Translations under genes and position numbers: made by a program | Source of the DNA: Planctomycetaceae bacterium | Lineage (GTDB): Bacteria; Planctomycetota; SZUA-567 | Assembly: GCA_021203245.1 (NCBI GenBank) | Contig: JAJQBO010000092.1 | Span: 1 to 64,000 of the forward strand | Reading direction: 5' to 3' | Length of the DNA stretch: 64,000 nucleotides | The notes under the pieces: model-generated | Told to the model about the DNA's origin: nothing | The model's input: only the letters and a program-made list of their open reading frames with translations | The model's database searches: none | Shown: positions 1 through 64,000 of the stretch, piece after piece | Layout: the number at the start of each line of letters is the position of its first letter | How positions within the stretch are numbered: position 1 is the first letter of the stretch

Positions 1-58
1 TTATATTCGGTGTGTCTGTCGTTGGCTGAAAATATTGTGACGACACACTCTAGCACTA

Positions 59-972
59 TTATCGCTTCTGGAAGAGTCCGCTGCGACGCCGGACTTTGGC
101 ATGATAATCCTTGGACCTCTTTTCTTTGGACGACAATACCCACACCGCTTCGACAAGCATGCTCGGTAACGCCACTTGGCCGCAGGGAACCAGACGTGAC
201 TTGCCCTTGCTCTCATCGCTACGGCTCACCACGGGAGCCAGGCCAAAGAAGCTGGTCAGTTTTTCCAAGCATTCGAAGCGGTCCGACGAGAAGTTCCGCA
301 CGAAAGTGGCTGAGGTTATTGGACCCACGTCACGGTCCGCTCCAACAGCTTTTTCTCCTCTTCAAACTGGCGAAACTGACGCAAGAGGCTGTCCAAGGTA
401 AAACGTAGACCTGGCTGCTTAGCCAACGTCTCCAGCTCCAGACGACTCTTGGTATTCCAGGCCTTCAGCCCGTTGGGTATGGGAAGGCTGTGACAAGTCA
501 GGAATGACTTAATCATGACTTTGGTTTTCGCCAATTCGCGTATGACCGTCTGGCGTCGGCGAATTATACTCCTCGTCGCTTCCTGCTCCACAGTCGGAAC
601 GGCGTACCGAGCCAAAGCTATGCAATCTTTTGTATCCGTTTTGGCCAATTGGGTCGCCGGTCGGGGGATTCGGTTTGCCGGGACAACCGTGGCGGGAATC
701 CCAGCGGCCTGGAGACGCCTTCCTACCCCTGTCGGTCTCCTTATGCAAGTAATCCCTACTTCAGGCTTACTTGCCATACACGTACCCGCAAACGCGGGAA
801 CCCTGAGGCCTATCAATAAAGGAACGGTGGTCCATACCCGTTTCGCATCCCGGATTTGTGAAGCATACCGTTCCATGATTGCTCCCATCCGCTGGACCCC
901 GCGTTCGCGGGGGCGCCGTGTGTTATTGTTCCGAGTGGGGAACGACGCGACGGGTACCCTCAAGGAGTGCAC
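59..972 (-). pseudogene. Degraded IS110-family (DEDD) transposase remnant
   Basis: Minus-strand frames 316..972 (PTGVGRRLQAAGIPATVVPANRIP..TKTDTKDCIALARY-like core: 'QLAKTDTKDCIALARY') and 59..328 (VGPITSATFVRNFSSDRFECLEKLTSFFGLAPVVSRSDESKG) match the two conserved blocks of IS110 transposases but lie in different frames; the N-terminus is missing and the region between blocks is short. Confidence 0.8.
781..914. repeat. Family B hairpin repeat (CCCGCAAACGCGGG ... CCCCGCGTTCGCGGGG)
   Basis: Shares AAAGGAACGGTGGTCCATACCC and GCTGGACCCCGCGTTCGCGGGG blocks with 51055..51202; translates to the repeat-artifact peptide 'RVPAFAGT' inside ORF 316..972. Confidence 0.7.
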
Positions 973-979
973 AGCGCCC

Positions 980-2164
980 TCACACTATCACCCGCCCATT
1001 CTCCAGCTTCTCCAGGACATACGATTCGCTCAGCCCTTCGGGATTGCGGGCGGGCAAAAACGACGGCTGGTGGCCGCCGCTGGCGGCGGCGACAGGGACG
1101 AGCAGTTCGACCGCGATAAGGGATGTCACGACCGCGCCCAAACGGGGCATCGGAGCGCGGGTGGCTTTGGCGAGATCGCGGAAAGAGGTCGCGCCGCCGT
1201 CGGGGCCGGCGGTGAAATTGCGCCCCACTTCGGCCATGACCGCCTGGGCCAGGTCGACCGTCTCCCGCCAGGTCATCGCCGGAAGCGGCTGCAGCACGGG
1301 TATCCGCGCGGTAAACCAGTCGGAGAGGCGGCGGGTCAGTTCTCCTCCTCCGAGGACGATGAGCCAGGAGGAATAGAGCCAGATCATGAACAGCGGGATG
1401 GCGGCAAAACTGCCGTAGATCGCGTTATAACTGCTGATCGACACCATGATGGTGATGTAGAGACCTTGAAAGATTTGAAAGGCCAGGCTGGTCAGGAAGC
1501 CGCCCAAGAGACACTCCCGCCGGGCCGCCAGGCCGCGGCTGAAATAGATGTACGCGCCGGTCAGCACCATCCACCACATGACATAGGGGATAACGATGAT
1601 GAGGCCGGTGACGAGGCGGCTTGTGTCGAAGCCGAAGGGGAGCGACCAGTTGCGGTTGGCGAGACCGGTCAGGTAGATGTTGATGGCGCCTGTCATGACG
1701 ACGACCATGGGGACGAGAATCATGGCGGCGAAGTAGTCGAGAAACCGGTGGGTGGTCCGCCGGTCGGGCCGATAGCCGAAAACCACCCCCAGGGCCGATT
1801 CCACCAATTGCAGCAGGTGGAAGCCGGACCAGAAGATCAGAATCAGCGCGGAAAACGCCATGATGCTGCCGGAGTAGTTGGCGATCAGGTTGTCGGCAAA
1901 CCCGCGCAGGCGGACGAGGATCTCCTCCTGGCCGTCGAAGCTGGTGAAGAATTCCTGCAGCGCGGTGGAGAGCGCCTCCTCCAGCCCGAAGCTTTTGGCT
2001 ATGGAAAAGCACAGGGCCAGAAAAGGGACGACGCCCAGGATTGAATAAAACGAGAGCGCGGTCGCCTGCAACGACCATCGGGGCAACCCCAGGTACTGCA
2101 CGACCGCCACCAGTCCGCGCAGGCGGGCCGGGGCGGGTTGGGCCGATTCGTTTGCGTCGTCCAT
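980..2164 (-). CDS. YihY/BrkB family inner-membrane protein
   Basis: 394 aa; FYSILGVVPFLALCFSIAKSFGLEE..., GGGELTRRLSDW; multiple TM segments typical of YihY/UPF0761. Confidence 0.85.
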   Translation of the reverse strand: MDDANESAQPAPARLRGLVAVVQYLGLPRWSLQATALSFYSILGVVPFLALCFSIAKSFGLEEALSTALQEFFTSFDGQEEILVRLRGFADNLIANYSGSIMAFSALILIFWSGFHLLQLVESALGVVFGYRPDRRTTHRFLDYFAAMILVPMVVVMTGAINIYLTGLANRNWSLPFGFDTSRLVTGLIIVIPYVMWWMVLTGAYIYFSRGLAARRECLLGGFLTSLAFQIFQGLYITIMVSISSYNAIYGSFAAIPLFMIWLYSSWLIVLGGGELTRRLSDWFTARIPVLQPLPAMTWRETVDLAQAVMAEVGRNFTAGPDGGATSFRDLAKATRAPMPRLGAVVTSLIAVELLVPVAAASGGHQPSFLPARNPEGLSESYVLEKLENGRVIV

Positions 2165-2170
2165 GGTTGT

Positions 2171-2596
2171 CTACCGATAGGTGTGCCGACCGGTGAGGGC
2201 ATTGTACATGGCTTCCTGGATGACCTTGCTCGAATTGGTCGCGCCGGTGACGGCGTCGACGTCGATGCGCCCTTCGAGGAAGATCGAGTCGGCGACGGCT
2301 TCGGCGGCCGCGCCCCGCTCGTGCCGGTGCTCGAGCAGTTCCAGATCCACGATACGATTCGCCCGCACCACCACCCTCACCGCTGCGGCAAGTATGCCGA
2401 TGTCGCACTCGCCGCGGTATTCGCCGTCTTCGACCTGGTTCAAGTCCACGTTCTGGACCCGGATGCGGGCGACATCGCGCATATAGGTATAGAACGGGTA
2501 GGCATAGGCGGCTGCAAAAACCAGCACCACCAGCGCCGCGCATATTGCCACCACCAGGCCGAACCTGGATTTTTTACGAGCCGGTCGTTTCGTCAC
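2171..2596 (-). CDS. FMN-binding domain protein
   Basis: 141 aa; N-terminal TM then DGEYRGECDIGI...VDAVTGATNSSKVIQEAMYNAL (FMN_bind S/T-G-A-T motif). Confidence 0.8.
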   Translation of the reverse strand: MTKRPARKKSRFGLVVAICAALVVLVFAAAYAYPFYTYMRDVARIRVQNVDLNQVEDGEYRGECDIGILAAAVRVVVRANRIVDLELLEHRHERGAAAEAVADSIFLEGRIDVDAVTGATNSSKVIQEAMYNALTGRHTYR

Positions 2597-2672
2597 GGAG
2601 TCCCCTTATATGGTGCTGCAAAGTGTTGTCTCGTTGAGTTGCCAAAAACGACCGTTTGCGTCGTCCTCCCCC

Positions 2673-2852
2673 CGTCGTCACCCCGGCGTGCTCACGGTCG
2701 CTGTGCGGAAACCGTGTGGTTGTGCCGGGGCAGCCGGAGATGCATTCGTTGCAGTATAAAAAGCAATACCGGAGCCACTCGCGACCATGCTTGCCCCGGC
2801 TCAACCACACGCCCCTCGCCCGGTTCATCGCTTCACCGCCGGGGTGACGACG
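2673..2852 (+). repeat. Family A REPIN-like element, subfamily A1, full length
   Basis: Ends CGTCGTCACCCCGGCG / CGCCGGGGTGACGACG; inner inverted repeat CGTGTGGTTGTGCCGGGGCA / TGCCCCGGCTCAACCACACG. Confidence 0.85.
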
Positions 2853-2876
2853 GGATACAACAGTCGTTTATCGGCA

Positions 2877-5800
2877 TCAGTCGACAAAGTCGAACGGCTC
2901 GCCCTCGTTGATGGCGTTCGACTCGAGCTGGCCTTCAAAATTCCAGCGCCTGGGCTGGGCGTTTGCCTGGAGGACAAAGCGGTCGGCGCGAAGCCGCTGC
3001 CGCCGTGGCCGGCTGCCCGGTCCCTCGACTATGTTCAGGAGCAGTTGCGGCTGCCGGTTCGGGCCGTGGCAGAAGATGGAGATCAGCCCGTCCGGCACGT
3101 TGTATTCCGCCTGGTCGCCACGGGTAAAGAAGGTGGTGCCGGGCCGGCTCAGCCAGTCGAGGCCGGGGTTGTCCGGAGGCGGTGGCGCATAGACCCGCAG
3201 CAGCACGGATCCGATAGCGTCCATCTTCCGCACCCGCGACAGGGCGTCCTCGCCCGTCATCGTCACCGCCGGCGGCTCGTAGAGAATTATTTCCATCCGC
3301 TCGCAGATGCCGTCCAGGCTGGGATAGCTCCAGTTCTCGTTCGGCCCCGGCTGGACGATGCGGACGTTGTCGGAGACGTTGATGCTGAGCGCCAGTTCGT
3401 TGTAGACGAGCGATCCGTTTTCGCCGTACAGAATGCGGGTCGGCGTGCCCGACATGCCGGTGGTGGAATTGTCGGCCGGAATCTGCAGATCGCCCGGACC
3501 GGCGGCGCGGGTGATGCCCTGGGCCTCGCGGACTTCGATTTCCGGCGACCTGAGCGTCAGGCCGTCGAAGTCGCGGGTCATGACAAAGCGGCGCGCGTCC
3601 ACCGACCGGTCGGCGGTCAACCGCAAAATATTGCCGTTGGGAGTAAACTCCACCACGCCGACATCGCCGACGGCGATGCGGCGGCCGCCTTTGTTGGTAA
3701 GGTGTTCGAGCCTGACGTTGAAGCGGCCTTCCACCATACGGAGCGTGCCGATGCGCTCCAGTTCGATCGCGCCGGTCGTCGAGGCGACAACCCCGGTCGG
3801 GTTGTCCTCCTGGTAGAAGCGGGCGTCCATCTCGTCCGCCGTGACCACCATGTTCCGGGCCGGCTGGCGCAAAACAACGCCGCCCCAGAAGCGGGCGATG
3901 GAGGTGACGCCGCCCTGCATCGCTTCGTAGCTGGCTGCGCCCTCGAAATGGATTTCCGACCGGCCCTGCATGCCCGTAAGCACATCGGTGGCTTCGTCCG
4001 GCATCGACAATTCGCCCGGACCGTTGGCCTGGACGATATCGCCGGTGGCGGAGGATTTGATGAGAGGCGCGGCGAACATCGCGCCCAACTGTTCGCCGTT
4101 CTGTTCGCGCAGGATTGCCATCTGCGGCGGCTGGGCTCCCTGGCCGACCGCGCCCTGGAGGTAGATGTCGCCCTCCTTCGGGTCTTGCGACGGGAAGTCC
4201 CGGATGATGTTGATGGCTTCGCAGATACGCGCGTCCTGGAGCAGGCGCGCGTTGCCTTCGGCGGTGATACGGCGAATCCAGGTGACGTATTCGCTCGGAT
4301 TATTCTGATCCGGCGACTCCTCGAAATCGAGAAGCAGGCGATCGCTCGTGAGGACGTAGCTGTCCTCGGGCGAGTCTGAGGTCACGATAACCTGGCCTTC
4401 GAACCGCGCCTTCTTGCTGGATTGATTATATTCCATGCCGCGTTCGCACTTGATCGACACGACCTTGGGCCTGGTTTGGCCTTCGGCGTTGGTGCCGCCG
4501 GTGACGAAGTCGCACACCGAGGTGCCGCCCCGGGCGACCATCAGGTGCTGGTCGCGGAAGCCGGCCTCGGTGGTGAGGCGCTGCATGTGGATTTCCGGCG
4601 CGCTGATCTGGTTCCCTTCCTGATCGCGTATCCACGGATGCGGCGGCGTCGCCTGGGGAGGACCGAACAGGCGCAGGGTGTCGAGGCCGGTGCCGACAGG
4701 GCCGATGGGACCGGAATAGATGTCGTACTCGGCCCGCTGCGCCCGGGCCTGGTAGACGCCGGAACGAAGCTCGACGTCCTCTTCGGCGAGGATGCGGTTG
4801 ACCTGGTTCGGCTCGACCGAGGTGCCGTCGGAGGACAGGCGCAGGTCGAGGATTTGCGAACTGATATAGAGATCGTCGCGGCGCAGGGTGACGTTCTGCT
4901 GGAAGCGGATGCGGCCGTCGACGCGGTTGTAGCTCATCTCGCCCCGGTAATTGACGATGGTGGGAACGATGGGGCCGGTATCGTCGCCCCGGCGCGAGCG
5001 GAGAATCACTTCGCCCCTGCCGCCGGAAGTGGCGAGGCTGTCCAGGACCGTTTCGCCGCCGCCGCCGGAACGCGCGGCCGAGTCGGGCGTCTTGACCTGG
5101 GTGAAGACGAAAATCAGGTTGCCGTCGGAAATGCGGTCCCGGTCGGGGCCGAATTCGACCTCGGGCCAGCGCTGCTCGCGGGTGTCTGTGAGGGTGATTC
5201 GGTTGGTGTCGTAATCGAAGTCGGCGCGGCCGCCCCGGGCGGTGTATTGCGGCACCTCGATGCCCCGGACTTCGTCGAAACGGTAGCCGGTGACGACGAC
5301 CGAGCCGGGCCGGTTGCCGATGGTGGCGACGATGTTCTTCACCTGGCCGGGGTTGAGGTTGCCGGCCGTGCCTTCGGGAATCGGGTCGTCTTCGCGGCGG
5401 AGAAACACCTTGAGGATGTCCGACTCGATGACCAGGCCGGGACGGGTGATCTTGACGTCCCGCTCGAACTGGATTTCGCGCTCGCGGAGCTTGTAGGAGG
5501 CGGTGTCGCGGCAGGTGATTTCGGTATGGCCCGACGCGCCGGGATTGGAGGTGTAATCGGTGAAGTCGGCCCGCTCGATAATCATGCGGGCGTTGTGTTC
5601 GATAAAGATGATGCCGCCCCAATCCTTGATATTGGACGTGGACGATCCCGCCTCGAGCGCCTCGTCGTCGGCGAGGTAGAGGAAGCCGGTGCCGAGGATG
5701 CGGCTGTCTTCCTGGATGAACTCGACATCGCCGTCGCCGTTCAGCTTGCGCAGGGAGTTATTCCACTGCGCGTGCTCGCAGCGGATTTCCGTTTCGATGG

Positions 5801-6251
5801 ACGGATCGAGGTTGGGCGTGCGCAGCCGCTGCCGGGGCGGCTCGGGGTGGACGCGCATCTGGCGGAGAACGACGTTGCCTTCGAGGTTGGCGATGTCTTC
5901 CGGTTCGGCGCCCGGTTCGGGCGGGCGACGGGTGAAATAGCCCCGGTCGGAGGTGATGGTCATCTTGACCGGCAGGGGCTGGTCGTCCGGCGTGCGGGCG
6001 ACGACCTCGTCCGTGTGATCGTACAGGGTGATGACGACGTTTTTCAGATTAATGCGTGGCGTGCCGGCGGTGAGATCGTACGCCTCGGCCTGATCCGCCT
6101 CAAGCAGCGACTGGAGCCGTCCGTTGGCAAAGGTGGGGTAGCGGATTTTTTCGTACGGCTGTGCTTGCTCCTCGCCCCGCGAGACAGGGGCGAACAAGAG
6201 GAACAGTACTGCCAGCACCACACCGGCCGCCGGTTGGCTATGGGTTCGCAT
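2877..6251 (-). CDS. Large exported OstA/LptA-like (LPS transport-type) protein
   Basis: 1124 aa with signal peptide; repeated LptA/OstA-type segments (NLEGNVVLRQMR, RARFEGQVIVTSDSPEDSYVLTSDRLLLDF, ARFWGGVVLRQPARNMVVTADEMDARF). Confidence 0.7.
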   Translation of the reverse strand: MRTHSQPAAGVVLAVLFLLFAPVSRGEEQAQPYEKIRYPTFANGRLQSLLEADQAEAYDLTAGTPRINLKNVVITLYDHTDEVVARTPDDQPLPVKMTITSDRGYFTRRPPEPGAEPEDIANLEGNVVLRQMRVHPEPPRQRLRTPNLDPSIETEIRCEHAQWNNSLRKLNGDGDVEFIQEDSRILGTGFLYLADDEALEAGSSTSNIKDWGGIIFIEHNARMIIERADFTDYTSNPGASGHTEITCRDTASYKLREREIQFERDVKITRPGLVIESDILKVFLRREDDPIPEGTAGNLNPGQVKNIVATIGNRPGSVVVTGYRFDEVRGIEVPQYTARGGRADFDYDTNRITLTDTREQRWPEVEFGPDRDRISDGNLIFVFTQVKTPDSAARSGGGGETVLDSLATSGGRGEVILRSRRGDDTGPIVPTIVNYRGEMSYNRVDGRIRFQQNVTLRRDDLYISSQILDLRLSSDGTSVEPNQVNRILAEEDVELRSGVYQARAQRAEYDIYSGPIGPVGTGLDTLRLFGPPQATPPHPWIRDQEGNQISAPEIHMQRLTTEAGFRDQHLMVARGGTSVCDFVTGGTNAEGQTRPKVVSIKCERGMEYNQSSKKARFEGQVIVTSDSPEDSYVLTSDRLLLDFEESPDQNNPSEYVTWIRRITAEGNARLLQDARICEAINIIRDFPSQDPKEGDIYLQGAVGQGAQPPQMAILREQNGEQLGAMFAAPLIKSSATGDIVQANGPGELSMPDEATDVLTGMQGRSEIHFEGAASYEAMQGGVTSIARFWGGVVLRQPARNMVVTADEMDARFYQEDNPTGVVASTTGAIELERIGTLRMVEGRFNVRLEHLTNKGGRRIAVGDVGVVEFTPNGNILRLTADRSVDARRFVMTRDFDGLTLRSPEIEVREAQGITRAAGPGDLQIPADNSTTGMSGTPTRILYGENGSLVYNELALSINVSDNVRIVQPGPNENWSYPSLDGICERMEIILYEPPAVTMTGEDALSRVRKMDAIGSVLLRVYAPPPPDNPGLDWLSRPGTTFFTRGDQAEYNVPDGLISIFCHGPNRQPQLLLNIVEGPGSRPRRQRLRADRFVLQANAQPRRWNFEGQLESNAINEGEPFDFVD

Positions 6252-6311
6252 AAGGCGATGGCTTCCTCGGCTGCGTCAGGGCGCATGGCACGGCATGCGG
6301 ACCCTGCCATT

Positions 6312-6917
6312 CTACACAAACAGCTTGTCGAATTCCCGCAAATCATCCATCGAGATCCGGAAAATTTCGTCCACGACAAATTTTCCAGATACGCCGTCCA
6401 ACTCGCCTGGGAACAGTTCGCAGGCCATGAAGGCGTCGAAGTTCTCGCCTTCGGCGGTGGTGATGCCGAATCGGCCGGCATCGACAAAGCCGAAGCGCGG
6501 ATAATAGGACGGGTGTCCGTAAATGACTATCCCCTTGAATCCCATCGACTTCGCATGTTCCATGGTCGCCTTCAGCAAGGCCTTGCCCACCCCTTGGCGC
6601 TGCCGGGACGGGAGCACGCTGAGGGGGCCGAAGGTGATGACCGAATGGACGGCGCCGTCGTCGTCGACAACTTTCGAGTGGCTGTAGACGATGTTGCCGA
6701 TAATAGTGTCGCCGTCCAGCGCGACCCAGTCGAGTTCGGGAATATACAGATCGCTTTCCCGCAGCCGGTGCAGGAGCAGGTGCTCGTCGCACGGGGGCTC
6801 GCCCGGCTCGGGAATGCGGGGTCCGGCCGGGAGCACTAGCCCGGTAAAGGCTTCCCGTGTCAGGACTTCTGTCTCACGAAATTCAGACGGACGGGTGGGG
6901 CGGAGGGTGTACGGCAT
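6312..6917 (-). CDS. GNAT family N-acetyltransferase
   Basis: 201 aa; ITFGPLSVLPSRQRQGVGKALLKATMEHAKSMGFKGIVIYGHPSYYPRFGF is the YhbS-type GNAT acetyl-CoA motif. Confidence 0.85.
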   Translation of the reverse strand: MPYTLRPTRPSEFRETEVLTREAFTGLVLPAGPRIPEPGEPPCDEHLLLHRLRESDLYIPELDWVALDGDTIIGNIVYSHSKVVDDDGAVHSVITFGPLSVLPSRQRQGVGKALLKATMEHAKSMGFKGIVIYGHPSYYPRFGFVDAGRFGITTAEGENFDAFMACELFPGELDGVSGKFVVDEIFRISMDDLREFDKLFV

Positions 6918-7063
6918 GTGTCTGACTCCCTTGGTCCCTCAAGCGTTTCGAGAAAGTATGGAACGGGGCCGATAGCTTAGTTTGGTGCACTGACCGTCCA
7001 TCCCCGTGGTCCTGTGCCGTCACCGTATTTCAGCTTCTCTTTCACGGAGTTCCCTATACCGCT

Positions 7064-7609
7064 TTACACCAAATACCGCTCCATGATGGCGTCCCAGCGG
7101 CCCTGAGCCTTGAGAATCCGCTCGATCGCTTCGCGGATCGCGCCGCGACCACCCGGGAGGGTGGTGGTCCAGTGGGCTGCCTCCCGCACCTCCGCCACCG
7201 CGTCCGCTACCGCTATCCCCAAGCCGACACGGCGGATAATGGGAAGGTCGAGGAGATCGTCGCCGATCATCGCCACCTCGTCCATAGTCACGCCGGCGGC
7301 GTCGATCATCCGCTCGAACGCGGGCAATTTGGCCTTGGCGTCCATTTCCACATACTCGATGCCCAATTCGGCGGCGCGGCGTTTGACAATGTCGCTGGTC
7401 CTGCCGGTGATGATGCCGGCGCCGTGGCCGGAACGCCGCCAGTATTTTATACCGGCGCCGTCCTTGATGTTAAACGATTTAAGCTCCTCGCCCGAGGAGG
7501 TGTAAGTCACGTAACCATCGGTCATTACGCCGTCAACATCGAGAATCAGAAAGCGAATCGCCGCCACATCCGGCTCCTGGCGACCGGTTTTCCCTATTTT
7601 TTGTGACAT
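7064..7609 (-). CDS. kdsC: KDO-8-phosphate phosphatase-like HAD protein (KdsC family)
   Basis: 181 aa; RFLILDVDGVMTDGYVTYTSSGEELKSFNIKDGAGIKYWRRSGHGAGIITGRTSDIVKRRA...EVAMIGDDLLDLPIIRRVGLGIAVADA. Confidence 0.85.
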   Translation of the reverse strand: MSQKIGKTGRQEPDVAAIRFLILDVDGVMTDGYVTYTSSGEELKSFNIKDGAGIKYWRRSGHGAGIITGRTSDIVKRRAAELGIEYVEMDAKAKLPAFERMIDAAGVTMDEVAMIGDDLLDLPIIRRVGLGIAVADAVAEVREAAHWTTTLPGGRGAIREAIERILKAQGRWDAIMERYLV

Positions 7610-7803
7610 ATCTGTGTCCCACTCTATACTAAACTATCGGGGATGGTCCGGATTTTGCCGACAATATAGAGGGGCCCCCTGTATCGTGCGTCAAACCCGC
7701 CGGCCGGTACCCGGTCCGGTTTGTTATGGTAAATTCCGGAGCGATACAAGTCAAGCTCCACACGGTTTCCATTTATATATGTATATGGGATTTGGGGATT
7801 GGA

Positions 7804-9057
7804 ATGCGGAAAATAATCGTCCTGATAGTGCTTGTGGCGATCGTGGGCGCGGTCGGCTATAAATATTTCACCACCCGGGCGCAGGAACGGGCGCGGCGCG
7901 GGCGCGGCACCGGCGTCGTGGCGGTGGAGACAGCACTTATCCGGCGGGCCGACCTCGGCGACCGCGTCGTCTTTACCGGTTCGGTGAAGGCGGACGAACG
8001 CTACGACGCTGCGCCGAAAATTTCCGGCATCATCCGCCAAATTAACTTCAACGTCGGCGACATCGTCAACCGGGGCGAGATCCTCGCGGTCCTCGACGAC
8101 GACGAACACGTCCTTGCCGTCGAACAGGCCCAGGCCAAGCTGGCCGTCGCCAAGGCGAATGTCAACGACGCCAAGGCGCAACTGGAGATCGCCCGCCGCG
8201 ATTTCGAGCGCGCCTCCAACCTCCACCGCGAACGGGTGATGTCGACCCAGGAATTCGACCAGGCCGACGCCGTCATCAAGGCGCGCGAGGCAACCTACGA
8301 GACCGCCGTCGCCAACCAGCGGCTGACCGAATCCGAACTGCGCACCCGCGAAGTCATCCTCGGCTATACCCGCATCCGCGCCGAATGGGACGCGGGCGGC
8401 GACCAGCGCGTCATCGGCCAGCGCTACGTGGACGCGGGCGCAATGGTGGCGGCGAACACCCCCATCATTTCCGTCCTCGACATCGACACGGTGCGGGCGG
8501 TGATTTCGGTCAGCGAAAAGGAATATCCGAAAATCGCCCTCGGCGACAACGTCGTCGTGACGACTGACGCCTTCCCCGGCAGGCAGTTCGCCGGCGTCGT
8601 CGCCCGCATTCCCCAGGAGCTCGGCACCTATACCCGCGAGGCCGAGGTCGAGGTCGCTGTCCAGAACGCCGACCGCGCCCTCAAGCCGGGCATGTTCGTC
8701 CGCGCCAACATCGAGTTCCACCGCAGCGACGGCGCGACCGCCGCCCCCCTCGAGGCGGTCGTGCGCCGCGACGACGGCAGGCGCGGCGTCTACCTGGTCG
8801 ACGAATCCCGCACCAGCGTCACCTTTGAACCCATCACCGAAGGCATTCGCGACGGATCGCTTGTCGAACTCGTCGACGGCACCTCGCTGATCGGCCGCGA
8901 GGTCGTCACCCTCGGCCAGCACCTCCTCAAGGACGGCATCTCCATCCGCGTCGCCGACGCGAACGCCATGGCCCAGCCCGGCCGCGTCGCGCCGGAAAAA
9001 CAACCCTCCCAGCCCGGCGCGAGCCTCGGCGTCGACAAGGCGGTGGGCGGCGCATGA
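7804..9057 (+). CDS. RND efflux membrane fusion protein (HlyD/AcrA-like)
   Basis: N-terminal TM, VVFTGSVKADERYDAAPKISGIIRQINFNVGDIVNRGEILAVLDD lipoyl half-motif; overlaps start of RND permease. Confidence 0.85.
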   Translation: MRKIIVLIVLVAIVGAVGYKYFTTRAQERARRGRGTGVVAVETALIRRADLGDRVVFTGSVKADERYDAAPKISGIIRQINFNVGDIVNRGEILAVLDDDEHVLAVEQAQAKLAVAKANVNDAKAQLEIARRDFERASNLHRERVMSTQEFDQADAVIKAREATYETAVANQRLTESELRTREVILGYTRIRAEWDAGGDQRVIGQRYVDAGAMVAANTPIISVLDIDTVRAVISVSEKEYPKIALGDNVVVTTDAFPGRQFAGVVARIPQELGTYTREAEVEVAVQNADRALKPGMFVRANIEFHRSDGATAAPLEAVVRRDDGRRGVYLVDESRTSVTFEPITEGIRDGSLVELVDGTSLIGREVVTLGQHLLKDGISIRVADANAMAQPGRVAPEKQPSQPGASLGVDKAVGGA

Positions 9058-12000
9058 ACATAACCAGGTTCGCCATCCAGCGGCCCATCTTCACGACGAT
9101 GGTGACGCTCATTGTCGTCATTATCGGGTCGATTTCGCTCCTGCGCCTCCCCATCGACCTGATGCCCGACATCACCAACCCCGTCGTCAGCATCCGCACC
9201 GAATATGAAAACGCCAGCCCCGAGGTTATCGAGGAACTCGTCACCCGCCCCATCGAAGAGGCGATGGCCGCCGTGCCGGGCGCGGAAGAGGTGACGTCCA
9301 ATTCGTCCGAAGGCAACTCTAACGTCACTGTCAAGTTCACCTGGGGCACCGACATCGACGTCGCCGTCTCCGACGTCCGGGACCGCATCGACCGCGTGAT
9401 CAACCGCCTGCCCGACGACTGCGACCGCCCCACCCTGTTCAAGTTCGACTTCGCCTCCATGCCCATCGTCTTTATGGGCATCTCGAGCGAGATGGACCCG
9501 GTGGAGATGCGCCGCCTCATTGAAGACCAGATCAAGTTCCGCATTGAATCCATCAACGGCGTCGCCTCCATGACCATCTTCGGCGGCCGCGAGCGCGAGG
9601 TGTCGGTCGACGTCGACCCCTACCGCCTCCGCGCCATGGGCGTTTCGCTGGACCGGGTCATGACCGTCCTCAAGCGCGCCAACATCAACCGTCCCGCCGG
9701 CTATGTCGACCAGGGCAATTTGGAAATCACCATCCGCGCCCCGGGTGAATTCGCCTCGGTCGAAGAAATCCGCGAAACCGTCATCGTCGTCCGGGACGGG
9801 GTTCCGGTGCGGATCGGCGATATCGCCACGGTGACGGACGGCATGAACCGCATCCGCCGCGTCGCCCGCATGGACGGGCAGGACTCGGTCCGCATCGCCG
9901 TCATGCGCCAGTCGGGCGCAAACACGGTGCAGGTCGCCGCGCGGGTGGTGGAAGAGGTCGAGCGGCTCCAGGCCGAATACCACAACCTGAACATCAAGAT
10001 AATCGTCAACTCGGCAGACTACATCAACAACTCCATCGCCAACGTCTCCTCTTCCGCCCTGTTGGGCGGCGGGCTGGCCGTCATCCTGGTGCTCCTGTTC
10101 CTCCGGAACATTCTTTCGACCCTGGTTATCGCCATCTCCATTCCCGTCTCCATCATCGCCACCTTCGCCGTCCTCTACCTGGACGGCCTGACCCTCAACC
10201 TGATGACCCTGGGAGGCCTCGCCCTCGGCGTCGGCATGCTGGTGGACAACTCCATCGTGGTGCTGGAAAATATCTACCGCATCTACGAGGAAGAAGGGCT
10301 TGAAGGCGCCGACGCGGCGGAAAAAGGCACGAACGAAGTGTTCGCCGCCATCATCGCCTCGACCCTCACGACCCTCGTCGTGTTCCTGCCGCTGACCTTC
10401 ATCGAAGGGATGGCGGGGCTGCTGTTCCGCGAATTCGCGCTGGTGGTGGCGTTCTCGCTTATCTGCTCCCTCGCCGCCGCCGTGCTGCTAGTCCCCATGC
10501 TCGCCACCCGCATGATCCGGCTGCAACGGTCCGAGCCGAGAAAGGGTTTTGTCAAACACGCCTTCGACGCGAGCGAAGCCGGCTTCCGCGCCATGGAAAA
10601 CGAGTACAAGGCCGCCATCCACTGGTGCCTTGAACACCGCTGGACCACCCTTGGCGTCACCTTCCTGCTGCTCCTCGGATCAATCACCCTCATGGGGAAA
10701 ATCGACGTCGAGCAGATGCCGAAGACGGACGAAGGCAACCTCCAGGTCAACGCCGAGATGGAGGTCGGCATCCGCCTCGGCCTCATGTCCGAGCGGATGC
10801 GCGAACTGGAGATGATGATTATGTAAAACATCCCCGAGGTGCGGGCCATCATCTCCAACGTCGGCGGCTCGTCCTGGCGCGGCGTCGCCACCAACCAGGC
10901 CGGCATCAACGTCCGCCTCGGCACCCGCCTCGAACGCCAGCGCCTTGGGCAACGCTCCACCGAGCAGGTCGCGCAGCAACTCCGGCGCATGTTCGCCGAC
11001 GTGCCGGGCATGGAAATCCGCGTCGCCGAGGGCCGCTCCTTCGGCCGCGGCGGGATGGGCGGCTCGTCCGAGCCGGTGGAAATCGATGTGCGCGGCTACG
11101 ACATGAATTTGTCGCAGGAAATCGCCCACCAGGTCCTGTCGATCGTCAGGGGCGTGCCGGGCGTCGTCGACGCCCGCATCACCCGGGAAGGCCGCATGCC
11201 CGAAGCGCAACTGCGCATCGACCGACGAAAAGCCGCCGATCTCGGCCTGTGGGTCGAGGACATCGCCACCTTCCTCGAAATCTGCATGGCGGGCAAAACC
11301 GCCGCCGAGTACCGCGTCGACGGCAAGGAATATCCCATCGAAGTGCGGCTGGTGAATTCGGAGAAAATGACCCTGGACGAGCTCCTCAGCCTGTCCATCA
11401 CCAACGTCGACGGTCGGCAGGTGTCGCTGCGGAACGTCGTCTCCATCGTCGACGAAAAAGGCCCCACCGTCATCGAGCGGAAAAACCAGCAGCGCGTCAC
11501 CTCCATCCGCGCCGCCCTGTCGGGTGAGCGCGCCCTCGGGTCGGTCATGGACGAACTCAAGGAAGCGCTGCGGCTCATTCCCATGCCGAACGGTTTTATC
11601 ATCGAGTACGGCACCGAATACCAGGACCAGACCGACATGATGCAGGACCTCGTCTTCGGCGTTATCCTCGCGCTGGTCCTCGTCTACATGGTCATGGCCT
11701 GCCAGTTCGAAAGCCTCCGCGACCCGTTCGTCGTCATGTTCTCGGTGCCGCTGGCCGCCATCGGCGTCCTCACCATCCTGTTCATGACCAACACCACCAT
11801 CAACCTCCAGTCGATGATCGGCTGCATCATGCTGGGCGGCATCGTCGTCAACAACGCCATCATCCTGGTGGATTACGCCAACCTGCTGCGCCGCCGCGAC
11901 GGCTTCAAAGTCCGTAACGCCCTCGAGGAATCCGGCCGCCGCCGCCTGCGGCCCATTCTCATGACCGCCCTCACCACTATCCTCGGCCTGGTGCCGCTGG

Positions 12001-12179
12001 CCCTGGGCTGGGGCGACGGCGGCGAAGCGCAAGCGCCGATGGCGCGGGCGGTGGTGGGCGGGCTGACCACCTCCACCCTTATCACCCTGCTGGTGGTGCC
12101 GGTGGTGTACTCGCTTATCGAAACGCGGCGGGAAATCGAGGGGAGAACCAGCAAGCGGCTGCAAGCCGTCAAGGACTAG
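9054..12179 (+). pseudogene. RND efflux permease (AcrB/MdtB-like) interrupted by an in-frame TAA
   Basis: ORFs 9054..10826 and 10839..12179 are in the same frame and form one RND permease; TAA at 10824..10826 (ATG ATT ATG TAA AAC ATC CCC GAG) separates them. Confidence 0.85.
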
Positions 12180-12191
12180 CAAGGACGAGCC

Positions 12192-12962
12192 ATGCGCGCC
12201 CTTTTTGACGCCCACTGCCACCTCGATCCCGAAAACGGCGATGTCGCAGTTTCGTCGACAAAAATATGTAAAACCGAGCCGGTCGCCGTGTGCGGCCGGC
12301 TTTTGTGCGCGGTCGAGCCGGACGAATTCCCGCGCGTCGAAGCGGCGGCTTCCGAGTGGCCCCGCACGTGGCTCGCCTTTGGCGTGCATCCGTGGTACAG
12401 CGCCACCGCCGTCGCGGCTGGCGGATGGCGAGAAACGGTGGAAACGGCTTTGCATCGACACCCGGGCGCGTGGGTCGGGGAGATCGGCCTCGACGGATTG
12501 AAGCTGGACCGCTCGCCCATGGACGATCAGGAGACGGTGTTCCGCGCCCATCTGCGGCTCGCCAAGGATTTCAACAGGCCGGTCAATTTGCACTGCGTCA
12601 AGGCGTGGGAACCGCTGGTCGCGGCGTTGGACTCGCGCTATCTCGCGGACGGGGCGCGGCCGTTTATCATGCATTCCTTTGCCGGGCCGTACCAGTTTGT
12701 CGAAGCGCTGGCCGAGCGGGGCGCGTATTTCACCGTCGGCCAGCTTGCCGCGCGGCAGGATTCCCGCAAAGGGCGGGAACGCGCGGCCCTGTTCCCCGAA
12801 GACCGGCTCCTGCTCGAGTCCGACTCGTTTCTTGTTCCCGGCAGTGATGATGTGCACGAACTTTCCCACGCCCTCAATTGGCTCGCGGATGTGCGCGGAA
12901 CAAACGCCGAAAGCCTGGCCGCGATTCTCTGCGACAACGCCGCCCGGTTATTTCCCTCCTGA
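12192..12962 (+). CDS. TatD-family metal-dependent hydrolase
   Basis: MRALFDAHCHLDPE...FGVHPWY...WVGEIGLDGLK...NLHCVKAWEPL...FIMHSFAG...LLLESDS: TatD metal-binding motifs. Confidence 0.85.
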   Translation: MRALFDAHCHLDPENGDVAVSSTKICKTEPVAVCGRLLCAVEPDEFPRVEAAASEWPRTWLAFGVHPWYSATAVAAGGWRETVETALHRHPGAWVGEIGLDGLKLDRSPMDDQETVFRAHLRLAKDFNRPVNLHCVKAWEPLVAALDSRYLADGARPFIMHSFAGPYQFVEALAERGAYFTVGQLAARQDSRKGRERAALFPEDRLLLESDSFLVPGSDDVHELSHALNWLADVRGTNAESLAAILCDNAARLFPS

Positions 12963-13073
12963 CTCCACTTGCCGAAATTCCGAAAATAGGCGACAGTATG
13001 CCGGTACCTCCATCGCGGCGGGGCGGAGTGCCTTGCGCGGCGGAGCGTACCACACTGGAGAAAAGGAGATCCC

Positions 13074-13904
13074 ATGCAGACAAACCGCTTCGCCCTAGGG
13101 CTCGCGCTCGCGGCCGTGTTCCTCGCCGCCGCCGCCCTGCCAGCCGCCGAAAAACCCGAACGCGCCACCGATGACGAGGGCAACCTCCTTATCGCCGCCG
13201 TCGCCTGGAAACAGACGGCGGCCGAATACCGCGCCCTCTATTACCAGGGCTTCAACATCGCCCGCCTCCACCTCGACAACGCCCTCTGCGACCGGAGGCC
13301 GGGCGACAAGCCCCTCGCCGTCATTACCGACGTCGACGACACCATCTTGAGCGCCGTCAACTTCTGGGGCCACCTGGTCGGCACCGGCAAGGATTTCTTC
13401 GACGACGACATCTGGGACAAGTGGGTCGAGGCCGACCGCTTCGAAGCCATGCCGGGCGCGCTCGACTTCTTCAAGTACGCGGCCGACAACGGCGTCGAAG
13501 TTTTCTACGTCACGAACCGCGACCAGGGCGAAAACACCTACGCCCTCGCCACCCGCAACCTCCAGACCCACGGCTTCCCCTTTGTCGACGAAAAGCACCT
13601 GATCGTGCAACGCGACACCTCGAACAAGGAGACGCCGCAACAGGCCATCGCCGAAGAATACCAGGTGGTGGTGATGCTTGGCGACAACCTCAACGACTTT
13701 GCCCGCAAGTACTACGTCAAAGACGTGGACGAGCGCCTCGCCCTGATGGAAGAGGACCGCGCCCTCTACGGCACCAAGTACATCGTCTTCCCCAATCCCA
13801 CCGACGGCCACTGGATGCGCGCCATCTTCGGCGATTCCGAACCGCCCCCGAGCGAAGACAACCGCCGGACCTTCAAGGCGGCGGCGACGCGGTCGGCGTG
13901 GTAA
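13074..13904 (+). CDS. Secreted HAD-IIIB acid phosphatase (lipoprotein e(P4)/class B-like)
   Basis: 276 aa; signal peptide; AVITDVDDTILSAVNFW...VFYVTNRDQGENTYALATRNLQTHGFP...VVMLGDNLNDF. Confidence 0.85.
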   Translation: MQTNRFALGLALAAVFLAAAALPAAEKPERATDDEGNLLIAAVAWKQTAAEYRALYYQGFNIARLHLDNALCDRRPGDKPLAVITDVDDTILSAVNFWGHLVGTGKDFFDDDIWDKWVEADRFEAMPGALDFFKYAADNGVEVFYVTNRDQGENTYALATRNLQTHGFPFVDEKHLIVQRDTSNKETPQQAIAEEYQVVVMLGDNLNDFARKYYVKDVDERLALMEEDRALYGTKYIVFPNPTDGHWMRAIFGDSEPPPSEDNRRTFKAAATRSAW

Positions 13905-13932
13905 TGCGACGTGCGGGACCATTACGATAGTC

Positions 13933-13967
13933 AAAAAAAGGGACGCCGCGATGGCGTCCCTTTTTTT
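13933..13967. terminator. Bidirectional rho-independent terminator
   Basis: AAAAAAAGGGACGCCGCGATGGCGTCCCTTTTTTT. Confidence 0.85.
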
Positions 13968-14034
13968 CCTGTTTGGCCTTTTTGACGACGCTTCTGCCAG
14001 CCATTTTCACCAATCCATCCCAACCTCCCTCAAC

Positions 14035-14214
14035 CGTCACCCCGGCGGAAAAAACCTCCGCTGCATCTCAAACGGGAAGTTGTGACGGGGCAAGGCGGGT
14101 TGGACGCGGACGGCAGGGAATCCTGAATCGCATTGCAGCACAGGGTCATTCGCACCTTGCCCCGGCACAACCACACGCGTGCCCGCTGGTCGACGATTCA
14201 CCGCCGGGGTGACG
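14035..14214 (+). repeat. Family A REPIN-like element, subfamily A1, full length
   Basis: CGTCACCCCGGCGG ... CCGCCGGGGTGACG with inner TTGTGACGGGGCAAGG / CCTTGCCCCGGCACAA. Confidence 0.85.
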
Positions 14215-14278
14215 TGTGTGGGTGCCGATATGGACACTTTTGCGATGATTGACTAAAGGCAAAACAACTGAATAGAGA

Positions 14279-14362
14279 TCGTTCCTCGTTTGATCCGTCC
14301 GCTGGATCCCCGCGAACGCGGGGACCCAGAGGACCTGTCATAAAATGAACGGAGGTACATGC
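14279..14362. repeat. Family B repeat in permuted arrangement (arm - hairpin - arm)
   Basis: CGTTCCTCGTTTGATCCGTCCGCTGGATCCCCGCGAACGCGGGGACCCAGAGGACCTGTCATAAAATGAACGGAGGTACATGCCCG; left part matches the right arm and right part matches the left arm of 51055..51202 and 781..914. Confidence 0.7.
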
Positions 14363-14380
14363 CCGCCGCCCCGCTCTTCC

Positions 14381-15679
14381 TCACCCGAGATCGTTCATCC
14401 GCACCCGTATCGCATTCGCGTGGGCGGTCAACCCTTCCTTCTCGGCCATGAGGATAATGCGCCCGCCGTTGTCCCGCAGGCTTTCGGACGAATAGTCGAT
14501 GACCGACATGTCTTTCTGGAAATCCGCCACGCCGAGACTGGACGAGAACCGCGCCGCGCCGGTGGTCGGCAGGACGTGGTTGGTGCCGGCGAAATAGTCT
14601 CCAACCGGCTCCGACGACCAGGGACCGAGGAACACCGCCCCGGCGTTGACGACGTGATGCAGGAGCCGGCGCGGTTCGGCCGTCTGAATCTCGAGATGTT
14701 CCGGCGCGATGACGTTGGCGGCGTCCACCGCCGTCAGCAGGTCGGGACAGACGAAGATGCCGCCGTACCGGGTGAGGGCGCGGCGGACGGCGTCGGCGCG
14801 GGTGAGCGATTCGGTCATCCGCTCCGTCTCGTCCGCGACGGCGCGGGCGAGGTCGTCGCTGTCGGTCAACACGACGCCGGACTCGTAGCCTGAACCGTGC
14901 TCGACCTGCGACAACAGGTCGGCGGCGATGTAGCGCGGGTTGGCGGTGTCGTCGGCGATGATGACGATTTCCGACGGGCCGGCGACCGAGTCGAGCCCCA
15001 CCATGCCGAAGACCTGACGCTTGGCGGTGGCGACATAGGCGTTGCCCGGACCGACGATCTTGTCGACGCGGCGGATGGGCGCCGCGCCAAAGGCGAAGGC
15101 GGCAATCGCCTGCGCCCCGCCCAACCGGTAGATTTCGTCCACGCCCAGGTGTCCGGCAGTGGCGAGCATATACGGGTCGATCGTGCCGTCCCTGCGGGGC
15201 GGAATGGCGACGGCTATCTGCCGGACGCCCGCCAACTGCGCCGGGACGACGTTCATGATGAGGGACGAAAACAGCGGCGCGGTCCCGGCCGGGCAGTAGA
15301 CGCCCACCCGGAAGATGGGGAGCACGCGCTTCGCCAGGGTGACGCCGTCCGCCCCGTTCACCTCGTAGCCCCGACGCACCTGCGGCTGGTGGAAGGTCCG
15401 GACATTGTCGGCGGCACGCCGGACGGCATCGAGAAATTCCGGTTCGACCCGCGCTGTCGCCGCCGCGACGGCATCGGCCGGAATGCGGAGCGCCGAAGCG
15501 TCGGCAAGCGGCGCATCGAAGCGGTTGGCATAATCGACAAGGGCGTCTGTCCCGCGTTTCCGGATATCGCCAAGAATGGCGGCGACGGCGGCGCCGATTT
15601 CGTCGTCAATGTCGGCGGCGCGGCCGACTATGGCCAGAAACTGCGGTTCGGCAGGCGAAAACGTTCGGATCGGCAGCAT
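14381..15679 (-). CDS. hisD: Histidinol dehydrogenase
   Basis: FRVGVYCPAGTAPLFSSLIMNVVPAQLAGV..., KIVGPGNAYVATAKRQVFGMVGLDSVAGPSEIVIIADDTA, AEPRRLLHHVVNAGAVFLG, GTNHVLPTTGAARFSS. Confidence 0.95.
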   Translation of the reverse strand: MLPIRTFSPAEPQFLAIVGRAADIDDEIGAAVAAILGDIRKRGTDALVDYANRFDAPLADASALRIPADAVAAATARVEPEFLDAVRRAADNVRTFHQPQVRRGYEVNGADGVTLAKRVLPIFRVGVYCPAGTAPLFSSLIMNVVPAQLAGVRQIAVAIPPRRDGTIDPYMLATAGHLGVDEIYRLGGAQAIAAFAFGAAPIRRVDKIVGPGNAYVATAKRQVFGMVGLDSVAGPSEIVIIADDTANPRYIAADLLSQVEHGSGYESGVVLTDSDDLARAVADETERMTESLTRADAVRRALTRYGGIFVCPDLLTAVDAANVIAPEHLEIQTAEPRRLLHHVVNAGAVFLGPWSSEPVGDYFAGTNHVLPTTGAARFSSSLGVADFQKDMSVIDYSSESLRDNGGRIILMAEKEGLTAHANAIRVRMNDLG

Positions 15680-15761
15680 GATTACTCCCATACACCATGA
15701 AAAAAGCACCTTCCCGGTTCGGGCGGGTGCTCGTGATTTTTTTCTTCACCCCGTGCTGTTC

Positions 15762-17921
15762 CTATTTGTTCGCAGCCAGGGTCTTGTCGCGGTACTCGGC
15801 CCACTGCTTGTCGGAAGTGACAAACGAGAACCTGCCGCGAAGGTCCAGGAACAGGCGCCAGATGTCGCCGCTCAGGCGGTTGATGAGCTTCAACCGCACC
15901 AGGTTGTGGAGGAAGTCGAACATGTGGACGTAAAACACTTCCGATTCGCCCGATTCCATCCCGCGCGAGCGGTCGGTGGATTCCTGAATCGTCCGCAAGC
16001 CTTCGAGCAGACGCGCGAGATCGACCAGGTGATCGGCGACTTCGGGACGGCGCAGCGCCTGGTTCTGGTAGATCTTCCGCATCAGGCTGCCGGCGGTGGC
16101 GCTGGCTTCGCGAAGAAGGGCGCTGGCGACATCGACCGCCTGGACGAGATTGTAGGTCGACAGCGCGGTCTCGAACGAGACGATTTCCGCCTTCTGCGGC
16201 GCGACCGCGTTGGGTCCCTTGACGCCCGCCGCCTCGCGGCCGAGCGACTTGAGGGCGTCGTCGGGATCCTCCTGGCCGAGGGCAGCCATGAGGGAGGCGC
16301 GGAGATTCGCCAAAACCGGCACCTGGTCCTCGCCCACCTGGAGACGGTCGACCTGCTTCAAGGCCTCGTGCGCGCCGCTCGTTCTGGCCTCGAGTTCCGA
16401 CTCCAGCCGGCGCACCAGCCGGTGCAGTTCGTCGATAAACAGCGACGACGCCTGACCCGACGACTGGGACTGCATGGCCTGGATTTCCTTCTCGCGGTTT
16501 TCCAGGGCGCGCTGGATGCGGAGGCGTTCCATCCGTTCCGACTCGACCTCGTTCTTGAGGCGGTCGACCTCGAAGCGGACGCGGCGGCTCTCGATATCCA
16601 CCCCGGTCGCCTGGTTGCGGGCGCGGGTGAGTTCGTCCTTGAGCGCTTCCGATTCGGCCCCGAGCAGCTTGACCCTGCTCTCGAGTTCGCGAATCTTGGC
16701 CTGGTAGGTGGTCTCGAGCGTGCGGAGCGATTCCTCGCTCGCGACCTTGCCGCCCTCGACCTCGCCAAGGCGCATCCGCAAGTCGTCGACCTGCGCGGTC
16801 AGGGCTTCCTTTTCGGCCTGCAGGCCGGAGCGGCGGCGCTCTTCCGCGAGGGCGCGGGAGCGCAGTTCCTTTGCTTCCGCGTCGGCGGCGATCCACGCCT
16901 GCATATAGCCGTGGGCTTTTTCCGACATGGCGGTCAGGAGGGCGTTGATCTGGTTGGCGACGCTTTCCACCTCGCCGGCGCCGTAGAGGACCGAAAATTC
17001 CTTGCGCGCTCCGGCGGCGTTGGCGATGTCCGCCGCCGACGGCTGGGGCATGGCATGGCTCTGGGGCGGCGGCACCGACGCGATGACAGACGGCGGTTCG
17101 GGCGGCGGCGGCACGGCGGCCGCCTGGGCCTGGGCCAGTTCCAGCGATGCGTGGGGGCTCATGACCACCGTCGCCTCGGGTTGAATGTCGGTATCGGGCT
17201 TCGGCTTGGGGGGAGGCGGCGGCGGGGCGGCTTCGGCGACCTGGCGAAGCAGCTCTTCCATGTCGATATCGTCGACGTTTGTTTCGGAGGCGTCCGCGCC
17301 CCCGCTTTCGCCTGCGTCCGCCGCTGCGGCGGCGGGTATCTCCGGTTCGGCGGCGGCGGCTGTCTCCTGCTCGATGGAGGAAAGGAGTTCGTCGAGGTTG
17401 TCGGCTTCACCCAGCGTGTCGTCCTGGGCCGCCTCGGCTGCCTGGGCCGCTTCGGCGGCGTTGAGGGCTTCTTCGACCGGGTCAGGCTCGGCCGGTTCGA
17501 GATCGGGTTCCGGCACTGCCTCGGTTTTGGATGATTCGGCCTCGACAGCGCCGAAAAGCGCGTCGAGATCGTCCTGGCTGGCCGAGCCGGTGTCTTCTTC
17601 TTCCACCGCGGATTCCACCGCGGGAGCGGGTTCGTCCGACCCGCCGACAGCGGCGAACAGGGCGTCGATATCGTCCTGGTTGGCGACGCCCGCCTCGTCG
17701 CCGCCCGCCGTTTCGTCGGTGGCTGGCGCGGGCGCGGGTTCGGCCGGACCGGCGGCATCGTCGACGCCCGCCGCGGCGAACAGGGCGTCTATGTCGTCCT
17801 GGCTGGCCGGACCGGTGAGATCGGCCGGCGGCTGCGGCGTCGGGGCCGCGGCGGCATCGTCGTCGCCGCCCAGGCCGCCCGCAAGCAGTTTATCGATGTC
17901 GTCCTGGTTGAAATCGGCCAT
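15762..17921 (-). CDS. Coiled-coil protein with N-terminal array of FliM/FliN-like QDDIDALF motifs
   Basis: MADFNQDDIDKLLAGG, ASQDDIDALFAAAG, ANQDDIDALFAAVG, ASQDDLDALFGAVE, DNLDELLSSIE, NVDDIDMEELLRQVAE followed by a long heptad-rich region. Confidence 0.75.
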   Translation of the reverse strand: MADFNQDDIDKLLAGGLGGDDDAAAAPTPQPPADLTGPASQDDIDALFAAAGVDDAAGPAEPAPAPATDETAGGDEAGVANQDDIDALFAAVGGSDEPAPAVESAVEEEDTGSASQDDLDALFGAVEAESSKTEAVPEPDLEPAEPDPVEEALNAAEAAQAAEAAQDDTLGEADNLDELLSSIEQETAAAAEPEIPAAAAADAGESGGADASETNVDDIDMEELLRQVAEAAPPPPPPKPKPDTDIQPEATVVMSPHASLELAQAQAAAVPPPPEPPSVIASVPPPQSHAMPQPSAADIANAAGARKEFSVLYGAGEVESVANQINALLTAMSEKAHGYMQAWIAADAEAKELRSRALAEERRRSGLQAEKEALTAQVDDLRMRLGEVEGGKVASEESLRTLETTYQAKIRELESRVKLLGAESEALKDELTRARNQATGVDIESRRVRFEVDRLKNEVESERMERLRIQRALENREKEIQAMQSQSSGQASSLFIDELHRLVRRLESELEARTSGAHEALKQVDRLQVGEDQVPVLANLRASLMAALGQEDPDDALKSLGREAAGVKGPNAVAPQKAEIVSFETALSTYNLVQAVDVASALLREASATAGSLMRKIYQNQALRRPEVADHLVDLARLLEGLRTIQESTDRSRGMESGESEVFYVHMFDFLHNLVRLKLINRLSGDIWRLFLDLRGRFSFVTSDKQWAEYRDKTLAANK

Positions 17922-18044
17922 CAGCCCCCCGTCCTCTTTGCAGCATGGCGGCCCCCAGATTTCTGCCACCGAATAGAAACAAATTCGGAACTATCTTACC
18001 CAAATCCAAGCCCCGATGCAACATCGACTTGCAAACCCGGCGGG

Positions 18045-20468
18045 TCAGTCGTCCACCGCTTCGCCGGCGGCAGCTGCCGGCGTCGCGTCGGCCTCCGCCT
18101 CGGGCAGGACCGTTTCCTCCGCTTCAGAAGCGGGTTCGTCCGGTGCTGCGGCCGGTTCGGCATCGGCATTAATCGCCGCTTCCCGGCCGGCTTCGACAGC
18201 CTTTCCCGCGTCTTCGACACTGTCGAGGGGATTGACCGGAATGTTCGGGACTTCCTCCGGTTCGGGCGCGGGCGCTTTCTGCTCGGCCAGGTTTTCCTCC
18301 ACGACAAGCAGGTTCGACGCCGCTGTCTCGGGCGACGGTCCTGCCTCGTCCGCCGTGTCGTCGACCGCCCCGTCGTCGGACGCCGCCGCCTCCGGTCCAG
18401 TGTCCGGCTCGTCTGGCGTTTCGACGGATTCTTCGGTCAGCATGGACTCGGCAGCCTCCGGCTGGACCTGGTCCACCGGAGCCTCGATTGGGGCGGGGTC
18501 GTCGGGGAATTGCGGCCCGAGATCGTTGATGTCGAACTCCTCGTCGGCGGGGAGCGAATCCGCTCCCGACACGCCGTCGCCCGCGTCGGTCTCGGCTGCT
18601 GCTGCGGCCGCAGCGGCGGCCCGTTCGGCTTCCAGGGCCTGTTCCGCCGCGCGCGCCTCCTCGGCCAGGCGGCGTTCCTCGGCAGCGGCCTTGTCGAGGG
18701 CGTCCTTGTCCACCGCATCCATCACCAGCCGCGCCTCGCCAAGCCAGTTGAAGAAATCGCTCCGATCGAGAAGATAGGCCCTGCCGCCCTCGGTGAGATA
18801 GGGGATGTTGCGTTCGTCCGGCGGCAGAAGGGCGATGCCGATGTTGTGGCCTTCGGACGAGGTCACGCGGAGCGTGTAGGCGGGTTCGCGCGTTCCGCGT
18901 CCGGCCGCGTCGTAAAAACCGGCAACAGGCCAATTGAGAATATCGACCGCCAGACGCCATGCCTTGGAGTCGTCCATCATCATCTGGTTGCCGTCCCGCT
19001 CCGCCGCCCACGTGTCGCCGTCGCCGCGCAGCAGGGTGAGAAGCGGTTTACCCATGGCCTCGCCCGTCAGGACGATTTCGGCAACGTCCTCAATCCGGAC
19101 CGGGCGGAACACTTTGCCGAGGTCAAGGATGTCGGCGAATTCCGGGAACATCACCACCGCTTCCGCGTTGGTGACGGAAAACACCATCGTGCCGTCAAGG
19201 GTGACGTAACACCACGGGAAAACCGGATGGCGGCCTGCCAGGCGGTATTGGTGCACGTCGCCGTTAGCCAGGATTATCTCGACCATCGGGCCGCCGTAGG
19301 TGGGTCGTGTCTTTTTGCTGTCAGGCGTGGCGTAGTCCTCCGGGTGCCAGCCGGCCAGCAACCGGACCAGGCGGTCCACCCGATCGGCCAGGAGCGGGTA
19401 CGGCTGCGCCACGGCGCGCCACGAGCCGTCCCGGCGGCTGATCTTCACCGTCTCGCCGCCACGACGGACGTCGATGAAACGGACGTCGGTCACGTCGAAG
19501 CCGGGCGAGGCTGCGGGAAACAGCGACGGCAGGGATCGGAAGTATTTGCGGAAGCGCCATTCCGGCAGATGGTAGGCGCGGCCGGGGAAATCGTCCGTCT
19601 CCACCAGCATGCCTTCGCCGCCGGTATGGTTGGCGTAGACGCGGATGGTCTTGTCGCCGCCAGGCAGCCGGAGCGTCAGGGTATGGCTGGGGGCGATGTC
19701 GCCGCTCGGCGCTTCGGCCTGCGGCACCAGCCCCGCCACGGTGAATCTGGCCAGGTCCTGAATCCAGCCGGTCAGGCCGTTGCGGCTCCAGTTGCCGCCC
19801 GGGACATAGCCTTCGGCCTGCCAGCTGTAATCTTCCAGACGGGTGAACTGGATGGTATGGTCGGGATAGACGGCGGTGATGGCGCTGACGTCCTCCGGGT
19901 TGAAGCGGAGAATCACCGGGTCCATCCAGTCCATGGCGTTGGGGGCGGCGGTGGCGGCGTTCCGCCAGACGCCGAGATTGCCGCGCACGTCGGCCGACAG
20001 CAGCACGTCGCCGAGGCCGGGCAGGCGCGCGTAGGTGCGGTTGTATTCGCCTTGGGGACGCAGGCCGATGACAGGCGCGTAGTCGCCGCCGTCACGCAGG
20101 CGGAAAGACAGGTGCAGGACGCTTTCGTCCAGGCCGGTCACGGCCTCGTCGGCCTCGATCGGCTCGACATAGGCGGTCAGGACGCTGTGGAGGAGGGTGT
20201 CTATGGCTTTTTCGTCGGCAGGGGCGTCTTTCAGATTTTTGACCGTCCATCCCGATTCGCCCCGATTCAGGCGGACCGCGTCGGTGCCGTCGCCAAGGGT
20301 GATGCCGACCACGTCGTCGGACGCGGGACGGGTGGGCGGCGGCGGTTCGGGAACGACGATGACGGCGACGGGCTCGGGCGGGCCTTCGCGTTTGGTCCGG
20401 CCGCCGAAGATCAGTTGCGCCAGCACAAGAACGGCAAGCACGATGCCGATGTATATTTTCACCTTCAT
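18045..20468 (-). CDS. DUF4340-like protein with long acidic Ala/Glu-rich C-terminal tail
   Basis: 807 aa; N-terminal TM; VGITLGDGTDAVRLNRGESGWTVKNLKDAPADEKAIDTLLHSVLTA is DUF4340-like; C-terminal ~200 aa low complexity. Confidence 0.65.
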   Translation of the reverse strand: MKVKIYIGIVLAVLVLAQLIFGGRTKREGPPEPVAVIVVPEPPPPTRPASDDVVGITLGDGTDAVRLNRGESGWTVKNLKDAPADEKAIDTLLHSVLTAYVEPIEADEAVTGLDESVLHLSFRLRDGGDYAPVIGLRPQGEYNRTYARLPGLGDVLLSADVRGNLGVWRNAATAAPNAMDWMDPVILRFNPEDVSAITAVYPDHTIQFTRLEDYSWQAEGYVPGGNWSRNGLTGWIQDLARFTVAGLVPQAEAPSGDIAPSHTLTLRLPGGDKTIRVYANHTGGEGMLVETDDFPGRAYHLPEWRFRKYFRSLPSLFPAASPGFDVTDVRFIDVRRGGETVKISRRDGSWRAVAQPYPLLADRVDRLVRLLAGWHPEDYATPDSKKTRPTYGGPMVEIILANGDVHQYRLAGRHPVFPWCYVTLDGTMVFSVTNAEAVVMFPEFADILDLGKVFRPVRIEDVAEIVLTGEAMGKPLLTLLRGDGDTWAAERDGNQMMMDDSKAWRLAVDILNWPVAGFYDAAGRGTREPAYTLRVTSSEGHNIGIALLPPDERNIPYLTEGGRAYLLDRSDFFNWLGEARLVMDAVDKDALDKAAAEERRLAEEARAAEQALEAERAAAAAAAAAETDAGDGVSGADSLPADEEFDINDLGPQFPDDPAPIEAPVDQVQPEAAESMLTEESVETPDEPDTGPEAAASDDGAVDDTADEAGPSPETAASNLLVVEENLAEQKAPAPEPEEVPNIPVNPLDSVEDAGKAVEAGREAAINADAEPAAAPDEPASEAEETVLPEAEADATPAAAAGEAVDD

Positions 20469-20480
20469 GCAGCACTCTCC

Positions 20481-21770
20481 TTACTTCGGGTCCTGGGCGA
20501 GGGATTCCTCGATAAGCACGGCCAGCTTTTCCGCCGAACAGCCTATGGAGAAATATTCGGCAATGCCTTCCGACCCCACTCTTCCCATTTCGTCCGCCGT
20601 GTCCGGCATCGACGCGAGCAGTTCCAGCGCCTGGGCGAACATCCAGGCCGGGGCTTCCGACGACACCAGCAGGCCACCGTTGGCGTATTGAAAAATCTCC
20701 GGGATAATGCCGCAGGCCGGACCGATGACCGGCACGCCGGCGGCCATCGCCTCGAGGACGTGGGTGGCGCGGGATTCCGGCTCGCGGGACGACACGACAA
20801 ACACGCTCAACCCCTCGAAAAAGTCGCGCCGCTCGTGCCCGCCCAGGCTGCCGTAGATGCGGTGCCGTGAGGCCAGCGTTTTTCCTTCGAGGCGGCGGTG
20901 AAGGCGGTTCCAGTAGCGTTCGTCCTCGACCCGGCCGGCAACCCACAGTTCCGGTTCGACCGACGTGTCCCGGACCAGGCTTTCAACCGCGTCCACCAGG
21001 ATGTCGAGGCCCTTGTCCTTACGGATGGGGGCGAGGTAGCCGATGGTGAAGGGGAGGCGGCGGCGCGGAGCCGGATTTTTTAAAGCCTCGGCGTCGACGC
21101 CCGGCGGCACCACCCGAATCCGGGCGGCGGGAAGGGCGAGGGATTCTGTCGTGCGGATGGCAAAATAGCGGCTTGAACAAATGACCATACGGAACAGGCG
21201 GGCGTTCTTGCGCACCAGTTTGCGCGCGTCCGAGCGGTACGGTTCGTCCAGCGCCTCGATGACGCGGTCCGACCTCTGGGTCAGGCAGAAAATGGGACAG
21301 CCGAGATTGGAACGGAGGGCGTCGGTCAGGCCGGAGAGCATGGTGTTCGACAGGATGACGGCGTCCGGGGTCTGGCCGTCCAGCAGTTCCATCAGGCGGG
21401 AAAACTCGCGCCGCTGCATCTTGTTCGCCCCCGAAAGGAGGCTGACCGCCAGCGGGCCGCGCACGTCGTTGCGGCGGCCGCTCACGGCGATGGAGGTCAT
21501 GGACACCACCGGCGTGGGGCGGCGCAGCAGCAATCCGAGGGTTGAGGGTACTTTGGCGAGGCGGGGAAAATAGCGGCGTATGGTGTTATGCTCGAGCGGG
21601 AGAAAAAGGCGGCTGTAGCCGCTCTCGCCTTCGACGCTTGCCGGACCGTAAAGAGACACCGGGATCACGTCGTGACCGCCGTCCTGCAACCCCCGCACAA
21701 ATGCCGAATCCCTGACCGTGGCGCCGCCGGCGAGGACGTCGTTGCCGCCAACCAGGTAGAGTATGCGCAT
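20481..21770 (-). CDS. Glycosyltransferase (GT4-like)
   Basis: MRILYLVGGNDVLAGGATVRDSAFVRGLQDGGHDVIPV...RIRVVPPGVDAEAL...TIGYLAPIRKDKGLDILVDAVESL...SREPESRATHVLEAMAAGVPVIGPACGIIPEIF. Confidence 0.9.
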   Translation of the reverse strand: MRILYLVGGNDVLAGGATVRDSAFVRGLQDGGHDVIPVSLYGPASVEGESGYSRLFLPLEHNTIRRYFPRLAKVPSTLGLLLRRPTPVVSMTSIAVSGRRNDVRGPLAVSLLSGANKMQRREFSRLMELLDGQTPDAVILSNTMLSGLTDALRSNLGCPIFCLTQRSDRVIEALDEPYRSDARKLVRKNARLFRMVICSSRYFAIRTTESLALPAARIRVVPPGVDAEALKNPAPRRRLPFTIGYLAPIRKDKGLDILVDAVESLVRDTSVEPELWVAGRVEDERYWNRLHRRLEGKTLASRHRIYGSLGGHERRDFFEGLSVFVVSSREPESRATHVLEAMAAGVPVIGPACGIIPEIFQYANGGLLVSSEAPAWMFAQALELLASMPDTADEMGRVGSEGIAEYFSIGCSAEKLAVLIEESLAQDPK

Positions 21771-21841
21771 AGGTTCCCCATGGGGCAAGAGCCTGGAGGT
21801 GTATTGTGGCCAAATCCGGGCCTGGCGCAAGTCCTAACTGT

Positions 21842-23497
21842 TTATAAGGTCAGTTTTTCCGCTGCCCAAAGCGAAAGATCCTCCCGGCGGATCTTGGCGT
21901 TGTGGCGGATGTCTGTGGGGAAGCCGGGATGGAAGAGGATGTCGTCTATCATCTCGGTCATGGGATTGGCCCTGCCGAGGGCGAGCAACTCGCTCGTCAG
22001 GGTAAGGGTATCGTCGCGTCCCTCGCCCTCGCGCAACTCGACCACGATGACCGGCCGCTCCGGCCCGCCGTCCCGGGCGACGCCGACGAGGGCGCTGCGG
22101 CGGACGCGGGGGTGGGCGTTGTAAATCGCTTCGCAGCAGACGGTAAAGAGATCGCCGGCAGCCGCCCGCACCCGGTGCGCCTTGCGGCCGCAAAACCAGA
22201 TGCGGCCCTGATGGTCCAGGTAGCCGACATCGCCCATCCGGTGCCAGAAGCCGTCCCCGTCCTGGGTTTTGGCCAGCGCGTCGGCGGCGGGGAGATTGTG
22301 GTAATGGCGGGAGGCGTGGTCGGCCTTGACGGTGATTTCGCCGACCTCGTCCCGGGGCAGGATCAGGCTCTCGTGCCAGCGGAGGATGGGGCCGTCGTCG
22401 ATGCGGATAATCTCGACCCGCACCCCGGGCGCGGGCCGCCCGACGCAGACCCCCTTGCCGGCGGCCGTCAAATCGGCTGTCTCGCGCAGCACTTCATGGC
22501 CGGTTATGTTGGCGACAGGCATGCATTCGGTCGCGCCATAAGGGGTGTAGGTTTCGGCCCCTTCGGGCAACACCTGTTCCAGCAACCGGCGATGCACGGT
22601 GGCCGGGACCGGCGCGCCCGCCATCACCACCCGCTTCAGGCTGGGGAGGGTTATGCCCTGCGACGCCGCATATTCCGACACCCTGCCCCACAGCGCAGGC
22701 GATCCGAACGAGAAGGTGCAGCCTTCTTCGCCGACCGGGGCGATCACATTGGGCGGGAACACCATGCCGGGCCGCACCGGATTCATGTCCGGGATAACCG
22801 CCGTCATGCCGAGGGCGATGGAGAAAAGGGAAAAACCGGGGAAGGTGGCGCAGTCCTTGTCCTCCGGCCTGATGGCGAAGGCGTCGGCCAGAATCTGCAC
22901 CTGGCGATCGAGCGCGCCGTGGCTGTATTCGACCCCTTTCGCCGGGCCGGTGGAACCGGTGGTAAAGAGAATGGCGGCGAGTTCGTCTCCATCCGTTTCG
23001 GCGATGGGAAACGGTTCCGGTTTGAAGCTCCGGAAGGTTTCCCATTTTTTCCCGCCCCACAGCCAGCGGCGGCCGCCCTGGGTGACGGCTGTCTTGAAGC
23101 CGGGAAAGGAACGCCGGCACACGACCCGCACCAGGTGCGCCAGCGGCACGCCCACCATCGCCTCCGGGGCGAGGACGCGGACGCATTCCAGCAGCCGCTT
23201 TCCGCCCATCCCCGGGTCGACAAACACCGGCACCGCGCCGACCTTGAACAGCGAGAAAAAACAGGAGAAAAACGCGAACGACGGCCGCAGCATCACCAGC
23301 GTTTTCGTGCCCCTGCCGATACCGGCGGCGAGGAGGCCCCGGGCGGCGGCGTCGGAATCGATCTCCAGTTGGCTGAAGGTGACGCTCTGGGTGGAATATT
23401 CCCCCGGCTTGCCGGGACCGGAACACAGGACGACAGCCGGTTTGTCGGGATACTCGTTCGCCATGGCGCGCAGGCGCTGGGCAATATTTATGGACAT
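21842..23497 (-). CDS. oleC: AMP-dependent ligase of the OleC (beta-lactone synthetase) type
   Basis: 551 aa; AILFTTGSTGPAKGVEYSHGALDRQVQILADAF, VFVDPGMGGKRLLECV, TYTPYGATECMPVANITG, GRIWFCGRKAHRV: ANL fold with OleC-like signatures. Confidence 0.75.
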   Translation of the reverse strand: MSINIAQRLRAMANEYPDKPAVVLCSGPGKPGEYSTQSVTFSQLEIDSDAAARGLLAAGIGRGTKTLVMLRPSFAFFSCFFSLFKVGAVPVFVDPGMGGKRLLECVRVLAPEAMVGVPLAHLVRVVCRRSFPGFKTAVTQGGRRWLWGGKKWETFRSFKPEPFPIAETDGDELAAILFTTGSTGPAKGVEYSHGALDRQVQILADAFAIRPEDKDCATFPGFSLFSIALGMTAVIPDMNPVRPGMVFPPNVIAPVGEEGCTFSFGSPALWGRVSEYAASQGITLPSLKRVVMAGAPVPATVHRRLLEQVLPEGAETYTPYGATECMPVANITGHEVLRETADLTAAGKGVCVGRPAPGVRVEIIRIDDGPILRWHESLILPRDEVGEITVKADHASRHYHNLPAADALAKTQDGDGFWHRMGDVGYLDHQGRIWFCGRKAHRVRAAAGDLFTVCCEAIYNAHPRVRRSALVGVARDGGPERPVIVVELREGEGRDDTLTLTSELLALGRANPMTEMIDDILFHPGFPTDIRHNAKIRREDLSLWAAEKLTL

Positions 23498-24118
23498 CTA
23501 TTTCCCCTCAAGGAGACCGAGCGAGACAAGATCGCGCCGCAGTGCGTCGGCTCCGGTAAACTGCAGCGCAGCCATGCCGCAAGCGCGGGCCCCGTCGACG
23601 TTGGCGGCGAGATCGTCAATGAACAGGCAGTGGGCCGGTTCGCTGCCGCAGTCGGCGGCGGCGGCGCGGTACATGGCGGGATGCGGTTTTACCTGGCCGA
23701 CAGCGTAGGAAAAGGTGGGTTTTTTCACCGTCGCGAGGCACGGCATGATTTCCTGCAGCCGTTCCCAATGCAGGGGATCGGTGTCGGAAAGAAGGCCGAC
23801 CGCATAGCGGCCGCCGGAAAGCTCTGTAAACAACGATTCCATCCCCGGCATCGGTTCGAAAATGTCGCACCACGCCTGTTTGAACGCGTCGAAATCATGG
23901 TCAAGGCCGAAACGGTCCCGCACCGCGCGGTAAAAGGCGGGCGAGTCCAGTTTGCCGGTCGAGTGACCGAGCACCTCGGGAGCGTTCCAGAACCGCCGCA
24001 TGGCCTGCGACGGTTCGACGCCGATAGCCCGCATGAGCCGGCCGAACTTTTCGCCCCGGGTATGGAGGGCGACCAGCGTCCTGCCGATGTCGAAAATGAT
24101 GGTGGTGATATCGCCCAC
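23498..24118 (-). CDS. HAD-family hydrolase
   Basis: MGDITTIIFDIGRTLVALH...YAVGLLSDTDPLHWERL...GQVKPHPAMYRAAAADCGSEPAHCLFIDDLAANVDGARACGM. Confidence 0.85.
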   Translation of the reverse strand: MGDITTIIFDIGRTLVALHTRGEKFGRLMRAIGVEPSQAMRRFWNAPEVLGHSTGKLDSPAFYRAVRDRFGLDHDFDAFKQAWCDIFEPMPGMESLFTELSGGRYAVGLLSDTDPLHWERLQEIMPCLATVKKPTFSYAVGQVKPHPAMYRAAAADCGSEPAHCLFIDDLAANVDGARACGMAALQFTGADALRRDLVSLGLLEGK

Positions 24119-24193
24119 TGCGGCCTTTCAGGAAAGAGTTTGAGGCTTTCGAATTACTGCTATTCAACCATTTTGTAGCGGAGATCAACCCGC

Positions 24194-24252
24194 CTGCCCC
24201 GGCACAACCACCCGTTTTTCGCCCAGTTGGATGTTTTCCCGCCGGGGTGACG
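24194..24252 (+). repeat. Family A solo arm (A1-type)
   Basis: CTGCCCCGGCACAACCACCCGTTTTTCGCCCAGTTGGATGTTTTCCCGCCGGGGTGACG; inverse orientation of 54193..54252. Confidence 0.8.
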
Positions 24253-24286
24253 TTTGGGGTAATCGTCCCGTTTTGGGGTTAAAAGA

Positions 24287-24937
24287 TCATTCAATAAACG
24301 TGTCGTTGGGAAGCCCGGTCTCGCGAATATAGATGCTGCCGAGTTCCGACCCGACGCCGGGCGGCAGGTACGGCTGATCGCAGGTGCGCACGCCCCCGTC
24401 GAAAAACAACACGTTGGTAAAACGGTGGCCGTGGTTGGCGGAGTTGCGCTTGTTGCCGTCGGGGAGCGATTTGTCGCTCTTGTCCGCCACGATGACCTTG
24501 TTCGGCGGATCGGTGGGGAAAATCTGGCCCGTCATCGCGTAGGATATCTGGTTCGGCGAGGTAATGTCCTCGCCGGGCTGCGGCGGCGGCTCGAGGTTCT
24601 TGTCTGCCGGACAGCGCAGGATGTTAATGTCCTTGATGACGCCGTTTCCCTTGTCCCACAACGCGTTGAGGCCGGGTTCGACCGCGTAGAGATTGCCCCG
24701 AAGCGGCGTGCCGTCCGGGTTGTTGGCAAAGCCGGACGCGCCCCGGCCGGGCGGCAGCGCATAATCGTTCAGGCGCGACCATTCCGTGATCGCCTCGCCG
24801 ATGAGGCGGAGGTTTTCCAGGCACTGGCGGCGGTCGGCATCGTCGCCGAGCCTGGTCAGGACAGGCACGCCGATGCCGATCGCGGCAAGCACAGCCGCGA
24901 CGACGATGGCAGTCTCCAGCACCTTCGGCTTCCACAT
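24287..24937 (-). CDS. Type II pseudopilin-like protein (DUF1559-like, H-x-DG motif)
   Basis: 216 aa; atypical N-terminal TM, CLENLRLIGEAITEW...NHGHRFTNVLFFDGGVRT. Confidence 0.6.
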   Translation of the reverse strand: MWKPKVLETAIVVAAVLAAIGIGVPVLTRLGDDADRRQCLENLRLIGEAITEWSRLNDYALPPGRGASGFANNPDGTPLRGNLYAVEPGLNALWDKGNGVIKDINILRCPADKNLEPPPQPGEDITSPNQISYAMTGQIFPTDPPNKVIVADKSDKSLPDGNKRNSANHGHRFTNVLFFDGGVRTCDQPYLPPGVGSELGSIYIRETGLPNDTFIE

Positions 24938-25139
24938 GGATACGGTTCCCGCTTCGTTCGATCAATCCGACCCTCTTCACAGGCCGGTCCGATTCGATTA
25001 TAGCAAACTTGCGGTCCGGGGGCGAATTATTTCAACATGTGCCATTCTTTCACTTTAACTCCCTTCCATAATCCGTTATAATAGAGGATGGACGTCGAAG
25101 TTTGGCGCATTTGTTTTTTTATCGCAAAGGGACGACACC

Positions 25140-25589
25140 ATGTCCGAGTTCAGCAAGTATCTTTCCCACGACCGGGTCGACATCCTGGACGTGAAAAACA
25201 AAAAAGGCGCTATAGACGGTACCCTGGAGCTTCTCCGCGATTCTCCCAGCATTTCGGATTTTTCCCGGGTGGTCCAGGCCACCTGGCAGCGGGAAGAAGC
25301 GCTTACCACCGGTTTGGGTTTGGGGATTGGCGCGCCGCACGTGCGCATTTCGGCAGTCCGGTATCCGACCGCAGCCTTGACCGTTCTCAAGCGCGGCGTG
25401 GAATACGGCAGCCTCGACAACGCCCCCGTGCGCCTTATCCTGCTCGTCGCCATGCCGGAGGACAGCCAGGCCGAGTGGCTCCGCTACCTGGCCCGCGCCT
25501 CCGCCATTTTCCGCGACGACGCCATGCGCCAAAAACTGTTTGCCTGCACCTCCAAGGAGGCTTTGTGGGACCTGGTCAAGGACGTGTAG
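25140..25589 (+). CDS. PTS EIIA (PtsN/fructose-type) domain protein
   Basis: LSHDRVDILDVKNKKGAIDGTLELLRD...EEALTTGLGLGIGAPHVRISAV...LILLVAMPEDSQAEWLRYLARASAIFRDDAMRQKLFA. Confidence 0.8.
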   Translation: MSEFSKYLSHDRVDILDVKNKKGAIDGTLELLRDSPSISDFSRVVQATWQREEALTTGLGLGIGAPHVRISAVRYPTAALTVLKRGVEYGSLDNAPVRLILLVAMPEDSQAEWLRYLARASAIFRDDAMRQKLFACTSKEALWDLVKDV

Positions 25590-26507
25590 ATGGCTGATTG
25601 GTACTTTCGCGGAGGGCCGCAACAGAGCAATCTGAAAAAATGCCCGGGCTGCGGCAACCTCGTCCGCTCCGGCGAGGAATTCTGTCCCTATTGCGCCAAG
25701 CGCCTCCGGGCCGAAGGCGGGCTCAGGGGCGCGGCGCGGGCCGTTCTGTCCCGCCCCGACGGCGTGACCCGTATCCTCATCGGCACCATCGTGGCGGTGT
25801 TCCTCCTGCAGATGGTGGCCGACTTCTCTCTCCCGGCCGACTTGCGCAATCGCGGCGGCGGCGGCCTGTGGTCGCTCCTCACCGCCAACATGGTCACCTA
25901 TATCCGCATGGGCTCGAACTTCCATCCCTACGTGGCCATGTACCATGAATACTGGCGCTTCGTCACCTCGTGCTTTCTCCACTTCGGCCTGATCCACATT
26001 CTGTTCAACTGCTGGGCGTTCTGGGATCTGGGCAGGCTGGCGGAACGGCTCTGGGGCGGCAAGCAGGTGTACGCGACCTTTATCCTCACCGGCATCGTCG
26101 GGTCGGCGACCTCGTTCGGCTACGCCATGCTGATTGGCGCGCCGAAAAATTCCGCCGGCGCGTCCGGGGCGATCTGCGGCATCCTCGGCCTGCTCCTGGG
26201 AGCCTACTACCGCAACCGGTACTACGTCGGGGAATACCTCGGATCGCAACTCATCCGCTGGGCCGTCATGATCCTCGTCTTCGGCCTCGTCGCCGGCGCG
26301 GACAACGGCGCGCACATCGGCGGCATGGTGGCCGGCGGCGTGCTCGGCTATTTCCTGCCGCCCACGGACCGATCGAAAACCCTGGCCCGCGATACAAAAA
26401 TCTGGAACGGCCTGACCGGGCTGGCCCTGGTGCTGTTTCTGGTCAGCGTCCTGTTCGCGGTGGTGTTTTTCGCGCACGGCGCGTTGTATGCGGTGAGCGT
26501 ACGGTAG
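25590..26507 (+). CDS. Rhomboid family intramembrane serine protease with N-terminal zinc ribbon
   Basis: CPGCGNLVRSGEEFCPYCAKRL, then FLHFGLIHILFNCWAFWDLG, SAGASGAICGILGLLLGAYYRNR, GAHIGGMVAGGVLGYFLP. Confidence 0.85.
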   Translation: MADWYFRGGPQQSNLKKCPGCGNLVRSGEEFCPYCAKRLRAEGGLRGAARAVLSRPDGVTRILIGTIVAVFLLQMVADFSLPADLRNRGGGGLWSLLTANMVTYIRMGSNFHPYVAMYHEYWRFVTSCFLHFGLIHILFNCWAFWDLGRLAERLWGGKQVYATFILTGIVGSATSFGYAMLIGAPKNSAGASGAICGILGLLLGAYYRNRYYVGEYLGSQLIRWAVMILVFGLVAGADNGAHIGGMVAGGVLGYFLPPTDRSKTLARDTKIWNGLTGLALVLFLVSVLFAVVFFAHGALYAVSVR

Positions 26508-26551
26508 ACTGACGCGCACTTGGCCGTAGTAAAAAACACGGCGTGGGAAAC

Positions 26552-26589
26552 ACCCTCACCCCGGCCCTCTCCCGCACAGGGAGAGGGAG
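26552..26589. repeat. Widespread CTCACCCCGGCCCTCTCCC..GGGAGAGGG palindromic repeat
   Basis: ACCCTCACCCCGGCCCTCTCCCGCACAGGGAGAGGGAG between rhomboid and aminotransferase genes. Confidence 0.7.
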
Positions 26590-26630
26590 AAAACGGTGTT
26601 ACGGTAGCGCTTACAATGAGGGGAACATCC

Positions 26631-27782
26631 ATGCTGCAGCTTGCCAAACGTACCGAAGGCATTACCCCGTTCATCGTCATGGAGATTCTCGAACGCGCCA
26701 AACAGCTTGAAGCCGAAGGCAAGCGCGTTATCCAACTGCAAATCGGCGAGCCCGATTTCGACACGCCGCAGGTCATCAAGGACGCCCACACGAAGGCCCT
26801 CGCCGACGGCCACACCCATTATACGCCGTCCCTGGGCGATCCCGAACTCAAGCAGGCCCTTTCCGACTACTACAAGAAACGCTATGGGGTCGACGTCCCG
26901 GCGGAACGCTTCTTCGTCTGTCCCGGTTCGTCCATCGGCATGACGCTCCTTTTCAGCGCGCTGCTGAACCCGGGCGACACCGTCATCATGTCCGACCCGC
27001 ATTACCCCTGCTACGACAACATGGTCAAGTTCTTCGGCGGCGAGCCGAAATGCGTCACCGTCCGCGAAGCGGAAGGCTTCCTGTACCGGCCGGAAGACAT
27101 CAAGGCCGTCCTCGCGCCCGACGTCAAGGCGGTAATGATCAACTCCCCCGCCAACCCCACCGGCACCATTCTGGGCGCCGACCGGCTCCGCGACATCGCC
27201 GGCCTCGGCACTCTGGTCATTTCCGACGAAATCTACCACGGCCTCACCTATGGGCCGGAACGCGAGCACACCATCCTCGAATTCACCGACAACGCCATCG
27301 TCATCAACGGCTTTTCCAAGCTGTTCGCCATGACCGGCATGCGCCTTGGCTACATGATTATTCCGGCCGAGATGGTCCGCACCATGACCGTCCTGACCCA
27401 GAACTTCATGATTTCCACCACCGCCGCCGTGCAGAAAGCGGGCGTCGCCGCCCTGCGCGATTCCTGGCCCGAGGTCGAGAAAATGCGCCAGACCTACGAC
27501 CGCCGCCGCAAATTGCTGTTCGCCGGCTTGAACAACCTCGGCCTCACGGTCAAGGTCGAGCCGACCGGCGCGTTCTATATGCTCGCCAACATCAAACACC
27601 TGTCGAACGATTCCTACGCCCTCGCCATGGACATACTCGAAAAGGCGGGCGTCGGGACGGATCCGGGCATCGACTTCGGTCAGGGCGCGGAAGGATTTCT
27701 CCGTTTCTCCTACGCCAATTCCGAAGCCAATATCGAAGAGGCGCTGGCTCGGCTCAAACGCTATCTCGAAAACCGCCTTTGA
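26631..27782 (+). CDS. PLP-dependent aminotransferase class I (aspartate aminotransferase-like)
   Basis: VIQLQIGEPDFDTPQVIKDAHTKALADGHTHYTPSLGDPELKQALSDYYKKRYGVDVPAERFFVCPGSS...NSPANPTGTI...VINGFSKLFAMTGMRLGYMI. Confidence 0.9.
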   Translation: MLQLAKRTEGITPFIVMEILERAKQLEAEGKRVIQLQIGEPDFDTPQVIKDAHTKALADGHTHYTPSLGDPELKQALSDYYKKRYGVDVPAERFFVCPGSSIGMTLLFSALLNPGDTVIMSDPHYPCYDNMVKFFGGEPKCVTVREAEGFLYRPEDIKAVLAPDVKAVMINSPANPTGTILGADRLRDIAGLGTLVISDEIYHGLTYGPEREHTILEFTDNAIVINGFSKLFAMTGMRLGYMIIPAEMVRTMTVLTQNFMISTTAAVQKAGVAALRDSWPEVEKMRQTYDRRRKLLFAGLNNLGLTVKVEPTGAFYMLANIKHLSNDSYALAMDILEKAGVGTDPGIDFGQGAEGFLRFSYANSEANIEEALARLKRYLENRL

Positions 27783-27834
27783 TATACCGCGAATTCGGCG
27801 GGTGGACTTCAGTACAGCATTGCTTTAACTCCAT

Positions 27835-28004
27835 CGTCACCCCGGCGGTGAAACATCCAACCGGGCAAAGAACGGGCGGTTCGGCCGTGGTCCACGTCAT
27901 GCGCGCGTGCTCCGGGTTTTTCCCGCCATAACCGGTCATTCGCCGTGGATTCCGGCCGAACCGCCCGTGTGCGCGCTGGTGGAGGGGTAGACGCCGGAAT
28001 GACG
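27835..28004 (-). repeat. Family A REPIN-like element, subfamily A2, full length
   Basis: CGTCACCCCGGCGG...ACGCCGGAATGACG with inner GGGCGGTTCGGCCGTGGTCCACG / CGTGGATTCCGGCCGAACCGCCC; reverse complement aligns end-to-end with 29848..30037. Confidence 0.85.
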
Positions 28005-28087
28005 AGAAGGTGAGCAAAAAGCTTATTGGTATTGTGAAGCGTGTTTTGGGAACCACTGTTCTACCACGTCTTTTTTAGGAGAATGCC

Positions 28088-29764
28088 ATGGCACCCGCCA
28101 AAAGCTTGGGCGAGAGCACCAAAGCCGATCCAAAAGTACCCGTCATCGGCGTCTGCGCGACCAACGATCCGCGCATCGACAGTTCCTTCTGGGTCAGAGG
28201 CAAGAACATCGTCAAGATGGCGGCCGACGTCATCGCCAAGGGCGTCAAGCTGCCCGGCGGTAAATCGCCACAGGTGGTGTACACAACCACCCTCATCAAG
28301 GAAGAACACACGGCCGACATCGCCGCGCGGCAACTCCGCGAAGCCGGGGCCGACGTCATCGTCTGCGTCCCCGACTCCTGGTGCTTCCCCCAGCCGACCC
28401 TGATGTCGTTCCTCGCGCACTTCCCGACAGACATCCCGGTCAACGTCACCTGCGGCAACTCGGCCACCCTGCCGGGCGTCGTCTTCGCCCAGGCCGTCGT
28501 CGGCGCCTTGTCGCAGTCGGGCCGCATGGTTCACCTGAACGTCGGCACCTGGCCCGACACGGGCGAAAACCCGCAGATGACCGAGTCAACCGCCGAAGCG
28601 CTGATCGACTGGTGCCAGGCCGCCCTCACTCGCGCCGCCCTGAAGGGCCGCCGCGTCGTCGTCTTCGGCCACGACTCGATGGGCATGGAGACCGCCCTCG
28701 CCCACGTCATTCCCACCCGGAAGACGTTCGGGCTCGAAATAACCCGGCTCGACATGAAGCTCCTGGCCGACCTCCTGACCAAGAAATCGTACAACGAAAA
28801 AGAAGTCCGCGAACTCCGCGCCTGGATTGACAAACACATCGGCAAGCGGCTGGAGATGAAAAAGAAAATCGACTCCGACCGCTTCAACCAGAGCCTGGCC
28901 ATGTACCTTATCGTCCGCGACCTGATGGCCGACCTGAACGCCGTCGGCGGCGGCTTTATGAGCCAGCTTGAATGGGGCTCCGACCCGCGCGGCGTGCCGC
29001 TGCCGGTTGCCGACGTCATGGAGTCGCTGTTCAACTCCACCTTCGACCACGCCGGCCGCAAGGCCCCCATCCCCTACGCGACCGAGTCCGACATGCAGGC
29101 GCTCCTCACCATGCTGCCCTTTACCTGGCTGTCCGGCGGCAATCCGCCCCTGTTCATGGACTTCCGCAAGGTGTGGGAACCGTGGGAAATCCGCGCCCTC
29201 GCCGAGAAGGTCGGCGTGCCAATCGACGAGACGGCGGATTGGGCGGCAAAGGGCTTTGTCGACGGCGACAACTCCGGTTCCGCCTCCCTGAACTGGGCCG
29301 GCAAACCGGGCGACAAGGTGGAGGACATCATGAAGAACGTGTCCATGCCTATCGTCGACCTCGACTATTTCATGGGCGGCGGCAACTCGGTGACCTTTGT
29401 CTCGCCCGGCGGCATCGAAGGCATCGCCGGCCGCATGGCCTACTCGGCCGTGACCGGCAACTTCACCCTGTTCTGGGACGAAGCCGTCACCACCGAAATG
29501 CCGCACAAACTGTCGGAAGCGGTACGGAGCGCCTCCGCGTACAACTGGCCCCACACCTGGATTGTGCCGAAGTACGCCTCGATGACCGAGTACAAGCACT
29601 ACGCGCCCGCCAACCACCTCCACATGACCTGGGGGCTGAAGCCGGCGCGGCTCCAGTACTGGATGGACCTGACCGGCGTCCAGTCCGGCACGCCGTGGGC
29701 GGCCAGGCCTGCGTTTATAGAAGGGGTCGACCGTCCGCAGCCGCTGTTGCATTTGTTGAAATAG
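28088..29764 (+). CDS. fucI: L-fucose isomerase family protein
   Basis: 558 aa; YHADH-like layout of FucI: VVVFGHDSMGMETALAHVIPTRKTFGLEITRLDMKLL...NSGSASLNWAGK...DYFMGGGNSVTFVSPGG...AYNWPHTWIVPKY...GTPWAARPAFIEGVDRPQPL. Confidence 0.8.
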   Translation: MAPAKSLGESTKADPKVPVIGVCATNDPRIDSSFWVRGKNIVKMAADVIAKGVKLPGGKSPQVVYTTTLIKEEHTADIAARQLREAGADVIVCVPDSWCFPQPTLMSFLAHFPTDIPVNVTCGNSATLPGVVFAQAVVGALSQSGRMVHLNVGTWPDTGENPQMTESTAEALIDWCQAALTRAALKGRRVVVFGHDSMGMETALAHVIPTRKTFGLEITRLDMKLLADLLTKKSYNEKEVRELRAWIDKHIGKRLEMKKKIDSDRFNQSLAMYLIVRDLMADLNAVGGGFMSQLEWGSDPRGVPLPVADVMESLFNSTFDHAGRKAPIPYATESDMQALLTMLPFTWLSGGNPPLFMDFRKVWEPWEIRALAEKVGVPIDETADWAAKGFVDGDNSGSASLNWAGKPGDKVEDIMKNVSMPIVDLDYFMGGGNSVTFVSPGGIEGIAGRMAYSAVTGNFTLFWDEAVTTEMPHKLSEAVRSASAYNWPHTWIVPKYASMTEYKHYAPANHLHMTWGLKPARLQYWMDLTGVQSGTPWAARPAFIEGVDRPQPLLHLLK

Positions 29765-29792
29765 CGGCAGGATTCACGACTGCATGAAGACC

Positions 29793-29824
29793 GCGCCGTC
29801 CCGAATGGGGCGGCGCTTTTTTTC
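29793..29824 (+). terminator. Rho-independent terminator
   Basis: GCGCCGTCCCGAATGGGGCGGCGCTTTTTTTC downstream of fucI. Confidence 0.75.
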
Positions 29825-29847
29825 TTTTCCATCCCATTCCCCCTCTA

Positions 29848-30037
29848 CGTCACCCCGGCGTGCGGACCTCCACCAGCGCGCATACGGGCGGTTCGGCCGG
29901 GGTCCATGCCAAAAACAGTCAAGGCACCACACCCAAACGGTCGTCGCGAGGAGTATCTGCAATGGATGATCATGGCATGGACCTCGGCCGGACCGCCCGT
30001 TTTTTCCGCTGATGGACGCTTTGACGCCGAGGTGACG
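29848..30037 (+). repeat. Family A REPIN-like element, subfamily A2, full length
   Basis: CGTCACCCCGGCGTGCGGACCTCCACCAGCGCGCATACGGGCGGTTCGGCCGGGGTCCATGCCA...TGGCATGGACCTCGGCCGGACCGCCCG...ACGCCGAGGTGACG. Confidence 0.85.
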
Positions 30038-30149
30038 TATGAGGAGACATACATTGCATTCGGTAAAAAGGATAATGACAAGGCAGCCCCGCACCGCTCG
30101 CCGTAATTACTTTTGCACCGAGCGCACCTTATCACTACTATTTACCCCT

Positions 30150-31757
30150 ATGAGAATCTTCTCCCTGCTCATGGCAGCGTTCTTCTTCTTCATCCCGGCG
30201 CAGGCGGCGGAATTCGACATCGATTCCGGCCGGGTCATCCTGCGGCGACTGCAATACTGCACCGACTGCGGCTCGGCGCTGCTGGTTACCCACGTCAACC
30301 CGGGAACCCTTATCCGCTGCCCCGACTGCGGCCATGAACAACGCCGTATCGGCGACGATCACGTCCTGTCGCAACTCTATCAGATCTGCAAGACCTGCCA
30401 GGCTCCCCTCGACCCGACCGGCCACCACCCCGGTGACCCGGTCGAGTGCGCCAACTGCCACACCCGCCAGCCCCTCAGCGCCGACGCGTTCACAGTGGAA
30501 CGGGGCGGGCCGGGCTACGCCCCGGGCATGCCGCCCGGCACCAACAAGAAAACGCTGCTTCTCTCGGCCAACAAACCGGACGCGCCCATCAGCGTCATTC
30601 CGCTGGACGACGCCCTCGCCGACGTGCCGGAGGTTCGCCATGACGTGTCCCTCGTCACCCGGCCGCCCACCGCCACGGTCGTGGTGCGGGAGGAAGTGCG
30701 ACGCAAACAATATCCGCCGATTCCCGAACTCTCCTCCACCGGCGCGCCGTTCCCGCTCCGGGAGGAACCCTCATCGAAACCGCAGGACGCCGCACCCGTC
30801 GCCGCGCCCGCCCGCGCGGTGGATGTTCCCGCCGTGACCGCCGATCTGTTCGGCAAGCGTCCCGACGGCAGTGAGGACGAAGCCTATATCCCGGCCGGCA
30901 AGGTGCTTGCCCGCATCAACGGCGAACCGATCCACGCCCGCGAGGTCGAACGGGTGGTGGGGTCGATTGTCCGGCGGTTGCGCGAGCAGTCGTCGCCCGA
31001 GGACGCGGCGGCGATAACGGCCCGGGAACGGGCGTTGCGGCGCGAAGTGCTGGAACGGCTTATCGACCGCGAACTGGCGGTGCGGGAGGCGGAGGCGATC
31101 GGCTTTACACCCGATCCGGTGGCCGTCCGGGAGCGCGAGACAGAACTCGCGCCCGTCCTTGCCGGCACCGGCCTGGACATCCGCCGCGAGGCGTACCGCG
31201 ACGTGGTCATGACCGCGATGCGGAAGCGCTACGCCGAAAAGCCCGGTTCGGCCAGCCCCGAAGCGGTGCGGGAATTCTACCGCCAGAACCGCGACTCGAT
31301 GCAGCAGCCGCGCCTTATCGCTCTCGATCAGCTTGTCGTCTTCGAGGACCGCGCAGGCTGGCCCGACAGCCGCGATTACGAAACGATAGCCCTTGAAATT
31401 GCGCAGCAACTGGAACAGGGCGCGCGCTTCGACGAGGTGCGGGACAAGTACGATGAATTCGCTCCGGCCGCCGGCATTCCCCATCTCGAACCGGCGCTGC
31501 AGGAAGAAGGCGTCTTTTCCAGTCAGGTGCTGGCTTCGGCCGGCGATCTGCGCCGGGGCGCTGTTTTCGGGCCGCTTTTCATGCCCGGCATGGCTCTTTA
31601 CGGCAAGGTGACGGATGTGCGGCCGGCCGGGCCGATTCCGTTCGAAGAAGTGAAGAACGAGATCCGCCGCCGGCTCGAAGAACAGGCGGCGGAGAAGAAT
31701 TTGGACGAGTGGTTGAAGCGGTTGCGGAACAAGGCGAGAATCGAGATAGCCCAGTAA
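30150..31757 (+). CDS. Exported peptidylprolyl isomerase/SurA-like protein with two N-terminal zinc ribbons
   Basis: Signal peptide MRIFSLLMAAFFFFIPAQA; CTDCGSALL..CPDCGHEQ and CKTCQAPL..CANCHTRQ; C-terminal RREVLERLIDRELAVREAEAIGF...PEAVREFYRQNRDSMQQPRLIALDQLVV...FEEVKNEIRRRLEEQAAEKNLDEWLKRLRNKARI. Confidence 0.7.
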   Translation: MRIFSLLMAAFFFFIPAQAAEFDIDSGRVILRRLQYCTDCGSALLVTHVNPGTLIRCPDCGHEQRRIGDDHVLSQLYQICKTCQAPLDPTGHHPGDPVECANCHTRQPLSADAFTVERGGPGYAPGMPPGTNKKTLLLSANKPDAPISVIPLDDALADVPEVRHDVSLVTRPPTATVVVREEVRRKQYPPIPELSSTGAPFPLREEPSSKPQDAAPVAAPARAVDVPAVTADLFGKRPDGSEDEAYIPAGKVLARINGEPIHAREVERVVGSIVRRLREQSSPEDAAAITARERALRREVLERLIDRELAVREAEAIGFTPDPVAVRERETELAPVLAGTGLDIRREAYRDVVMTAMRKRYAEKPGSASPEAVREFYRQNRDSMQQPRLIALDQLVVFEDRAGWPDSRDYETIALEIAQQLEQGARFDEVRDKYDEFAPAAGIPHLEPALQEEGVFSSQVLASAGDLRRGAVFGPLFMPGMALYGKVTDVRPAGPIPFEEVKNEIRRRLEEQAAEKNLDEWLKRLRNKARIEIAQ

Positions 31758-31770
31758 TGTTCAACTGAGG

Positions 31771-32226
31771 CTAAATGGTTGGTGGAACGAAATAGTGTTC
31801 GACATCAAACATTGCAGCGGCAGCGGCCAATTGTTTATCCGCTGTGAGAAGAATACATTGATTATCACTGGCGATTGCCAGGTGGAGTGCGTCGAAAGAT
31901 CGAATTGGTGTTGTCTGAAGTTCAATCCACCGCCGTGCTGCTCGGAAATTGACAGGTTGGACGGGTAGAACGATACAATGTGATTCACAGTGGCGTGCAA
32001 AACAGGTCAAGACATGGTGGGCCTGCTCCACAGTGATAGCGCCCACTCTGGCGCTTTTGGCCACCACGGATGCAAATTCCAGTCGCGTCAACTCGGATAG
32101 TATAAGGGGTACTTCACCGCCTTTGGTGAAATCAACGATCGTTCGCTCTGCTATTTTGGTGCCCTGTTCTTCAACAAAAAGAGGAACAAGAAGTCAGGTG
32201 TCAGGGTAGGCAAACCGTACCGTCAC
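31771..32226 (-). pseudogene. vapC: VapC-like PIN-domain toxin, interrupted by in-frame TGA at codon 11
   Basis: GTG start at 32226 gives VTVRFAYPDT*LLVPLFVEEQGTKIAERTIVDFTKGGEVPLILSELTRLEFASVVAKS...TTPIRSFDALHLAIASDNQCILLTADKQLAAAAAMF; TGA at 32194..32196. Confidence 0.8.
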
Positions 32227-32453
32227 CGTTCATCCCTTTCCTCGCGAACCATATCTAAAGCGGATAACTCAACGGAGAGTTTTCTGGGCGTCACCCTCGA
32301 TTCGGCTAGCTGACGCAGCCAGGCTTTTCCTTCCTCCGGCGTCCGCAAACGCCATTCCGGCCGATTGCCTTCGGGGGGGATAATGCCATCAGGCCATATT
32401 TCCCACGGATCGGCCACCAGATCTTTAATGGTCATATTCTTTCTCCATGCCAT
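32223..32453 (-). CDS. Putative VapB-type antitoxin
   Basis: 76 aa; stop codon overlaps the vapC GTG start (GTGA); short charged protein directly upstream of PIN-domain gene. Confidence 0.6.
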   Translation of the reverse strand: MAWRKNMTIKDLVADPWEIWPDGIIPPEGNRPEWRLRTPEEGKAWLRQLAESRVTPRKLSVELSALDMVREERDER

Positions 32454-32513
32454 CTCGAATACCTGCTTATTATCCGCTTTGATCGAGCCGGTTACAAGAT
32501 TCTCGCGGCAGGC

Positions 32514-33332
32514 CTATCCCGGAATCTCTCCAACCCCTCCAAGAACATACCCCGGCTGATACGCGAATCGCACCAAATCGTCGCGGCAGGTCACGCCCGA
32601 GAGCACCAGCACCGTCTCGATTTCCGCCTCAACCCCGGCGACGATGTCCGTGTCCATCCGGTCGCCGACGATAACCGTTTCGTCGGGCGCGGTGGCGAGG
32701 CGCTTGATGGCGTGGTGCATCATCAGGGGATTCGGCTTGCCGCCGAAGTAGGCCTTGACGCCGGACGCCATTTCAATCGGCGCGACCAGCGCGCCGCATG
32801 CCGGAATGATGCCGTGCTCGCTCGGACCGGTCGGGTCCGGGTTGGTGCCGATAAGCTTGGCGCCACGGCTGCGAATCAGGTGTACGGCGCGTTCAATCTT
32901 TTCGTAATTGTAGGTGCGGGTCTCGCCGACGACGATGTACTCCGGGTCGACGTCGTTCATGGTCAGGCCCGCGTCGTAGAGGGCGTTGATGAGGCCGCCC
33001 TCGCCGATGGCGTAGATGCCCGCGCCGGGCCGCTGGCGGGCGAGGAAATCGGCTGTCGCGAGGGCGCTGGTGTAGAAGTGCTCCTCCCCCACGTCGAGGC
33101 CGAGGCGGGTCAGCTTTTGCCGCAGCTCGCGCGGGCTCCGTTCGCTCGAATTGGTGAGGAACAGGAACTGCTTGCCTGTTCCCTGGAGCCAGTCGACAAA
33201 GGCGGGGACGCCGTCCAGTAGGCGGTTGCCATGATAGATAACGCCGTCCATGTCGCAGATAAAGGCTTTTTTGGCGCGGAGCGCTTCAATGGTCTTATCC
33301 GGATTGCCGACTCTGTTCATGGCGTTCTCCAT
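32514..33332 (-). CDS. HAD-IIA family hydrolase (NagD/UmpH-like)
   Basis: KAFICDMDGVIYHGNRLLDGVPAFVDWLQGTGKQFLFLTNSSERSPRELRQKL...GGKPNPLMMHHAIKRL...ETVIVGDRMDTDIVAGVEAEIETVLVLSGVT. Confidence 0.9.
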   Translation of the reverse strand: MENAMNRVGNPDKTIEALRAKKAFICDMDGVIYHGNRLLDGVPAFVDWLQGTGKQFLFLTNSSERSPRELRQKLTRLGLDVGEEHFYTSALATADFLARQRPGAGIYAIGEGGLINALYDAGLTMNDVDPEYIVVGETRTYNYEKIERAVHLIRSRGAKLIGTNPDPTGPSEHGIIPACGALVAPIEMASGVKAYFGGKPNPLMMHHAIKRLATAPDETVIVGDRMDTDIVAGVEAEIETVLVLSGVTCRDDLVRFAYQPGYVLGGVGEIPG

Positions 33333-33335
33333 TGT

Positions 33336-34355
33336 CTACGGAACCGCCGCCCCTCCGCACGCGGCTCCGTTTTTCCATAACGGCGATGTTTCGTACAGGA
33401 TGCACTTGACCCGGTGGCCCGCCTCCGGCTCGAATTCGGGGATTTCGCCTTCAGCACAGCGGGGCATGGCCCTGGGACAGCGGGTGTGGAAGCGGCACCC
33501 GGGCGGCGGCCGGTCGGCGCGGGGGACGTCGCCCGCCAGGATGATCCGTTTCTTGCCCGTCGTCGGGTCCGGTTCCGGGATGGCCGAGAGAAGCGCCTGG
33601 GTGTAGGGATGGAGCGGCCTGTCGAACACCGCCGCCGCTTCTCCCTCCTCCACCAGGTTGCCGAGGTACATCACGCCGACCCGGTGCGACAGGTGCCGCA
33701 CCACGGCGAGGTCGTGGGCGATAAAGAGGTACGCGAGTTTGAGCCGCTCCTGCAGATCGCGCAGCAGGTTGATGATCTGCGCCTGAATCGAGACGTCCAG
33801 GGCCGACACCGCCTCGTCCGCGACGATGAACTGCGGGTCTGTCGCCAAGGCCCGCGCCAGGCCGACGCGCTGGCGCTGGCCGCCGGAAAACTCGTGCGGA
33901 TAGCGGTCGAGGGCGTCGGCCGACAATCCGGTGAGGGCGAGCAGGGACGCCGCCTTGTCGCGCTTTTCGTCCGGCGTCATCTTCGGGTAATGGATGGTCA
34001 GCCCTTCCTCGACTATGCCGCCGACGGTCATGCGCGGATTAAGGCTGGAAAAGGGGTCCTGGAACACCACCTGGGTGTTTTTGCGGAACTGTTTCAGGGC
34101 CGAGCCGCGCAGGCGGGTGATATCCTTGCCGTGCATGAGGATGCAGCCGTGGGTGGGGCGCTCGAGCAACAGGAACTGACGGCCGGTGGTGGATTTGCCG
34201 CAGCCGGATTCGCCCACCAGCGAATACGTTTCGCCTTCGCCTATGTGGAGGGTGAGGTCGTCGACGGCATGGACGCGCCCTGTCTCGCGGCCAAACACGC
34301 CGGAGGTGATGGGATAGTGTTTGGCAAGGTTCCGGCACTCGATAAGTGGTTGCAT
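33336..34355 (-). CDS. Oligopeptide/dipeptide ABC transporter ATP-binding protein (DppF/OppF-like)
   Basis: GESGCGKSTTGRQFLLLERPTHG...FSGGQRQRVGLARALATDPQFIVADEAVSALDVSIQAQIINLLRDLQ plus C-terminal oligopeptide domain HPYTQALLSAIPEPDP...RCPRAMPRC. Confidence 0.9.
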   Translation of the reverse strand: MQPLIECRNLAKHYPITSGVFGRETGRVHAVDDLTLHIGEGETYSLVGESGCGKSTTGRQFLLLERPTHGCILMHGKDITRLRGSALKQFRKNTQVVFQDPFSSLNPRMTVGGIVEEGLTIHYPKMTPDEKRDKAASLLALTGLSADALDRYPHEFSGGQRQRVGLARALATDPQFIVADEAVSALDVSIQAQIINLLRDLQERLKLAYLFIAHDLAVVRHLSHRVGVMYLGNLVEEGEAAAVFDRPLHPYTQALLSAIPEPDPTTGKKRIILAGDVPRADRPPPGCRFHTRCPRAMPRCAEGEIPEFEPEAGHRVKCILYETSPLWKNGAACGGAAVP

Positions 34356-34369
34356 GGAATTCTTTCTGA

Positions 34370-35137
34370 TCACCCCAAATAGCCCCTCAACCGCGCCGCG
34401 TGCGACTGCTCCTCGTCGGCCAGCCGGGTCAGGACCGTGCGCACCGACGGAATCAGGGTGCGGGCCGCAAGGTCGGCATAGAACGACGCGCTCGCTTCCT
34501 CGTGCTGGATAAGCCGCTCCATCACCCGCTTGTCGCCGGGCGGCAGGCCGCGCCCGGAAACGGACGGCCGGGTCGGCAGGTCGCATTTCCACACTTCGTC
34601 GCGAATCGCTTCCTCGGGCAGGCCGCGCAAGCGGCGGAGATGGTCCTCTTCCTCGCGGGCGAGTTGCAGCAGCACTTCTGCCAGTTCCGGGCTCGATTCG
34701 GCGGCAACGCGGTTGTACCGTTCCATTGACAAGGCTTCGAAATCCATGGCGGCGCGGAGGGCGATGCCGGCCATGATGCCGCCTTCGCCGCCCCCGTCCG
34801 TCGCCACCGCGCCTGTCTCGGCCGCGGCGCTTTCGCTGCGGTAGGAGGAGAAGACTTCATACAGGGTGATGAAGCCGAATACCAGAAACAGCGCACCCGC
34901 GGCCAGGCGGATATAGCGTTCGTCAGGCACCACACGTTTGAGAATGTGGCCCAAAAAAACGGCGACAAAGGTCGACAGGACCAGGGCCAGGCTTGCGCCC
35001 AGAAACACCACCCATTTCGCCCACGACGCGTCGGGGGCGTCGGCCGTCTTGGCCAGGGCGGCCAGTTGCGTCTTGTCCCCCAGCTCTGCCAGAAAAATCA
35101 GGACAAACGTCCCGCTGAACAGCCTCCACCAATCCAT
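34370..35137 (-). CDS. Fusion: N-terminal GDT1/UPF0016 (TMEM165-like) domain + C-terminal rubrerythrin/ferritin-like domain
   Basis: FVLIFLAELGDKTQLAALA (E-x-G-D-K-T signature) with 3 TM segments; then FEALSMERYNRVA, REEEDHLRRL, HEEASASFYADLA, DEEQSHAARL supplying E...ExxH...E...ExxH. Confidence 0.85.
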   Translation of the reverse strand: MDWWRLFSGTFVLIFLAELGDKTQLAALAKTADAPDASWAKWVVFLGASLALVLSTFVAVFLGHILKRVVPDERYIRLAAGALFLVFGFITLYEVFSSYRSESAAAETGAVATDGGGEGGIMAGIALRAAMDFEALSMERYNRVAAESSPELAEVLLQLAREEEDHLRRLRGLPEEAIRDEVWKCDLPTRPSVSGRGLPPGDKRVMERLIQHEEASASFYADLAARTLIPSVRTVLTRLADEEQSHAARLRGYLG

Positions 35138-35161
35138 GCCTGCTCCTTGCGTGCCGTATCG

Positions 35162-35845
35162 CTACACCTCAATCTCGTCCCGGAACCCGGAGAGATCCAT
35201 CGGCCGCTCCCCTTCAAAGGGCCGGTTGTTTATGGCTGCCGCCCGTGCCTGTTCGATAAAGGCCCGCGCGGCCGGAAAGTCGACGTTGAGTTCGTCGAGC
35301 ATCTCCTCCTCCTCGGCCTCGCGGCGAAAGTCCTCCAGCGCTTCCATCGCCTCGTCGTAGGCGGCCGCCGCCCCGGCGAAATCGCCCTTTTCCTGGAGGA
35401 CCGAGGCGACGGCGTAATGGTAGGCCGGCGCGTCGCCGTGGCGGCCGCGCAGGCTGTCGAACAGTTCCAGCGCGGCGTCGAGCGCGCCGGTATCGGCCAG
35501 GATATGGGCGCGGTTGGCCTCGGGGTCCTCGGAATAGAGGTTCGGGTAGAGGCCGGGGGTGTCGAGGCGCTCCAGTTCGTCGATAATGGCCATGGCCTTG
35601 CCGCCCTCGCCCGCCTCCAGATGCACACGAGCGGTCTCGAGCCAGACCGGGCCGTCGTCCGGATTGTCGGCGAGGTGGCGGTAGGCGGCGTAGAGCCGGA
35701 CCTCGGTGGAACAGTCGGCCGTCCCCCACAAGCCAAAATGGAGGATGGCGGAATACTCCTGCCCGGTTTGCATCCGGTGGGATTCGACCATCTGCAGGAG
35801 ATTGTCGTCAAGGGCGGGCGGATCGACGTTGAAGCGTCCTATCAT
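35162..35845 (-). CDS. TPR-like protein
   Basis: 227 aa; helical repeats (AMAIIDELERL, ALDAALELFDSLRGRHGDAPAYHYAVASVLQEKGDFAGAAAAYDEAMEAL). Confidence 0.55.
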   Translation of the reverse strand: MIGRFNVDPPALDDNLLQMVESHRMQTGQEYSAILHFGLWGTADCSTEVRLYAAYRHLADNPDDGPVWLETARVHLEAGEGGKAMAIIDELERLDTPGLYPNLYSEDPEANRAHILADTGALDAALELFDSLRGRHGDAPAYHYAVASVLQEKGDFAGAAAAYDEAMEALEDFRREAEEEEMLDELNVDFPAARAFIEQARAAAINNRPFEGERPMDLSGFRDEIEV

Positions 35846-36792
35846 ACGGGTCTTTCCAGGAATTTCCGGATGCGGGCGAGGATGGCCTCGCCTTCGTCTT
35901 CAAGCAGATAATGGCCGGCGGCGGGATATTCGTCCACCTCCGCCCACGGCACGTATTTCTTCCACAGCCCGAGGAAGAACGGGGTGAAACACCAGTCCCG
36001 CATGCCCCACTGGATCAGGACCGGCTTGCCGGCCAACGCGTTCGGCACCGACCGGCCAATAGCCTGGATGGTCGCATCCGAACGGGTGTTGCCGCCCAGC
36101 GGGATGTCCTGGACAAAGCGGTGGACCGCAATGCGGTTGGCCCACGAATTATATGGCAGGATAAATCCTTTCCGCACCGGAGCGGGAAGCGGCTCCACCG
36201 TTGTCTGGGTGGCGGCGAGGCCGGCGAACAGGTTCAGGCCGCGCACCAGGAGCGCTCCCAACCCGGGAACGCGGCACAACTTAATGCGAAGCGGCATGTC
36301 GCCTTCGGGAAACGCGGTTGTATTCAGGATAACCACCCGGGCGATCCGTTCCGGATGTTTGACCGCATAGCCCATCCCGATGGCCCCGCCCCAATCATGG
36401 ACAATCAGGGTGAACGGCTCGCCCCCGGGCAGCACCGTCTCCACCCATGTTTCGATGTTCCGTATATGTGTGTCGAGGCTGTAGGGGTAATTCCCCGGTT
36501 TGTCGCTGAATCCGCAGCCGATATGGTCGGGCGCCAGGCAGCGGTAGCGGTCGGACAACCCCTCGACCAGGCCCCGGTAGAAGAACGACCAGGTAGGGTT
36601 GCCGTGCAGCATGACCACCGGATCGCCTGTCCCGACGTCGAGGTAGTGCATGGTCTGGTCGCCGACGGCGGCAAAGTTGTTCGGGTACGGGAAAAGCAGG
36701 CGAAAATCCCGGTCTTCCACCGCCTCCCGGCTCAGGCCGATGCGTTCGGCCCACGGTTCGAGAGGGGGCGACGGCTGCGTTGCTTCATCCAT
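35842..36792 (-). CDS. oleB: Haloalkane dehalogenase-type alpha/beta hydrolase, OleB-like
   Basis: PVVMLHGNPTWSFFYRGLVEGLSDRYRCLAPDHIGCGFSDKP...LIVHDWGGAIGMGYAVKHPERIARVVILNTTAFP; immediately downstream of the OleA-like gene. Confidence 0.7.
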   Translation of the reverse strand: MDEATQPSPPLEPWAERIGLSREAVEDRDFRLLFPYPNNFAAVGDQTMHYLDVGTGDPVVMLHGNPTWSFFYRGLVEGLSDRYRCLAPDHIGCGFSDKPGNYPYSLDTHIRNIETWVETVLPGGEPFTLIVHDWGGAIGMGYAVKHPERIARVVILNTTAFPEGDMPLRIKLCRVPGLGALLVRGLNLFAGLAATQTTVEPLPAPVRKGFILPYNSWANRIAVHRFVQDIPLGGNTRSDATIQAIGRSVPNALAGKPVLIQWGMRDWCFTPFFLGLWKKYVPWAEVDEYPAAGHYLLEDEGEAILARIRKFLERPV

Positions 36793-36794
36793 AA

Positions 36795-37826
36795 CTAGTG
36801 CTCCAAACCGAGGATAAGGCAGGAAAGGCCGCTCCCGATTCCCAAAAGGGCGGTGATGTCTCCCGGCGCGAAGCGCTTCGCCTCCAACCCCAGGGCATAG
36901 GCTCCCGGCAGGGCGGCGGATCCGGTATTGCCCATAAAACCGACGGTGGGGAAATCCCGCGTCTGGTCCAGCCCCAGCGTTTCGAAGGTGAGTTTGGCGT
37001 GGGCCTTTCCGACCTGGTGGGTAAAGATGTGGGCCGGGGTATCGTCGTTCCAATCCAACTCCGCCTTGGCCCTGCCCCAGGTGCGGGCCGCGAGGGCGAT
37101 ACCGGCGTGCATAAGGCCTTCGGAGTCGGTGTTCATGATTGGCCCGTCGGGGGTCATGTCGCCCGGGTCGGCTTTACAAAGGTGGTTGGCCGACGTGTCT
37201 GTCCCGACCGCCCCGCCAAGAAGGCGCGGCCCGGGGGCAAGGCCCTTGCGGACCAGCAACACTGCGGCGGCGGCCGAGCCGATAGTCAAACTGGCGAATT
37301 GGCCCTTGAGATGGCGCTTGTCCGGCTTGCGGTTGTTCAGGAGCGAGGCGATGGTCGCCTCGTGCAGCGGTTCGGCGATTTCGCCCGAAACCGCCAAGCC
37401 GGCTTCAATCTGCCCGGCGTCGATCATGGTGGCGATCTGCGCCATAGCATTGAGAACGCCCAGGCAGGCGTTGGACAGGTCGAAGATGGCGCAGGTCTCG
37501 GGCAGGCCCAAGGCTTCGTGAACCACCGACGCCGTCGCCGGCTCGAGGAAATCGCGGCACACCGAGGCGTGGATAAGGCAGCCCACTTTTTCCGGAGGAA
37601 AGTCCCCCAGGACCTGCCGTCCGGCCTCGGCGGCAACGGTCGACGACCGGGTCCCGGGCTGCCAGAAGCGGCGCTCGCGGATGCCGGTCATGAGTTCGAG
37701 CCGGCCGGCCGAGAGCCGCAGCCGGTCGTACACCGGGGCGAGGCGTGCCTCCACTTCCAGGCTCGAGACCACCCGGGGCGGCTTGACAAGGGCGGCACCC
37801 GCTACCGTAACATTCTGGAAACGCAC
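36795..37826 (-). CDS. oleA: OleA-like thiolase-fold condensing enzyme (FabH superfamily)
   Basis: 343 aa; FDLSNACLGVLNAMAQIATMIDAGQI (nucleophile Cys), FTHQVGKAHAKLTFETLGLDQTRDFPTVGFMGNTGSAALP. Confidence 0.75.
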   Translation of the reverse strand: MRFQNVTVAGAALVKPPRVVSSLEVEARLAPVYDRLRLSAGRLELMTGIRERRFWQPGTRSSTVAAEAGRQVLGDFPPEKVGCLIHASVCRDFLEPATASVVHEALGLPETCAIFDLSNACLGVLNAMAQIATMIDAGQIEAGLAVSGEIAEPLHEATIASLLNNRKPDKRHLKGQFASLTIGSAAAAVLLVRKGLAPGPRLLGGAVGTDTSANHLCKADPGDMTPDGPIMNTDSEGLMHAGIALAARTWGRAKAELDWNDDTPAHIFTHQVGKAHAKLTFETLGLDQTRDFPTVGFMGNTGSAALPGAYALGLEAKRFAPGDITALLGIGSGLSCLILGLEH

Positions 37827-37835
37827 GATAACCCC

Positions 37836-39416
37836 CTATACTTTCTGGGTCCTGACGTCAGAAACCTTTTCCTTGACCGGCTTGTCCGGCTCGCGGCCGA
37901 ACAGGTAGACCAATTCGCGGACGCCGCCCCAGGGCGCATCCCGCAACTGATCGGGCAGGAGCCGCCAGCGCCATTGGTTTTCACCCAGGCCGGGGCGGTT
38001 CATCCGGCAACTGTTGTCCAGGAACAGGATGTCCTGCATCAGCACCATGGCGGTATCGGCTACCGACGCGAACGCCAGCCGCATCAGGTCCCACGGCATG
38101 CCGGAACCGTCGCGGCCGAGATAGCGCCTCGCCTTGTCCCGTTCCGCCTCCAGCCCGCCCCGGTCCATGTGCTCGTAATCCGGCCCCTCGGCCTGATACC
38201 ACCCCAAGGTGGTGTCGTTGTCGTGGGTCGCCACATAGCACACGGTGTTGGACTCGTAGGTGTGGGGCAAGTAGGCCTCGGCCCCGTCCGAAAAGGCGAA
38301 ATGCAAGACCTTCATCCCCGGCAACCCGTTGTCCACCCGCAACCTGTCGACGGCGGGGGTGATAACCCCCAAATCCTCGGCCAGAATAGGCAGGTTGTCG
38401 CCGAGTTCGCGTTTAAAGACATCGAACAACGCCTGGCCCGGTCCTTCGACCCAGCGGCCCTTGATGGCCGTCTCCTCGCCCTTGTCCACCGCCCAATAGG
38501 CCTGGAAACCCCGGAAATGATCGATACGCAGCATATCCACCATCGCCAGCGTGGCCTTGACCCGGCGCACCCACCAGCGGTAGCCGTCGTCGGCCATGGC
38601 TTTCCAGTTATAGAGCGGATTGCCCCATAACTGGCCGGTGGCACTGAAGTAGTCCGGCGGCACGCCGGCCTGGAACTCTGCCCTGCCGTCGTCGTCCAGC
38701 ATAAAGAATTCGGGCTCGCCCCAGATGTCGGCCGAGTCGTGAGCGCAGTAGATCGGCACGTCGCCCATCAGTTTGATGTTCTTGTCGGCGAGGTACCGCT
38801 TGAGTTCCATCCACTGGCGGAAAAAGAGGAATTGGAGGAATTTGTGATAACGGACCTCATGCGAAAGGATCTTGTGATACTTTTCCACACCCTCCGGGGT
38901 ATGGCGGCGCGCCTCGAGATCTTTCCATTCGTACCAGGGCGTGCCTTTGTAGAAATCCTTGATCGCCATGAACAGGGCGAAATTATCGAGCCATTCCTTG
39001 TCGTAGAGTTTGCAGAACAGTTCGAATTCCCGCGCCAGTTCGGCGCTGCCGCGAGCGTCCTGGAAACGGTCCAGGGCCTTGCGGAAAGCGTGCTCCTTGA
39101 AATCACGAGCATGGTCGAAATCGGCGTATTTACCGTTTCTCGGGGCGTTATGGAGATCCTCCGGTTCAAGCAGCTCCAGTTCGACCAGGTTGTCGAGAGA
39201 TAGCAGGAGCGGGTTCCCGGCGTAGCTCGAGGTGGTCTGGTAGGGGCTGTTGGCCGCGCCGGTGGGGCCAAGGGGCAGCACCTGCCAGATGCCTATCCCC
39301 GCTTTATGAAGAAAATCGGCAAAATCGCGGGCGCTCCGGCCCAAGTCTCCCACCCCGTGTCCACCCGGCAGGGAAGTTGGGTGGAGAATAACTCCGGCCA
39401 ATCGGGGAAAAGCCAT
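37836..39416 (-). CDS. malQ: 4-alpha-glucanotransferase
   Basis: MAFPRLAGVILHPTSLPGGHGVGDLGRSARDFADFLHKAGIGIWQVLPLGPTGAANSPYQTTSSYAGNPLLLS...LRIDHFRGFQAYWAV...ILAEDLGVITPAVDRLR. Confidence 0.95.
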   Translation of the reverse strand: MAFPRLAGVILHPTSLPGGHGVGDLGRSARDFADFLHKAGIGIWQVLPLGPTGAANSPYQTTSSYAGNPLLLSLDNLVELELLEPEDLHNAPRNGKYADFDHARDFKEHAFRKALDRFQDARGSAELAREFELFCKLYDKEWLDNFALFMAIKDFYKGTPWYEWKDLEARRHTPEGVEKYHKILSHEVRYHKFLQFLFFRQWMELKRYLADKNIKLMGDVPIYCAHDSADIWGEPEFFMLDDDGRAEFQAGVPPDYFSATGQLWGNPLYNWKAMADDGYRWWVRRVKATLAMVDMLRIDHFRGFQAYWAVDKGEETAIKGRWVEGPGQALFDVFKRELGDNLPILAEDLGVITPAVDRLRVDNGLPGMKVLHFAFSDGAEAYLPHTYESNTVCYVATHDNDTTLGWYQAEGPDYEHMDRGGLEAERDKARRYLGRDGSGMPWDLMRLAFASVADTAMVLMQDILFLDNSCRMNRPGLGENQWRWRLLPDQLRDAPWGGVRELVYLFGREPDKPVKEKVSDVRTQKV

Positions 39417-39538
39417 GACGAGTCTCCTCTCTGGGTTGCAGTGGTTGTGCCTGTTTTGCCGTGAAGCGTCCATATCGCATCGGGATGACCCGGCTGAGGT
39501 CATCCCGATACAGCAGCGCCAGGGAATGGTGAAAGGGG

Positions 39539-39715
39539 TCAGGCCTTGCGATAAACGTTGAGCCCCACCTTTTCTTCGCGTTCGGGAATCGCCTGATTGC
39601 CTTCGGTTGAGGCAATGATGATTGTTTTTCCCGACGAGGAGGGCCCGAATTCCTTGGTCAGGTCCACCTTGATGGTGAGGATGTCGCCCTCGACCGACAT
39701 TTCCACGTTCTTCAT
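39539..39715 (-). CDS. Small conserved 58-aa protein (not in ORF track)
   Basis: ATG at 39715: MKNVEMSVEGDILTIKVDLTKEFGPSSSGKTIIIASTEGNQAIPEREEKVGLNVYRKA*; read directly from the minus strand. Confidence 0.75.
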   Translation of the reverse strand: MKNVEMSVEGDILTIKVDLTKEFGPSSSGKTIIIASTEGNQAIPEREEKVGLNVYRKA

Positions 39716-39863
39716 GCTTTATCTCCCGCAAAAGAGGTGTTCTATACGCCGTCTCCCAAAAATTGACCCCTATGGTGTCTATACATACCCGGAGACAGAG
39801 TCTGTGTAAAGACAGTGTAAGGAAAAAGAGCGCGACGCCGCCTCGCCGCCGCCCGCTTCCGCC

Positions 39864-41273
39864 CTACAGATTCGCCGCCGCGGCGGCCGCAAGCTCCGAG
39901 CGTTCGGCTTTTTTCAGCACCACATGGCCGAAAAGGCGCAGATGTTTCATGCGTTCGGCGCAATAGACGAGGCCGTTGGACGATTGGTCGAGATAGGGGT
40001 TGTCGATCTGGTAGGGGTCGCCTGTCAGGACAATTTTGGTGCCGTCGCCGGCCCGGCTGACAATGGTTTTGACCTCGTGCGGGGTGAGATTCTGGGCTTC
40101 GTCCACGACGATGTACTGTTTGGCGATGGATCGGCCGCGAATATAGGTCAGGGCTTCCATTTCCAGGAGATCGTCTACCAGCAGTTCCTGCACCTTCCGG
40201 TTCGCCGCCTTGCCGACCGTCTGCTTGCCGCCTCCCGGACCCACATGCATGAGAAAGGACAGGTTGTCGAATACCGGCTGCATCCAACTGGACATCTTCT
40301 TGTCCTTGGACCCGGGCAGGTAGCCGAGATCCTTGCCCATGGGGATGATGGGGCGGGTGACGAGGATTTTTTCATACCCGTACTGGATATCGTTCCCCGC
40401 CTTGAGGGCGAGGTCGTCGACGCGCAGGGCCTCCAGGCCGGCCGCGAGCGCGAGAAGGGTCTTGCCGGTGCCGGCCGAGCCCACCAGGGTCACGAGTTTG
40501 ACCGTGGGGTCCATAAGGAGTTGAATGGCTATCCGCTGCTCGACCGACCGGCCGGAAATGCCGTAAATCTTCATCCCGGCCGACTTCGCATTGACGGACG
40601 TGACTTCGTTGAAATCGCTCGCCCTGCCGATCGCGCCCTGGCTCGGGTTCTCGGCTCCGGAGAGGACGACAAACTCGTTCGGCTGGAGATCCATGCCGGG
40701 CATGGCCAGACTGCCCTCTTTATACAGGGTGTCGATAGCCTCGGCGGGAACCGTCATCTCGCGGAAGCCGCAGTACATTTCGTCGGCGTTGACCTTGTCC
40801 TCCTCCCAATCCACCGGCTCGATGCCGACCACCGCCGCCTTGACGCGGAGATTGAGGTCCTTGGAGACGAGGAGAACCGTGGTGTCGGGGTTGGCGACAG
40901 AGAGATGGACGGCGACGCGGAGGATGCGGTTGTCCGGCATGTCCCGCTCGAGGCCGGCGACCGGCTCGAGCTGATCGTCCTCCATTATCATGATTTTGCC
41001 GCCGGCTTCGTTGTGGGTAATGCCTTCGGTGAGGATTTCCGGCTCCCTGCCCTCGTTTCTGGCATAGGCCTCCTCCTCCATCCGCACCCGGTCGATATAG
41101 CGGATGACGGCGCGGGCGTTGCGGCCCAGTTCGTCGGATTTGGTCTTGAACTTGTCGAGTTCCTCGATAACGGTCATGGGCAGGACGACGGTGTTGTCGG
41201 CAAATGCCTCGATGGCGCGACTGGTATGGAGGAGGACATTGGTGTCGAGGACGAAGAATTTGTGCATGGACAT
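39864..41273 (-). CDS. PIN-PhoH family ATPase
   Basis: N-terminal PIN (KFFVLDTNVLLHTSRAIEAF) + PhoH: LVTLVGSAGTGKTLLALAAGLE...YIVVDEAQNLTPHEVKTIVSRAGDGTKIVLTGDPYQIDNPYLD. Confidence 0.95.
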   Translation of the reverse strand: MSMHKFFVLDTNVLLHTSRAIEAFADNTVVLPMTVIEELDKFKTKSDELGRNARAVIRYIDRVRMEEEAYARNEGREPEILTEGITHNEAGGKIMIMEDDQLEPVAGLERDMPDNRILRVAVHLSVANPDTTVLLVSKDLNLRVKAAVVGIEPVDWEEDKVNADEMYCGFREMTVPAEAIDTLYKEGSLAMPGMDLQPNEFVVLSGAENPSQGAIGRASDFNEVTSVNAKSAGMKIYGISGRSVEQRIAIQLLMDPTVKLVTLVGSAGTGKTLLALAAGLEALRVDDLALKAGNDIQYGYEKILVTRPIIPMGKDLGYLPGSKDKKMSSWMQPVFDNLSFLMHVGPGGGKQTVGKAANRKVQELLVDDLLEMEALTYIRGRSIAKQYIVVDEAQNLTPHEVKTIVSRAGDGTKIVLTGDPYQIDNPYLDQSSNGLVYCAERMKHLRLFGHVVLKKAERSELAAAAAANL

Positions 41274-41360
41274 CCTTTCGCGGCTGCGGGCGGGAGGTAT
41301 GTTTCCACTTTTAGTGTACGCATTGGGGTGCCTCTATGCAACCCGGTCCATTCCTACCCT

Positions 41361-41545
41361 GTCGTCACCCCGGCGGTGAAGCGAGGAACCGGGCGAGGGG
41401 CGTGTGGTTGTGCCGGGGCAATCGGGGTCGCGATTGGCTCCAGCCTGGTTTTAGTGCAACCATATTGCAGCGAATGTTTTTCCGGCTGCTCCGGCACAAC
41501 CCCCCGTTATTTTCACGGCACAGGTTAGCACGCCGGGGTGACGAC
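41361..41545 (-). repeat. Family A REPIN-like element, subfamily A1, full length
   Basis: GTCGTCACCCCGGCGG...ACGCCGGGGTGACGAC; its reverse complement aligns along its whole length with 2673..2852. Confidence 0.85.
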
Positions 41546-41584
41546 TTGAGGGAGGTTGGCGCGTATGTGACGTTTCCGAACCAC

Positions 41585-42847
41585 TTACAAGCGCAAAAAG
41601 GAGCGCACATTGCCGCCAAGAATGCCGGTTGCGACCTGGCGGATATCGTCTTCGCAGAACCGCCAGCCGGTGCGGTAGAGATCGCCGTAGTGACGCAGAA
41701 GCGCCTGGCCAAGGACCCAGCGCGCATGGGCCCAGCAGCCGACCATCTCCTCGGCCGCGTCGGCGCCGGAATGGCAGGCGTGGAAGCCGCTGCCCAAATT
41801 TTCCAGCCGCATGCAGGTATAGCCTTCCATGATACGGGGATAGGAAAGAGGCTGGTCCGGTCCGCACAGGAGCATGTTGCGGCTCCGGGAGGCGGAAAAC
41901 ACCGCTGCCGCGAATTCGCTCTCCCGGCCGGGGAAGACAAGGAACCGCACCTCGGGGAAGTCCCGCCACAGGACGGACAGGTCGTCGACGCGCGCGTCGC
42001 CGGTGGCGAGGAAAAACGGAAGGTTGCAGTCGCGGCACAGCGGCAGGACCGATTCCCGCACCAGCCGCCCGACCCCTGGGTCGCCCGGGAGGTGATCCTT
42101 AGCCGGCCAGTCGAACGCCACGGCGACCGGCTGCAGCCGGTCTATTTCGCCGAGGAGGTGGCGGCGAAGTTCCAGCGGGGTGAACTCGTCCACCTTGGCT
42201 TTGAGGCCAAATCCCTGGAGCCGGAGGGCCTTGGCGCTCTCCTTCCAGTCGCCGAGGAGTTCGGACAGGCACAGAACCGGGTGAAAAGCGGGATGCCGCG
42301 CCGGTCCGGCGAGGTGGTCGGCCACCGACAGGCTTTCGACCGGGTAGAGGGCCATTTCGAGGTTGGCGAGGGCGAGGACCTTTTCCAGCCGTTCAGTGGC
42401 CGGGATGGCGGCGTACTGCTCCCGCAGCAGGCGGAGATCGCCGGACGCGACGTCGAGGCCGAACATCTCCAGCGTGGTCAGGACAATGCGGGCCGCCTCG
42501 CTGACCGGCGAATGATCGACAAACAGTTGCAGCCAGATGATATCGGCCAGTTCGGCCGGGGCAAGGGAGAGGATCGATCCGTCCATCTCCGGGCTGCAGC
42601 GGCGGTCGACGCCGGGCAGACAGAGGTTGAGGGCGCGGCGGCGGAAAAATTCGGCCAGGATTTCGGGGGTGGTAAGGAGCGCGTCGATGCCGGAAAGGGC
42701 GGGCGATTCGGCGGCGGGCGCGTCGGCGAAGACGCGCACATCCACGGCCGGCGTCGTGTGCGCCGCCGTCCAGATGGCATCCCTCACCGATTCGGAAAAA
42801 TCCGCCACACCCATCCTCCGCCCGACCGCATTGCGCCCCCTTGTCAT
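41585..42847 (-). CDS. Uncharacterised amidohydrolase/UxaC-like protein
   Basis: 420 aa; C-terminal MLLCGPDQPLSYPRIMEGYTCMRLENLGSG...VRSFLRL resembles the end of uronate isomerase-like TIM barrels; assignment weak. Confidence 0.4.
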   Translation of the reverse strand: MTRGRNAVGRRMGVADFSESVRDAIWTAAHTTPAVDVRVFADAPAAESPALSGIDALLTTPEILAEFFRRRALNLCLPGVDRRCSPEMDGSILSLAPAELADIIWLQLFVDHSPVSEAARIVLTTLEMFGLDVASGDLRLLREQYAAIPATERLEKVLALANLEMALYPVESLSVADHLAGPARHPAFHPVLCLSELLGDWKESAKALRLQGFGLKAKVDEFTPLELRRHLLGEIDRLQPVAVAFDWPAKDHLPGDPGVGRLVRESVLPLCRDCNLPFFLATGDARVDDLSVLWRDFPEVRFLVFPGRESEFAAAVFSASRSRNMLLCGPDQPLSYPRIMEGYTCMRLENLGSGFHACHSGADAAEEMVGCWAHARWVLGQALLRHYGDLYRTGWRFCEDDIRQVATGILGGNVRSFLRL

Positions 42848-42868
42848 ATCATAGCAAAATATGCTAAG

Positions 42869-44638
42869 ATGTCACAAACGGAAACCGTAGCCCATCCACC
42901 CAGCGAAGGAGTTCCTTACGTGGACTTGAAAGACAAACAGCGAATCCTTATCACCGCCGCCCTGCCCTATGCCAACGGCCGGCTCCATATCGGCCATGTC
43001 GCCGGCGCCTACCTGCCGGCCGACATCGCGGTCCGCTATCTCAAGCTGCGCGGCAAGGAGGTGCACTTCGTCTGCGGCTCCGACGAAAACGGCGTGCCCA
43101 TCACCTTCAGCGCCATGAAGGAAGGCGTCACCCCGCAGGATATCGTTGACCGCTACACCAACTCCATCATGAACGCCTTCAACGGGTTGAATGTCGATTT
43201 CTCCATCTACGGCCGCACCCACACCCCGCGCCACGACCAGGTGGCGCAGGACTTTTTCCTCCGTCTCTACGAGCGCGGCCACGTCGTCCGCAAAACCGGC
43301 GAACAGGTCTATTGCACCGTCTGCGAGCGCTTCCTGCCCGACCGCTACATCGAGGGCATCTGCTATTACGCCGACTGTAAAGCGCCGGGCGCGCGCGGCG
43401 ACCAGTGCGAAAAATGCGGCAGGCCGGTGGACGCGACCAAGCTGATCGAACCCGAATGCATGGTCTGCAAGACGCTGGGCCGCGAATCGCGCGGTCATAT
43501 CGAGGTCCGATCCACCGACCACTGGTATTTCCGCCTCGACAGCTTTTCGCAGGCGCTCCGGGAATACCTCGACTCCCACTCGGAATGGCGCGAATCGGTC
43601 AAGCGCTTCTCCTACGGCCTCATCGACCAGGGCCTCAAGGAACGCGGCATCACCCGCGACATGGAGTGGGGCGTGCCGGTGCCGCTGCCGGGCGGCGAAG
43701 GAAAAGTCCTCTACGTCTGGTTCGATGCGCCTATCGGCTATATCACCTTCAGTCAGGAATATTTCGAAGCCATGGGCAAGCTGGACGAATGGAAGGACTT
43801 CTGGCAAAACCCGGAGACCGGCCTCGTCCACTTCATCGGCAAGGACAACACCGTTTTCCATACCGTCATCTTCCCCGGCATGCTGATGGCCCACGGCGAC
43901 TACCGCCTCGCCGACGCCGTCGTCGTCAATGAATTCCTGAACCTCGAGGGCGACAAAATTTCCACCTCGCGCGACTACGCCGTCTGGGTCGACGAATACC
44001 TCCAGGCCTTCCCGGCCGATCCGCTCCGCTATTACCTGACCGCCATCGCGCCGGAGAACTCGGACGCCGATTTCTCGTGGAAGCAGTTCCAGCAGCACAA
44101 CAACGGCGAACTGGCCGACAACCTCGGCAACTTTATCCAGCGGAACCTGTCGTTCTGCAAAAAGTATTTCGACGGCAAAGTTCCGGAAATCGACCAGCCC
44201 ACCGAAGCCGGCCAGGCCGTTTTGCAGGAGATTGAGGTCGCGCGCGCCGAACTGGCCGAGCTGCTGGACGAGTTCCACTTCAAGGCGGCATTGGAACGGC
44301 TGATGCGGCTGTCGCAGCGCGGCAACCAGTACTTTGCCGAAGAAGAACCGTGGAAGTCGCGGAAGACCGACATGGCCGCCTGCGCCCGCACCATGTTCGT
44401 CGGGGTCAAGATAGTGGAAGCGCTGTCCGTCTTCATGTCGCCGTTCATGCCCGGCGCGGCCGCGAAGGTGCGCGAGTTCATGAACCTGCCGCCCCTGACC
44501 CACGGCGACTGGAACGCGCCAAGCCGCCTGAAGGGCGGCGAACCGCTGGGCGACCCGGAGGTCCTTTTCCCCAAATACGACGACGCGACCATTCAGCCGC
44601 ACATCGACAAGCTGCGCGGCACGGTCGAGGGAGCCTAG
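42869..44638 (+). CDS. metG: Methionyl-tRNA synthetase
   Basis: ILITAALPYANGRLHIGHVAGAYLPADIAVRYLKLRGKEVHFVCGSDENG...FWQNPETGLVHFIGKDNTVFHTVIFPGML...VNEFLNLEGDKISTSRDYAVWVDEY. Confidence 0.95.
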   Translation: MSQTETVAHPPSEGVPYVDLKDKQRILITAALPYANGRLHIGHVAGAYLPADIAVRYLKLRGKEVHFVCGSDENGVPITFSAMKEGVTPQDIVDRYTNSIMNAFNGLNVDFSIYGRTHTPRHDQVAQDFFLRLYERGHVVRKTGEQVYCTVCERFLPDRYIEGICYYADCKAPGARGDQCEKCGRPVDATKLIEPECMVCKTLGRESRGHIEVRSTDHWYFRLDSFSQALREYLDSHSEWRESVKRFSYGLIDQGLKERGITRDMEWGVPVPLPGGEGKVLYVWFDAPIGYITFSQEYFEAMGKLDEWKDFWQNPETGLVHFIGKDNTVFHTVIFPGMLMAHGDYRLADAVVVNEFLNLEGDKISTSRDYAVWVDEYLQAFPADPLRYYLTAIAPENSDADFSWKQFQQHNNGELADNLGNFIQRNLSFCKKYFDGKVPEIDQPTEAGQAVLQEIEVARAELAELLDEFHFKAALERLMRLSQRGNQYFAEEEPWKSRKTDMAACARTMFVGVKIVEALSVFMSPFMPGAAAKVREFMNLPPLTHGDWNAPSRLKGGEPLGDPEVLFPKYDDATIQPHIDKLRGTVEGA

Positions 44639-44685
44639 GCAAGCGCCACACGGCGCTGAATGGGCGGTCAAGTGAAGGAAAGCGC

Positions 44686-45318
44686 ATGAACGGTCCCAAT
44701 CCGGATACCAGGCATCCAATGGTGGGCTTTCCTCAGGTTTGTTTTATTAAAAATACGGTGACCAATCCCCAAATTGTCGTCGGGGACTACACCTATTATG
44801 ACGATCCGGACGATTCGGAGGATTTCGAGAGGAATGTCCTCTATCTTTTTCCGTTTATCGGCGACCGGCTCATCATCGGCAAGTTTTGCGCCCTGGCAAA
44901 AGGAGTGCGTTTTATTATGAATGGCGCCAATCATAAATTGGCTGCCATATCAACTTTCCCCTTTCAGATTTTCGGCAACGGATGGGAAAAGGTCATGCCC
45001 GGCAAGGGCGACCTTCCTTACAAAGGGGACACGGTTATTGGCAACGACGTCTGGCTTGGGTACGAGTCGCTAATCATGCCGGGTGTCACAATCGGCAACG
45101 GAGCGATAATCGCCGCACAATCTGTGGTGACTTCCGACGTGCCTCCGTACACGATTATGGGCGGTAACCCGGCCCGCCCCATAAAGACGCGCTTTAATGC
45201 CGCCACCATCGAAAAACTGGAGGCGCTGGCTTGGTGGGATTGGCCTGTAGATAAAATCAGCCGCAATCTCGACCGCATCGTCAGTTGTGATGTCGATGCC
45301 TTATGTGAGTCGCTTTAG
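44686..45318 (+). CDS. Xenobiotic acetyltransferase (CatB/Vat-type left-handed beta-helix)
   Basis: NPQIVVGDYTYYDDPDDSEDFERNVLYLFPFIGDRLIIGKFCALAKGVRFIMNGANHKLAAISTFPFQIFGNGWE...DTVIGNDVWLGYESLIMPGVTIGNGAIIAAQSVVTSDVPPYTIMGGNPARPIKTRF. Confidence 0.85.
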   Translation: MNGPNPDTRHPMVGFPQVCFIKNTVTNPQIVVGDYTYYDDPDDSEDFERNVLYLFPFIGDRLIIGKFCALAKGVRFIMNGANHKLAAISTFPFQIFGNGWEKVMPGKGDLPYKGDTVIGNDVWLGYESLIMPGVTIGNGAIIAAQSVVTSDVPPYTIMGGNPARPIKTRFNAATIEKLEALAWWDWPVDKISRNLDRIVSCDVDALCESL

Positions 45319-45355
45319 AAAGCTTTTTCTTCAATAAGGTATCTCGAAACGGGCC

Positions 45356-46459
45356 ATGTATCCCGATACAAAACCGACGGACAAGCGATTCAACCTGCTC
45401 CTGCGCATGCCGAACTGGCTGGGCGACTGCGTCATGGCCATGCCGGCGGTGCGACACCTCGTCGAGACCCTGCCGGAAGCGCGGATATATTTGGGTGGTC
45501 GCGAGGGCTTCCGCAATTTCTTCCTGGCCCAGCCGGGCGTGAGCGGATTCGTCCCCGCACCGGACAGCGGCGTCGGCAACCTGGTCAAGGGCATGACGGC
45601 GACGCGGCGGTTTCTCCGTGACGGCGGCGTGCCGGGCGGCATCGACGTCGGGCTGCTCCTGACCAACTCCGTTTCGACGGCGGCCTGGCTGTGGCGTCTC
45701 GGCGCGAATATCCGCATCGGCTATAACCGCGACTGCCGCCGCCTGTTCCTCACCTACCCGGTGCCGTGCGGCGGAGTCGAATCGTCGTGGCACTTTGTCC
45801 GCTATTACCTGTGGCTCGCAAAGTTCGCCGAAGCGGTGGTGTTCGAAAACGAAGCCGCGACCGAACGCCACACCGAACCGCTGACCGACTATATGACCCC
45901 GACCATCCGTGTCGGTGACGAGGCGCGCCGCGAAGCGGAATCGCTCCTGGTGCAGCTTGGCGTGTCGGAACGCTACGCCGTCTTCGCGCCGGCCAGCGCC
46001 TACGGGCCGGTGAAGGACTGGCCGGTCCGCCATTACCGCGACCTGGCGTCGGCATTGGTCAAGCAAGGCATGGCGGTCGTCGTCACCGGGTCGGCCAAAC
46101 AGGCCGATGTCTGCGCGGCGGTTACCGAAGGGATTCGCGGCGCGGTCAATCTGGCCGGCCAGACCAGCCTCGACGCCTTTGCCGGGCTGCTGGCTGGCGC
46201 GTCGCTGTTCGTCGGCGGCGATTCCGGCGGCGCGCACGTGGCGGGCGCGCTCGGCGTGCCGACCGTCGTCATCTTCGGCATCACCAACCCCACCCGCACC
46301 AGGGCCGGCGGCCGGCGCGTCGTCTGCGTTGGCGATGGCGAGGCGGTGGATGTCAAACTGTCCACCCCGGCAGCGCGCAAGGCGGCGCAGGCGGCGTTGG
46401 AGGCGATTGAACCGGCACGGGTGCTGGCGGAAATACAGCGGGTGACGGGCGAGGCATAA
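45356..46459 (+). CDS. waaF: ADP-heptose:LPS heptosyltransferase (GT9, WaaF-like)
   Basis: LLRMPNWLGDCVMAMPAVRHL...FAPASAYGPVKDWPVRHYRDLASALV...GQTSLDAFAGLLAGASLFVGGDSGGAHVAGALGVPTVVIFGITNPTRT. Confidence 0.9.
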   Translation: MYPDTKPTDKRFNLLLRMPNWLGDCVMAMPAVRHLVETLPEARIYLGGREGFRNFFLAQPGVSGFVPAPDSGVGNLVKGMTATRRFLRDGGVPGGIDVGLLLTNSVSTAAWLWRLGANIRIGYNRDCRRLFLTYPVPCGGVESSWHFVRYYLWLAKFAEAVVFENEAATERHTEPLTDYMTPTIRVGDEARREAESLLVQLGVSERYAVFAPASAYGPVKDWPVRHYRDLASALVKQGMAVVVTGSAKQADVCAAVTEGIRGAVNLAGQTSLDAFAGLLAGASLFVGGDSGGAHVAGALGVPTVVIFGITNPTRTRAGGRRVVCVGDGEAVDVKLSTPAARKAAQAALEAIEPARVLAEIQRVTGEA

Positions 46460-46495
46460 AGGGGCTTAGGGAATAACGCACCAGCCTCCCCCATA

Positions 46496-46556
46496 CGTCA
46501 CCCCGGCCGAACCGCCCGCTTTTTTCGCTGGTGGAGGTCCGTACGCCGGAGTGACG
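46496..46556 (-). repeat. Family A solo arm (A2-type)
   Basis: CGTCACCCCGGCCGAACCGCCCGCTTTTTTCGCTGGTGGAGGTCCGTACGCCGGAGTGACG; reverse complement of the left arm of 29848..30037. Confidence 0.8.
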
Positions 46557-46631
46557 TTTCGGGGAGGTGAGAGGTTGGTTTAAATAAGCGCCAATGGTAC
46601 CTTTTTCCACCATCGCCAAGGGAGGTCTGAT

Positions 46632-49352
46632 ATGCCTACGGGTGATCGCTGTCTCCTCGTCCACGGCCACTTCTACCAGCCTCCGCGCGAAAATCCCTGG
46701 ACTGGCAAAATCGATCCGCAGCCCTCGGCCGCACCGTGGGAAAACTGGAACCGCCGCATCGCCGACGAATGCTATATCCCCATGGCGCGCTCGCGCCTGT
46801 ACAACGCGGCGGGCGAAATCGACGATCTCTACAATAACTACGCCCATACCTCCTTCAACTTCGGGCCGACCCTGATGTCCTGGCTCCGTGAAGCGCACCC
46901 GGAGTGTATCCGGCATCTGGCCGACGCCACCCATATCGACCGCACCTTCGCCATGGCCCAGGTGTACAGCCATATGATGCTGCCCCTCGCCGACGCGCGG
47001 GACCGCCACACCCAGGTCCTGTGGGGACTGCGGGAGTTCCACGCCCGCTTCGGCTTTTATCCCGAAGGCATGTGGCTCTCCGAATGCGGCATCGACGCGG
47101 AGACGGTGCGCACCCTCATCGACCACCGCATCCGCTTCGTCATCCTCTCGCCCCATCAGGCGTCCAAGGCGCGGCCGTTCGGCGAAATGGACTGGCGCGA
47201 GGCGTCGATGGGCTCTATCGACACCCGCCGCGCCTACCGCCTGTTCGACCTCGACGGCGGCGGCCGCACCCATTTCGACAGATTCCTGGACGTCGTCTTT
47301 TACACGCCCGGCCTCAACCTCAAGGTCTCGTTCGATCACATCCTCAACCGCCCGGACGATCTCGCGCGCGAACTCGAGCACTGCTATCTCCCCGAGTACG
47401 ACGGGGCGCAGCTCGTCTCCATCGTCACCGACGGCGAAATCTACGGCCACCACGAAAAGCGCGGCGAAGAGGCCTTGTCGCGGCTCTTCCACGACATCGC
47501 CCCCAAACTTGGGCTGAAGGTGGTGTCGGCCTATGAATTCATCCGCGACAATCCGCCGGATTGGGAGGTTAAGCTGTGGAACGGCGAGGACAAGCGCGGC
47601 TCAAGCTGGTCCTGCGGCCACGGCGTCGGCCGCTGGTACCGCGACTGCGGCTGCCGTCCGCCCACGCCGCCCGGCTGGAACCAGGCCTGGCGCGAACCGC
47701 TCCGCGACGCCTTCGACAGCCTGCGCGACCGGGTGCGTTTTGTCGCGCGGCGCGAACTCGGGCATCTGGTCTGGGACGCCGACGACGCGCTGGTGGATTA
47801 TATCACCATCGTCCTCGACCCCGGCCTGGCGTCGCGGCGCGCCTTTCTCGATACGCACGCCCAGCGCCGCCTGGACCGCGACGAAGTCGAGCGGTTGTGG
47901 CGGGTGCTCGAGGCCGAGCACATGGCGATGCTGATGTATACCTCCTGCGGGTGGTTTTTCGACGAGATATCCGGCCTCGAACCGGTGCAGAACATGCGTT
48001 ACGCCCTCCGGGCGGCAGAACTCATCCAGCCCCTGCACGACGAAAACCTTCTCGACCTTCTGGAGGACCGCCTCGCCGACGCGGTCCCGAACATCCGCCG
48101 CTACCCGGACGGCAAGGCGGTGTTTCGCCAGTTGGCCGTGCCAGGCCGCCACGACAACCGCGAGCTCGCCGCCGCCATGGCGGTGTGCCTGACGGCGAAC
48201 TTTCCGCTCGACTGTTTGTCGTGGAAGCTGGTCGACAAGACGGAGACGGTCAATTACGCCGATTCGACCGGCAACCACGTCTCGTGGGGATCGTTTGTCT
48301 GCCACGACGAACGGCTCGACCGCTTTATCCGCGCCTCGTGGCTGGTGCGCCTGGACGACGGCGACAACACCGCTATCGGCCTGCACGGCTACGAAGAGGT
48401 GCAGGGCGACCCCTACCGCGAACAGGGCGACATCCCCTTCAAGGCGGACGAGGATTTCACCTGGCTGCAGGAGATCCCCAACGCCTTCAAGGACCTGAAC
48501 CGCGAAGAGGTGATGGAAAAATTGGGCGATATCCTCGTCCGCTTCGACCGCTTCCCCGAGGCGGTGCGGGCCATGATCTACCGGACCTCGGCGCAAGAGG
48601 CCGAAAACACCCTTCTCGCCGAAACGGTCAAGATGGGCATGCGATCGGTGCCGTTCCTGGACCGGGCCAACAAGCACGGCGCGCGCGCGCCCGAATACCT
48701 GACCCGTACCGTCGTCGGCTCGTTCGAACTGCGGATGATTGGCGCTGTGTACGAGGCGGCGGCGGCCATGGAATTCGGCGACGACGCGGCCGAAGCTGTC
48801 GAAAAACCGCGCGGCGCGGCGGTGGATTTGGGCCTCAATCCCTCCCTCGACGCTCCCTATCGGGCCGTATACGCCATCGGGCTCGAACTCCTGCGCTGGT
48901 ACGGCGGCGTGGGCGAGGCGGGCTGGCTGGACGGCCTGCGGACGCGCGACCTGAACGACGGCCGCGCCTGGCTCGCCCCGACGGCGGCGGCCAACCACGC
49001 ACTCCGCTATCCGGCCGCGGGCGGCTTTGCCCAGGCCCTCGGCATTGGCCTTGCAAAACTGCGGCAGCGGCTGCTGGCGGGAAACGGCGTCGCGGCTGCG
49101 GCCCTGACGCAGATACCGTTTACCGAACTCCTCAGCTATGCACAGCGGTTGCGGCTGGAGCCGCGCGGCATGGTGGCCCTCGGCATCGCCTATTGGGACT
49201 TTCTCGGCGCGCCGCTGCGGCGGTTGATTCGCCGCGACCCGACCGGCATCATGGACGGCGAGGCCGGGGTGCGGATACGGGTCGCGGGCACGCTTTTGGG
49301 ATTTTCCGACGACGCCGTGGCGCGGCGCATCGACGAGGCGATAAAAGGGTGA
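46632..49352 (+). CDS. Glycoside hydrolase family 57 protein with C-terminal DUF3536-like region
   Basis: CLLVHGHFYQPPRENPWTGKIDPQPSAAPWENWNRRIADECYIPMARSR...NNYAHTSFNFGPTLMSWL...GFYPEGMWLSECGIDAETV...IVTDGEIYGHHEKRGEEAL. Confidence 0.9.
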   Translation: MPTGDRCLLVHGHFYQPPRENPWTGKIDPQPSAAPWENWNRRIADECYIPMARSRLYNAAGEIDDLYNNYAHTSFNFGPTLMSWLREAHPECIRHLADATHIDRTFAMAQVYSHMMLPLADARDRHTQVLWGLREFHARFGFYPEGMWLSECGIDAETVRTLIDHRIRFVILSPHQASKARPFGEMDWREASMGSIDTRRAYRLFDLDGGGRTHFDRFLDVVFYTPGLNLKVSFDHILNRPDDLARELEHCYLPEYDGAQLVSIVTDGEIYGHHEKRGEEALSRLFHDIAPKLGLKVVSAYEFIRDNPPDWEVKLWNGEDKRGSSWSCGHGVGRWYRDCGCRPPTPPGWNQAWREPLRDAFDSLRDRVRFVARRELGHLVWDADDALVDYITIVLDPGLASRRAFLDTHAQRRLDRDEVERLWRVLEAEHMAMLMYTSCGWFFDEISGLEPVQNMRYALRAAELIQPLHDENLLDLLEDRLADAVPNIRRYPDGKAVFRQLAVPGRHDNRELAAAMAVCLTANFPLDCLSWKLVDKTETVNYADSTGNHVSWGSFVCHDERLDRFIRASWLVRLDDGDNTAIGLHGYEEVQGDPYREQGDIPFKADEDFTWLQEIPNAFKDLNREEVMEKLGDILVRFDRFPEAVRAMIYRTSAQEAENTLLAETVKMGMRSVPFLDRANKHGARAPEYLTRTVVGSFELRMIGAVYEAAAAMEFGDDAAEAVEKPRGAAVDLGLNPSLDAPYRAVYAIGLELLRWYGGVGEAGWLDGLRTRDLNDGRAWLAPTAAANHALRYPAAGGFAQALGIGLAKLRQRLLAGNGVAAAALTQIPFTELLSYAQRLRLEPRGMVALGIAYWDFLGAPLRRLIRRDPTGIMDGEAGVRIRVAGTLLGFSDDAVARRIDEAIKG

Positions 49353-49468
49353 TTGATCCCGGGCCGCGTTTTTGCGATGATACCTTTTTAGGGCGGCCGG
49401 CGGATTCCGCGCCGGCCGTTGTTCGTTGCCCACGTCACGGTGGGTCCAGGTAAAAAAGCGAAGGCAGC

Positions 49469-50281
49469 ATGGAAGACGTCCAAAACCAGTCCGATAGCCG
49501 CGAACAGCCGATCGATCTCGTCGGCGTGTCGGGGCTTCGCTATCCCATAACCGTCCGCGACCGCACCCGGCAGCGCCAGTCCACCGTCGCCGACATGACC
49601 CTGTCCGTGTCGTTGCCGCACCACTTCAAAGGGACCCACATGTCGCGGTTTATCGAGGTGGTCCACCTGCACCATCGCCAGATCGACATGGAGACCCTGC
49701 CGGAGATCATCTCCTCGCTCCGGACCAAGCTGGAGGCGGAACGGGCGCGCATCGAGGTGGCGCTTCCGTATTTTGTCGAAAAGACCGCGCCGGTGTCGCA
49801 GCAGAAGTCACTGATGTCCTACGACTGCCGCTACGTGGCCGAGGTCAGCCCCGACGGCGACGACTTCGTGGTCGCTGTGCGGGTCCCCGTCACCACCCTG
49901 TGCCCCTGCTCGAAGGCGATTTCCGACTACGGCGCGCACAACCAGCGCGGCTATGTCGATATCGAGGTGCGGGCCAGCCGCGGCCCGAGCGGCCTGCCCC
50001 GGATGGTGTGGATAGAGGAACTGATCGAAGTGGCGGAAGGGGCCGGCTCGGCGCCTGTCTATCCGCTGCTGAAGCGGGAAGACGAGCGCAACCTCACCAT
50101 GCGCGCCTACGACAACCCGGCGTTCGTGGAGGATGTCGTCCGCCAGGTTGCGGCCGGCCTGCGGGACGACAGCCGCATCGCCTGGCTGCATGTGCGGGTC
50201 GAGACGCTGGAAAGCATCCACGACCACAGCGCCTTCGCGGAAATCTATTGGCCGGACAAGCGCCCCGACTATGACAGATAA
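49469..50281 (+). CDS. folE2: GTP cyclohydrolase FolE2 (GCYH-IB)
   Basis: DLVGVSGLRYPITVRDR...SVSLPHHFKGTHMSRFIEVVH...VRVPVTTLCPCSKAISDYGAHNQRGYVDIEVR. Confidence 0.95.
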   Translation: MEDVQNQSDSREQPIDLVGVSGLRYPITVRDRTRQRQSTVADMTLSVSLPHHFKGTHMSRFIEVVHLHHRQIDMETLPEIISSLRTKLEAERARIEVALPYFVEKTAPVSQQKSLMSYDCRYVAEVSPDGDDFVVAVRVPVTTLCPCSKAISDYGAHNQRGYVDIEVRASRGPSGLPRMVWIEELIEVAEGAGSAPVYPLLKREDERNLTMRAYDNPAFVEDVVRQVAAGLRDDSRIAWLHVRVETLESIHDHSAFAEIYWPDKRPDYDR

Positions 50282-50319
50282 GTAAAAGGGGTATACTGGA
50301 ATTCTGCTGGAGGCTGGAA

Positions 50320-50526
50320 ATGGACGAATCACCCACCAGGCCCGGTCAGCGGCGGCCCAATTTGGGCATTCACTTTCGTTGCTGCAACGTCTACGGGTAC
50401 ATCTACAAGAACAAGACGGGCGACGCCTACGTAGGCGGCTGCCCGCGCTGCGGCAGACAACTCCGCGTGCCGATCGCCAAGGACGGCAGCGGCACCAACC
50501 AGCGAATTTTCCAGACAAGGGGATAA
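50320..50526 (+). CDS. Small zinc-ribbon protein
   Basis: 68 aa; GIHFRCCNVYGYIYKNKTGDAYVGGCPRCGRQLRVPIAKDGSGTNQRIF. Confidence 0.7.
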   Translation: MDESPTRPGQRRPNLGIHFRCCNVYGYIYKNKTGDAYVGGCPRCGRQLRVPIAKDGSGTNQRIFQTRG

Positions 50527-50529
50527 TGC

Positions 50530-51036
50530 GTGGCTGAAGCATGGCATATCGGTCGCAGCACCCGGACCTGCGCCAAAACGGGCGAGGAGATTCCGCCCGA
50601 GGTTCCCTATTATTCCGCCCTGTTGGAAACGGACGACGAGGGCTGGATTCGGCGCGACTACTCGGCCGAAGCGTGGCCGGAAGTGGACACGGGCGAATTC
50701 TTTTCCTACTGGAAAAACAAGGGCTACTCGCCCAAGGCCGACAAGCGTCCGCCTGTCGATTACGACCGCATGCTCGATTTCTTCGACGCCCTCGGCGACT
50801 CGGAGGAACGCGGCAAACGGCTCCTCCGCTACGTCATCGCGCTGGTGCTTGTCCGCCGCCGCCGCCTCCGCCTCGAAGACATGAGCCGCACCGACGCGGG
50901 CGACCGGCTGGTGGTCTATGACAGACGCCACGAAAAGACGCTGGAAATCGTCTCTCCCGAGGCGACCCGCGAGGATTTGGAAAAGACCCAGGAACAACTG
51001 AACAATCTCTTCGACAGCGATTTCAGCGATGTTTGA
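50530..51036 (+). CDS. Conserved hypothetical protein paired with the zinc-ribbon protein
   Basis: 168 aa; WHIGRSTRTCAKTGEEIPPEVPYYSALLETDDEGWIRRDYSAEAWPEV; tightly coupled to the upstream gene. Confidence 0.65.
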   Translation: MAEAWHIGRSTRTCAKTGEEIPPEVPYYSALLETDDEGWIRRDYSAEAWPEVDTGEFFSYWKNKGYSPKADKRPPVDYDRMLDFFDALGDSEERGKRLLRYVIALVLVRRRRLRLEDMSRTDAGDRLVVYDRRHEKTLEIVSPEATREDLEKTQEQLNNLFDSDFSDV

Positions 51037-51054
51037 ATTGCCCCCCTCAAACGC

Positions 51055-51202
51055 CGTCACCCCCGCGAACGCGGGAGCCCAGTGGACAGCGCAGCGAAGG
51101 AACGGTGGTACATACCCAAAATCTCTTCGCGCAGCCGCATCAGTGAGAACCAATCGTTCCTTTTCCACCGCCCGCTGGATTTCCGCGTGCGCGGGAATGA
51201 CG
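51055..51202 (+). repeat. Family B repeat, full length
   Basis: CGTCACCCCCGCGAACGCGGGAGCCCAGTGG...AAGGAACGGTGGTACATACCC...CGTTCCTTTTCCACCGCCCGCTGGATTTCCGCGTGCGCGGGAATGACG. Confidence 0.8.
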
Positions 51203-51239
51203 GGGTGAGTTGAGGTGGTGGCGTTATCCAATAAATAAA

Positions 51240-51262
51240 CCCCCGCTCGTGCGAGCGGGGGC
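51240..51262 (-). terminator. Terminator of the minus-strand catabolic operon
   Basis: Perfect hairpin CCCCCGCTCGTGCGAGCGGGGG followed on the minus strand by GTTTATTTATT. Confidence 0.7.
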
Positions 51263-51287
51263 AACGCCGGGACAGAACTCCGTATCC

Positions 51288-52298
51288 TTACTCCGCATTC
51301 GGTTCAATCGCAATCTTGAAGCCGATGCCCCTGGTCGCGAGATCGAGCGCTTCGTTCGCCTCGGCCAGCGGGAAACGGTGGGTGACAAGGTTGCCTATAT
51401 CCAACGTCGGCAGCATCTCGACGGCGCGGTAATGGGTAAAGGGATTGATGGTCGAGCCGAGGATGGTCAGTTCCTTCAGGAATATCTGGTTCGGCTCGAT
51501 CGACACCCTCTTGCCCGGAGGCGCAACGCCGAAGACGACCACGCTCGCGCCCCGCCCCGCCATCTCGATAGCCTGCTCGGTGACGGCAGGCACGCCGGAA
51601 CACTCGATAACCACGTCGGGACCAAGGCCGCCGGTCAGTTCCCTCAATGTATCGGGCACGTCCTGCGGATGCACCGCCCGGTCGGCGCCGAAGGCGAGGC
51701 TGGCGTCGCGGCGTTCCTGGCTCGGTTCCGAGACGATGATCTGCGCCGCACCGGCGCGGCGCGCCAGCTTGACGAACAGCATCCCGACCGAACTGCAGCC
51801 AAGGATGGCGACGATGTCTCCTTGGCGAATGCCGGAGCGGTCGATGCCGCGAATGCAGCAGGCCAGCACCTCGGTGAGGGCGGCTTCGTGCGGCTTCACG
51901 CCCGCGGGGACGGGATAGACGGTGTTTTCCGGCACCACGACATACTGGGCAAAGCCGCCGTTGTAGTAGGAACCGTAGGCGCGCTTGTCGAGGCAGAGGT
52001 GCTCGCGGCCGGTCTTGCAGAATTTGCAGACGCGGCAATACTTGTGCGGCTCGACCGTCACCAGATCGCCCAGCCGGGCGGCGGTGACCCCTTCCCCCAA
52101 TTTTTCTATCGTGCCGGAAAACTCGTGGCCGAGAATGACCGGCGGGCGCGAGAAATATTCGCCAGCCACGATATGCACGTCGGTGCCGCAGATGGTGGCG
52201 CACTCGACCTTGATCTGCACCTCGCCCGGGCCCGGTTCGGGCGTCGGGACCTCGCGGATGTCCAGCAGTTTTTCGCCGGTGTAGAATGCTCCCAGCAT
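51288..52298 (-). CDS. Zinc-dependent alcohol/polyol dehydrogenase (MDR)
   Basis: CATICGTDVHIVAGEYFSRPPVILGHEFSGTIEKLGEGV...CRVCKFCKTGREHLCLDKRAYG...VAILGCSSVGMLFVKLARRAGA. Confidence 0.9.
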   Translation of the reverse strand: MLGAFYTGEKLLDIREVPTPEPGPGEVQIKVECATICGTDVHIVAGEYFSRPPVILGHEFSGTIEKLGEGVTAARLGDLVTVEPHKYCRVCKFCKTGREHLCLDKRAYGSYYNGGFAQYVVVPENTVYPVPAGVKPHEAALTEVLACCIRGIDRSGIRQGDIVAILGCSSVGMLFVKLARRAGAAQIIVSEPSQERRDASLAFGADRAVHPQDVPDTLRELTGGLGPDVVIECSGVPAVTEQAIEMAGRGASVVVFGVAPPGKRVSIEPNQIFLKELTILGSTINPFTHYRAVEMLPTLDIGNLVTHRFPLAEANEALDLATRGIGFKIAIEPNAE

Positions 52299-52316
52299 GA
52301 TTTCCCCTTCAAACGA

Positions 52317-53371
52317 TTATGTCCACCGGGTCGATTTGCGGGTCGAGCCGTATTCCTCGAGGAACGCCCAGCCTGATTCGACAAACTGGCTCAGCACCTT
52401 TTGCACGCCGCCGTAGGTGATGAACTCCCGTTCCGACAAACCGTCCGGCTCGTAGGCGCGGACGAATTCGCCGACCTTCATCAGCCTGGCGATGACGTCG
52501 GCCGGGACCGGCTCGTCGATACGGCATTCGCGCGGCAGATCCGCCTCCAGCGCCATCTGTTGGGTGCGGACCGGCAGGGTGAGGATAAAGTCGCCGCCCG
52601 CGACCTGGGCGATCTGCCGGGGGAAGCGGTAGGCGCAGGGCATCATCACCGAGTGGAAGCCTTCCTGTTTGAAGAGTTCATAGGTGCGCTTGCATACGGC
52701 CAGACCGCCTGCTGGATGTCGGATTCGCTCACGCCCGCCTTCATGTCCTTGGCGACGTCGCGGAGATAGTCGTCGAGGCGGCCCATCTGCTGGACGACGA
52801 TGCAAAGGCCTGGCGTGATGCCGTTCTTTATCGCTTTTTCGCGGCCGCGTTCGTAGGCGCGCGCGGTGGCGAGGGCCTGCGACACGGTGATGTTGACGCT
52901 GGCGCATACCGGCACGCCCTCCGACGCCATCTTCTCCACCACCTCCATGCCGGCGCCGGTGGCGGCCAGCTTGACGCAGACGTTTTTGCCCCACGTCCTG
53001 ACCCGTTCGGCCTGGGCGAGCATCGCCTCGGCGTCCCCCGCCTGCTTGGGGTCGAGTTGGCCCAGCGCGTAGCCGAGTTTGCCGTTCGTCTTTTCGTAGA
53101 TCGGCAGGCAGCGTTCGGCCGCGTAGGTCGCGACCAGCTTGAGGAGCGCCTCGGCGCGGTCGTCCGGCTCCATTTCGTCGCCGAGGGCGGCGACGCGGGG
53201 ATTCCAGAAATCGGGACGAGCCTTGAAGGTGTTGGCGGTCAGGACCGGGTTGGTGGTGACGCCGGTCGCGCCGATGGCGAAGGCGGCGTCGATTTCGTCG
53301 GGACTGCCGGAGTCGTGCCACCACTGCGTCGGCGTGTCCTGCGCCAGCCATTCGAGATAGTTCTTGGCCAT
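52317..53371 (-). pseudogene. Transaldolase-family protein, frameshifted at about 52705..52709
   Basis: Frame 1 (52646..53371): MAKNYLEWLAQDTPTQWWHDSGSPDEIDAAFAIGATGVTTNPVLT...NVCVKLAATGAGMEVVEKMASEGVPVCASVNITVSQA...SDIQQA; frame 2 continues GLAVCKRTYELFKQEGFHSVMMPCAYRFPRQIAQ. One base appears to be missing. Confidence 0.8.
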
Positions 53372-53395
53372 GATGCGGTTCCTTTTTCCGGAGAA

Positions 53396-54139
53396 CTATG
53401 CGCGCATGTAGTAGCCGCCGTTGACGTCGATGGTCGCGCCGGTGATGTAATCGGACAGGCTGGTGGCGAGGAAGAAGACCGCCTTGGCTGCGTCAAGCGC
53501 GGTGCCGAGCCGTTTCAGCGGCACGATCTCCGGATAGTTTTCGCGGTCCTTCGTCATGTCGGTCAGCATAAAGCCGGGCGCGACGCAGTTGACATTGATC
53601 TGGAATTCGGCGCAATAGCGGGCATAGGCCTTGGTCAGGGCGATAATGCCGCCCTTGGCCGCCGTGTAGTGGACGCCGGCAAGAAAGCCTCCGAACTGTC
53701 CCCCCTGCGACGACATGTTGATGATGCGGCCGCCGCCGCCCTTGGTCATGAGCGGCATGGCGTGTTGCGAGCAGAGCTGGACGCCGCGCAGGTTGATGGC
53801 CAGCATCCGGTCCCACTTCTCCACCGTCATCTCGGGGATGGAGGTGGGGTCGAGGATGCCGGCGTTGTTGACGAGGATGTCAATCGTGCCCTTCAGCTTC
53901 GCCGCTTCCGCCAGCATCGCCTTGACCGATTCCTCCTTTGACACGTCGCAGGCGATGGCGACGGCGTCGAGGCCGTCGGCGCGCATGGCGGCGGCGGTCT
54001 TTTCCGCGCCTTCGGCGTTGATGTCGGAAATCACCACCTTCGCGCCGACCTCGGCCATCATCTTGGCGCTCTCGTAGCCGATGCCCCGGGCGCTCCCGGT
54101 CACGACGGCGACCTTGCCGGTCAGATCAGTGTATTTCAT
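53396..54139 (-). CDS. Short-chain dehydrogenase/reductase
   Basis: KVAVVTGSARGIGYESAKMMAEVGAKVVISDI...ILVNNAGILDPTS...GVHYTAAKGGIIALTKAYA...SDYITGATIDVNGGYYMRA. Confidence 0.95.
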   Translation of the reverse strand: MKYTDLTGKVAVVTGSARGIGYESAKMMAEVGAKVVISDINAEGAEKTAAAMRADGLDAVAIACDVSKEESVKAMLAEAAKLKGTIDILVNNAGILDPTSIPEMTVEKWDRMLAINLRGVQLCSQHAMPLMTKGGGGRIINMSSQGGQFGGFLAGVHYTAAKGGIIALTKAYARYCAEFQINVNCVAPGFMLTDMTKDRENYPEIVPLKRLGTALDAAKAVFFLATSLSDYITGATIDVNGGYYMRA

Positions 54140-54192
54140 GGTTGTTCTCCGGTTTTAAAGTCCTACGTAAAAGCGTATCGTCTTTCCCCTAT

Positions 54193-54252
54193 CGTTACCC
54201 CGGCGGTGCAACGCGAACCGGGCCACGGTCGTGTGGTTGTGCCGGGGTGACG
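54193..54252 (-). repeat. Family A solo arm (A1-type)
   Basis: CGTTACCCCGGCGGTGCAACGCGAACCGGGCCACGGTCGTGTGGTTGTGCCGGGGTGACG. Confidence 0.8.
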
Positions 54253-54309
54253 GTAGGGTGGGGATTATGGGAGCATCTACCTGGCACGCTCGCTCACCCG
54301 AATGGTTTT

Positions 54310-55563
54310 TTACGTTCCCACGCTCGGTAGGGTGGACCCGCCGTACGGCATGACGATGACGCGCGCGTCACAGCCCAGCTTTGCCCTGGCGGCCGCCAGC
54401 GCGGCGTCGACGTCGGGGAACGGTTTGAAGAAGATCGATTCCACAAAGTCGGCCGGCATGTCGCTGACGAGATAGACGTCGGCCCGCTCCAGCACCATGG
54501 CGATGGCGGCAGCCTTGTGGCCGCCGAGTTCGAAATTCTTCTGGATGTCGTCGATCATCTGGGCGCTCTTTTCCGCCCCGACCATCCAGCGCTCGAACAC
54601 GTCCTCGCCCAAGCCTTCCTTGCACGACGCCACCAGGATAACCACGCCGCCGTCGCGGACGGCGTTCTTGGCGTTGTCGAGCGCTTTCTGCGCCTGGTAG
54701 AGGTTGATGTCCTTCGGGAAGCCGCCGGACGAAACGAGCACGATGTCGGCCGGCTGGTCGATTTCGACCTTGTAGAGGGAATCGAGGAACTTTGCCCCGG
54801 CGCGGTGGGCCTGGATATAATCGCCGGCGACGGCGCAGACGATGCGCTTCTTCTCGTCCAGAACCACGTTCAAGATAAAGTCGATGCCGACCATGGCCGC
54901 GGCGGCGTCGATATCCTCCCGCACCGGGTTGCCGTCTATTTGCCCCGCGCGCGAGCCGTCCCGCACCATCTGCGAATGGTTGGCCTGGATGGAATCGCGG
55001 GAACACACGCCGGGCATGATCGCCTTGCCGCCGCCGGAGTACCCGGCGAAGTAGTGGTATTCGATGTTGCCGAGGCAGATGCGGCGGTCGGCCTGCGCAA
55101 CGGTTGTGAACACATCAACCGGCGTGCCGTTCTTTTCGGTTTTACCGACGCGGACGATATTTTCCGGGTCGGAATCGGTGCATTTCACCCGCTCGTAGAC
55201 GGCGTCGCCGACGAGGGCGCGCTTCTCCTCTTCGGTGTGGCCCCGGTGAATGCCGAGGCCGAAAACGATTTCGATGTCGCCGTCCGGCACGCCAGCGGCC
55301 GTCAATTCGTCGAGAATGAACGGCAGCACCACCTTGCTGGGCATGGGGCGGGTGATGTCGGACGTGACGATCACCACCTTTTCGCCCGGCTTCGCGATAT
55401 CGCGGAGGCGCGGGCTGGCGATGGGATTCATGAGCGCGTCGGCGACCAGCTTTTCCGGTTCGCCCGCCATCTCCACCGGGTTCGGGGTGATGACGGCGGC
55501 GACGGACGCATCGTCCAGCGTGACAGCTACCTTTTCCTTGCCAAGTCCAAGACTGATGTCCAT
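54310..55563 (-). CDS. LarA-family nickel-pincer racemase homologue
   Basis: VVIVTSDITRPMPSKVVLPFILDEL...EIVFGLGIHRGHTEEEKRALVG...ICLGNIEYHYFAGYSGGGKAIMPGVCSRDSIQANH. Confidence 0.85.
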   Translation of the reverse strand: MDISLGLGKEKVAVTLDDASVAAVITPNPVEMAGEPEKLVADALMNPIASPRLRDIAKPGEKVVIVTSDITRPMPSKVVLPFILDELTAAGVPDGDIEIVFGLGIHRGHTEEEKRALVGDAVYERVKCTDSDPENIVRVGKTEKNGTPVDVFTTVAQADRRICLGNIEYHYFAGYSGGGKAIMPGVCSRDSIQANHSQMVRDGSRAGQIDGNPVREDIDAAAAMVGIDFILNVVLDEKKRIVCAVAGDYIQAHRAGAKFLDSLYKVEIDQPADIVLVSSGGFPKDINLYQAQKALDNAKNAVRDGGVVILVASCKEGLGEDVFERWMVGAEKSAQMIDDIQKNFELGGHKAAAIAMVLERADVYLVSDMPADFVESIFFKPFPDVDAALAAARAKLGCDARVIVMPYGGSTLPSVGT

Positions 55564-55565
55564 TG

Positions 55566-56434
55566 TCAGACTCCCAATTTTTTGATGATGCGGACGATGT
55601 CGACCGTGCTTTCGGCGATGTGGACGCCGGCCTCGCGCAGGACTTCTTCCTTCTTTTCCGCCGAGCCGCTGCCGTCCGCGCCGATGATGGCGCCGGCATG
55701 GCCCATGCTCCGGCCGCGCGGCGCGTTTTTGCCGGCAATGAGGGCGACGACCGGTTTCTTCACATAGTCCTTGATATAGGCGGCTGCGGCTTCTTCCTCG
55801 CCGCCGATTTCACCGATGATGACGATGGCCTTTGTCTCGTCGTCCTCGTTCATGAGCGGAATAATATCGGAAAAGACGGAGCCGGGAATGGCGTCGCCGC
55901 CGTTGCCGACGCAGGTGGACTGGCCGATGCCTTCACGGGTGAGCATGAAGACGGTCTCGTAGCAGTTCGTGGCGGACCGGGACATGATGCCCACGTTGCC
56001 GGGCGAGAAAATACGGTGCGCCATAAAGCCCGCCTTGGCCTTGCCGGGCGAGATGATGCCGAAGGAGTTCGGGCCGATGACGCGGCACTTCTTTTCAGGC
56101 TGGTATGATAGACGCCCATCATGTCGTGGACCGGCACGTGCTCGGCGATGGTCATGACGAGCGGCAGATCGGCGTCCATTGCCTCGTAGGCGCTTTCGGC
56201 CGTAAACTTGGCCGGGACGAAGATAATCGACGCGTTCGCGCCGGTTGCTTCAATCGCCTCGCGGACGGTGTTAAACACCGGCACGCCGTGGATCTTCTGG
56301 CCGCCCTTGCCGGGCGTGACGCCCGCGACGACCGTGGTGCCGTATTCCAGCATCTGTTCGGTGTGGAACGAGCCTTCGCGCCCGGTAATCCCCTGGACGA
56401 TGAGGCGGGTGTTTTCGTCGACAAGAATGCTCAC
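55566..56434 (-). pseudogene. sucD: Succinyl-CoA ligase alpha-subunit-like protein, frameshifted in an A-run at 56092..56095
   Basis: [45 protein letters not shown]...[13 protein letters not shown] then, in the -1 frame, [40 protein letters not shown]...GHAGAIIGADGSGSAEKKEEVLREAGVHI. Confidence 0.85.
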
Positions 56435-57585
56435 AGCGACGCCCTCCTTTCCTTTATTGCGTCAACTCCTTCGTAGAGGCCGTCGGCGAAGACAACATTC
56501 GGTTTGCCGATGGACTCGAGGACGGCGATGCCTTTTTCCTTGTTGGTGCCTTCGAAGCGGATGACCACCAGCTTGTCGGAGCCGTACTCGTCGACAAAGC
56601 CCTTGACGCCGGCGGCGATTTCGTCGCAGCGGGTGATGCCGCCGAAAATATTGATGAACAACGCTTTTGTCTTCGGTTCCGACAGGCAGATGCGGATGGC
56701 TTCCTTGACCCGGTCGCCGGTCGCGCCGCCGCCGAGGTCGAGGGCGGCGACCGTCTTCATGCCGTTTTTGCTGAGGACGTCGATGCAGGACATGATCATG
56801 CCCGAGCCGTTCGAAATGACGGCGACCTCCCCATCGGGGTCGCAGGGGATGAAGAGGAAGCGGAATTTCCTGGCTTCGAGGATAAGCGGGTGCGATTCCA
56901 TTTCGTCGCGGAGTTCGATAAGTTCGGGGTGGCGGTACAGGGCCGCGTCGTCGACCGTGACCTTGGCGTCCAGCGCCTGCAGCTCGCCCGCCGGGGTGAC
57001 GGCGAGGGGATTGATTTCGCACAGCAGGCAATCGCCTTCCCGGAACAGGGCGTAGAGTTTATCCAGCATGTCGGCAAGCTGGCCGGTGTAGGACGCGTCG
57101 ATACCGCTCTTGCTGACCAGGTAGGTCGCCACGTAGGGGCGCAGGCCGACGATGGGGTCTATGGTGACGCGGATAATTTTGTCCGGGTCGGTCTTGGCCG
57201 TCTCCTCGATGTCGACGCCGCCGACGGAGGAGAAGATGACGATCGGGCATTTTTTCACCCGGTCGAGGGCGATGGACAGATACCATTCCGACGCCACCTC
57301 GACCTGGCGGGTGACGAGGAGGCGCTTGACCGGGTGTCCCTTGATGTCCATCCCGAGGATGGCCGCGCAGGCCGCTTCGAGTTCGCTTGTATTCGTCGCC
57401 GGCTTGATGCCGCCTGCCTTGCCGCGACCGCCGATTTGCACCTGGGCCTTGACCATGCAGGGGTATTCGACCTCCAGCCCGTCCAGGTCGGCAAGGGAAT
57501 TGACGACAAATCCCCGCGGCCCGGCGATGCGGTACAGGTCGAAATACTCCTTTGCCTTGTATTCCATTAAATCCATTGCTCTCAT
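56431..57585 (-). CDS. sucC: Succinyl-CoA ligase beta-subunit-like protein (ATP-grasp)
   Basis: [25 protein letters not shown]...[23 protein letters not shown]...[25 protein letters not shown]...[44 protein letters not shown]. Confidence 0.9.
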
Positions 57586-57614
57586 CCTCCGCGTCGTAAA
57601 ACGCTGTACAAAAT

Positions 57615-57640
57615 GCCGCGCCCGCGTGAACGGGCGCGGC
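57615..57640 (-). terminator. Hairpin downstream of gntR
   Basis: GCCGCGCCCGCGTGAACGGGCGCGGC; no strong U-tract. Confidence 0.45.
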
Positions 57641-57646
57641 TGATTC

Positions 57647-58372
57647 CTAGTGCGCCGTGCCCCGGCCGGAGATAAACCGCGTCCGGTCGATGGCGCGCTT
57701 GATGTGGGCGTGCATAAGGCGTTCCGCCTCGGTCTCGTCCCGTTCCTCGATGGCGTCGAACATCCTCTGGTGCTCCGCAATGATGTCGGCGGCGTGGACG
57801 TGGGCATTGGCGACGGCTATGGACGATCCGAGCGCCTCGGCAAACGCGCCCAGGATGCCAATGAGGATGCTGTTGCCGGCGGCTTCGGCGATGCTGCCGT
57901 GGAAGCGGATGTCGCCCCGCTGCCCGCGCTCGCCCTTGGTGATTTCGTCGCGCATCGATTCGATGGCGAGGCGCATGTCGCGAAGCTGCGCCTGGCTGCG
58001 CTTTCTCGCCGCCACCCGTGCGGCGTAGGGCTCCAGCAGCACCCGCACCTCGTACATCTCGAGGACGCGGCGCTCGTCCTGCACGCCGCCGGTAACGCGG
58101 AGAATCGCCTCGTCGATGCCGCTCGACTTGATGAAGGTGCCTTCGCCGACCTTCGATTCAATCAGGCCGACCAGTTCCATCGCCCGTAACGCTTCGCGGA
58201 CCGAGGTGCGGCTGACGCCCAGTTGTTCCACCAGTTCGCGCTCGGTGGGCAACCGGTCGCCGGCGCGCAGGTCGCCGTCTTCGATCTTTTTCTTGAACAG
58301 TTCGACGATGTCCTCGTACAGCCGCGTCTTTTTCTTCAGCGGGTCCATCGTCATTTTCGGTTGGGGCGTCAT
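57647..58372 (-). CDS. GntR family (FadR-type) transcriptional regulator
   Basis: LYEDIVELFKKKIEDGDLRAGDRLPTERELVEQLGVSRTSVREALRAMELVGLIESKVGEGTFI + FCD domain. Confidence 0.95.
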   Translation of the reverse strand: MTPQPKMTMDPLKKKTRLYEDIVELFKKKIEDGDLRAGDRLPTERELVEQLGVSRTSVREALRAMELVGLIESKVGEGTFIKSSGIDEAILRVTGGVQDERRVLEMYEVRVLLEPYAARVAARKRSQAQLRDMRLAIESMRDEITKGERGQRGDIRFHGSIAEAAGNSILIGILGAFAEALGSSIAVANAHVHAADIIAEHQRMFDAIEERDETEAERLMHAHIKRAIDRTRFISGRGTAH

Positions 58373-58427
58373 TGGTTTTCCTCTCCCGGCCCGGCCCACG
58401 CAGGCAGGCCGGGCGGCAGGAATAAAT

Positions 58428-59711
58428 CTACCGGGTCAAATACTGCGGTATCCACAACGACAGGCCCGGGACATAGGTGATGAACAGGAGTACGACGATC
58501 ATCACGAGGAGCGGCACGATGATCGACTTGCATATCTCCTCCAATGATATCTTACCGATGCCGGCGGCGACAAACAGGTTAACGCCGAGCGGCGGCGTGA
58601 TAAAGCCGATGGCCAGGTTGACGATCATGACGATGCCGAAGTGAATCGGGTCGACCCCGACCGCCTTGACGACAGGCAAGAGAATCGGCGCGAGAATGAG
58701 GATTGCCGCCAGTGTTTCCATGAAGCAGCCGACGATCAGGAGGAGCACATTGATCATCAGGAGGATGTAGATCTGGCTGTCCGTCATGGAGGTGATAAAG
58801 GCGGCGACCTTGGTCGGCACCTGCAGCATGGTGAGAATGCGGCCGAAGATGGCGGCGGTGCCCATGATGATCATCGCCGTGGCTGTGGTGAGGCCGGCCT
58901 GGCAGAAGATGTCGTAGAGGTCCCGAAACTTGATGTCCCGGTAGACAAACAGCCCGACGACGATGCCGTAGATAACGGCGACGGCGGCCGCTTCGGTGGG
59001 GGTGAAGATGCCGCCGTAGATGCCGCCAAGAATAATGAACGGCACGAGGAGCGACCACTTCGCATCCCAGGCGACACGGAGCTTTTGCGCCGTGGTGAAG
59101 ATTTCGCGCTCGCCGCCGTAGCCGTTTTTCTTTGAAATGAAATAATTCATAATCATCAGGGACAGCCCGATCATAACGCCCGGGATGATGCCGGCCATGA
59201 ACATGCTGCTGATCGACGTCCCGACCGCGACCGAATACACCACCATCGGAATGCTGGGCGGGATGATGACGCCGATGGACCCGGACGCCGCGACGATGGC
59301 GGTCGAGTATCCCTTCGAATAGCCCTTCTCGATCATCGACGGAATCATCAGCGAGCCAATGGCCGCGACGGTGGCGGGGCCGGAACCGGAGATGGCGGCG
59401 AAGAACATGCACGCCGCGACCGTCACCAGGCCGAGTCCGCCGGTGAAGTTGCCGAAGAACGCCCTGGCCGTCCCGAGCAGACGCTGCGAGATGCCGCCCC
59501 GGCCCATGATTTCGCCCGCGAGGATGAAGAACGGTACAGCCATCAGCGGGAACGAGTCGATGGCGGTCACCAGGCTCTGGGTGAGGTGGGTGTACTGCAT
59601 CCTCGGGCTGAGGTGAATGGCGACGACCGACGCGAGGCCGAGCGACACGCCGATGGGGACGTTGATGACGAGAAAAACGACGAAGGACAGGAACAGTGCC
59701 GTGGTTACCAT
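58428..59711 (-). CDS. dctM: TRAP transporter large permease DctM
   Basis: MVTTALFLSFVVFLVINVPIGVSLGLASV...IPPSIPMVVYSVAVGTSISSMFMAGIIPGV...NLAIGFITPPLGVNLFVAAGIGKISLEEI. Confidence 0.95.
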   Translation of the reverse strand: MVTTALFLSFVVFLVINVPIGVSLGLASVVAIHLSPRMQYTHLTQSLVTAIDSFPLMAVPFFILAGEIMGRGGISQRLLGTARAFFGNFTGGLGLVTVAACMFFAAISGSGPATVAAIGSLMIPSMIEKGYSKGYSTAIVAASGSIGVIIPPSIPMVVYSVAVGTSISSMFMAGIIPGVMIGLSLMIMNYFISKKNGYGGEREIFTTAQKLRVAWDAKWSLLVPFIILGGIYGGIFTPTEAAAVAVIYGIVVGLFVYRDIKFRDLYDIFCQAGLTTATAMIIMGTAAIFGRILTMLQVPTKVAAFITSMTDSQIYILLMINVLLLIVGCFMETLAAILILAPILLPVVKAVGVDPIHFGIVMIVNLAIGFITPPLGVNLFVAAGIGKISLEEICKSIIVPLLVMIVVLLFITYVPGLSLWIPQYLTR

Positions 59712-59712
59712 G

Positions 59713-60207
59713 CTATTCCCCTCCTTCCCTGGTCGAGGCGAGTTCCTTGACCGAATGATAGAGATTCTGAATAAGCCGGATGGCGACAAGGATAAAGCAG
59801 AACGGCAGGGTGCCGTAGACGTAGCCCATGCGGATTTCCAGCGCGGGCGAGGTCTGGTTCAGCCGGAAGATGCGTCCGGCGGTGACAAAGCCGTAATAGA
59901 TGATGAAAATGGCGAAGGCGAGGAACAGGATGTCTGAAATCAGCTTGATGATGGCCTGCTTGCGGGGCGACAGCCACATGGTGAACGCTTCGACCCGGAC
60001 GTGGCGCTTCATTTTGACGCCGTAGCTGATGCCGGCGTAGACGAAGAAGATGAACAGGTAGCGGGCCAATTCCTCCGACCAGGACAGGGAGGCTTGCACC
60101 ACATAGCGCATAAAGACCTGCAAACCGATGGAAATGGTCATCACGCCGAGGCAGGCGACGGTGATGATTTCCTCGATGCGTTTGTTGAGAAATTGCAGTA
60201 CTTTCAC
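59713..60207 (-). CDS. dctQ: TRAP transporter small permease DctQ
   Basis: MKVLQFLNKRIEEIITVACLGVMTISIGLQVFMRYVVQASLSWSEELARYLFIFFVYAGISYGVKMKRHVRVEAFTMWL. Confidence 0.95.
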   Translation of the reverse strand: MKVLQFLNKRIEEIITVACLGVMTISIGLQVFMRYVVQASLSWSEELARYLFIFFVYAGISYGVKMKRHVRVEAFTMWLSPRKQAIIKLISDILFLAFAIFIIYYGFVTAGRIFRLNQTSPALEIRMGYVYGTLPFCFILVAIRLIQNLYHSVKELASTREGGE

Positions 60208-60299
60208 TCTTCACCCCCTTTTTCCCGGGTGTCGCCGGCCGTCCCCGCGCACGGCGGCGACGCGCGTGCGCAGGGCGGCATGGCAACTGTGGCAAGAAT

Positions 60300-61263
60300 C
60301 TATTTAAGGAACGCGTCCATGATCTGGTCGTTCTTCACTTCGGCGCGGACCATATCGTAAACGGGACCCATCTTGTCGCGGAACAATTTGCGCTGTTCGG
60401 GGGTCAGGTCGATGATTTCGATCCCGCCCTTGATGGCTTCGATGGCCTTTTCCTCGTTGGCCCGGGCGACGCCGCGCTGGAAGTCGATGGACTCCTTGGC
60501 GGCCTTGTGGACTATGGCCTGCTGTTCGGGGGTGAGTTCGTTTTAGAACTCGAGGTTCATGAAGATCGGCATCGGGGTATAGATGTGGTTGGTGGTCATG
60601 ACGTAGTTCTGCACTTCGTAGAACTTGTTGGTGTAGATGAGTTCAAACGGGTTTTCCTGGGCGTCGACGGTGCGCTGCTGCAGGGCGGTGAACAGTTCGC
60701 CGAACGAGACCGGCGTCGGGTTCGCGCCGAGAGTGCGCCAGGTGGCCATCTGAATCTTGTTTTCCATGACGCGGAGCTTGATGCCGGCCAGGTCTTCGGG
60801 CTTCATGATCGGCTTGTTGGCGGTGAGCTGGCGGAAGCCGTTTTCGGTATAGCCGAGGCCCTTGAGGTTGATCTTTGGCGGCGAGGAGCATCTTGCCGGG
60901 TTCGCCGTCAAGGGTGGCGTAGGCCTCCTCGCGGGTGGAAAAGAGGAAGGGGGCGTCGAGGACATAGAACTCGCTGGCAAAGCCCGCGATGGGCGAGCCG
61001 GACGAATGCCCGACCTGGACGTTGCCGAGCTGGCAGCCTTCGACCACTTCGCGGTCGCCGCCGAGTTGCTGGTTCGGGAAGATTTCGACTTCCATGGCGC
61101 CGTTCGATTCGGTTTCGATGATTTCCTTGAACTTCAGCCAGCCTTCATGGCTCGAGTGGTCCTCGGTCGCGCCGTGAGCGACGGTGATGTGGACGTCGGC
61201 GGCATAGGCGGCGCAGCCAAGCGCGAAAAGGCACACGAGTGCGAGCAACGCGGATTTCTTCAT
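60300..61263 (-). pseudogene. dctP: TRAP solute-binding protein DctP with a +1 A insertion (about 60883) and an in-frame TAA (60543..60545)
   Basis: MKKSALLALVCLFALGCAAYAADVHITVAHGATEDHSSHEGWLKFKEIIE...GEPGKMLLAA | KINLKGLGYTENGFRQLTANKPIMKPEDLAGIKLRVMENKIQMATWRTLGANPTPVSFGELFTALQQRTVDAQENP...MNLEF*NELTPEQQAIVHKAAKESIDFQ...IMDAFLK. Confidence 0.85.
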
Positions 61264-61358
61264 ACCATTCTCCTGTAACGGGTGCGGTCCCCTCCGCTGC
61301 CCTGTTCGGCTCCGAACTTCGGGGCGGCCGGGATGATCGTAATTTTTCGACAACGCTG

Positions 61359-62723
61359 TTAGGCGAGGCTCTTTTCGATATCCATATACGCCTCGGTAAA
61401 CACCTTCGAGACGGCCTGAAGCGGTACAAAATCGTGGACGCTGTCCATGTCCAGCTTGTCGCGGTTGTAGGCCTTGACGAAGATGGTCGACTTGTTCAGG
61501 ATTTCCATGACGTCGGCGGGGGTCGAGTCCTCCATCTCCGACTTGAGTGGGCGCGGCTCCTGGTCGAACTCCTTGATCTTCTCGGTCATGGTGGTGAAGA
61601 CGACCGGCGCGTCGGCGTGATCGGTCAGGCAGGCTTCGATGGTGTAGGGTCCGCGAATGGCGGCGGCCATGATGGTGGCCTTGTTCAGGCCCTTGGCGCG
61701 CAGGTTGGCGTAGGACTTGCGCAGCACCGAGACGCCGGCCCACTTCGAGTACTGCTTGGGGTTTTCGACCCCCATCGCTTCCAGTTCCTTGGCGACATTG
61801 TCGTCCAGGAAGCCGGCCATGATGACGACGAAGCATTGCTTGTCGCCCTTCTGGATGATCTCGGCGAAGATTTCGTGCTGGCTGACCGAGAAGTTCAGGG
61901 TCATGCAAATGCGGATGCCCTTGGCGACCAGCGCCTCGGCGGCCTTGACCGCACCCTTGACGGCGGGCAGCTTGTAGACCACGTTGATCGGCTGATAGCC
62001 GAGTTCTTTGGCATACGCTTCCTGCCAGTAGAGGACTTCGTCGACCATCTTTTTGTCGTCGTCGGGGCCGATGTTTTTCGGGTTGGTCTGGACGCAGACA
62101 AAACCAAACCCGCCGTCGGTGGCGTCGTAGATGGGCTTCAGGACGCGGGCGTTGATGGCGGTAACCTTTACGAACATGGCGGAGATTATCTTCTCGACCG
62201 ACGCGCCCGGATTTTCGGCCTTGGCCTCGTCCAGGAGCTTGGCCCAGAGTTCCGGGTTTTCCTTGCGGAACAGGTTTATCTTGGCCGGGTTGGAGGTGAC
62301 GAAACGGGCGCCGCGGCGGAGCGAGTGATCCATACCGGTGCAGTAGTCGTGGCCCCAGAAGTCGTAGAGCTTGCCCTCGCGGGTGTACTCGCACATCTTC
62401 CAGGTCTGGCTGGCGGCGATGGCTTCCTTTTCGGCGGTATAGGCCGCGACGGCGCTCTCGTCGGCGTTGGCCGTGACCACCTCTTCGAAGCGCGCCTGCA
62501 TGGCGGCGACGGCATTCTTCCCGACCATGTCGTCCAACACCCATCCGGTGAGGGCGGAGCCGAGGTCGAGGGCGAGGTCGGTCGCCAGATGGACGGCGGC
62601 GGCCTTGTCAGACTGGGTGGCGGCGGTAATTTCGTAGAGGACCGCGTCGCCCGCTTTGGCGAATTCGCTGGCGGTGGCGGGGAAGAGAACGGCGTTTCTC
62701 GCATCATTGAGGGAGCGAAGCAT
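61359..62723 (-). CDS. Transaldolase-family protein (large form, 454 aa)
   Basis: ARFVTSNPAKINLF...PINVVYKLPAVKGAVKAAEALVAKGIRICMTLNFSVSQHEIFAEIIQKGDKQ...NKATIMAAAIRG: transaldolase Schiff-base Lys and N-x-FSVSQ motif. Confidence 0.75.
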   Translation of the reverse strand: MLRSLNDARNAVLFPATASEFAKAGDAVLYEITAATQSDKAAAVHLATDLALDLGSALTGWVLDDMVGKNAVAAMQARFEEVVTANADESAVAAYTAEKEAIAASQTWKMCEYTREGKLYDFWGHDYCTGMDHSLRRGARFVTSNPAKINLFRKENPELWAKLLDEAKAENPGASVEKIISAMFVKVTAINARVLKPIYDATDGGFGFVCVQTNPKNIGPDDDKKMVDEVLYWQEAYAKELGYQPINVVYKLPAVKGAVKAAEALVAKGIRICMTLNFSVSQHEIFAEIIQKGDKQCFVVIMAGFLDDNVAKELEAMGVENPKQYSKWAGVSVLRKSYANLRAKGLNKATIMAAAIRGPYTIEACLTDHADAPVVFTTMTEKIKEFDQEPRPLKSEMEDSTPADVMEILNKSTIFVKAYNRDKLDMDSVHDFVPLQAVSKVFTEAYMDIEKSLA

Positions 62724-63071
62724 CGTGCGACTCCTAGGGATAATGGTCTACCGGGTATAGGCAACCTGCGCGCAATCCCCCTTGGATCTGCGCGAGGCGT
62801 AAATCATTAACGTAGAACAACGGGGTGGAGCCGGTCCGACAGGAGGCGAGCGGGAACGGCTCGTAGGGATTAATGCGGTATCGGGTCAGGGAGGCGTCGA
62901 GCCTGCTGTCTGGCATATGATCTGTTGGTCATACCTTCATACTATACTATCAACTCGCCTTTGTCAAACCGCTTTTTTGCCGGATCCCGCATTTTATCTA
63001 TCCCTTTGCCTTTTTCCGCCGATTGCGGTAAATAGCAGCAGGAAATGCCCATGATACGGCAAGGAGGGGGT

Positions 63072-63863
63072 ATGGCGAGCAGGAAGTTGCTGTCGTGCGA
63101 AGTGATGCGGGACGAAGTGGAATGGCTGATCGGCCGCGCCGGGCTCGGTGACGGTATCGACGCCGAATTCCTCGAAATGGGTCTGCACCAGCACCCGGAG
63201 CGCCTCAACGCCGAATTGGAGCGGCGCATCGGCGCGTGCGAGGGCATGGGGTATGACGCTGTCCTCCTTATGTTCGGCCTGTGCAGCAATGCCGTGACCG
63301 GGTTGTGGGCGCCGGCCGACAGCCGCCTCGTCCTGCCCCGCGTCCACGACTGCATTTCGGTCTACCTCGGCTCGACGCGCCGCTTTATGGCCGAACACGC
63401 GGCCGAGCCCGGCACCTATTGGTTCAGCCGCGGTTTTCTCCACCGGTCCGACGGCGTCGCCTGGGAAGCCGGCGGGCTGGGCGCGGACTTCGGCGGCACG
63501 GACGAGGCCGGCCGGCGCTTGTCCGTCCCCGAGCTGCGCGCCCGCTATGTCCAGGAGTATGGCGAAGACAACGCGGAATACCTTATCGAGGTGCTGGTCG
63601 ATTCGTGGAAGGCGAACTATAAGCGCGCCGTTTACCTCGAATGGAGCGAGTACCCGGGCCGGGCCGCCGACCGCGACACCGTGCGTCGGCATGCGGACCG
63701 AAGCGGGTGGGAGTTTCACGCCATGCCGGTGGATCTGCGCCTGTTGGAGGCGCTCCTGACCGGCTGCTGGTCGCCGGAGGAATTTATGGTGGTCGGACCG
63801 GGCGAACGGTTGATCGCCAGCAATGACGAACGGATTTTCTGCGCCGCGCCCGACGGCGGCTGA
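63072..63863 (+). CDS. DUF1638 domain protein
   Basis: LLSCEVMRDEVEWLI...LMFGLCSNAVTGLWAPADSRLVLPRVHDCISVYLGSTRRF. Confidence 0.75.
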   Translation: MASRKLLSCEVMRDEVEWLIGRAGLGDGIDAEFLEMGLHQHPERLNAELERRIGACEGMGYDAVLLMFGLCSNAVTGLWAPADSRLVLPRVHDCISVYLGSTRRFMAEHAAEPGTYWFSRGFLHRSDGVAWEAGGLGADFGGTDEAGRRLSVPELRARYVQEYGEDNAEYLIEVLVDSWKANYKRAVYLEWSEYPGRAADRDTVRRHADRSGWEFHAMPVDLRLLEALLTGCWSPEEFMVVGPGERLIASNDERIFCAAPDGG

Positions 63864-63909
63864 TGGCGCGGGTACAGGCGGTTACCATTTCTCTCGGAAA
63901 GGAGTGACG

Positions 63910-64000
63910 ATGGAATTAAAACAATGCGTGGCAGGGCGGCGCAGCATTCGCAAGTTCACGGACAAGGCGGTCGACGACGACCTGCTCAAGAAGATCATTG
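63910..64000 (+). CDS. Nitroreductase family protein, 5' part only
   Basis: MELKQCVAGRRSIRKFTDKAVDDDLLKKII, runs off window end. Confidence 0.7.
   Translation, partial: MELKQCVAGRRSIRKFTDKAVDDDLLKKII

Follow-up and report, generated by a model that had tools for sequence, protein, structure and literature searches.

In the usual view CheY-P diffuses as a signal, and each FliM (or FliM plus FliY) reads it with a single docking peptide. Chemotaxis has been little studied in Planctomycetota. The N-terminal peptide of FliM is a known docking element for CheY-P, and CheY is the established partner of the FliM/FliY motif (PMC9126983). In the E. coli complex, Q8 of FliM contacts V108 of CheY and D12 contacts K119, while I11 and L14 pack against I95, A99 and Y106 of CheY (PMC3774744). 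The same face of CheY is bound by a helix of CheZ (PMC3774744), which is present in one copy at the C-terminus of a protein with a catalytic four-helix bundle. In Epsilonproteobacteria the localisation of CheZ is described as dependent on a further protein, ChePep (PMC7750401).

We analysed a stretch of 64,000 nucleotides from a Planctomycetaceae bacterium (the window; contig C177 of a 4.09-Mb assembly, 88.8% complete), for which an original prediction had described six tandem motifs of the FliM/FliN type on a coiled-coil scaffold. All six strings were found in place, in one 719-codon reading frame (Table 1). A longer form of this frame, 15762-17969 on the minus strand, begins with a GTG at 17969 that is not conserved among relatives. 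The ATG at 17921 is preceded by AGAGGA and its position is common to the orthologs, and it is likely to be the start; the N-terminus then reads MADFNQDDIDKLL. Four of the strings, all in the N-terminal region, closely match QDD[IL]D[AK]L[LF]. The two divergent strings are weaker candidates, as they contain no Q and are not conserved as motifs across orthologs; AlphaFold places predicted helices at both of them too.

Table 1. Coordinates of the array gene and its parts in the window, and of the array genes of family f15
Feature	Position	Strand	Remarks
Array protein, coding sequence	15762..17921	-	719 aa plus stop; ATG start at 17921
Motif 1, NQDDIDKLLAGG	17874-17909	-	at the very N-terminus, like that of FliM/FliN; predicted helix aa 6-17
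Motif 2, SQDDIDALFAAAG	17766-17804	-	predicted helix aa 41-51
Motif 3, NQDDIDALFAAVG	17643-17681	-	predicted helix aa 82-93
Motif 4, SQDDLDALFGAVE	17541-17579	-	predicted helix aa 117-127; copy present in only some orthologs
Divergent string LDELLSSIE	17370-17396	-	no Q; motif not conserved
Divergent string DDIDMEELLRQVAE	17232-17273	-	no Q; motif not conserved
Disordered Pro/Ala/acidic linker, aa 237-315	16977..17213	-	pLDDT mostly <50
One long helix (probably a coiled coil), aa 317-526	16344..16973	-	pLDDT mostly 75-95
Conserved all-helical C-terminal domain, aa 580-717	15771..16184	-	no known family
f15 array protein	L151:119-2089
f15 array protein	L152:5306-7066
f15 array protein	L153:6097-7836
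f15 array protein	L183:10352-12613
f15 array protein	L187:1040-2764

The array is far beyond chance. When the residues of the first 250 amino acids were shuffled 20,000 times, the mean number of motifs was 5e-5 and the maximum was one, against the four observed. As a DNA pattern, Q[DE][DE][IL][DE]xL[LF] has six matches in the 4.09-Mb genome, four of them within the array gene, and a reversed control pattern has none. Two other loose pattern matches, on contigs C51 and C267, do not represent N-terminal motifs and are apparently fortuitous.

In the same genome, FliM and FliN both have the motif at the N-terminus (MPDVLSQSEVDALL and MADEMSQDDIDALL, respectively), as do those of related genomes in similar form, and the array proteins open in the same way. 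We built a profile from 14 FliM/FliN N-termini. Among 66,763 windows from proteins other than the array proteins, only three scored above 15 bits and all three were FliM or FliN; because FliM and FliN of the window genome themselves went into the profile, the separation of the array motifs is the informative part of this test. Among the windows tested, FliM, FliN and the array proteins were the only ones to score above 15 bits. The array motifs also fit Q-x-[DE]-[IVL]-D-x-L-[LF] at the CheY-contact positions (contacts from PMC3774744). The pattern used for counting copies forces Q and D, so variability was taken from a count that tolerates one deviation: in the resulting 76 near-motifs the positions of D12, L14 and L15 never deviate, and that of Q8 deviates in nine, mostly degenerate strings. 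The CheY-contacting positions are the least variable in the arrays. The original assignment of the motif to the FliM/FliN N-terminal type is well supported by the same-genome N-termini and by the profile.

AlphaFold2 run on 13 orthologs, the source of the helix and disorder boundaries, predicts a disordered acidic N-terminus that carries the motifs as short helices within low-confidence linkers, followed by a helix of about 210 residues and a helical C-terminal domain. The predicted coiled coil of about 500 residues was therefore overstated; the models suggest one long helix and a separate domain. Modelled alone, the C-terminal part reached a pLDDT of 82.5, and a fold search with this model gave no match at E<=0.001 in the PDB and viral libraries. 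A PDB sequence search with the coiled coil and C-terminal domain returned chance coiled-coil matches only. In Pfam and NCBIfam the array protein had no match above the curated cut-offs, and the weak ones below them were of the coiled-coil type. No transmembrane segment was found in a hydropathy scan. Profile searches detected no receiver domain in the protein, and no FliMN_C domain (PF01052) either in it or elsewhere on contig C177.

The array protein thus resembles FliM/FliY in the CheY-contact residues, in the N-terminal first copy and in the helix prediction, but it carries 2-10 copies instead of one, has neither the FliM middle domain nor FliMN_C, and bears the motifs on a coiled-coil carrier. 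With CheZ it shares the principle of a short helix on a flexible linker; no CheZ profile (PF04344) matched it, and CheZ identity was rejected. ChePep can be likened to it by description only, as another lineage-specific chemotaxis accessory outside the core set; FliM-type motifs in ChePep are not reported in the literature searched. In the open-licence literature that we searched, the string SQDDIDALF was absent and no tandem array of FliM-type motifs on a non-motor scaffold was found. Relative to that literature, the motif is already known and the tandem array on a non-motor scaffold is new.

Orthologs were identified in 17 of the 18 genomes of one planctomycete order, the exception (G008) being a genome only 61% complete; contig ends truncate some of the copies. 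One ortholog (L060, G003:C365) is split between two reading frames at about 12290, close to where the C-terminal domain starts. When 296 genomes from across the phylum were searched with a profile, no convincing homolog turned up outside the order, only four weak matches in the coiled-coil stretch. The orthologs are 33-90% identical overall, and the 13 near-complete ones carry 2-10 motif copies. The first copy is always N-terminal and usually reads QDDIDKLL; the remaining copies are mostly QDDIDA[LM][LFI]. Mean pair identity among the 13 was 0.88 in the columns of motifs 1-3 and 0.27 in the linkers. Compared with its nearest relative, the window gene differs in 13 of 32 motif codons, only two of the changes altering the residue, whereas in the linkers 139 codons changed, 56 of them with a change of residue. 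This pattern in the alignments shows purifying selection on the motifs and drift in the linkers.

We looked for candidate partners in the genome. A lack of CheY-like receivers would have refuted the original prediction, but about 40 receiver-domain matches were found, including one canonical CheY (C181:2008-2346). The latter is identical to E. coli CheY, whose numbering is used here, in 61 of 122 residues; its best PDB match, 3gwg, is annotated as a CheY homolog and is independent of that comparison. D57, T87, A90, K92, Y106, V108, K109 and K119 are kept, I95 is replaced by V, and three FliM-contact positions differ (K91E, A99I, K122P). A cognate CheY with an apparently compatible face, retaining most FliM-contact residues, is present in the same genome. 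There are also eight CheW-domain matches, FliM, FliN and a FliY-like protein that weakly matches CheX, and every genome examined in the order has FliMN_C domains. That the window itself contains no flagellar gene, as remarked on earlier, says little because the genome is that of a flagellated and chemotactic organism.

On balance, the array protein is probably a scaffold on which several copies of a receiver-domain protein dock, the most likely partner being phosphorylated CheY. As a short linear motif, each QDDIDxL[LF] element would become helical on entering the alpha4-beta5-alpha5 groove, like the FliM N-terminus, and flexible linkers of about 25-35 residues would allow several CheY-P molecules on one chain. 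The coiled coil may oligomerise or space the chains, and the C-terminal domain may anchor or oligomerise the assembly. Binding would presumably depend on phosphorylation. The likely effect would be that CheY-P is held, buffered or concentrated at a distance from the C-ring, whose FliM and FliN bear this peptide too and would be competitors of the array; the protein, in capturing CheY-P or another receiver multivalently, could act as a sink that lowers free CheY-P, a buffer that stores it or a relay that brings it to a site. Counted against this reading are the confinement of the array family to one order, the three deviating FliM-contact positions of CheY, the large number of other receivers, the lack of a conserved link to che or fli genes and, in the f15 lineage described next, a motor motif that differs from that of the array and a neighbouring receiver that does not resemble CheY.

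A strict motif search across 393 genomes of the phylum uncovered another cluster of array proteins, in family f15, which belongs to a different branch. Like the window protein, the f15 proteins carry the motif array (4-10 copies) with its first copy at the N-terminus. No similarity to the window protein was found in sequence comparison; the C-terminal half is unrelated and consists of one hydrophobic or transmembrane segment and a TPR-like region, and the gene lies in an operon with receiver and histidine kinase genes. Of the five loci with enough upstream sequence, four (G276, G299, G218 and G123, not G206) have a receiver-domain gene upstream of it, either adjacent or, in most, separated by one small unassigned gene, three further loci (G152, G180 and G320) being outside this count for too little upstream sequence on the contig. 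A histidine kinase gene follows in several loci and MotA/MotB genes in G320; upstream, sigma-70-family and HDOD genes occur in G218 and G123 and CsrA in G218. FliMN_C proteins were present in 10 of the 11 f15 genomes checked. The f15 FliM reads LSAEELDALL, with Ala in place of the usual Gln, and the motor motif in this family therefore differs from that of the array.

The position of the f15 array beside a receiver gene supports the idea of a receiver hub, as do the motif type and the receivers present in the window genome; of that original idea, binding of CheY itself stays putative. We read the f15 array, by association, as convergent evolution of a receiver-docking array, the alternative being that a shared array was shuffled onto a new chassis. 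We suggest tentatively, with somewhat less than even confidence, that Planctomycetota evolved at least twice, on unrelated chassis (a cytosolic coiled coil and a membrane-anchored TPR-like protein), FliM-peptide arrays that catch phosphorylated receivers outside the motor. A natural, order-wide array of 2-10 copies, apparently reinvented elsewhere, would tune the buffering, localisation or cooperativity of CheY-P through copy number, and the orthologs are a ready set of variants for how valency shapes response-regulator signalling.

The f15 loci also bear on the partner. The receiver protein adjoining the f15 array does not resemble CheY and possesses a C-terminal region of its own; together with the roughly 40 receiver domains of the window genome, which make a partner other than CheY possible, and with the lack of linkage of the array gene to che or fli genes, this would fit docking of a different receiver, outside chemotaxis, through the same groove. 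We consider this unlikely, as the array motif is nearly identical to that of FliN and FliM in the same genome, and for the FliM/FliY motif CheY is the partner that has been established (PMC9126983).

It is less probable again that the protein mimics FliN/FliM and binds another shared flagellar partner, as an assembly factor of the C-ring or export apparatus. Motif 1 lies at the extreme N-terminus exactly as in FliN, whose start the first 25 or so residues resemble, and in G002 (L053, G002:C365) the array gene, 9005-11176, is located about 5 kb from a mot-fliL-fliN operon. This proximity was seen in one genome only, the FliMN_C domain is missing, and CheY is the sole documented partner of a FliM-type peptide that we found in the literature searched. 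In the window genome, the array gene and the mot-fliL-fliN genes are on separate contigs.

Slightly more doubtful still is a CheZ-like phosphatase, in which the docking peptides would bring CheY-P to a helical domain with catalytic activity. No CheZ is present in 21 related genomes, the C-terminal domain has conserved polar residues, and E. coli CheZ is also helical, with a linker that leads to a CheY-binding helix at its end (PMC7750401); against this, besides the missing profile match, no D-x3-Q signature was recognised in a comparable hairpin, and the FliY-like protein with its weak CheX match offers an alternative phosphatase. A low-complexity repeat expansion with no docking role, which the variable copy number and the near-identical units of some arrays (G007) might suggest, is very improbable given the selection on the motif residues while linkers drift and the second, unrelated array in another family.

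The array gene is preceded by genes for a DUF4340 protein, a glycosyltransferase and an AMP-binding enzyme and followed by histidinol dehydrogenase. We dropped the neighbourhood as a functional clue, since the order is not kept beyond close relatives and neighbours vary between genera; comparison across genera revealed no conserved linkage to che or fli genes.

A membrane protein encoded at G000:C152:1926-2858 (L142) has a single N-terminal QDELDAFF motif. Its counterparts read QDDLDAFF in G005 and DDGLDAFF in G001, the variant motif being kept in some close relatives only; this is possibly a third motif-bearing protein. Finally, we noticed that in the window an in-frame stop at 10824-10839 splits an RND-type transporter gene into ORFs 9054-10826 and 10839-12179, which may reflect either a true nonsense mutation or a fault in the assembly; in the close relative G005 the transporter is one ORF of 1041 aa (L064:3818-6940).

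Follow-up and report, generated by a model that had tools for sequence, protein, structure and literature searches.

Does a single minus-strand gene in the window (the whole 64,000-nt stretch of DNA analyzed here) really join a cation transporter of the GDT1/UPF0016 family to a diiron domain of the ferritin type, and if so, what could such a protein do? The frame runs over 255 codons from an ATG to a TAG stop at 34370–34372 and is uninterrupted across both domains (Table 1). Its N-terminal part matches the Pfam family PF01169 (GDT1/UPF0016; residues 10–88, 3.2e-20, 72.7 bits vs. a cut-off of 27), and its C-terminal part matches PF02915 (Rubrerythrin; residues 127–252, 9.8e-10, 39.4 bits vs. 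a cut-off of 22.8). The original prediction of a single GDT1 repeat fused to a ferritin-like domain is therefore borne out, as the profile search found both domains above their curated cut-offs within one open reading frame; its description of the signature motif, the three helices, and the diiron ligands was also correct.

Table 1. Features of the fusion gene and its product (window coordinates; residues numbered from the start codon).
Feature	Position	Strand	Basis or remark
Whole ORF, 255 aa	34370..35137	(-)	GDT1 repeat, linker, and ferritin-like domain
Shine-Dalgarno sequence AAGGAG	35143..35148	(-)	5 nt upstream of ATG; read from sequence
GDT1/UPF0016 single repeat, residues 1–98, three hydrophobic helices	34844..35137	(-)	PF01169, hydropathy, model
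ELGDKT motif, residues 18–23, predicted cation site of the family	35069..35086	(-)	Invariant in alignment
Ala/Gly-rich variable linker, residues 99–119	34781..34843	(-)	Alignment; pLDDT <50 at residues 100–119
Four-helix ferritin-like diiron domain, residues 120–255	34373..34780	(-)	PF02915; isolated-domain model
Diiron ligand E134, helix A	34736..34738	(-)	Invariant
Diiron ligands E163-x-x-H166, helix B	34640..34651	(-)	Invariant
Diiron ligand E213, helix C	34499..34501	(-)	Invariant; no Glu at +3
Diiron ligands E243-x-x-H246, helix D	34400..34411	(-)	Invariant

The same fusion is present whole in three genomes of the same genus (G005, G001, and G003), in three further members of the family (G015, G007, and G011), and once in another class of the same phylum (G256, locus L034). 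The latter is the most distant fusion found, and both of its domains exceed their Pfam cut-offs. In none of these seven relatives does a stop codon separate the domains, which disposes of the concern that a frameshift might have merged two genes. Together with the window, the frame is thus open in eight genomes; in a ninth, from the same family (G012), it is broken by contig ends only, and the two pieces overlap in LQAAL. No further fusions were detected in 392 genomes drawn from the phylum (approximately 380 further ones), in 29 genomes of the fusion's own class, in 23 genomes of the class of G256, in 300 genomes of the phylum of Thermoanaerobacterium, in plasmids, or in viral contigs. The viral set yielded one match, an unfused GDT1-like gene (L058) on a contig classed as viral (IMGVR_UViG_3300042281_000575) that is perhaps host DNA adjoining a provirus. 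Genome G121, which belongs to the same family as G256, encodes a two-repeat GDT1 (212 aa frame, contig C209) and no fusion. The fusion is hence real and conserved, and narrow in its spread so far found. It is also undescribed in the literature searched: the papers searched did not pair UPF0016 or COG2119 with rubrerythrin, and those that mention UPF0016 together with ferritin appear irrelevant by title and abstract.

The C-terminal half has a complete set of diiron ligands, and neither the fusions nor the standalone COG1633-type proteins vary at E134, E163xxH166, E213, or E243xxH246. The closest solved structures by sequence are likewise of the COG1633 type (1vjx, 2.7e-19; 2fzf, 2.7e-16; also 2oh3). 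Modeled in isolation, the domain forms four helices with a mean pLDDT of 80.6, and Foldseek aligns this model to rubrerythrin 1ryt with a TM score of 0.75, albeit at a weak E-value of 6e-3. The full-length model was of modest confidence (pLDDT 70, pTM 0.49), with weak Foldseek E-values, and was dropped as structural proof, while the isolated ferritin domain remains usable. The original label "rubrerythrin-like" holds for the fold and fails for the ligand set. In rubrerythrins, an ExxE motif in helix C supplies the seventh (carboxylate) ligand; a Glu at +3 after E213 is absent from every fusion. Moreover, there is no rubredoxin-like FeS4 domain, as the protein ends at the fourth helix and has no CxxC pairs. 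True rubrerythrin identity is ruled out by these two features, and the C-terminal half is better named a ferritin-like diiron domain with a symmetric ligand set of the COG1633/bacterioferritin type. Canonical rubrerythrins with the ExxE motif and a C-terminal rubredoxin domain are encoded three times elsewhere in the window's own genome (L076, L077, and L078 on contigs C152, C252, and C97). Encapsulated ferritin (EncFtn/EncB) was considered as well and rejected, with profile scores of 24.3 bits vs. a cut-off of 90 and 23.1 bits vs. a cut-off of 125.

The N-terminal half is a single GDT1 repeat with hydropathy peaks near residues 12, 52, and 86, and the full-length model places helices at residues 3–32, 38–69, and 73–107. 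Its ELGDKT motif fits the family consensus E-x-G-D-(K/R)-(S/T), the predicted cation site of GDT1 proteins (PMC4067407, PMC11345563); it is invariant across the fusions and is also kept by unfused relatives. The linker that follows varies in length and composition among the fusions. Originally the protein had been called a half-transporter that must dimerize or find a partner half. That it has only one repeat is correct, but this is no defect: bacteria commonly have single-repeat GDT1 proteins, and the singleton of Desulfovibrio magneticus alone suffices to complement yeast gdt1/pmr1 (PMC4067407). Each of the nine fusion genomes (76–91% completeness) contains exactly one PF01169 gene, and the same Pfam search found no separate GDT1 partner half in any of them. 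The probability that incomplete assembly concealed a partner in all nine is approximately 5e-8 (the product of the missing fractions, with independence assumed). Consequently, the partner half can be discarded, and only further copies of the same protein can serve as its partner.

How these copies are oriented is a separate question. GDT1 singletons have little K+R bias and have been proposed to form dual-topology antiparallel homodimers (PMC4067407). With loops as we defined them and the ferritin domain left out, the K+R counts on the two sides are 5:3, 5:3, 4:4, 4:5, 4:4, 4:4, 3:1, and 3:3 in the eight full fusions, which therefore retain the weak bias expected of dual-topology singletons. 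If the antiparallel model is valid, the C-terminal diiron domain would lie on both sides of the membrane. We tentatively put forward, while thinking it somewhat doubtful, that the fusion is still a dual-topology protein, whose antiparallel homodimer would carry identical diiron ferroxidase domains on each face of the inner membrane, with a single metal antiporter at the center; a single gene would then yield a two-sided metal-oxidizing transporter. Should the diiron domain instead force one orientation, only parallel dimers could form from the single gene, unlike in the family model.

In a tree of the GDT1 domain, the nine fusions form one group with the unfused proteins of G002 and G009 (support 97/92), two members of the same family whose GDT1 is the same but has no ferritin domain attached. 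G256 branches outermost, with both unfused proteins nested, so that three changes are required in all; the simplest account of this topology would be one fusion event followed by two losses of the ferritin domain. The unfused gene of G002 adjoins the same prepilin-like neighbor that is close to the fused genes of G003, G015, and G012 and therefore lies at the same locus; no ferritin gene or remnant was found downstream of it. The copy in G256 may have been acquired by transfer, or its short contig (5 kb) might have been binned wrongly. In comparisons of closely related pairs, the GDT1 part has dN/dS values of 0.06 and 0.04 and the ferritin part values of 0.07 and 0.08, and both halves are thus under strong purifying selection at this distance. 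Between subgroups the ferritin half diverges faster, with 52–54% identity vs. 81% for the GDT1 part.

The genomic context offers little guidance. On the minus strand between positions 32514 and 35845 lie genes for a TPR protein, the fusion, a peptide-ABC transporter ATPase (ABC_tran and oligo_HPY domains), and a NagD-like HAD phosphatase, whose tight packing with short gaps suggests one operon. This order is common to G005 and is not kept in the more distant fusion genomes: HAD and prepilin-like genes are the neighbors in G001, G003, G015, and G012, and in G011 these are leuS and recO-like genes. Beside the fusions no metal gene is conserved, and context is kept only between near relatives; a metal operon is ruled out by these non-metal, poorly conserved neighbors. 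The gene that directly follows the fusion in G007 and G011 (L062:7210-7596; in L063 after the fusion, to 8572) encodes related small proteins with paired Cys motifs (CPVC...CPCC and CPIC...CPNC). A manganese riboswitch (yybP-ykoY) had no Rfam match in the window or near any fusion. At unfused GDT1 loci elsewhere, a ferritin-like gene was nearby in none of 40 cases (flanks mostly 3–4 kb a side), which speaks against a wider functional link. Gene context, riboswitch search, and neighborhood survey point to no particular metal and lend no backing to the metal- or redox-gated export of Mn or Fe that was originally proposed. Among other exporters, the search covered MntP alone, which was not found in the fusion genomes; its absence leaves a possible niche for GDT1.

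What is known of the GDT1 family points to exchange of Mn2+ or Ca2+ for protons (PMC7380456, PMC11345563), and family members export manganese (PMC13274385, PMC9936198). The explanation that we favor, to which we give an even chance, is a homodimeric (or higher homo-oligomeric) antiporter of protons against Mn2+ or Ca2+, perhaps also Fe2+, with a tethered ferroxidase or metal-binding domain. Homodimerization, substrate, and proton coupling are here extrapolated from the GDT1 family, and we infer that the protein acts as a ferroxidase and that its halves may be coupled. Two copies of the single-repeat antiporter, or more in a larger homo-oligomer, would work together, and in each of them the diiron domain would hang on a flexible tether of approximately 20–30 residues behind the third membrane helix. 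The transporter would expel Mn2+, Ca2+, or both, and perhaps Fe2+ too, by proton exchange; the tethered domain would bind iron or manganese and consume O2 or H2O2 by oxidizing Fe(II) at the membrane. It could thereby limit Fenton damage and control the free metal that reaches the transporter. Several observations count against this explanation, namely the non-metal gene context, the missing manganese riboswitch, the lack of a neighborhood link at the 40 unfused loci, and the modest full-length model. In addition, transport seems not to need the ferritin domain, since G002 and G009 have GDT1 without it.

Among the alternatives, an iron exporter akin to MbfA, in which a cytosolic ferritin-like domain takes up iron and hands it to the membrane part, with the C-terminus fixed inside and Fe2+ as the main substrate, survives best, although we consider it unlikely. 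MbfA exports iron across the inner membrane and has a dimerizing ferritin-like domain (PMC4902296), so that transporter and ferritin-like domain share one chain in both cases, and five of seven fusion proteins weakly match the MbfA model. However, the match of the window protein covers the ferritin part only and reaches 18.7 bits vs. a cut-off of 450 (NF045676), there is no VIT1 match, the membrane half is GDT1 instead of VIT/CCC1, and the two domains stand in the opposite order. An erythrin-VIT protein is already encoded separately in the genome, those parts of the literature that were examined contain no report of iron transport by GDT1 members, and a fixed topology encoded by a single gene would give a parallel and not an antiparallel dimer. 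Rather improbable is a second alternative, the gating suggested originally: the ferritin-like domain would sense metal or redox state and control transport allosterically, opening it when the diiron site is loaded or oxidized. The domains are directly tethered and co-conserved, which favors such a sensor, but no sequence feature indicates coupling, the linker differs among the fusions in both its length and its residues, and close relatives possess GDT1 on its own. Thirdly, the GDT1 part could be mainly a membrane anchor for a ferroxidase or peroxidase that guards the inner membrane. This agrees with the retention of all diiron ligands and with purifying selection on the ferritin domain between close pairs; its chances are nevertheless slim, as ELGDKT is invariant, the GDT1 half is the better conserved at distance, and in the simplest reading of the tree it was the ferritin domain that was lost twice while GDT1 was kept. 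Finally, an artifact in which assembly or sequencing error joined two genes, or a contig was misbinned, has a negligible probability: the relatives' genomes look like fragmented metagenome assemblies and the contig of G256 is short, but the same joint with an open frame recurs in assemblies made separately for four genera of a single family and for another class, with selection on both sides of it.

The fusion is of value chiefly because it allows dual topology to be tested, and with it the repeated coupling between diiron domains and metal exporters. Its large C-terminal diiron domain is a built-in orientation reporter and makes the fusion a natural experiment on dual-topology membrane proteins. 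If GDT1 singletons insert both ways, a folded metalloprotein would have to be accommodated on both sides of the membrane; if they do not, the dual-topology model needs revision. A clean comparison is possible because some relatives have the ferritin domain and others lack it, in one case at an identical chromosomal position. Furthermore, since the transporter family is a second and unrelated one, diiron chemistry may have been joined to metal exporters more than once.

Comparison with known systems places each half of the protein in a familiar setting. GDT1/UPF0016 singletons such as that of D. magneticus (PMC4067407) are alike in the motif, the three-helix repeat, the weak K+R bias, and the approximately 95 residues that precede the extension; they stop after helix 3, whereas the fusions add a diiron domain of 140 residues. 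MneA, Mnx, and TMEM165 are two-repeat members of the family, in contrast to the one repeat of the fusion. COG1633-type proteins (2fzf, 1vjx, and 2oh3) have the same E/ExxH/E/ExxH pattern but are soluble and single-domain, and rubrerythrin shares the four-helix fold and PF02915 with the fusion, which lacks the seventh ligand and rubredoxin domain of that protein. The window's own genome contains on contig C70 an erythrin-VIT-like protein with ferritin-like helices followed by VIT1 (L021:804-1898; PF01988, 2.5e-12). MbfA and erythrin-VIT proteins likewise unite a metal transporter with a ferritin-like diiron domain in a single polypeptide, and both they and the fusion probably work near the membrane on transition metals. 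In the former, however, the ferritin domain is N-terminal to a VIT1/CCC1 transporter, while in the fusion it is C-terminal to GDT1, and the resemblance is one of functional analogy only.
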